Made by a program: the position numbers and the translations under genes. This document shows positions 1 to 24,849 of a stretch of DNA of 24,849 bases, piece after piece (position 1 is the first letter of the stretch; every line of letters begins with the position of its first letter). The stretch comes from a virus. The notes beneath the pieces were generated by a model. It did no database searches. It had not been told where the DNA came from and saw only the letters and a program-made list of their open reading frames with translations. Location: positions 1-24,849 of the IMG/VR virus record IMGVR_UViG_3300049846_001111; one strand, written 5' to 3'.

Positions 1-452
1 TGGTCAATATTGTTGATGTCCGGATTGTATAAAACCAATACGCCGACCGGCATTTCCGAAATCATTAAACCAAATTGTATTTGTGCCATTACATCAAACG
101 GTATGTCGTTATGTGACGCCAAATGTTTTGATTCGTTGAACGCTTTGACTTCGATGATGCGGTCCGGCAATATCCCATCCGGCGAATAACCGCAATTTGG
201 ATATTTGTCATTTGTTACAAATCCAACTTGTGCCACGCGCATTTGAATGATTTGTTCGTACAATTCGATTGCTTCGGATTCCAACGTGTGACCACGTGAT
301 GTGTAATAATTCCCTTTAAAATTATTGTCTTGATTAACCGCTTCGTTTGCACCTTTGGTCAATAAAATTTTGGCGTTTGACGCGGTAATTTTCCCTTTAC
401 GAATATCGTGCCATTCCGGCGTGCCTTGAAATACGCCGTGATATGTGACCAT
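1..452 (-). CDS. YqaJ-type phage exonuclease, 3'-truncated by window edge
   Basis: The 150 visible N-terminal residues match the YqaJ / lambda-exonuclease-like nuclease family, which degrades one strand of double-stranded DNA ends to expose single strands for annealing. Visible landmarks: Q9-G-T-P-E-W near the N-terminus with R18-x-G-K-I-T-A-S, then G54-x-x-L-E-x-E-A, the metal-binding S90-P-D-G, E101-V-K103, and Q124-I-Q. The D92...E-x-K arrangement is the PD-(D/E)xK active site. The ATG at 452-450 overlaps the TAA of the upstream Rad52-like gene in a TAATG junction, which fixes the start and implies translational coupling. Exonuclease plus annealing protein is the classical two-component phage recombination pair. 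The frame is open to base 1, so the C-terminus lies outside the window. Family assignment is strong; in vivo polarity of digestion is inference. Confidence 0.9.
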   Translation of the reverse strand, partial: MVTYHGVFQGTPEWHDIRKGKITASNAKILLTKGANEAVNQDNNFKGNYYTSRGHTLESEAIELYEQIIQMRVAQVGFVTNDKYPNCGYSPDGILPDRIIEVKAFNESKHLASHNDIPFDVMAQIQFGLMISEMPVGVLVLYNPDINNID

Positions 453-1054
453 TACTGTTTCACCCGATGCGCATCAATTATCGCTTGTTTGCGATTGTTG
501 TCGGCACCAACGTCATCAACCGATTCGGTTGCATCGGCACCTTGCGAATCGTTTGCATCCAATTCCAATTCGGCAACGTCTTCCCATCGTTCAATTTGTC
601 CGGACGGCATCGCCCAATCAGGCAATTGCGGAATTTCCGCCAATGCGAATGAACGACCTTGCGGTTTAATGCTAACCCAAACATTTGGCAAGTAATACAA
701 ATACCGACCGACACCCCATGTTGACGCGGTTCGTTTGAATGCATCGGACATGCCACCTTTGACCGGTTCGACTTGTGTTAATCCGGCACCGTTGGATTTG
801 TTTATCCATTCACCATCAATTTTGATTTGGATGTCGCATACATATCCGTTTGGCACCTCTTTAAACCATGATTGCCATCCGCCGATGCCACAAACGTCAT
901 CCAACCGTTTCATCACTTCACGTGCATCCAAATAACATAACGCAATGCCTTTGGTTTTGTCGGCGTTTGTTGCGCCGACTCGCCATTTCAAAAATTTCGG
1001 GTCGAATGGTTCTTTTAATTGACGCAACATCACGTCACCAACTGCGCGCGACAT
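452..1054 (-). CDS. Rad52/Sak-family single-strand annealing protein
   Basis: This is a 200-residue protein of the Rad52/Rad22 superfamily, which includes phage Sak-type recombinases. These form rings on single-stranded DNA and anneal complementary strands. Features: FDPKFLKWRVG near the N-terminus, a GGWQSWF-type motif around residue 60, then a basic conserved block near residues 100-123 (GGMSDAFKRTAS followed by GVGRYLYYLP), which is diagnostic of phage members. The C-terminal ~45 residues are acidic and probably disordered, as in other annealing proteins that recruit SSB (general knowledge, not shown here). I chose the ATG at 1054 over the one at 1069: it sits in a TAATG overlap with the stop of the 112-aa gene, like most junctions in this genome. 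It couples directly to the YqaJ exonuclease downstream. Confidence 0.88.
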   Translation of the reverse strand: MSRAVGDVMLRQLKEPFDPKFLKWRVGATNADKTKGIALCYLDAREVMKRLDDVCGIGGWQSWFKEVPNGYVCDIQIKIDGEWINKSNGAGLTQVEPVKGGMSDAFKRTASTWGVGRYLYYLPNVWVSIKPQGRSFALAEIPQLPDWAMPSGQIERWEDVAELELDANDSQGADATESVDDVGADNNRKQAIIDAHRVKQ

Positions 1055-1392
1055 TATTTGGACCGCCATACAATATATTTGGTTTCGGTTTTTTCAATGC
1101 CGTCAGGCGTTTCACCGTACAATTTGGCGTGTGTTCCGACTTTTGTGGTGTCCAATACCGTTTTTTGGAATTGCGCCGGTATATCGCCAATTGCGCGGTA
1201 TGATGCGCGTGTCGCCAACGTGACGGTGTAATCGTCGTTTTTGATTGATACCAAATTGTTGTCAATCATCGCTTGTGTTAATTCCGCTTTGATTTCGGAT
1301 TCGTATTGTTCCAAATCCTTTTTTAATCGGATTGCCGTTAATATTTTGCGGTTCAATTCCGCCGGAACGTTGTTTTGTGTTATTTCGTTCAC
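1054..1392 (-). CDS. Hypothetical protein, first gene of the recombination trio (GTG start)
   Basis: The product is a 112-residue soluble protein. Residues ~20-50 look helical and charged, followed by a beta-rich segment and a short C-terminal strand. I do not recognise a named family; uncharacterised proteins of similar size and look are common next to phage annealing proteins. The start is GTG at 1392-1390, overlapping the upstream TGA in a GTGA junction. The Shine-Dalgarno GGAGAATTAC lies inside the last codons of the upstream gene. The stop overlaps the Rad52-like start (TAATG), so all three recombination genes depend on this initiation site. This leader and the first codons are complementary to the loop of the small RNA candidate at 3974-4063. 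A role as an accessory to recombination is inferred only from position. Confidence 0.8.
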   Translation of the reverse strand: MNEITQNNVPAELNRKILTAIRLKKDLEQYESEIKAELTQAMIDNNLVSIKNDDYTVTLATRASYRAIGDIPAQFQKTVLDTTKVGTHAKLYGETPDGIEKTETKYIVWRSK

Positions 1393-1589
1393 TGTAATTC
1401 TCCTATTATTACATCTTTAATATTACCATTGCCGGTTTGTAATTCCAAATCGGAATTTTCCAACTTGGCGACAATCATTGCAAATGTCATGTATTCGCCA
1501 ACGGTCATTTCATACACGTCGACTTTTTCCAATATGGAAACCAACATTAACATTTGTTCGGTGGTGAATGTCAAATGGTATAAATCCAT
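1389..1589 (-). CDS. Small hypothetical protein (66 aa)
   Basis: This is a 66-residue protein beginning MDLYHLTFTTEQ, predicted mostly helical, with no recognised domain and no membrane segment. A longer in-frame reading to 1673 exists, but the ATG at 1589 is preferred. It forms a TAATG overlap with the stop of the 22-codon ORF upstream and has a GGTGG purine run a few bases before it. Its own stop overlaps the GTG of the next gene, so it sits inside a tightly coupled early operon. Function unknown. Confidence 0.65.
   Translation of the reverse strand: MDLYHLTFTTEQMLMLVSILEKVDVYEMTVGEYMTFAMIVAKLENSDLELQTGNGNIKDVIIGELQ
1394..1403 (-). promoter_or_regulatory. Shine-Dalgarno leader of the 112-aa gene (GGAGAATTAC variant)
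   Basis: Read on the minus strand the site is GGAGAATTAC, seven bases after GGAG to the GTG start at 1392. It differs from the GGAGAATCAC leader of other early genes by one base. That change converts a G-C pair with the small RNA loop (4007-4016) into a G-U pair, so pairing over ten positions is kept. It lies within the coding end of the 66-aa gene. Confidence 0.75.
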
Positions 1590-1657
1590 TATTTGACCAC
1601 CACGCGGAACGGACCGAAATATCCGTTGTTTGTTTTTTTGATTATTGTGTTTTGCAT
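1589..1657 (-). CDS. 22-residue micro-ORF coupled to the 66-aa gene
   Basis: The ORF starts with ATG at 1657 and ends with TAA at 1591-1589, which overlaps the next start codon (TAATG). A strong Shine-Dalgarno (AAAGGGGAATCTC, then ATG) precedes it and is a variant of the GGAGAATCAC leader used by neighbouring small genes. The peptide is basic (MQNTIIKK at the N-terminus) and has no recognised motif. It may be a genuine microprotein or a leader peptide that delivers ribosomes to the 66-aa gene. The ribosome-binding site and overlap are the only evidence, because the ORF is too short for coding statistics. Confidence 0.5.
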   Translation of the reverse strand: MQNTIIKKTNNGYFGPFRVVVK

Positions 1658-1680
1658 GAGATTCCCCTTTCATGCGTTAA

Positions 1681-1716
1681 CCTTGCTTGATTGCAAGCGG
1701 AACCGCCAATCGGCGG
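1681..1716 (-). repeat. Structured intergenic unit, copy 1 (two small hairpins)
   Basis: The spacer between the 83-aa gene and the micro-ORF holds two inverted repeats. CCTTGCTTGATTGCAAGC (1681-1698) has a CTTGC/GCAAG stem; CCGCC-AATC-GGCGG (1703-1716) is GC-rich. The 18-mer recurs with a single base change at 2006-2023 in the next spacer, again beside a GC-rich hairpin. No T-run follows on the minus strand, so these look less like terminators than mRNA processing or stability elements, or marks of a duplicated gene-plus-spacer cassette. Confidence 0.6.
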
Positions 1717-1732
1717 AACCGTCTGAAATCAA

Positions 1733-1984
1733 TTAATCTTCCCAAACGGCGACGTAAGTCGTGTTATATGGTTCCAAATAAGCGGTCGTTTCGTGGATAA
1801 CAATATCCTCGTATTTTTGCATTATGTATTTGAAATCATCGTAATTGTCAATTTGTAACGCGACGCCGTGCTTAAAATACCCGTCAAATTTTTCCGTTGG
1901 CATTTGGCAAACAGTAACAATTGTTCGTTGTTCGTTTTTGTTTATTTTTTCGGCGGTTAGGTTGTAAAGTGTTGTTGTGTGCAT
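1733..1984 (-). CDS. Small hypothetical early protein (83 aa)
   Basis: This is an 83-residue soluble protein, rich in aromatic and acidic residues, with no motif I recognise. The ATG at 1984-1982 has an excellent ribosome-binding site, TTGGAGAATCACA before ATG. That leader is nearly identical to those of the 96-aa gene (2345) and the two-TM gene (3886). It sits alone between two structured spacers that resemble each other. Size, position and the shared leader suggest an early host-takeover or regulatory protein, which is inference only. Confidence 0.75.
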   Translation of the reverse strand: MHTTTLYNLTAEKINKNEQRTIVTVCQMPTEKFDGYFKHGVALQIDNYDDFKYIMQKYEDIVIHETTAYLEPYNTTYVAVWED

Positions 1985-1985
1985 T

Positions 1986-1996
1986 GTGATTCTCCA
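1986..1996 (-). promoter_or_regulatory. Conserved early-gene Shine-Dalgarno leader
   Basis: The minus strand reads TGGAGAATCAC directly before AATG. All 11 bases are complementary to the small RNA loop (GTGATTCTCCA, 4007-4017). The same leader is found before the genes starting at 2345 and 3886. Confidence 0.75.
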
Positions 1997-2005
1997 ATCT
2001 TTTAC

Positions 2006-2043
2006 CCTTGCTTAATTGCAAGCCAATGCCGGCGGTACCGGCA
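2006..2043 (-). repeat. Structured intergenic unit, copy 2 (two small hairpins)
   Basis: CCTTGCTTAATTGCAAGC (2006-2023) is the near-twin of 1681-1698. Beside it is a GC-rich hairpin, TGCCGG-CGGTA-CCGGCA (2027-2043), with a perfect 6-bp stem. It lies between the 96-aa and 83-aa genes. Order and spacing of the two hairpins match copy 1, though the sequence of the GC-rich one differs, as expected if the structure is kept by compensatory change. Confidence 0.6.
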
Positions 2044-2054
2044 AAGGTTTGAAA

Positions 2055-2345
2055 TTATATGCGTCCGGTTGCAACCATTGATGTCAAATTTTCCAATTCA
2101 GTTTTGGTTAATGGAAATTCATTGATGTCATTAATTCGTGTGCCTTGTTCGCCACCGTATGTGTACGATTTGCCGGTGGTGATGTTAATCACGTTGTCCG
2201 TGTCATAACTAGGAATGATTAATAATGTGTCGCCGTATCGGCTAAAAGCCGGTTGTACGGTTCCGGTGTCGGTGCAACGAATAAAATATTTGTTTCCGTA
2301 ATATCCGGTTTGTGTCAAGTTGATGTTGAATTTTGTTGTTGTCAT
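2055..2345 (-). CDS. Small hypothetical early protein (96 aa)
   Basis: This 96-residue protein is probably beta-rich, with alternating hydrophobic and polar residues and several Gly-Tyr and Asp-Thr turns. It has no recognised domain. It is the promoter-proximal gene of the early minus-strand operon: a sigma70-type promoter (2378-2413) lies just upstream and the leader is ATTGGAGAATCACG before ATG. The genes after it are the 83-aa gene, the micro-ORF, the 66-aa gene and the recombination trio. Function unknown. Confidence 0.75.
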   Translation of the reverse strand: MTTTKFNINLTQTGYYGNKYFIRCTDTGTVQPAFSRYGDTLLIIPSYDTDNVINITTGKSYTYGGEQGTRINDINEFPLTKTELENLTSMVATGRI

Positions 2346-2346
2346 C

Positions 2347-2357
2347 GTGATTCTCCA
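2347..2357 (-). promoter_or_regulatory. Conserved early-gene Shine-Dalgarno leader
   Basis: The minus strand reads TGGAGAATCAC, then GATG. It is complementary over 11 bases to the loop of the small RNA candidate at 4007-4017, and identical in those bases to the leader at 1986-1996. Confidence 0.75.
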
Positions 2358-2377
2358 ATCGTTTTATTAATGATAAC

Positions 2378-2413
2378 ATTATAATACTACCATTCCGGCA
2401 ATGATTATGTCAA
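2378..2413 (-). promoter_or_regulatory. Sigma70-type promoter of the early/recombination operon
   Basis: On the minus strand a consensus -35 TTGACA (2413-2408) is followed after 18 bases by TAGTAT (2389-2384), which runs directly into TATAAT (2383-2378). The first hexamer gives the better spacing; the overlapping TATAAT could serve with a non-standard spacer. The start codon of the 96-aa gene follows about 35 bases later, with only the conserved leader between. It is the only good minus-strand promoter upstream of the recombination genes in the window. Confidence 0.65.
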
Positions 2414-2567
2414 CCCCCAAATGGTTACATTTATCCACAACCATGAGGTGAACCCCCCGATAATTATAATCTTGGACATTGGAACGATGAATCAATTACA
2501 CGTTTCGGAAACCTTTGTTGCCGGCTTACAACCCCCTGTCGGTTTCGTCCATCGTCGTTTATCCACA
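2412..2567. other. Candidate replication origin / DnaA-binding region
   Basis: Two perfect DnaA boxes TTATCCACA occur at 2431-2439 and 2559-2567 in the same orientation. The first is bracketed by ATGGTT (2421-2426) and AACCAT (2439-2444). The motif AACCCCC occurs three times, at 2412-2418, 2451-2457 and 2530-2536. AT-rich stretches and a large palindrome follow. This non-coding block sits between the early operon promoter and the CHAP gene. Perfect DnaA boxes, iteron-like repeats and a non-coding setting suggest an origin or its control. Two boxes alone are not proof, and no replication initiator gene is visible here. Confidence 0.4.
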
Positions 2568-2610
2568 ACCGTTTCCGGTATCGGGTACGTTTAACGCCGT
2601 ATAGGATTTG

Positions 2611-2642
2611 TTACCTTTGATATTTGCAAATGGTCAAGGTAA
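2611..2642. repeat. 32-bp imperfect palindrome (operator or origin site)
   Basis: TTACCTTTGA (2611-2620) mirrors TCAAGGTAA (2634-2642) with one bulged base. The centre contains the perfect palindrome ATTTGCAAAT (2622-2631). It lies between the second DnaA box and the plus-strand promoter at 2689. Twofold symmetry of this length in non-coding DNA usually marks a dimeric repressor or initiator site. No candidate binding protein is encoded in the window. Confidence 0.55.
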
Positions 2643-2688
2643 ATTAAACACCATCATAATTGATTTTTTTATACCCCCATATGTGGTG

Positions 2689-2715
2689 TTGACAAATAGA
2701 ATGTTGTGCTATAAT
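2689..2715 (+). promoter_or_regulatory. Plus-strand promoter with extended -10
   Basis: The -35 is consensus TTGACA (2689-2694) and the -10 consensus TATAAT (2710-2715), preceded by TGC, giving the extended -10 form TGnTATAAT. The spacer is short at 15 bases, which the extended -10 can offset. It fires opposite to all genes here, toward an intrinsic terminator only about 15 bases past the expected start. An inverted repeat overlaps the -10. Confidence 0.6.
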
Positions 2716-2731
2716 TGTAATGTTGCACAAC
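2703..2731. promoter_or_regulatory. Inverted-repeat operator candidate over the -10 box
   Basis: GTTGTGC (2703-2709) and GCACAAC (2725-2731) are perfect 7-bp arms around a 15-bp centre that includes the -10 and the likely start point. A GTTGCACAA half-site recurs at about 2768 and TTGCACAA at about 2868. This geometry fits a repressor that blocks RNA polymerase. The binding protein is unknown. Confidence 0.45.
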
Positions 2732-2765
2732 GCCTGACCCCACGTTACGGGGTCATTTTCTATTT
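2722..2765 (+). ncRNA. Candidate very short plus-strand transcript (promoter-proximal terminator)
   Basis: Transcription from the 2689-2715 promoter should start near 2722 and meet the hairpin GACCCC-ACGTTAC-GGGGTC (2736-2754), followed by ATTTTCTATTT. The product would be about 40-45 nt with no reading frame. It might be a replication primer next to the candidate origin, an attenuated leader whose read-through makes RNA antisense to the CHAP gene, or a small regulator. The elements are visible; the transcript itself is inferred. Confidence 0.35.
2736..2765 (+). terminator. Intrinsic terminator right after the plus-strand promoter
   Basis: A perfect 6-bp GC-rich stem (GACCCC/GGGGTC) with a 7-base loop is followed by ATTTTCTATTT on the plus strand. 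The minus strand lacks a T-run, so the element points in the plus direction. Confidence 0.6.
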
Positions 2766-2823
2766 GCAGTTGCACAAATAGGTAAACACATAATAACGCA
2801 TCGTTTTTGATAGTCAAATTGTA

Positions 2824-2859
2824 ATAAAAACAAACAACCGCCGAACGAATCCGACGGTT
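2824..2859 (-). terminator. Intrinsic terminator downstream of the CHAP gene
   Basis: Read on the minus strand, AACCGTCG and CGGCGGTT form an 8-bp stem (one G-U pair) around an 8-base loop, followed by GTTTGTTTTTATT. It lies about 110 bases past the stop of the CHAP gene and would shield the candidate origin from its transcript. Confidence 0.7.
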
Positions 2860-2895
2860 ATTTATCCTTGCACAACCTCACATTGCTTATGGGTC

Positions 2896-2941
2896 GCCGA
2901 TACGGTCGTCCGGATAACAACTACGAATTGTTACCATCGGC
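2896..2941. repeat. Nested inverted repeat
   Basis: The outer arms GCCGAT (2896-2901) and ATCGGC (2936-2941) enclose inner arms TAACAA (2915-2920) and TTGTTA (2928-2933). It sits between the CHAP stop codon and the terminator at 2824-2859, so it may structure the 3' end of that mRNA or be a protein site. There is no T-run on either side. Confidence 0.45.
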
Positions 2942-2967
2942 GCAATACAAGTATACCAACATTTAAA

Positions 2968-3525
2968 TCAAAAATAAATATATTTATATGATTTCGCATC
3001 TGTTATTGTTTCGCGAATTGACCCGTTCCAATCATAATTTTGTTCACGAATTGTTATTGTTCCATCATTGTTTACCGCCAACACCAAAACGACATGTCCG
3101 TAATATCCATATTCGGAAACACCAACGGCGCCGGCACGTGGTTCCAATCCAACATTAAAACCCCATTGTCGCGCCCGTATGTACCACGTGTTTGCGTTTC
3201 CCATGCCATACGGTACACGCGTCCATGATGCAACGCCGTATGTACAATTGCCATACGCGTAATCATTGCCCGATGGATGTTCTGACCATAATTTATCAAT
3301 GCGTACTTGTTCATTGCGTTTTTTTATTTCGTTTTCGCGGTCGACATTAATTTGTTTTAATCGTTCAATGATTGATTGACCAAAATTTTTATTGAATGAA
3401 TCGTCCAATGCATTTACCGGCATCGCATTTACATGATGCGGTCGGAATAAAACAATTATCAATACACATACAATTACAACAAATGCATGTTTTGGTTTGA
3501 TTAAATTGTCGATTGCGTGTTTCAA
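2968..3525 (-). CDS. Membrane-anchored CHAP-domain peptidoglycan hydrolase
   Basis: The 185-residue protein has a positive N-terminus, one hydrophobic segment (residues ~13-27), a charged helical or coiled-coil linker (~50-78) and a C-terminal CHAP domain. The domain has the expected residues: Cys94 in GNCTYGVASW, His144 in YYGHVVLV and Glu161 with Asn163 in REQNY. CHAP enzymes cut peptidoglycan as amidases or endopeptidases. The start is TTG at 3525: the nearest upstream ATG is in another frame, and the next in-frame ATG would lose the membrane anchor. No good Shine-Dalgarno is visible, so expression may be low. It stands alone near the origin, far from the lysis cassette, so a role in entry, superinfection exclusion or regulated wall cutting is as likely as lysis. 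Whether the segment is an anchor or cleaved signal is unresolved. Confidence 0.85.
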   Translation of the reverse strand: MKHAIDNLIKPKHAFVVIVCVLIIVLFRPHHVNAMPVNALDDSFNKNFGQSIIERLKQINVDRENEIKKRNEQVRIDKLWSEHPSGNDYAYGNCTYGVASWTRVPYGMGNANTWYIRARQWGFNVGLEPRAGAVGVSEYGYYGHVVLVLAVNNDGTITIREQNYDWNGSIRETITDAKSYKYIYF

Positions 3526-3571
3526 AACGTTCGTTCATATCTGGTGGCGGTCGTTTTATGAACTTAAAATG

Positions 3572-3607
3572 CCCCGTTTAGCACCAACATAATAGCACCA
3601 AACGGGG
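3572..3607 (-). terminator. Inverted repeat after the two-TM gene, weak terminator candidate
   Basis: Perfect 8-bp arms CCCCGTTT (3572-3579) and AAACGGGG (3600-3607) flank a 20-base loop. The loop region holds two direct copies of TTGGTGCT (minus strand). On the minus strand CATTTTAAG follows, a poor T-run. It lies 15 bases past the stop of the two-TM gene, so it may be a terminator or a 3' stabiliser; a protein site is possible. Confidence 0.5.
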
Positions 3608-3622
3608 TATCGGCAAACCAAA

Positions 3623-3886
3623 TTATGTTTCGATATATTTTTGCGTTTTGGTTTTTGATTTGACCGGAATATTTAATTTGTTGTTTTGGTGGTGTCGAAC
3701 CGCCATGTACACAAACAAATATACGGTGCATACCGTTACGATGTATGGCGAATATATAAACAATTCATCCAACACCCAATTTATACCCATAACCAAATAT
3801 TGACCGGTTAATGGATTTGATATTAACAATGCCACGATTGCGAGGAATGTTACCTTTTCGTGCCATTTTAAATTGATTTTTGTCAT
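3623..3886 (-). CDS. Small two-TM membrane protein
   Basis: The 87-residue protein has two hydrophobic stretches (about residues 12-34 and 42-63) and a basic C-terminal tail, so it is a predicted inner-membrane protein. I recognise no family. It has its own promoter (3917-3945) and a very good leader, AAGGAGAATCACA before ATG. Ten bases of that leader pair with the loop of the divergently encoded small RNA candidate at 3974-4063. Small membrane protein plus divergent RNA matching its leader resembles type I toxin-antitoxin pairs such as tisB-istR1 in layout, although most such toxins are shorter. A holin-like or superinfection-exclusion protein is equally possible. Confidence 0.7.
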   Translation of the reverse strand: MTKINLKWHEKVTFLAIVALLISNPLTGQYLVMGINWVLDELFIYSPYIVTVCTVYLFVYMAVRHHQNNKLNIPVKSKTKTQKYIET

Positions 3887-3887
3887 T

Positions 3888-3897
3888 GTGATTCTCC
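3888..3897 (-). promoter_or_regulatory. Conserved early-gene Shine-Dalgarno leader
   Basis: The minus strand reads GGAGAATCAC, then AATG. It is the third exact copy of the ten-base leader, complementary to 4007-4016 of the small RNA candidate. Confidence 0.75.
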
Positions 3898-3902
3898 TTT
3901 TT

Positions 3903-4001
3903 TTAATGACAATTACATTTTAACATAACCACAATAATAATGCAACCACGAAATATTATGGTATAATCAATGCCGGACAGGGTTTTCTCTTTTTCGTTCA
4001 T
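3903..4001 (-). CDS. Possible 32-residue membrane peptide (competes with the small RNA)
   Basis: An ATG at 4001-3999 opens 32 codons ending at 3903. The peptide starts MNEKEKTLSG and has a hydrophobic stretch (FRGCIIIVVML). GGTGGAGAATCAC lies upstream, but GGAG is 11 bases from the ATG instead of 7 as in its relatives. The minus-strand promoter for the two-TM gene sits inside this ORF. No minus promoter fits between its leader and the terminator-like hairpin at 4035-4056. It is listed because the leader copy may have arisen with such an ORF. It is low confidence compared with the plus-strand RNA reading. Confidence 0.22.
   Translation of the reverse strand: MNEKEKTLSGIDYTIIFRGCIIIVVMLKCNCH
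3917..3945 (-). promoter_or_regulatory. Promoter of the two-TM gene
   Basis: On the minus strand, -35 TTGCAT (3945-3940) and -10 TAAAAT (3922-3917) are separated by exactly 17 bases. Transcription would begin about 20 bases before the start codon. Its -35 occupies the zone where the -35 of the divergent small RNA promoter would be, so the two promoters overlap back to back. Confidence 0.55.
3959..3967 (+). promoter_or_regulatory. Extended -10 promoter of the small RNA candidate
   Basis: TGGTATAAT is a perfect extended -10 element. No good -35 is seen 17 bases upstream, which extended -10 promoters tolerate. The expected start (about 3974) coincides with the first base of the 5' hairpin stem of the RNA, a notable fit between promoter and structure. 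Confidence 0.6.
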
Positions 4002-4063
4002 TAAAAGTGATTCTCCACCTTGTCCGAAAAAATTGCGCAAGTTTTATGGCTTGCGCTTTTTTG
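3974..4063 (+). ncRNA. Small regulatory RNA candidate with anti-Shine-Dalgarno loop
   Basis: This is a ~90-nt plus-strand transcript in a region where all genes are on the minus strand. Parts in order: a 9-bp 5' stem CGGACAGGG/CCTTGTCCG (3974-3982 with 4018-4026, one G-U); a 35-base, pyrimidine-rich open loop; a six-A linker; and a 7-bp terminator hairpin GCGCAAG/CTTGCGC with a T6 tail (4035-4062). The loop carries GTGATTCTCCA (4007-4017), complementary to the Shine-Dalgarno leaders of the genes starting at 1984, 2345 and 3886, and to that of 1392 with one G-U. TTTCGTTCA (3992-4000) pairs with the first codons of the 1392 gene. Predicted effect: block ribosome binding on early mRNAs. Elements are seen; transcription and function are inferred. 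A competing minus-strand ORF overlaps it. Confidence 0.55.
4035..4062 (+). terminator. Intrinsic terminator of the small RNA candidate
   Basis: A perfect 7-bp stem GCGCAAG/CTTGCGC with an 8-base loop is followed by six T. The opposite strand also has a T-run (AATTTTTT), so it may work in both directions. It would then stop any late-operon read-through before the two-TM gene. Confidence 0.8.
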
Positions 4064-4205
4064 ATTCCGGCGTACAATGCAAATCATAAGCCGTGTCTTC
4101 GTACATTATTTAGGTTTATTGCAAGGGATTATGTTCACCATCAACTTTTGGATTATTTTTTGTTAAGAATCTTCTGATTTTTTTCTCGCAAAACAAAAAC
4201 ACATT
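4064..4205. other. Non-coding spacer, no clear feature
   Basis: The stretch lies between two bidirectional-looking terminators. A weak plus-strand pair TTGCGC-N16-TACAAT overlaps the end of the small RNA terminator and could start a second plus transcript ending at 4232. A 20-codon minus ORF lacks a ribosome-binding site. I see nothing else I can support. Confidence 0.4.
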
Positions 4206-4237
4206 AAACCGACAACACGGAGTCGGTTTTTTGCTTT
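4206..4237. terminator. Bidirectional intrinsic terminator at the end of the late operon
   Basis: AAACCGAC (4206-4213) and GTCGGTTT (4222-4229) form an 8-bp stem with an 8-base loop. On the plus strand six T follow, then GCTTTT. On the minus strand TTAATGTGTTTTTG follows. It lies 10 bases past the stop of the last late gene (4247) and faces plus-strand transcription from the small RNA side. Confidence 0.75.
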
Positions 4238-4246
4238 TATAAGAGT

Positions 4247-4561
4247 TTATTCAAACATGTCTGGCGTCATTGTTTCCAAATCGCCGGTTTGTTGTGACAC
4301 GAACCAATCCATCGTGTTTTTGTCGACATATGGTAATGACAACATTGGATAATCCATATCAAATAACAAATCCATCAACTGACGCGATGCCGTTGCACAC
4401 AATTTATTTCGATTGTCATAAAATTCCGTGTGATTATATTGTTCATCGGTAAACACTCTTAAACGGGTATTGAAAAAATGTAACACCACCGTTTGTTCGT
4501 TATATTCGATTGTGACCATTGGCGATTCATATTCACCGTTTGATGGTTCAATGGTTTCCAT
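4247..4561 (-). CDS. Hypothetical protein (104 aa), last gene of the late operon
   Basis: This is a 104-residue acidic soluble protein with beta-rich character in its first half and a Met- and Asp-rich second half. No domain is recognised and there is no membrane segment. It follows the 96-aa gene with a two-base gap (TAA GAC ATG arrangement) and is followed by the bidirectional terminator. It is likely co-transcribed with the lysis genes; function unknown. Confidence 0.7.
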   Translation of the reverse strand: METIEPSNGEYESPMVTIEYNEQTVVLHFFNTRLRVFTDEQYNHTEFYDNRNKLCATASRQLMDLLFDMDYPMLSLPYVDKNTMDWFVSQQTGDLETMTPDMFE

Positions 4562-4564
4562 GTC

Positions 4565-4855
4565 TTAATCCTCGAAATAACGACCTGATTCATCCCACCT
4601 GTTTTGTATGCCACGTTCCGCCGGTGTCACGTGCAATTGACGTTGAACGTCTTGTTCCAAATCAAATTGCATTTGCCACGCGTATTTTTCTGGCTTTTGT
4701 ACCGCGTCGTCAATGCCACGATAACGTTCGGACATATATAATGGCGCATTTGGCGGAAAAAACGAAACAAACCGCTTTAAAACACGGGAAACGAACAATC
4801 CGGCACCAATAATGCGGTCGGTTGCGCTGAATTCATGTTCTGGTTGTTGTTCCAT
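4565..4855 (-). CDS. Hypothetical protein (96 aa) after the holin
   Basis: The 96-residue protein has a moderately hydrophobic N-terminal helix (residues ~12-34, including GAGLFVSRVLKRFVSFF), which could be amphipathic and membrane-associated, and a charged C-terminal half. No family is recognised. It lies 15 bases after the holin-like gene and two bases before the next start, so it belongs to the end of the late transcript. A lysis accessory role would be a guess from position. Confidence 0.7.
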   Translation of the reverse strand: MEQQPEHEFSATDRIIGAGLFVSRVLKRFVSFFPPNAPLYMSERYRGIDDAVQKPEKYAWQMQFDLEQDVQRQLHVTPAERGIQNRWDESGRYFED

Positions 4856-4870
4856 GATGTAACCAATGTA

Positions 4871-5083
4871 TTAATAATTGTTTACGGATTTGCGGAAAAA
4901 GTTTAATACAAATGATGCGACACCGGCACCGGATACAATCACCGGAACAATCCAGGGATAAAAATTATTTATCAACCGAATTGTGTCAGGTTGTGCGGCT
5001 AATGCAATCAAAAATCCGCAAAATGTTTGTAATGCAGTGATGATTGCGCGCCATGTGGCTGAATCTTTTTGTGGTAATCTCAT
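4871..5083 (-). CDS. Probable holin (two TM segments)
   Basis: The 70-residue protein has two hydrophobic helices (residues ~14-30 and ~42-61) joined by a short loop with charged ends, and a basic C-terminus (FFRKSVNNY). This matches small class II holins, which make the membrane holes that release or activate endolysins. The start has a clear Shine-Dalgarno (AAAGGAAATTAAAA before ATG). It follows the endolysin gene by 39 bases. There is no sequence-level match to a named holin family that I can state with certainty; size, topology and neighbours support the call. Confidence 0.75.
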   Translation of the reverse strand: MRLPQKDSATWRAIITALQTFCGFLIALAAQPDTIRLINNFYPWIVPVIVSGAGVASFVLNFFRKSVNNY

Positions 5084-5122
5084 TTTTAATTTCCTTTATT
5101 TATTAATTTTTAAATAATACTC

Positions 5123-6091
5123 TTAAATATTGATTTTGAAAAATGCCAATATTGCCTTGACCGCTTTGACCAACCAATTCACATTTTCTTCGACTGTTGG
5201 CGGTTTTGGCAAATCGCCTTGCGTTGGCGGTGGAACCGGTATTGTTGGCGGAACCGTTGGTTGCGTTGGCGGTGTTGGTGTAACGACAACCGGTGCCAAA
5301 TTCAAATCGGACATATTAACGCCGTTGGTGATGCCACGCGTTGCGGAATATTCGGTCATGCCATAATGCGCGTGTAACGTTACGTTGTCGGCAATTGTGT
5401 GAACAATAAATTCTTCGCCTTTGGTTAATTTTTTGACTGATTTAAATCCGGACCACGTTGACGTGTTGAAATTCCATAAATCGGTGTCTTTGTTGACAAT
5501 GTATTTGACCGGTGTTGGTAATTTTGAATAAACAATGTTTATAGATGGTGCCGATGCCGGCGGTACGGTTGGAACTGGTTTTGGTGGCGGTGCCGGTTGA
5601 TAACCACCGTTCGCCCATTTGTCGGCTTCGGCGCGGATGCGGTTAATGTCAATCGTGCCTGGACAATCGGTTGCAAACCATTTTTTGTGTGGATAAAAAC
5701 TTAATCGCCTATTATATCGTTGTTCCAATTGCCACGCCAACCATCCGGCGCGTTTATACCCCTCGTCACTTAATGTTGGTTGCAATTCGACGGAAATCGT
5801 TGTTGGATTGCCGGATTGCGAACACCACGCAACGTTGTCAGGTGATACCAATAAACTTATTTTGCGGTCGGATAATACATAATTAACTGATTTGACGCCG
5901 TTCGCTGCGCCGTTTGAAATATAATTGACGATATTGTCGTGGTTGTCGGCGCCCGTGCCATCACCCCACCAATGCCATGTAATACCCTCGCGGTCATATC
6001 GACCGTAATATGCCTGTGCTTCTTGTGGTGTGTGCCACCCGTTTTTGGAACATATTTTAATTTCGATTGCGTAATAATTTGATTGGTCCAT
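5123..6091 (-). CDS. Endolysin: N-acetylmuramoyl-L-alanine amidase with SH3-like domain
   Basis: The 322-residue modular lysin has a catalytic domain at residues ~1-160 of the Amidase_2/PGRP type. Predicted zinc ligands are His40 (ITWHWWG), His135 (FYPHKKW) and Cys143 (TDCPG), with Glu102 as candidate catalytic acid. It cuts the bond between MurNAc and the stem peptide. A Pro-rich linker (~168-195) leads to a beta-rich SH3-like wall-binding domain (~200-270, NKDTDLWNF to EYSATRG). A second Pro/Thr-rich linker follows, then a C-terminal amphipathic, basic and hydrophobic helix (~303-322). No signal peptide is present, so it needs a holin. It overlaps the upstream membrane-protein gene (TAATG) and precedes the holin. 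The C-terminal helix is unusual and could touch membranes. Confidence 0.88.
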   Translation of the reverse strand: MDQSNYYAIEIKICSKNGWHTPQEAQAYYGRYDREGITWHWWGDGTGADNHDNIVNYISNGAANGVKSVNYVLSDRKISLLVSPDNVAWCSQSGNPTTISVELQPTLSDEGYKRAGWLAWQLEQRYNRRLSFYPHKKWFATDCPGTIDINRIRAEADKWANGGYQPAPPPKPVPTVPPASAPSINIVYSKLPTPVKYIVNKDTDLWNFNTSTWSGFKSVKKLTKGEEFIVHTIADNVTLHAHYGMTEYSATRGITNGVNMSDLNLAPVVVTPTPPTQPTVPPTIPVPPPTQGDLPKPPTVEENVNWLVKAVKAILAFFKINI

Positions 6092-6552
6092 TAATCATCC
6101 TTTGCGTTTATTAATTGGAATTCATCCGATGTAAACCGATATGTTTCCGTTCGTATCGGGTTAATTTTGTAAGTAATAGTTGAAATAAATTTGTATGTGT
6201 CGGTCGGCAAATCGTGTGGCAATTCAATTGGTACTTCATAATCACGGCACCCGACCGGTTGGTTTGATTCAACCGATGGCAAAAAAACGACTTGTCGGTC
6301 TTGCAAATATCGTGTAACCGTTCCGGACACGGCAACGTTTTTGCACGCATGATATTGCAAAATCAACGCTTCGCCCTCATGGACCACTTTGTTTTTGACA
6401 TGCAAATGATTGTTTGGCACTTCAATAATTGGTTTCAACGGAAAAATTGACCAATATGCATATAACAAAACGAAACAAAATGCGGTTATTAATGTTGAAA
6501 CGGCAAATATGTGCCATGCCGTAATCATAAATTTGTGTCGTCGGTTTGTCAT
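6091..6552 (-). CDS. Membrane-anchored protein of the lysis cassette
   Basis: The 153-residue protein has a short basic cytoplasmic end, one TM segment (residues ~10-32) and an extracellular domain of ~120 residues rich in beta strands, with two cysteines (in YHACKN and VGCRDY) that could form a disulphide. No family is recognised. It is located between the XhlA-like gene and the endolysin, and its stop overlaps the endolysin start. Possible roles are a lysis regulator (antiholin-like, acting outside), or a surface receptor-masking or superinfection-exclusion protein. Membrane topology is visible from the sequence; function is not. Confidence 0.7.
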   Translation of the reverse strand: MTNRRHKFMITAWHIFAVSTLITAFCFVLLYAYWSIFPLKPIIEVPNNHLHVKNKVVHEGEALILQYHACKNVAVSGTVTRYLQDRQVVFLPSVESNQPVGCRDYEVPIELPHDLPTDTYKFISTITYKINPIRTETYRFTSDEFQLINAKDD

Positions 6553-6553
6553 A

Positions 6554-6793
6554 TTATTTAATAATTAATTTTAGAATTGCCGTTAATAACGCCCCTGCAA
6601 TTAATAGTATAACCCATTTTCCGTATGAATTCACTCGCGCCTGTTCGCGCGTAACCACCGTTATATCTTTTTTAATCAATTCCAATTCCAACGCAATGAT
6701 TGTTTTATCGGCTTTGTTATCTTTCAATTCTTTGACTTCATCAATGATGCTGTCAATACGATTTTGGATGGTATCGATTGTTGGTTTTGACAT
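6554..6793 (-). CDS. XhlA-like coiled-coil membrane protein
   Basis: The 79-residue protein has residues ~5-50 as a heptad-patterned, charged coiled coil. One TM helix (~58-77, KWVILLIAGALLTAILKL) and a short basic end follow. This matches the haemolysin XhlA class of phage proteins, which sit in the membrane and help holins in lysis cassettes of Gram-positive phages. It begins the lysis cassette just after the receptor-binding genes. Gap to the next gene is one base. Attachment to a partner through the coiled coil is inferred. Confidence 0.72.
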   Translation of the reverse strand: MSKPTIDTIQNRIDSIIDEVKELKDNKADKTIIALELELIKKDITVVTREQARVNSYGKWVILLIAGALLTAILKLIIK

Positions 6794-6811
6794 AATGTTT
6801 TTAGCTTATCA

Positions 6812-7513
6812 TCAATCGTGTCCCAAAACTACCACTTCTGACCCGATTGCAAAATCTCCCGTACCACTATTCGTGACGGTTATAGTATTAATTTGCGCGG
6901 ATGTGTTCACCCATTTTTGCGACACTTGTTGTGGGAATGGCGCAGTTCCTGCACCGGTGCCACATTGTTGACTTGTTAAAAATGCATGTTTTTCCCTTGA
7001 TGCAATATTGATTATGTCAATGGTGCCAAACACCACACCCCCCGATGCCGGTGAACCGTTATCCATGTCTAATATATTTGTGTTGACTATGTCTGTTGGC
7101 GTAGCAAAACTGTTGAAATATTTTTCGGCGTAATTGTTCCCCGAATCAGAATTGAATCGGTATTGTGAATTTAATGTTCCGCCTGTGGCGTAAAAATAAA
7201 AATGCACACGCAAGTATTGGCGTGCCGGTATCGATGATACGGTGATTGTATCGCCGGCAACCGATAGTGTTGTACGCGCAATCTCTTGATAAAAACGAGG
7301 ATAATCCAATTTTGCATCCGTCACCGCGTCATCAGCTATTTTGGCGGTTGATACTGCCGAATCTGCCAAACCCGACGTGCCGACCAATGCGTTGTTCGCC
7401 AATAAATCTGACAATACCACTTTTTTTGTGGTCATGGTCGACGTGTCCAACACAACAATATAATCAGTTCCGTCCGGTGCAGTTAAAATTGGTAAATTTG
7501 AAATCTTTGGCAT
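6812..7513 (-). CDS. Receptor-binding-like tail protein, paralogue 3 (233 aa)
   Basis: The N-terminal ~70 residues (KISNLP, then GTDYIVVLD and KKVVLSDL, then GTSGLAD and AVSTAKI) are shared with the next two upstream genes. The remainder is a different beta-rich domain of ~160 residues with a Gly/Ala-rich loop (GTGAGTAPFP). Common N-terminus plus varied C-terminus is the signature of tail fibre or receptor-binding proteins that dock by a conserved anchor. It is the last structural gene before lysis. The upstream stop lies one base before the ATG (TAACATG). Ligand unknown. Confidence 0.75.
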   Translation of the reverse strand: MPKISNLPILTAPDGTDYIVVLDTSTMTTKKVVLSDLLANNALVGTSGLADSAVSTAKIADDAVTDAKLDYPRFYQEIARTTLSVAGDTITVSSIPARQYLRVHFYFYATGGTLNSQYRFNSDSGNNYAEKYFNSFATPTDIVNTNILDMDNGSPASGGVVFGTIDIINIASREKHAFLTSQQCGTGAGTAPFPQQVSQKWVNTSAQINTITVTNSGTGDFAIGSEVVVLGHD

Positions 7514-7514
7514 G

Positions 7515-8144
7515 TTATGTCCTACTTACTAAAAATCCTTCAAATGTACTCGTGACAATGCTGTTGTTTATTGTTTTACCAGATTGCCCCGAATAATACA
7601 TCGGATAAACAATTTGACCGGCGGTGCATGAATCAACCATTATGCCATTTAGGGTAATGTTCCCAGTAGTGTTTGGAATTTCAGAACCACGCTTATATTC
7701 GGTTGTTCCGTCTTTTGAAAAACTAACCAAAAACGGCGATGCGGCTTGTGATAATAATTGCACCATCACAATGAATAAATAATAACCATTCACGGGTATC
7801 GTATAACCATATGTGCTTGTGTTGTAATTATTATTTGTGTCATACCGTTCGGTGTTGAATTGCAATTTTGTCCATGTGGTTGCAACCGTTGTTTGGCTCG
7901 AACCATTGTATGCCGAAAACTTATACGGGTTTGAATCAACAGACAATAACGACTTGTCAATGCCATCCAATTTTGCTGACGTAATTGCGTCATCGGCAAT
8001 GCCGGACGTTCCAATTAATGCCTGTGAAAATAAATTGGATAATAATACTTTTTTGGTTGCGCCCGTTTCCGCATCGTACACAACAATGTAATCAGTGTTT
8101 GTTGGTGCCGAATCGTTTGGTAAATTAGATATTTTGACACCCAT
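7515..8144 (-). CDS. Receptor-binding-like tail protein, paralogue 2, C1q/TNF-like head (209 aa)
   Basis: The N-terminal anchor (residues 1-64, KISNLP / NTDYIVVYD / SQALIGTSG) is homologous to its two neighbours. The C-terminal ~135 residues resemble a C1q/TNF-type jelly roll: FSAYNGSSQTT, then FNTERYDTNNNY, then GYTIPVNGYYLFIV. That order is typical of trimeric C1q-like domains used by phages to bind cell surfaces. Its start overlaps the upstream stop (TAATG). Trimerisation and receptor binding are inferred from the fold. Confidence 0.78.
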   Translation of the reverse strand: MGVKISNLPNDSAPTNTDYIVVYDAETGATKKVLLSNLFSQALIGTSGIADDAITSAKLDGIDKSLLSVDSNPYKFSAYNGSSQTTVATTWTKLQFNTERYDTNNNYNTSTYGYTIPVNGYYLFIVMVQLLSQAASPFLVSFSKDGTTEYKRGSEIPNTTGNITLNGIMVDSCTAGQIVYPMYYSGQSGKTINNSIVTSTFEGFLVSRT

Positions 8145-8728
8145 TATTTTTTTAACTCCACAACTGTTAGATTTGCTCTGTCATTTGTATCAGTTTGAAA
8201 TGTGTTAGCATTTACTTTTAATTGCGCTTTCACCGTGTATGTTCCGGCAACAATACCAGTCATCACATACATAATTGGTATATTAGTGTGATAACCGTTC
8301 GGATTCATAAAAAAATGAAACCCAGTTGAATTTGGCAAATCAGTGGAACCAATTAACAATTTATAATCCAACGAAGTGTTTATTGCATTTGTGTAACCAC
8401 TAAATGTTCCGGTAAATAGTAAATCACCACCAGTTGTTACCAATGTTCCCGTGCAATATGTAACGTCAACAAACGACGTGCTTGTAATTGATTGACTTCC
8501 GGCTGACAAATTGTTCCAAACTTGCGTTGCTTTTGTTACCGCGTTAGTCGCGATTTTTGCAGTTGAAACCGCTAAATCCGCCAATCCAGTTGAACCAATT
8601 AACGCTTGTGAAAACAAATCAGATATTTTGACGCGTTTCAATGTGTTTGTTTCAACATCCAATACCACCACATAATCTGTGCCGGTCGGCGTTGTGTCTG
8701 TTGGTAATTCGGAAACTTTTTTACTCAT
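8144..8728 (-). CDS. Receptor-binding-like tail protein, paralogue 1 (194 aa)
   Basis: Residues 1-66 (KVSELP / GTDYVVVLD / SQALIGSTG / AVSTAKIA) match the N-termini of the two downstream genes. The rest is a beta-sandwich of ~125 residues (QVWNNLSAGSQSITSTSF to the end) with alternating hydrophobic residues, distantly like the head of paralogue 2. It overlaps the tail hub gene (TAATG) and starts the receptor-binding trio. Likely displayed at the tail tip; binding target unknown. Confidence 0.75.
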   Translation of the reverse strand: MSKKVSELPTDTTPTGTDYVVVLDVETNTLKRVKISDLFSQALIGSTGLADLAVSTAKIATNAVTKATQVWNNLSAGSQSITSTSFVDVTYCTGTLVTTGGDLLFTGTFSGYTNAINTSLDYKLLIGSTDLPNSTGFHFFMNPNGYHTNIPIMYVMTGIVAGTYTVKAQLKVNANTFQTDTNDRANLTVVELKK

Positions 8729-11025
8729 TATGTTGGTACCGCCGGATTGTTTAATGTTTCCTGTTTTGCCAAGTCGCGTTCCAAATCATCGACTTGTTTT
8801 GATGCACGTTTTGGCAATACGCCTACGTCAAGTGTAACAGATTCAACGCCCCGATTAATACCGACGATTTGTAATAATAATTTATCCATGAACGTGCCAA
8901 ACCCTGCAAATTGTACGGTTTCACCTAATTGAAATGTGGATATATCATACACGGAATCGGACACGGTAATTTGTGATGTGTATTCTTCGGCATTGTGTAA
9001 ATCAATATAATTTTGAGATATTAACGTTGCGTTTGTGTCGGTAATAACTCGGTTGTCAGATAATTTTGCCAACCCGACACGGTTGTCCGCTAACGATGTT
9101 GCGTCAGTTGTTTTTGTAAATATGTTGACACTTGCAACCGGTCCGCCGGTGAAATATACCACGTTGGTCAAATGTTCTTTCGTCGCTTCCAATGACAATT
9201 CATCAATGTGCCGATTTTTAATAATGATATGGTCGGCGGTTGTTGCAACCGGCTGGCAATACAAAACATCGTCCGCCGGATTAACGTACCAATACCAGTT
9301 GTAAGGCAACAGGCTTGAAATTACGTTTACCGCTTCCAAAATCGTTTGTTGTTTAAACGTATATGTTACCAAATTGCCTGAATCGGTATATCCAGGTTCT
9401 GCGACGGCTGGCATTGGATTCGCATAACCCAAATTAAAATACATTGCCGGATATGCGGAATCGTAATCAATATTTGAACCGCTGTTATTTACTGTAACTA
9501 GCCCAAAATATAAATTTCCGACCATTGCCGCTGTAATTGGCAAATCACCATTTCCCATTCCATAAAACTTTAAATACCCAATTTGACCTTGTTGGAAAAA
9601 GAACCGCAAAAAATACTGTTGACCAGAGGTCAATGAAACGGTCGAATTAAATTTAAAAGATTTTACTTTTTTGGTCGTGTTTGTTATTGACACGGTTTGC
9701 GATGTTGCAACCAATGTTGAACCACCGCCGTTTGTATATGTTCCCAAACCACCCATAACTACCAATGAATCTAAATCAGGATTGCCACGCCAAATTTCCA
9801 CATACAAATTTTGTGAATTAGATGTCACGGACACGGCAAGTTGCACAATGTTAATATTTAAATTTGATGTCGGTGTAAATGATTGGCAATATGCCATTGA
9901 CCAATATGCGGTTGGCAATGTTGTGCCGGATTTGTTTTGTGTAACGATTGGCGTAATTGGATTCGTCGGCGTTGATATTTCACCACCGCGCGATTGGTAT
10001 TCTGATATTATATCAGTTAATATTGCGGTTGCGTCGGCATTTGTGTATGTTGCATTTGTTGAACCGCCATATTGCCAAATAATAAAATATAAATCTGAAC
10101 CGGAATAATTTGTAACCGCACTATACGATGTGCCGTAATACGAATATGTATAAACAGAACCATTTGCATAAGGGTTTGCGTTTGATGCAATAGCGTATGC
10201 CGAACCAGTGTCACTAGATGCGATAACAATATAATACGTCAACCCCGTTGCTAAATCTGTTGCAGCGTTGAACGCAACTTTAATTTCTTGTTGCGTAACC
10301 GCGCCGGAAACAGAATACGAACCTTGCGCAACCAGTGTGTCGCTACTTGGATTTGGCGAAGTACCTAACATTTGTTTTACTGATACAACAACAGAACAAG
10401 CCATTGTGGTCGTTACCATTACGGTAATCGCATCAACGGTTTTTGTTAATGGCATAGTAAATGTTTGCGCTGCAAAATCAAACCAACTGCCTTTATCAAC
10501 ATATTTGATTGAATAACCTGTGCCTGTTTGTGCCGTTTGTGAAATATATGCCGTGTCGCCCGATTCAACTAAATATTGTGACATGTCTTGACCATGTGAA
10601 ATAACCGTTATTTCAATATTGTCGTCGGCACCAAACGTTACTTTCCATTTGGCGATGTACCCCTGGAATACGGTGATGCCGTTCGGATGGTATGTTGAAT
10701 ATTCAACAACTTCAATGTCGTTGTCATTGCGGATTAGATTTTCTTCGTTGCCATCGCCAACAACATCCGGTACACGTTCGGTGGTGATTGGTTGATTATC
10801 TTCGGTTGTGATTGGATTTCCGGATTGGTCCAATATTTGTTCAACCGGTTGGTCGGCGGTGTCGGCGGTCGTTTCAATTTGAATGGTCATTTGTGAACCG
10901 GCGGTCCGGATTTGTTGTTGATAATTAAATTGCGAAACAACGTTTGTTAACATACCGAGATATGTTCCGTTCCGCGATACTTTATAAACGTATGTTTTTG
11001 GTACTATTACGCCGGTTGAAACCAT
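8728..11025 (-). CDS. Tail hub / tail-associated protein with two inserted beta-sandwich domains
   Basis: The 765-residue protein has N-terminal (~1-150) and C-terminal (~540-735) parts like the gp27/Tal tail-hub fold, the baseplate piece that caps the tail tube. Between them lie two jelly-roll-like domains (~160-315 and ~370-535). Both follow the pattern seen in phage carbohydrate-binding or choice-of-anchor modules: AQTFTMP or CQSFTPT, then VSVKQ or VEIWRG, then LTxGxxYY/F, then a D-x-Y/F ending. The second domain is similar in layout to the first, suggesting duplication. The C-terminus has a charged helix. It follows the Dit gene with a TAATG overlap. Hub identity rests on position and overall pattern; there is no lytic motif visible. 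Confidence 0.72.
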   Translation of the reverse strand: MVSTGVIVPKTYVYKVSRNGTYLGMLTNVVSQFNYQQQIRTAGSQMTIQIETTADTADQPVEQILDQSGNPITTEDNQPITTERVPDVVGDGNEENLIRNDNDIEVVEYSTYHPNGITVFQGYIAKWKVTFGADDNIEITVISHGQDMSQYLVESGDTAYISQTAQTGTGYSIKYVDKGSWFDFAAQTFTMPLTKTVDAITVMVTTTMACSVVVSVKQMLGTSPNPSSDTLVAQGSYSVSGAVTQQEIKVAFNAATDLATGLTYYIVIASSDTGSAYAIASNANPYANGSVYTYSYYGTSYSAVTNYSGSDLYFIIWQYGGSTNATYTNADATAILTDIISEYQSRGGEISTPTNPITPIVTQNKSGTTLPTAYWSMAYCQSFTPTSNLNINIVQLAVSVTSNSQNLYVEIWRGNPDLDSLVVMGGLGTYTNGGGSTLVATSQTVSITNTTKKVKSFKFNSTVSLTSGQQYFLRFFFQQGQIGYLKFYGMGNGDLPITAAMVGNLYFGLVTVNNSGSNIDYDSAYPAMYFNLGYANPMPAVAEPGYTDSGNLVTYTFKQQTILEAVNVISSLLPYNWYWYVNPADDVLYCQPVATTADHIIIKNRHIDELSLEATKEHLTNVVYFTGGPVASVNIFTKTTDATSLADNRVGLAKLSDNRVITDTNATLISQNYIDLHNAEEYTSQITVSDSVYDISTFQLGETVQFAGFGTFMDKLLLQIVGINRGVESVTLDVGVLPKRASKQVDDLERDLAKQETLNNPAVPT

Positions 11026-11807
11026 TATATGTACCTCTTAACATACGTCACAACATACGATACCGTTCGTGCGGTAAACGTATCATTGTAAGTCAAAACT
11101 CCCTCACCAACTGCAAATTCCGGTATTGCGCCCGTAAATGCAACTTCAACACCATTCACTTTGACTGATTGTGCGGATGCATCGATTACCAAAACATCCA
11201 ATGTTGTCCATACACGGTTAATTGTAATTGCCATACCCAAATTCGCGTTGCCAATTACAACGTCTTTTGCAGTCGCATCGTATACATAACTGAATGTGAC
11301 CGTGATGGTTGGTTGTTGCAACGGTGCCGAACCACCAAACGTCAATGCGTCTTGCCGGTTGCCACCAGTATATGTTCCAACCGTCAAATTGGTTGTCGTC
11401 ACATTGTCATACCCGAAATGGTCGGATGTTACAAATACCAAATCCATTGTTATATATGAACCGCCGGAATTAGAAATCACGGCATCAGTATATGTTGCAA
11501 CGTATTTTCGTGTCGTTCCTGCTTGACGGACCAATAAATCTTTTTCCAACCCTTGCAATATGGTCATTAATGAATCAATTGATTGTTCCAACAAATCACG
11601 TGTTTCGCGCGATATGTTTATTTTGATTTGCAATTCGCGTTCGGTATAAAATGCCGAATTAGTCTTTGATTTGTTTGTTCGTGCCAATAAATTACGTGAT
11701 AATTTTCGTTTTGCCGGCACGTATGGATTGGTCGCCAATATGGTCAACCCTGTGATTGACGTTAATTCGATGCCGTTATAACTTACTGTTGTTTGTGTTT
11801 GACTCAT
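11025..11807 (-). CDS. Distal tail protein (Dit-like)
   Basis: The 260-residue protein fits siphovirus Dit proteins. It has an N-terminal beta hub domain (YNGIELTSITGLTIL, then ELQIKINIS and a helix) and a C-terminal galectin-like beta domain (~140-255). Dit forms the hexameric ring connecting tail tube and hub. It sits between tape measure and hub, the standard position. The ATG overlaps the tape-measure stop (ATGA), and its stop overlaps the hub start (TAATG). Confidence 0.8.
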   Translation of the reverse strand: MSQTQTTVSYNGIELTSITGLTILATNPYVPAKRKLSRNLLARTNKSKTNSAFYTERELQIKINISRETRDLLEQSIDSLMTILQGLEKDLLVRQAGTTRKYVATYTDAVISNSGGSYITMDLVFVTSDHFGYDNVTTTNLTVGTYTGGNRQDALTFGGSAPLQQPTITVTFSYVYDATAKDVVIGNANLGMAITINRVWTTLDVLVIDASAQSVKVNGVEVAFTGAIPEFAVGEGVLTYNDTFTARTVSYVVTYVKRYI

Positions 11808-13612
11808 ACGATTGGACTTATCCCAACTCCTGCGAGATTAAAATTGCGGTCGATTCGGCGCAATACAAATGATTCATCTTGTTCATTGTGTATTTCACCT
11901 ATATTAATATTAACTGGTTGCCCTGAATTTTGCATCATCGCTTGTGATTGTTGGTTGGAATACACTTGTGAACCGCGTGGCAAATTGACCAATTCCGGAC
12001 CGCGTTCACCAACAATTGCCATTCCGCCAGGCGCATATGCCGTTCCACGTGCAAATCGTGGCAAATGAATCCTATTTTCCAAATTGCCAGGTAATCCCTT
12101 TAACGCGCCTTTCAATGCGCCCTCAATGATGCCAATGACCGCATTGATAAACCCTTTGCCAATTCCCATTGCCAAATTGCCCCAATTGATACTTCCAATC
12201 ATATTGAATACGTTTTTAACGGTATCCCAAATTCTATCCCACACCCAACGCATCGCGTGCCATATGCCAACAAATACATTCACCCAATTAATCGATGCAA
12301 CAAATGAAATGACTTTGTAAATCATGCCGGCGATTAAAATTGGTATTTTGATTGGCAACGTTGCAAAAAACCCTATCACCTCGCCGACGACTGTCCAAAA
12401 ATTATCTTTCAACCAAATCACTTTTGCAACAATCCAATTGAACGCCGTCATAATACCATTCGGCAATGTAACCGTGAAAAATGTAAACAACGAAATGAAT
12501 ATGTTGATAACAACCGAAACGGCTGACCATACGATGCGCAATGCATTTATTAACACGTACAATGCGCCAACCAATATAACGCCAATGACCGGTGCCAACG
12601 GCACAATTACTTGTTGCCATAATCGCTGTAACGTTGGCAATAATTGCGTTTCAAACGTATTCCATAACGCCATCAATGACGGCATAAGAAAATCAATCAC
12701 TTTTTTCATTGTTTCAAAAGCGGTCTTACTCCATTGATGTATGTTGAATAAGAAATTAACAAACGCCGAATCTTCGGCTTGACCAAATATTCCGCCATTA
12801 AAGTTGCCCGTTGTTAATGTATAAATCAAATTTTTAATCGAATTGATTGTTCCATCCCAATCTATTTTGGAAACAATATCCGCCATTTTGACAATGAACG
12901 GTCCAATGCCTTTTGCAATGGCACCACCGAATGATTCTTGCATGTTACCCAATGCAACTTTCAACCGCGCCATTCCGCCGGCGGATGTTTGTTTTGCAAC
13001 TTCGTTTGTAAATTTAAGGTTTTGCGCAAACCCCTCGTTAATGGCTTTGACCTTTTGTTCTTCGGTTCCAAATTCAATTATTTTCTTTTGCGCTTCGGTA
13101 AACCGTATACCGGATTTTTCCAATACGCCGAATTGACCATTCAACGCTTTTGCAATCATGTTTGCGGAATCGGCAAGCTGTTCGCCGGATGCGTTCACAC
13201 CATACTGGTTGACTGCCAAATCCGCCAATGAACCGCCCAAATTTTGAACGGCTTTGTTTGATAATCCGAATGTCGATAATTGCGCCAACCCCAATTTAAT
13301 ATTATCGCCATCCAATACGCCCTTGCGTTCCAATTGGTCCGCCAATGCAGATGTTTGTGCCAATTGCGCTTTGGTGGCATGTGTTACGTCAATAACAGCG
13401 TGTTCCAATGATTTTTGTGCAATTTCAGTTTCCTGATACGCTTTGACCGCCATTGTGCCAAACGCGACCGCAGCCGCGCCGGCAACCGCCGTTCCAACGG
13501 CAACAGCTTTTCCAACATTACCTAATTTTTTGCTAATATTTTCGGATGCGGAATCAAATTTGGATGTATCCAATTTTAAATCATAATGAATGGCACCGAC
13601 TTCTGTACTCAT
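11804..13612 (-). CDS. Tape measure protein
   Basis: The 602-residue protein sets tail length and is ejected into the host membrane. N-terminal charged and Ala-rich helices with a hydrophobic patch (~33-60) are followed by a conserved tape-measure core (~75-230). Several TM-like segments lie in the middle (~335-470, e.g. VIGVILVGALYVLINAL), and a C-terminal motif reads GGMAIVGERGPELVNLPRGS, seen in many tape measures. At the usual ~0.15 nm per residue the tail would be around 90 nm. No peptidase or muralytic insert is visible. ATG overlaps the upstream stop (ATGA). Confidence 0.9.
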   Translation of the reverse strand: MSTEVGAIHYDLKLDTSKFDSASENISKKLGNVGKAVAVGTAVAGAAAVAFGTMAVKAYQETEIAQKSLEHAVIDVTHATKAQLAQTSALADQLERKGVLDGDNIKLGLAQLSTFGLSNKAVQNLGGSLADLAVNQYGVNASGEQLADSANMIAKALNGQFGVLEKSGIRFTEAQKKIIEFGTEEQKVKAINEGFAQNLKFTNEVAKQTSAGGMARLKVALGNMQESFGGAIAKGIGPFIVKMADIVSKIDWDGTINSIKNLIYTLTTGNFNGGIFGQAEDSAFVNFLFNIHQWSKTAFETMKKVIDFLMPSLMALWNTFETQLLPTLQRLWQQVIVPLAPVIGVILVGALYVLINALRIVWSAVSVVINIFISLFTFFTVTLPNGIMTAFNWIVAKVIWLKDNFWTVVGEVIGFFATLPIKIPILIAGMIYKVISFVASINWVNVFVGIWHAMRWVWDRIWDTVKNVFNMIGSINWGNLAMGIGKGFINAVIGIIEGALKGALKGLPGNLENRIHLPRFARGTAYAPGGMAIVGERGPELVNLPRGSQVYSNQQSQAMMQNSGQPVNINIGEIHNEQDESFVLRRIDRNFNLAGVGISPIV

Positions 13613-13851
13613 TTGTTTTTAACCTTTTTTGCTGTTTTAACTTCGGCAACAATGCCGGCAATTCCTTTTTCTTGTTCGCGTAAATATTCCATAATTTCTT
13701 CGTTGGCATTCATTGCGGATGCCATATCGATTGTTTCACCGGCACGAATACGGAACATGTCATTGCATAATGAAAAAAACGTGACCGCATATTCATTCAT
13801 GGCGTCACCCAATGTGTACCCATAAAACCGAATAAATTGCGGAATCAACAT
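13609..13851 (-). CDS. Tail assembly chaperone, second component
   Basis: The 80-residue protein sits immediately before the tape measure, where lambda gpT-like chaperone parts lie. It is largely helical, ending with a Lys-rich tail. Its ATG overlaps the stop of the preceding chaperone gene (TAATG). A GGGGG run sits ten bases upstream of that stop in the first gene. A -1 slip there would read directly into this frame, making the fused form typical of tail chaperones. Re-initiation or frameshift cannot be decided from sequence alone. Confidence 0.7.
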   Translation of the reverse strand: MLIPQFIRFYGYTLGDAMNEYAVTFFSLCNDMFRIRAGETIDMASAMNANEEIMEYLREQEKGIAGIVAEVKTAKKVKNK

Positions 13852-14228
13852 TAGCCATTTGCCCCCGTCGTCGTCGATGTCGTTTGTTCCTGTGCTTTTA
13901 AACCGTCATCAAATTTCACCCCCTGTTCATCCAAAAATTTTGAATCTTCCGGCGTGATACCCTCTGCCATTTGTGTGATTAATGAAACGGTGTCCATCAT
14001 ATCCAAATGAACAGTTTTCAATTCAGGTATTAATTCATTTATAACCTCATCCATGTCGCGTTCGGCTTGCTTGATTTCCGCAACGGATACATTTTCTGGT
14101 TCTTGCAATACTTTGCCAATCTTTGAAATGATTAATGCATGTGATAATCGCAATGGTGAACATTGCAAAATAACGCCCCGTATTTCGACGGTAAATTTTT
14201 GCGGTTGCAAATCGTTTAGTGTTGGCAT
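13851..14228 (-). CDS. Tail assembly chaperone, first component
   Basis: The 125-residue protein is found one gene upstream of the tape measure's immediate neighbour, the canonical place for the gpG-like chaperone. It binds the tape measure during tail assembly. A beta N-terminal (TVEIRGVILQCSPL) leads to helical segments and a low-complexity Thr-rich tail encoded by ACG/ACC repeats. The start is the ATG at 14228 (MPTLND), with a strong AAAAAGGAGTATAAA leader. A longer frame to 14255 is discarded because it would include that ribosome-binding site. Confidence 0.75.
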   Translation of the reverse strand: MPTLNDLQPQKFTVEIRGVILQCSPLRLSHALIISKIGKVLQEPENVSVAEIKQAERDMDEVINELIPELKTVHLDMMDTVSLITQMAEGITPEDSKFLDEQGVKFDDGLKAQEQTTSTTTGANG

Positions 14229-14241
14229 TTTATACTCCTTT

Positions 14242-14628
14242 TTAACTGATGACACCGGTGTCGCGGTATATCACCTGTAATGTTAATTTATATACCTGTG
14301 CATATTCTATATCACGTTGCACAATTTCAATATCACCCAAAACCAAAAACGAATATATTGATGCCGTTCCGGATGATGCGTCGTGCATTCTGTGGATAAA
14401 TCGTTTTATTTCTTCTAATTTTTGGACCGCCGATTGCCCGTTGGTATTTTTCGAATATATTAATAACACCGATTCTTCCAACGGAACGTATTTATTTAAT
14501 TGACCGCCTAATCGTTCAACCCATACGCCATTTACTCCATCCGGAATTTGGCTTGCAAATATAGATGTTCCCAATGTTCCAAACCCTGCGGTCGCCAAAT
14601 ATGATGCGATTTGATATGCAATATCCAT
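14242..14628 (-). CDS. Tail terminator / minor capsid-like protein
   Basis: The 128-residue protein has an alternating alpha-beta pattern and a central motif (SVLLIYSKNTNGQSA) like the Minor_capsid / tail-terminator group encoded between HK97 gp10-like and tail chaperone genes. It would cap the tail tube at the head end. Its ATG overlaps the stop of the upstream gene (TAATG). Assigned largely by length and position; primary sequence similarity to a named protein is uncertain. Confidence 0.65.
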   Translation of the reverse strand: MDIAYQIASYLATAGFGTLGTSIFASQIPDGVNGVWVERLGGQLNKYVPLEESVLLIYSKNTNGQSAVQKLEEIKRFIHRMHDASSGTASIYSFLVLGDIEIVQRDIEYAQVYKLTLQVIYRDTGVIS

Positions 14629-14996
14629 TACGCGCGCGCCCTTTCGCCATGTTTTTTAAACGTCATTTTTAGTTTTGCCACCTGTTTGTCGCCGGCGTTT
14701 TTCAAAAAGTGTTTACCGGTTCCAGGTGTTGAGTATCTTCGAACAACGCGTTTGCCATCACCACCAAATTCTTGGTATGCCGAATATTCTTCGGTGTATT
14801 GAATTTTTTTATGCAATGGCGATACATCAACAATCGGTTGCGCTTCATTACGCAATGCGCCCTTTTTAAATGGCGCTTTGTTTCGTGAATCAATGACAAT
14901 GTCTTTTGCGGCTTCTTTGATTGCGTCCGCCAATACGTTATGTGCGGATGTTTTAAATTTAGGCAAATTATTAATAACCTTTACATCGTAACTCAC
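14628..14996 (-). CDS. HK97 gp10-like head-tail joining protein
   Basis: The 122-residue basic protein matches the HK97 gp10 family of tail-completion proteins. Signature order: an N-terminal helix, an ALxDAIxEAAKDI-type helix, SRNKAPFKKGALRN, and then the YSAYQEFG box. The start is GTG at 14996-14994, overlapping the upstream TGA (GTGA). It lies in the usual connector-stopper-gp10-terminator order. Confidence 0.82.
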   Translation of the reverse strand: MSYDVKVINNLPKFKTSAHNVLADAIKEAAKDIVIDSRNKAPFKKGALRNEAQPIVDVSPLHKKIQYTEEYSAYQEFGGDGKRVVRRYSTPGTGKHFLKNAGDKQVAKLKMTFKKHGERARA

Positions 14997-15313
14997 GAAA
15001 TTACCCCATAAATTTTCAAATCACATTTGATGAATTGAACGGCGGTTTCGCGTAATCGTCGCGCTTCAATGACGCGTTCGACTCTATAATGGCGACTTCC
15101 AAACCGAATTATGTCTTTTAATGCGATTCCGCTATCCGGTTCAAACCATGCCATTGCATCTGATTGCACGGTTTCATCGCCGGAACCAGTTATTTGTGAA
15201 TTATTAACACGGAAATGACATGGCAATGCCGTCGAACCCGATGCCGTAAACGAACCATACGCATCGCGCGTGGTTGTCACTTTGTATGCAGTATGCAACA
15301 TCGGTGGTTTCAT
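14993..15313 (-). CDS. Head closure (stopper) protein
   Basis: The 106-residue protein is small and beta-rich with ADxGI-like residues replaced by PDSGIALKDIIRFGSRHYRVERV, which fits the SPP1 gp16 / head-tail joining class. It plugs the portal exit after packaging. It begins the base after the connector stop (TAAATG) and overlaps the next gene (GTGA). Family assigned by position and the G-x-x-Y-x-V pattern. Confidence 0.72.
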   Translation of the reverse strand: MKPPMLHTAYKVTTTRDAYGSFTASGSTALPCHFRVNNSQITGSGDETVQSDAMAWFEPDSGIALKDIIRFGSRHYRVERVIEARRLRETAVQFIKCDLKIYGVIS

Positions 15314-15868
15314 TTAAATCTCCGGAAACAAATATTTGATTGAATCCAATAAATCTTTTGATTGTGATTCGGCACGTTCGACGCTGTAACCCTCAATTGT
15401 TTCTTTTAATATGGAATCGGAATTATCAATTTCGGAAACCAACGATTCGATTAATGCATCTTTAACAATGTTTAATATGTCGGTGTCTTCATAAATAGAA
15501 TATTTAGCGGTAATCTTTAAATTTTGAATACCAATTGGAAATTTGCCGGACCGGTTGCGCAATTGCGTTTTTAATGTGCGATTTGCAGGGTCCGCAACGT
15601 AATCGGATGACAAATAAGTATATTCAACCGTTTGGTCGTCATTAACGATTGAAACCGCTGATATGGACGTACACGGGTCTATTGGCAAATGTTGGACACC
15701 GCCATCGAAATATCGTGACGTTGCCGATACGGATTCGACTTTACTTCCGATTAGTTTTTCGACGTATGCTTGATTTGCGTTGTTGATTATCGTGAACGAC
15801 GTTGTTTCCTCTGCGGTCAACGTTCGCCCCAATCTCGCTTCGACGTCGGATTGACTTATCAATGCCAT
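15314..15868 (-). CDS. Head-tail connector (gp6/gp15-like)
   Basis: The 184-residue protein begins with an all-helical connector motif (SQSDVEARLGRTLTAEE, then ANQAYVEKLIG). A beta segment carries GGVQHLPIDPCTSI, like HK97 gp6 or SPP1 gp15 adaptors. These bind under the portal as a ring. It has a clear ribosome-binding site (AAGGGAATAC before AAAAATG). It opens a new transcript segment after the terminator at 15940-15969, with a possible promoter in the 120-base gap. Confidence 0.8.
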   Translation of the reverse strand: MALISQSDVEARLGRTLTAEETTSFTIINNANQAYVEKLIGSKVESVSATSRYFDGGVQHLPIDPCTSISAVSIVNDDQTVEYTYLSSDYVADPANRTLKTQLRNRSGKFPIGIQNLKITAKYSIYEDTDILNIVKDALIESLVSEIDNSDSILKETIEGYSVERAESQSKDLLDSIKYLFPEI

Positions 15869-15926
15869 TTTTGTATTCCCTTATTTTTAATAATGCCGAG
15901 TTGTAATAGTTAGATAACACATTTTC

Positions 15927-15935
15927 AGTATAACA
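15927..15935 (-). promoter_or_regulatory. Possible extended -10 promoter of the connector-tail genes
   Basis: The minus strand reads TGTTATACT, an extended -10, 58 bases before the connector start codon and right after the terminator hairpin. No -35 match is seen at the normal spacing. A promoter here makes sense because transcription from upstream should mostly end at the terminator. Confidence 0.35.
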
Positions 15936-15939
15936 CCAA

Positions 15940-15969
15940 ACAAAAAAGCCACCTATTAAATAAGTGGCT
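15940..15969 (-). terminator. Strong intrinsic terminator after the tail tube gene
   Basis: Minus-strand arms AGCCAC and GTGGCT, extended by TTA/TAG to nine pairs, enclose a small AT-rich loop and are followed by TTTTTTGTTTGG. It lies about 22 bases past the tail tube stop. It would partly isolate the highly expressed capsid-tube genes from the rest of the tail operon. Confidence 0.85.
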
Positions 15970-15991
15970 AATTTGCGCCGTTGCGATATGC

Positions 15992-16519
15992 CTAGCTGAT
16001 GGCTAATGGACCCATGCGTCCAAGCAATCGACCGTCCGTTGATGCGCGTGATTCGTCAACCAACGCGGTAAACGTAACTTCGAAAACACTTTGTTCGTCT
16101 ATTTTGTAGGCGAGTTTCATGTTATCGGTCGAAACTGCTTTAAAAAACGTAAATGTCATTTTTCCATCTGTGTTTCCACCTTGCGGTGTAATCACTAAAT
16201 CTAAGGCATCATTGCGCAAGCTGTAACCGGCTTTTGAACCGAAGTGAACTTGGTCGCTGACGGTGCCAACATCCCAGTCCGCTTCCGGAACAACGTATGC
16301 CATTGTCAACGGATGAATTTCCGCAAGTTTTAACTTAACCGTTGCCGATTGACCAGTCAATATAAAATCAATAGGTGTTTTTCCGTAAACGTCGGCATTG
16401 ATTTCAGTAAATTCTCGCTTGATTTCTATTTCCGCGCCATCGACGGTGTGACCTAAATCAACACCACCAAATGTGACAAGACTTCCAGCGGCTACTTTCA
16501 GTTTGCTAATTTGTGCCAT
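15992..16519 (-). CDS. Probable major tail (tube) protein
   Basis: The 175-residue beta-rich protein fits tail tube proteins of the type with FGGVDLGHTVDG, then EIKREFTEINADVYGKTPID, then SATVKLKLAEIHP. In these proteins a repeat subunit forms the tube around the tape measure. The start has a strong AAAGGAATCTCGT leader before ATG. It is unusual in lying directly between the major capsid gene and the connectors, whereas tube genes normally follow the connectors. Terminator directly downstream. A capsid decoration protein is the main alternative, given its position. Confidence 0.68.
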   Translation of the reverse strand: MAQISKLKVAAGSLVTFGGVDLGHTVDGAEIEIKREFTEINADVYGKTPIDFILTGQSATVKLKLAEIHPLTMAYVVPEADWDVGTVSDQVHFGSKAGYSLRNDALDLVITPQGGNTDGKMTFTFFKAVSTDNMKLAYKIDEQSVFEVTFTALVDESRASTDGRLLGRMGPLAIS

Positions 16520-16552
16520 ACGAGATTCCTTTCAGGATGTTATTACAATTGA

Positions 16553-17818
16553 TTAAGATACGTTTCCGGTACCAATTATTGTAAATGCATCTGTGAATCG
16601 CGTTTGTGGAACACATCGAAGTGTTGCACGCATAGCCCATGAATCCTGAGTAATCAGGTTAATGTCGGAACCACCGGCATCTTTCACGGTACCACTGTCA
16701 AATACTTTTGTTTCCAAAAGTCGCTTAACGTGGACTTTGATTCTCTTCAAATCACCGAAACATGCAAATGCCTTGTTGGCACCGATTGTTCCGTATTCAG
16801 GGAAGATGTCAACCAATTCAACGGGTACACCGTCAATCATTGGTGTGACGGATTGACCAACACCACCAAACAAGTATCCGCCGGTTGTGGCTTCTTTTGT
16901 TTGTCGTAGGTAATTCCAAACGCTAGGGTGCATGAAGTATCGACCGTTAGTTCGTGCAGAACCAACAACCTTGTATCGTGCGTTCATTGCGTCATCGGCG
17001 TCAAAGTTTGTAATCGCTGCACCAACGGTTTGCGTCTTGTATGATTCACCTACACTTGGAGTAAGAATTCCATATGTGTTGTCGGTGAATACCAATTGGT
17101 CAAACAGTTTTGCACGTGCGCGTGCGATTTCGTTTGTTGCGTCTTGGAAAATGTCAATTGCGCTATCCTCAACCAATTCGCTTGTCATCACCAATGTGGC
17201 AATGTATTTGTTAAGCGATGCAGTTGCTGCGCTGTATGTCAATTTTTGTGCATTAACGGCGGTGGCTTCAGATGCAGATGTAAACGAAATTTCGTTTGTA
17301 CCAGCAAGTAAAGTAACGCTATCACGGTCGGTTGTTCGGACATCTGCCAAACGTGCGACGACACCATATTCATTTGTCAATCGTTCGATTTCCGCAATGA
17401 ATTCAGGGTCCGGTACGAGTGAACCACCGTCGGCACTTGTTGTGACGTTTTGGTAGTTTGCCTTGTGAACATCGGTCCATGATTTGTTAACGTATGAATT
17501 GTATTCCGAAATGCCTTGTGCGTCTTTGTTGACGTGTGCCAAAAGACCTTTTGCAAATCTGATTTCCTTTGGTAATGTTTCAAGACCCTTTTTCATGTTA
17601 CGAACACTTGCGGTTGCGCCGGCATCGCCGTCGTCACCATCATCGTGAATGTCTTTTTTAAGAGTCTTTTCGCTTTTTTCGGTCATCATCGATGCAACCT
17701 TTTCAGCGATTTGGTCAGCACTTGGCATTTCTGCTTTTACTGATTCAAGAGTTTTTTGTGCAACCGCGTTCACGACTTCGTCGCTAATTTCGATTGTCTG
17801 TTCGTCAGTTTGTGACAT
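16553..17818 (-). CDS. Major capsid protein, HK97 fold
   Basis: The 421-residue protein has an N-terminal ~105 residues rich in Glu/Lys/Asp and predicted helical, which resemble the HK97 delta domain (scaffold, removed by the protease). The remaining ~310 residues show the HK97-fold pattern: LVPDPEFIAEIERL (N-arm/E-loop entry), then SEATAVNAQKLTYSAAT and TSELVEDS (P-domain), then GRYFMHPSVWNYLRQ and GVPVELVD with the C-terminal RxxLRCVPQTRFTDAF. It overlaps the protease gene in TAATG with a very strong leader (AAGGAGATAAATA before ATG), fitting abundant expression. The exact cleavage site is not visible. Confidence 0.93.
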   Translation of the reverse strand: MSQTDEQTIEISDEVVNAVAQKTLESVKAEMPSADQIAEKVASMMTEKSEKTLKKDIHDDGDDGDAGATASVRNMKKGLETLPKEIRFAKGLLAHVNKDAQGISEYNSYVNKSWTDVHKANYQNVTTSADGGSLVPDPEFIAEIERLTNEYGVVARLADVRTTDRDSVTLLAGTNEISFTSASEATAVNAQKLTYSAATASLNKYIATLVMTSELVEDSAIDIFQDATNEIARARAKLFDQLVFTDNTYGILTPSVGESYKTQTVGAAITNFDADDAMNARYKVVGSARTNGRYFMHPSVWNYLRQTKEATTGGYLFGGVGQSVTPMIDGVPVELVDIFPEYGTIGANKAFACFGDLKRIKVHVKRLLETKVFDSGTVKDAGGSDINLITQDSWAMRATLRCVPQTRFTDAFTIIGTGNVS

Positions 17819-18537
17819 TATTTATCTCCTTGATTTTTTGCTAATTTGATAACCAACTCTGTTTGTTTATCGACCGCTTGCGCCGTGCGCAAAACAACTC
17901 GCAGATTTGGTATAATCGAACTTTCGTCAGCCTGTTGCTCGCCGGTTTCGCCAATAAAAGCTACTTCCTTTAAAGTGGCAACGAGAGTTTCAAGTGTTTG
18001 AATACTTTTTTGAATGTCCGATGCGTCGGTTGTATCGGATAACATTTTTCGCGCATATGCATTTGCCATGCCGTCCAATTCGGTCAATTGTTCACCGGAT
18101 AATGATTTGGATGCGACCAACGCTTCTTGGTTTGCCGGTATGGTGACAACTGAAAACTCTTTCATGTTCATTTTATCTATGGTCATACCATCGGCACCCC
18201 ATTCCGTAACCATTCCGCCAATTGACACGGCGTTCAAATAACCGTCAATGATGTAGTTGTAAACCTTGTTTGCAAATGCGTCTTTCAAATAAAACTGTGC
18301 GACCGCCATTAATTTGCCGGCTTCTTTCCAAATTTTAGTTGTTTTGGCAATCGGTAAATTGAAACCATCGTGTCCGTATAAAACAACAGGGTTTTTCTTG
18401 TAATCTTTTATGTCGATTCCATCAACGTTGATACGTTCACCGTGCGCATCAATCGCGTTTGTCGATACGACAAATTCAACCTGACCGTCTTGCAGTTTGG
18501 TTGATTTTTCAATGATACCGGCTGATTTTACGTGCAT
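17818..18537 (-). CDS. HK97-family prohead protease (S78)
   Basis: The 239-residue protein is a serine protease that matures the prohead. Catalytic residues His56 (VVLYGHD), Ser105 (NAVSIGG) and Glu127 in the EFSVVTIPAN motif are in the expected order and spacing. The C-terminal ~80 residues are helical and charged, possibly contacting the scaffold. The start has AAAGAAAAGGAAACAAAACA before ATG. The stop overlaps the capsid gene. Neighbouring genes confirm the identity. Confidence 0.93.
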   Translation of the reverse strand: MHVKSAGIIEKSTKLQDGQVEFVVSTNAIDAHGERINVDGIDIKDYKKNPVVLYGHDGFNLPIAKTTKIWKEAGKLMAVAQFYLKDAFANKVYNYIIDGYLNAVSIGGMVTEWGADGMTIDKMNMKEFSVVTIPANQEALVASKSLSGEQLTELDGMANAYARKMLSDTTDASDIQKSIQTLETLVATLKEVAFIGETGEQQADESSIIPNLRVVLRTAQAVDKQTELVIKLAKNQGDK

Positions 18538-18577
18538 TGTTTTGTTTCCTTTTCTTTAAATAAAAAATACCACCGCG

Positions 18578-18796
18578 TCATCCCCTGCGTTTTATAACAG
18601 AGGTTGATTCCGGATTTTCCGGAACGGACTCGGTGGTCACTAGGTGCATTATTTCATAAGTGTTTGTGACCGTCAAGTTGTTCGGATATATTTTATATTC
18701 AAATATCATGTAACAACGATGACATTTCAATGCGCCAATAAACACGTCGGCTTTTGCCAGTAATTTGTCACAATTTTTGCATCGTACATCAACCAT
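18578..18796 (-). CDS. Com-like zinc-ribbon protein
   Basis: The 72-residue protein begins MVDVRCKNCDKLLAKADVF, with Cys6, Cys9, Cys25 and Cys28 as two CxxC pairs in a zinc ribbon. The pattern RCxxCxKLLxK...LKCHRC is that of the phage Mu Com family, a translational activator that binds mRNA. The rest of the protein is an unstructured tail. It lies between the fibre-like genes and the prohead protease. Mu Com acts on the mom mRNA, but no mom-like gene is visible here, so the target of this protein is unknown. Confidence 0.75.
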   Translation of the reverse strand: MVDVRCKNCDKLLAKADVFIGALKCHRCYMIFEYKIYPNNLTVTNTYEIMHLVTTESVPENPESTSVIKRRG

Positions 18797-18799
18797 TAT

Positions 18800-19279
18800 T
18801 TATGCAATGCCATTCCATGTTCCAGGCGTACCGGCAACCGTGCATATGTAAACTCTTTGGCTTACGGTTGATGGTGTGTCGACTCGCAAATATATATCGC
18901 CAACCTGTCCGGTGTTTACAGTCGTGCCACTTGGTAAACCACTTCCCATATAAAATTTCATGCCGTTTGTTGATGTTCCATCGGGTAATTGTAAACATGG
19001 AATACTGCCTTGACCGTTTAAATATACGCCCGATGTAAACACCCCATTCGCTGCGCCCATCCGCATACCATAACTTGCAACGTGTCCTGCATTGGTCACT
19101 TCAAACAATGTTGAACCGGTGCTGTCGACAACGCGTAATGGCACTTGTGTTGCTGGCGCGCCGGCACCTTGTTTAATTAATAACCCTGTCGTTGATGTCG
19201 TATCCGTCAACAATGTCGATGGTGCGGTCATTGCGCCAGGCGTTGTTTGATTTGAACCAACAATTTCTGAACGGCTCAT
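18800..19279 (-). CDS. Fibre-like protein, short paralogue (159 aa)
   Basis: The protein is beta-rich. Its C-terminal ~60 residues carry the motif SGxPSxTTV, then GDIYLRVDTPST, then QRVYICTVAGTPGTW, nearly the same as in the 152-aa gene two positions upstream. The start chosen is the ATG at 19279, overlapping the previous stop (ATGA); a longer reading to 19363 is discarded. It is the last fibre-like gene before the Com-like one. Role is likely a surface fibre or knob, not assignable to head or tail from sequence. Confidence 0.7.
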   Translation of the reverse strand: MSRSEIVGSNQTTPGAMTAPSTLLTDTTSTTGLLIKQGAGAPATQVPLRVVDSTGSTLFEVTNAGHVASYGMRMGAANGVFTSGVYLNGQGSIPCLQLPDGTSTNGMKFYMGSGLPSGTTVNTGQVGDIYLRVDTPSTVSQRVYICTVAGTPGTWNGIA

Positions 19280-20922
19280 ATTACTTGACCCCACGTTCCA
19301 GGACTTCCGCCGACCGTGCAAACATACATTGTTGCCGTTGATGTAATAGAGGCATTCAAACAAAGACTGTATCTCATGTTGGCTGCTGTTGGCGTTCCTG
19401 TCGGTACAGTACTAACACAAATATTGTCATCGGTTGCAATTGAAACTGAACCAGTCCAGTTTTTTGTGGTACCGGTATTATTAAACGTGACGGTGCCGGC
19501 GGTATCGGCACCATTTATTCTAAATGTACACGTTCGAGTTTTCGCTGCACCAGTATCAGTGTTTAATCGTGCATATAATGCTTTTAATGTTGTTGCATAT
19601 CCCAATGCTTGTACGTTCGCTTCTGTGGCGTTCCAGGCTGCATTACCGTACCAATTATTGAAAGAAGTAGCGGTATTTGATACGTTTGCACCACCGTTCC
19701 CACCGAGTAGAACATAATTCCCTGCGGTTGAAGACGCATACTCCATAGAAAGTTCAATAACGGCTACTGTCGGTGTGTTGTTCGGGGTAATTTGCCAATA
19801 CAAACTGTCGTTTGGTGCTACGTCTATACTTGTTTCGTATGGTGAGAATAATTGTGGTGATGTTCCCGTCAATGTAAACGAAATACTTGTCGCTGTTTCT
19901 GAACCAAATGTACCCTTGTAGAGCGTAACGGTGTATGAACCAGCACCAGCCGATACAGATAAGCAAGCCGTAAAGCTAACCAATTTGCCAGTATCAGGGA
20001 ATATCTGAGCAACTGACGCTGCCGTAGTTCCAATACCAGCATCTTGTATACCAACATAACGAACGGCACTTGCGGATGTGGCTGCGTTGGTTGTTGAGTA
20101 TAGGTGTTGGTTTGGTGCGGTTTGTAGTAATCGCCATTTGGCAAGGCTAGCTGTTGGGGTTGCGTTAGCAGATGAAGCGATTGAAATTGTTTTGTTTGTC
20201 GTGTTGTCTGGATAGGTAATTGCGGTGTGCGTTGTATCACTACCAGATGTTGCAGGGTCAGCAATAGTAAACGCTAAACTAGAAGCACCACCGTTGTATC
20301 GTAAAGCTTCCGTTCGGGTAACACTTGCACCAGGTGCGGTTGCGAGTACCATTTTAAATTGTGAAAACAATGCTTTGGCTGGTAGAACTGACTCGACGTT
20401 GTTTTCAGATGAGCTTGCTACCTGGTTGTTTGAAGCTGTAACTGATTGATACCTGTTAGCTGTAACGGCACCAATAGACACTGATTTGCCTACCATAATA
20501 GGGTAATCGTATGTTGCGCGTCGCCAATAATAATCACCGGCACTCGCCGTTCCAACAGTGTCAGATGATGGTGCGCCAATGCCGGACCATAATTTATATG
20601 AACTTGTGCCGTCATAATATTCGTAATATTGCGGTGTATTTTGTCCATTATACGCAACGTATTTTGTACCGGCTGAATTGTATGCCCGTGCATCTTTGCC
20701 ATTCGTTTTTGGACCACCGGCAACAGGCACGGACCACAAAATTGTACCGGCTGAATTTTGCACCTGAAACGGGTTTTGGCTAAGTGGCGATGAAGCATTG
20801 GCGGTTATTGTTAGTCCGGCATTGACCGTGTTAGTTTCAGTTGTTAATGTCATTGGATAAATCAAAGTCGTGGACACTAAATCCGGTTTGGCTGTAAAAC
20901 TTCGTGAACGACGCGTACTCAT
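19276..20922 (-). CDS. Large fibre-like protein with an inserted domain (548 aa)
   Basis: The N-terminal ~137 residues match the 152-aa gene upstream (QNSAGTILWSVP, then SGIGAPSSDTV and GDYYWRRAT at ~113-137). The C-terminal 17 residues (MYVCTVGGSPGTWGQVI) are the missing last strand of the same small domain. About 395 residues of other beta-rich sequence (~138-531, including LYKGTFGSETATSISF and NDSLYWQITPN, like a receptor-binding module) sit between. Start ATG 20922 overlaps the upstream TGA (ATGA); a longer frame to 20964 is rejected. No catalytic motif visible. Confidence 0.72.
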   Translation of the reverse strand: MSTRRSRSFTAKPDLVSTTLIYPMTLTTETNTVNAGLTITANASSPLSQNPFQVQNSAGTILWSVPVAGGPKTNGKDARAYNSAGTKYVAYNGQNTPQYYEYYDGTSSYKLWSGIGAPSSDTVGTASAGDYYWRRATYDYPIMVGKSVSIGAVTANRYQSVTASNNQVASSSENNVESVLPAKALFSQFKMVLATAPGASVTRTEALRYNGGASSLAFTIADPATSGSDTTHTAITYPDNTTNKTISIASSANATPTASLAKWRLLQTAPNQHLYSTTNAATSASAVRYVGIQDAGIGTTAASVAQIFPDTGKLVSFTACLSVSAGAGSYTVTLYKGTFGSETATSISFTLTGTSPQLFSPYETSIDVAPNDSLYWQITPNNTPTVAVIELSMEYASSTAGNYVLLGGNGGANVSNTATSFNNWYGNAAWNATEANVQALGYATTLKALYARLNTDTGAAKTRTCTFRINGADTAGTVTFNNTGTTKNWTGSVSIATDDNICVSTVPTGTPTAANMRYSLCLNASITSTATMYVCTVGGSPGTWGQVI

Positions 20923-21377
20923 AATCTGCCTTCCCATACGCCAGGTGAACCACCGGCGGTGCATACATAAACGCGCTGATTACTGGTTGATGGCGTATCA
21001 CGACGAATATAAATGTCGCCAGGATTTGCCGGACCGTTGACTGTTGTCGATGATGGCGCGCCGGTTCCACTCCACCAACGCATACCCATAGCTGTTCCGT
21101 CTGTCATCCATAATGCACCAGGGTTTCGCTTACCATCGGATTTGATGCCGACATTAGTTGTAATACTGTTATACGCCCCGAAATAATCACCATAAACTGC
21201 TATTTGACCGTTTGAAGCCTTTGGCACGGCGAATATAGGGGCATTTAAATAGTCGGTTATTTGGAAACCCTGAACGCTTGAACCGGCGGTTGAACCGAAC
21301 GTGATAGTCAAACCTGGCGATGTATCGCCAATTGCGGTTCCGGTTGTAAGTGTTGAACCTGTTTTAAGAGTTGTCAT
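20919..21377 (-). CDS. Fibre-like protein (152 aa)
   Basis: The 152-residue protein is mostly beta. It has an N-terminal domain of TGTAIGDTSPGLTI type and a C-terminal motif RWWSGTGAPSSTTV, then GDIYIRRDTPST, then QRVYVCTAGGSPGVW, shared with the two genes that follow. Start chosen as the ATG at 21377-21375 in a TGATG overlap with the upstream stop; a TTG at 21380 is just before it. Part of a module of fibre-like proteins between portal and protease. Confidence 0.7.
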   Translation of the reverse strand: MTTLKTGSTLTTGTAIGDTSPGLTITFGSTAGSSVQGFQITDYLNAPIFAVPKASNGQIAVYGDYFGAYNSITTNVGIKSDGKRNPGALWMTDGTAMGMRWWSGTGAPSSTTVNGPANPGDIYIRRDTPSTSNQRVYVCTAGGSPGVWEGRL

Positions 21378-22414
21378 CAAACACCTCTAACTGTTGCTGA
21401 CCAAATTGGTGTACCGGCTGAAACTAGTTTCAATGTTGGTGTTCCATTGCACGGCAATATTTGTCGGTCCGGCGTTGCTAATAATACTCCTGAGAAGTTT
21501 GTTGATGATGGTGTTGTGCCATCCAATGTGAAATAAATTGTCGATGCACCGTTAACATTGCATATTTCAATTTCGACTGCGGTAAACCCTGAAACAGTCA
21601 ATGTTGCTGTTTTAACTGTGTTGGCGGCTAATGTCGACGTGTCACAAACAAATTTTGCATATGTTGCGTCACGCAACGTGACATTATTTGTTGTGCCGTT
21701 GGTTGTTTGGTCAATGGCAATTTTCCCAATAATATTTGAACCGGCGTTTAAACCAACAACGCCCGTTCCGTCGGTTGGCAAAGCGACTCGTATTGCCGAA
21801 GCGGCTGTGCCGTTGCCTTGAGATATTGCACTTCCTGCGATTTTCGTAATATCAGCGGCAACAAGGTCGGTCGTTCCATGTGTGGTTTGGTCAGTTTTCA
21901 CTGAAATAAGTCCGGCAGTTGTTAATGCCGGTTGGTCGGTAGCCAATACGGTTCTAAGAGTTGAAACAGATTTGTTACCAGAGTTTGTGTCAACGGTTGA
22001 TGGTAAGTTTGAGGTTGCAACCGTTCCGTCAACCGTCAATGAACTACCACCATCGGCTACGTTTATGTGACCTGATGCATTTGTTTCAATGGTTTGCGCA
22101 ACACCACCTGATGTAACACCCGAAATAACTAATGCGTTACCTGGCGCAGTTGCACCATCTGTACTCGTGACATTTGTTGCGTCGTCGATAAATATTTGTA
22201 AATCATCACTATTACTCATTGATGAGGTGTCATACGTTAATGTGACTGTCGAACCACTGAATGTTCCACCTTTTGTTGCATCGGCAAAGTTATAAATAAT
22301 GATGTTATCAGTGACATTCGTAATCAAAAGAATGTTTTTTAATGATGTAAACTCGCTCGATTGAACTGTTTTGCTTGCCGCTACGAATGTGTATGATGTT
22401 ACTAATTTTTTCAT
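21377..22414 (-). CDS. Beta-rich structural protein with repeats (345 aa)
   Basis: The protein has a Thr/Ser/Asn-rich, beta-strand-rich composition. A middle region contains repeated ~40-residue units of the type TVATSNLPSTVDT, then VLATDQPAL, then KTDQTTHGTT, IRVALPTDGTGVVG and IDQTTNGTTN. Such repeats are common in phage structural and decoration proteins of unknown function. A C-terminal ~90-residue domain resembles a small beta-sandwich. A good ribosome-binding site (TAGGAGTAAC before ATG) overlaps the previous gene's end. Function not recognised; likely virion surface. Confidence 0.68.
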   Translation of the reverse strand: MKKLVTSYTFVAASKTVQSSEFTSLKNILLITNVTDNIIIYNFADATKGGTFSGSTVTLTYDTSSMSNSDDLQIFIDDATNVTSTDGATAPGNALVISGVTSGGVAQTIETNASGHINVADGGSSLTVDGTVATSNLPSTVDTNSGNKSVSTLRTVLATDQPALTTAGLISVKTDQTTHGTTDLVAADITKIAGSAISQGNGTAASAIRVALPTDGTGVVGLNAGSNIIGKIAIDQTTNGTTNNVTLRDATYAKFVCDTSTLAANTVKTATLTVSGFTAVEIEICNVNGASTIYFTLDGTTPSSTNFSGVLLATPDRQILPCNGTPTLKLVSAGTPIWSATVRGV

Positions 22415-22421
22415 GTTACTC

Positions 22422-23276
22422 CTATAAAGCTATCGCCATTGCTATTATTAACGCCCTTGTTTCATTCGATGTCGGTTTATCCAAATCGGCTGTGTTGTCA
22501 ACATTATCAAGTCCAACATCAGTTTTTGTCAATCCGGTTGGTGTTCCCGTGAAAATAGGCGATTCCAAAGTTTTATTTGACAATAATTCGTCGCCGGCTA
22601 ATGTCGCATATTCACCTAAATTTCGCCCTGAATCTTTTATTATTTTCCCTGTTGCCCCGTCAAATACAACAATTGCATTATCGGTTGATGACGCCGGACC
22701 AGTTACGTCGCCGGAACCACCACCACCGCCACCACCACCATTTTGACCAGGTGCGCCTGATGGACCACGCAACGACCACAAAAACATTTGTTTCGTGCCT
22801 TTGTTTCCCTCTGATAACCACACTTCATATGCGGAATCGCCCGTATCACCTTTGTCGCCTTTTGGACCACGTTTTCCATCAACGCCCTTGTCACCTTTGT
22901 CGCCCTTATCACCTTTGTCGCCTTTTGGACCCTGTGGACCCTGTGGACCGCGCGGTCCTTGCATTCCGGCTTTTCCGGTTTCGCCTTGAATACCTTGTGG
23001 ACCGGTTTCGCCAATTGCGCCGACATCGCCTTTTTCACCTTTTTGTGCAACGATTGCAAAATATTCTAAATTATCAACGTCGTCACCGGATGTGGTTTTT
23101 AAACACAAAAACGAACTACCATTTTTCATAACCAAATCGCCGATGTCGTATTTGACACCTTTTTTGTATTCTCCACGATGGTTGAAACCTTTATACGAAT
23201 TTGAAGCAATTGCAAATTTAATATCTTTTAATAATGCAATTTGTTCTTCATTGTATAAATCGTTGTTGTCCAACAT
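22422..23276 (-). CDS. Collagen-like fibre protein
   Basis: The 284-residue protein has N-terminal ~30-75 residues like a carbohydrate-binding module of phage fibres (FNHRGEYKKGVKYDIGDLV, then SSFLCL). A 23-triplet Gly-X-Y collagen region at ~80-146 is rich in GPQ and GDK triplets. A linker contains an eight-glycine run (about 176-183). The C-terminal part shows NAIVVFDGATGKIIKDSG and TGLTKTDVGLDNVDNTADL, a motif widespread in phage fibres. Collagen triplets assemble trimers. The start is 3 bases past the portal-MuF stop, with no strong Shine-Dalgarno, so it may rely on re-initiation. Attachment to capsid or tail is unknown. Confidence 0.85.
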   Translation of the reverse strand: MLDNNDLYNEEQIALLKDIKFAIASNSYKGFNHRGEYKKGVKYDIGDLVMKNGSSFLCLKTTSGDDVDNLEYFAIVAQKGEKGDVGAIGETGPQGIQGETGKAGMQGPRGPQGPQGPKGDKGDKGDKGDKGVDGKRGPKGDKGDTGDSAYEVWLSEGNKGTKQMFLWSLRGPSGAPGQNGGGGGGGGSGDVTGPASSTDNAIVVFDGATGKIIKDSGRNLGEYATLAGDELLSNKTLESPIFTGTPTGLTKTDVGLDNVDNTADLDKPTSNETRALIIAMAIAL

Positions 23277-23279
23277 GTG

Positions 23280-24849
23280 TTAATCCGCCGGCACCAATGA
23301 ACAGGTGCAATTAGGGTGCAATGGTGGCGTATCAATATTGTCATAGGTAATTGACATTTGACCACCGTCGGCACCGGTTACAACGTCACCGATTTGCGTA
23401 TATGTTGAACCGATTGATTTCACTTGCCCCTCGTATGTTTGACAAAATTCACATGCGCCAGGATTTGTGAACCATTGGACGGACGAAAATCCGTTGTATT
23501 TATAAACGTATTCGGCAGTTTCATTTGATGAACGCAATGTTTCGGTCCGCGCAATTCGTTCGGCACGGTACCCTTTGATGTTGGTATATTCTGATTCAAT
23601 TGATTTTTTGATTTTGACTAATGAATCGCCATTTTCAACACCTTTGGCAATAATCTTTTCCAATTTTTTATATGTTTCCAAATTATAATCGGCGGACAAT
23701 TTTAATATGTTTGATTCAACTTTTTTAATCACTTCCGGTGGCATCACTAATACTTCGCCGGAAATAAAGTTGGTAACGTCTTGCGCTTGCGCGTCCATCA
23801 AATCTAATATAACCGGCGTTACGACTTCCGCCATTAATTCGGCTTCGTCTTTGACGTGGAATAACCATTCTTCGTATGCCTTTTTTGTAGCATTGATTGA
23901 TGAAATCACGCGGTCCAATTGACCGGATGCAAATTTCGATAATGCGGTTTTTAATTTTTTTGCATATACGTCATTTGTTTCAACCAAATCTTTGCGGAAT
24001 TGTTCTTTTTTATCGTGTGATAATTTTGCTTGTTCCGATGCCGATGGTTTTTTCTTTAAAACCAACGTTTTTTTAGCGGTTTGAATCGATTTTCCGGCAA
24101 CAGGTGCAATTGGAACCGTGTTTTTCGGTTGCAACTCGTCACCGCCGTCTATTGGTGGCAGACCATCAATGGCGCGCGCTTCGTTGACGGTCATCCAAAC
24201 GTTTGTGCCTTTTTCTTGTCGTGCCAATTGATATTCTTTGTCATCCGGTATCGGTGATTCGTGTTCGATTTCCATTGCGCCATCATTTAATGATTGACCC
24301 AATAATATCGTTTCATATATGCGGTCCAACCGTTTCATAATTGGCTCAATGGTTTCCCGTGCGAATACATATGTAAATGCTTCGACTGTTGAACGACCCA
24401 ATGCACCGCCGTCAGTCATTCCCAAAATTTCTTTCGGAACTTCCAACATCATTAACACATCTTGTTTTGCCATTTCGCGTGTTATTTTTTGGTCAACATC
24501 TTTCAATGTTGCGCCAACGGCTTTGAATGTCGCTTCACCGCCACGAATGAACGCGGTTTTGCCGGCATTTTCCGGACCCTCGTATCCCTCGCGCCATTGT
24601 TGCGCGAATTGGTTGAATGTCGGTTTGTCCATGTTAGGTAACGATACAATTCCGGATGGTGACGCGTTGTTGCGCATATAATTCAATGTGAACACTGATG
24701 TGGTGATTTCCGTGTCAATATATGTCGATGCGCGTTCCATAACGGACATGCCACGCCATTCGTTGAACGGGTTTGGTCGTTTGTCGTGATAAATTTCGTC
24801 CGGCAAAAACGGCACTTGGTCACCATTTGATTTGTGCATAATGTAACCG
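23280..24849 (-). CDS. Portal protein fused to MuF-like head morphogenesis domain, 5' end missing
   Basis: The reading frame is open to the window edge, so the N-terminus is absent. The first visible ~210 residues match the C-terminal half of HK97-family portals: NEWRGMSVMERA, then ASPSGIVSLP and RGGEATFKAVG, then LMMLEVPKEILGMTDGG, the conserved clamp region. After a Lys/Pro-rich linker (~240-290) the C-terminal ~230 residues are a MuF-type minor head domain with CEFCQTYEGQV and PPLHPNCTCSL; the Cys/His set probably binds metal. Portal and MuF are usually separate genes; here they are one. Portal forms the packaging ring, MuF is internal to the head. No start codon is claimed. Confidence 0.88.
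   Translation of the reverse strand, partial: GYIMHKSNGDQVPFLPDEIYHDKRPNPFNEWRGMSVMERASTYIDTEITTSVFTLNYMRNNASPSGIVSLPNMDKPTFNQFAQQWREGYEGPENAGKTAFIRGGEATFKAVGATLKDVDQKITREMAKQDVLMMLEVPKEILGMTDGGALGRSTVEAFTYVFARETIEPIMKRLDRIYETILLGQSLNDGAMEIEHESPIPDDKEYQLARQEKGTNVWMTVNEARAIDGLPPIDGGDELQPKNTVPIAPVAGKSIQTAKKTLVLKKKPSASEQAKLSHDKKEQFRKDLVETNDVYAKKLKTALSKFASGQLDRVISSINATKKAYEEWLFHVKDEAELMAEVVTPVILDLMDAQAQDVTNFISGEVLVMPPEVIKKVESNILKLSADYNLETYKKLEKIIAKGVENGDSLVKIKKSIESEYTNIKGYRAERIARTETLRSSNETAEYVYKYNGFSSVQWFTNPGACEFCQTYEGQVKSIGSTYTQIGDVVTGADGGQMSITYDNIDTPPLHPNCTCSLVPAD

Follow-up and report, generated by a model that had tools for sequence, protein, structure and literature searches.

Gene content of the window and its probable host

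The sequence analysed here (the window, taken as a whole), a 24.8-kb piece of a tailed-phage genome deposited as a virus record, has essentially all its genes on the minus strand. It encodes head and tail proteins, an endolysin, a small holin-like protein (5083-4871), a CHAP protein, a Sak/Rad52-type annealing protein and the products of further small genes. No known phages with DNA similarity to the window were found. The endolysin matches the TM7 phage DolZOral124_53_65 across 71% of its length, and this phage has KGG and lysozyme-like genes that resemble those recurring in the relatives described below. Based on these similarities, we infer that the host is likely to belong to the Saccharibacteria (TM7). 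A scan of DolZOral124_53_65 itself revealed no clear small-RNA unit.

Several non-coding elements were noticed in the window besides the one that is the subject of this study. The minus strand following the CHAP gene (2958-2826) has another promoter-terminator unit, in which TGGTATACT precedes ~120 nt of strongly folding sequence and a terminator; it may encode a second small RNA. On the plus strand, within the non-coding region 2379-2967, a TTGACA / TGCTATAAT pair is followed by a short hairpin and a terminator, TGACCCCACGTTACGGGGTCA-TTTT (2689-2759), which could yield an RNA of ~45 nt. A further bidirectional terminator-like hairpin (4206-4240) is located between o104 and the small RNA.

Anatomy and fold of the predicted small RNA

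Divergent from o87, a gene for a small membrane protein, and not overlapping it, lies a plus-strand unit made up of an extended -10 element, a long-looped recognition hairpin, an A6 linker (4027-4032) and an intrinsic terminator (Table 1). The hairpin stem pairs CGGACAGGGT with ACCTTGTCCG over 10 bp, including G-U pairing, and encloses a loop of 33 nt. The predicted folding energy is -33.8 kcal/mol (z -6.2) for the plus strand versus -23.5 kcal/mol (z -3.6) for the minus strand; the plus strand folds better because its G-U pair becomes A-C on the other strand. The -35 region is poor, so the promoter call depends on the extended -10 element, and the presence of a dedicated promoter and intrinsic terminator is inferred from sequence alone. 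Rfam gave no match at the unit, neither at the gathering threshold nor up to an E value of 5.

Table 1 Positions of the small RNA, its predicted target leaders and associated features in the window.
Feature	Position	Strand	Details
Extended -10 promoter element	3959-3967	+	TGGTATAAT; similar element in six other family members
Small RNA	3974-4062	+	~89 nt, predicted start ~3974; supported by fold energy and structure-only scan score
Recognition hairpin	3974-4026	+	Stem 3974-3983 / 4017-4026, loop 3984-4016
Seed	4007-4017	+	GTGATTCTCCA; complementary to four gene leaders
Intrinsic terminator	4035-4062	+	Stem-loop 4035-4056 (9-bp stem, 4-nt loop), T6 4057-4062
Leader of o87 (3886-3623)	3888-3897	-	GGAGAATCAC; 10-nt match; duplex -18.9 kcal/mol
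Leader of o96 (2345-2055)	2347-2357	-	TGGAGAATCAC; 11-nt match
Leader of o83 (1984-1733)	1986-1996	-	TGGAGAATCAC; 11-nt match; duplex -18.6 kcal/mol
Leader of o112 (1392-1054, GTG start)	1394-1403	-	GGAGAATTAC; 10-nt match with one G-U; duplex -19.9 kcal/mol
Promoter-like element for o87	3917-3945	-	TTGCAT, 17 nt, TAAAAT with TG extension; faces away from the small RNA
32-codon antisense ORF	3903-4001	-	Competing reading; lacks a counterpart in six other members of the family

Complementarity to ribosome-binding leaders

When up to one mismatch is allowed, GTGATTCTCC is present five times in the window versus 0.82 expected, a count that was reached in no shuffle. Four of these occurrences are the gene leaders listed in Table 1 and the fifth is the loop of the small RNA. 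The leaders lie ~80 to 2600 bases from the unit, their predicted duplexes with the loop range from -18.6 to -20.1 kcal/mol, and one of the genes, o112, is directly upstream of the annealing protein gene (1069-452; Rad52 match). Taken alone, the over-representation of the motif and its complementarity to the loop are no more than suggestive.

The unit and its leader matches had been called in an original prediction made without database searches. The unit it described (extended -10 element, hairpin, A6 and T6 terminator on the plus strand) was confirmed at the same positions, as was complementarity to four leaders over 11, 11, 10 and 10 nt, the last with one G-U. The 9-bp stem and 35-base loop proposed there become the 10 bp and 33 nt given above, and the loop, which had been regarded as open, is so only in part: in the predicted fold three of the four bases at the start of the seed lie in a weak inner helix and TTCTCC is exposed.

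Equivalent units in related phages

The decisive evidence for the small RNA is comparative. Relatives were gathered through searches with the capsid, annealing-protein and lytic-transglycosylase sequences and were scanned for units of the same structure without reference to the leaders. In the ~733 kb covered by this structure-only scan, the window (35.3) and L048 (35.1) alone exceeded a score of 26.3, and no unit of 26 or above was found in 478 kb of shuffled sequence. The same scan applied to new loci picked out L089 (36.3). L113, L047, L107 and L104 were added through leader-guided or looser scans; leaders helped to find L113, L107 and L104, and L113 and L047 also pass a structure-only threshold. 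The window, L048 and L089 are thus the clean, leader-independent cases.

The loops of the six further units differ in sequence, yet every one corresponds to leaders in the phage that carries it, up to six per phage. The L048 unit has the anatomy of the window unit and an unrelated sequence, and adjoins a small membrane-protein gene; its loop holds TGTTCACTCCA, which corresponds to the leaders TGGAGTGAACA-ATG (5626) and GGAGTGAACA-ATG (3499), and a second stretch of the loop, TTTATCTCCT, matches the leader at 2488. In L089, 14 nt of the loop are complementary to the leader of a membrane-protein gene, a second leader copy being located at the contig edge. In L113, L047 and L107 the long-loop hairpin doubles as the terminator. 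The seed of L113 is TTAGTCCTTTC, with leaders at 1422, 2001 and 3992, the L047 loop has a 12-nt match to the leader of a KGG-type gene at 3912, and the L107 loop has matches of 9-10 nt to three leaders. L104 carries CTCCTTGTTTAATTG, which is complementary over 14-15 nt to five leaders; a sixth leader is matched over 10 nt. In the window, L048, L113, L047, L104 and apparently L089, the RNA and one of its target genes are arranged divergently, and promoter-like elements comparable to that of o87 face the other way in each of these five relatives.

The window RNA had no blastn match in the relatives, which is expected if the RNA sequence has been rewritten between phages. An exact search of the viral collection with the seed returned only two records, both already known, and a search for close relatives via o87 found none. 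Structural units in G056, G050, G064 and G028 had no convincing leader match. Those of G028 and G029 are structurally fair with weak leader matches (one of 10 nt in G029), and G029 and G063 remain possible members.

Other units were observed in the course of the scans. L120 contains a candidate eighth member (13520-13610, plus strand), with TGTTATAAT, a loop containing TCCTCCCAT, which is complementary to a ribosome-binding leader, and a terminator. Three well-formed hairpin-terminator units of a 77-kb phage (L108 5589, L110 4562 and L111 68, plus strand) lack convincing leader matches. In L002 (~12400, minus strand), CGTATAAT precedes a hairpin-terminator with the loop TTTCCCCACCACT, and the leader of the neighbouring gene has GGGGAAT.

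Co-divergence of loops and leaders

An earlier test based on crude gene starts and shuffled loops was too noisy and left out true nearby leaders, and a matrix in which loops were swapped between phages was used instead. The diagonal dominates this matrix, in that a phage's own loop gives the longest match and the most leaders. The longest own matches (leaders in parentheses) were 11 nt (3) for the window, 11 nt (3) for L048, 14 nt (2) for L089, 11 nt (3) for L113, 12 nt (2) for L047 and 10 nt (3) for L107. Random windows from the same record reached the observed matching in 0 to 0.7% of cases for these six members: 5/7050, 18/5662, 0/1365, 0/7736, 4/5666 and 34/4904, respectively. The comparison is a conservative one, since the antisense of the repeated leaders is itself among the random windows.

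Duplex energies calculated with RNAduplex for all seven loops gave a mean of -18.6 for own leaders versus -11.8 under permutation, and among the 5040 loop-to-leader assignments the true labelling alone reached the best mean pairing energy (1/5040). Exchanging the labels of L113 and L047, which have a seed in common, comes close to the true labelling. The own loop was best for 17 of the 22 targets. As some members were found through leaders, the swap and permutation tests are partly circular. Control searches of lambda, T4 (50 kb), P22, A118 and Sarge yielded three units and one isolated 10-nt match, with no comparable case.

Seed and target leaders thus co-vary, and loops and leaders have diverged together across seven phages. 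Covariation among related phages had been named in the original prediction as a check, and once run it showed loops following the leaders of their own phage in six further phages. The trans-acting reading proposed there is supported, as the hairpin-terminator unit persists while its loop co-varies with the phage's own leaders; transcription and repression are still inferred. Against this reading, shared leaders without a matching RNA exist, for example in G026 and in L047, where ACGAACGGAGAACGACAATG is common to the leaders of two genes (254 and 3704, minus strand) but an RNA carrying the complementary sequence was not found.

The comparison also bears on other explanations of the window unit. 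The plus-strand loop could be the mere complement of a minus-strand leader serving the 32-codon ORF (4001-3903), with the hairpin incidental, and in the window an ATG 5 nt after the leader copy does open this frame. This reading is rejected as very unlikely: it fails in six of the seven cases, the window alone having an ORF behind the antisense leader copy, the plus strand folds better, all seven units have their -10 element and terminator on the RNA strand, and the promoter-like element for o87 falls inside the ORF. Relatives that kept the frame and lost the hairpins would have refuted the original prediction; the opposite was found. The leader motif could alternatively be a DNA operator bound by a regulatory protein, with the small-RNA copy one more site, as repetition of the motif upstream of several genes might suggest. 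We consider this hardly tenable, as in all seven phages the RNA copy is antisense to the leaders and within a hairpin loop before a terminator, and the leader copies coincide exactly with the Shine-Dalgarno sequence. Finally, the RNA might mainly target host mRNAs through an anti-Shine-Dalgarno-like loop, the phage matches being by-products of a shared ribosome-binding sequence. Several loops do have CCTTTC or TCTCC, complements of the generic ribosome-binding sequence, but the matches reach 10-15 nt, beyond this core, and track the leaders of each phage and not a fixed sequence, which makes this proposal equally improbable.

Predicted target genes across phages

The predicted targets in the window, L048, L089, L113 and L104 each include a membrane-protein gene. 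That of the window, o87, was assigned by position and character, with no sequence homology to the others detected. The 65-aa membrane protein is homologous between the targets of L048 and L104, and between those of L089 and L113. L113 and L047 both have KGG-type targets, and an o96 homologue is among the targets of L104 (6238; phage G053). In these pairs the homologous targets have different leaders, which follow the loop of their phage. The remaining targets include, in L104, a 189-aa protein whose function is unknown and, in L107, a Cas4/exonuclease-like protein. None of the window targets o112, o83, o96 and o87 matched antirepressor families.

The exact word targeted by the L104 RNA, CAATTAAACAAGGAG, is present in the L048 leader at 3499 (minus strand; duplex -24.1). 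Cross-phage repression of this leader by the L104 RNA is conceivable.

Discussion

We propose that the unit encodes an intrinsically terminated, trans-acting antisense RNA of ~89 nt and that this RNA prevents early and accessory genes from being translated, a reading we regard as likely (probability about 0.8). The hairpin loop would pair with the sequence common to the ribosome-binding leaders of o112, o83, o96 and o87, from the Shine-Dalgarno sequence to one or two bases before the start codon. Because the pairing covers this region, blocked 30S binding is the most likely effect, and the targets would be shut down together. The anatomy, the complementarity and the co-divergence of loop and leader in seven phages are shown; that the RNA is transcribed, that it represses its targets, when it acts and what biological role it has are inferences, there being no RNA evidence at all, and the early status of the targets is inferred from gene content. 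The pairing evidence is silent on the sign of the effect, and the RNA could instead stabilise or activate the mRNAs, terminate transcription early or be titrated by the mRNAs. These routes appear unlikely, as the leaders are short and the pairing extends from the Shine-Dalgarno sequence to a few bases before the start codon, where a translation block is usual.

In the antisense-repressor reading, one loop word apparently controls several genes with a common leader, and between phages this word changes along with the leaders. The altered pairs provide natural compensatory evidence for pairing, with no experiment needed, and are simple and portable enough for testing in laboratory hosts. A bolder reading, which we consider improbable on present evidence, is that a diffusible antisense RNA acts as an immunity and timing factor in Saccharibacteria viruses, with one leader word holding a gene set off. 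If so, joint changes of loop and leader would set which phages cross-repress each other, an RNA-based heteroimmunity. None of lysogeny, immunity or shut-off has been shown as the role, nor have the sign of regulation and its timing. No tyrosine integrase was seen in any confirmed member, most records being fragments, and the sole match of an integrase search across the records was in G056, not a confirmed family member, which leaves the lifestyle unsettled.

The RNA switch appears to be real and so far undescribed; a literature search revealed no description of a regulator of this type from Saccharibacteria phages. A few model phages are known to have antisense RNAs with a single target. Among the trans-acting small RNAs encoded by phages are VpdS (VP882) and PreS (lambda) (PMC12197685); they are Hfq-dependent and host targets are prominent among those they act on, whereas the window RNA has no known chaperone and the targets found for it are leaders in the same phage. 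The P4 CI RNA is a small stem-loop RNA, complementary to phage leaders, that controls the early operon by transcription termination. The window RNA is likewise a small, leader-complementary stem-loop, but its pairing sits on the Shine-Dalgarno sequence. The sar RNA of P22, also short and antisense, has a promoter and a terminator of its own and hinders initiation of ant translation (PMC12197685); the window RNA resembles it in having both elements and, by inference, in acting at translation-initiation sites. As sar is cis-encoded opposite a single target, whereas the window RNA is encoded elsewhere and has several, the latter is not a sar member. Nor is it a member of the c4 family, as c4 acts on the ant mRNA, while the window RNA is separately promoted, targets a leader common to several genes without antirepressor matches and belongs to units without an Rfam match. 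In the c4 RNA of P1 and P7, antisense loop sequences pair around the ribosome-binding site, and this pairing is phage-specific (heteroimmunity) (PMC12197685); what the window RNA has in common with c4 is the predicted phage-specific pairing of an antisense loop at the ribosome-binding site.
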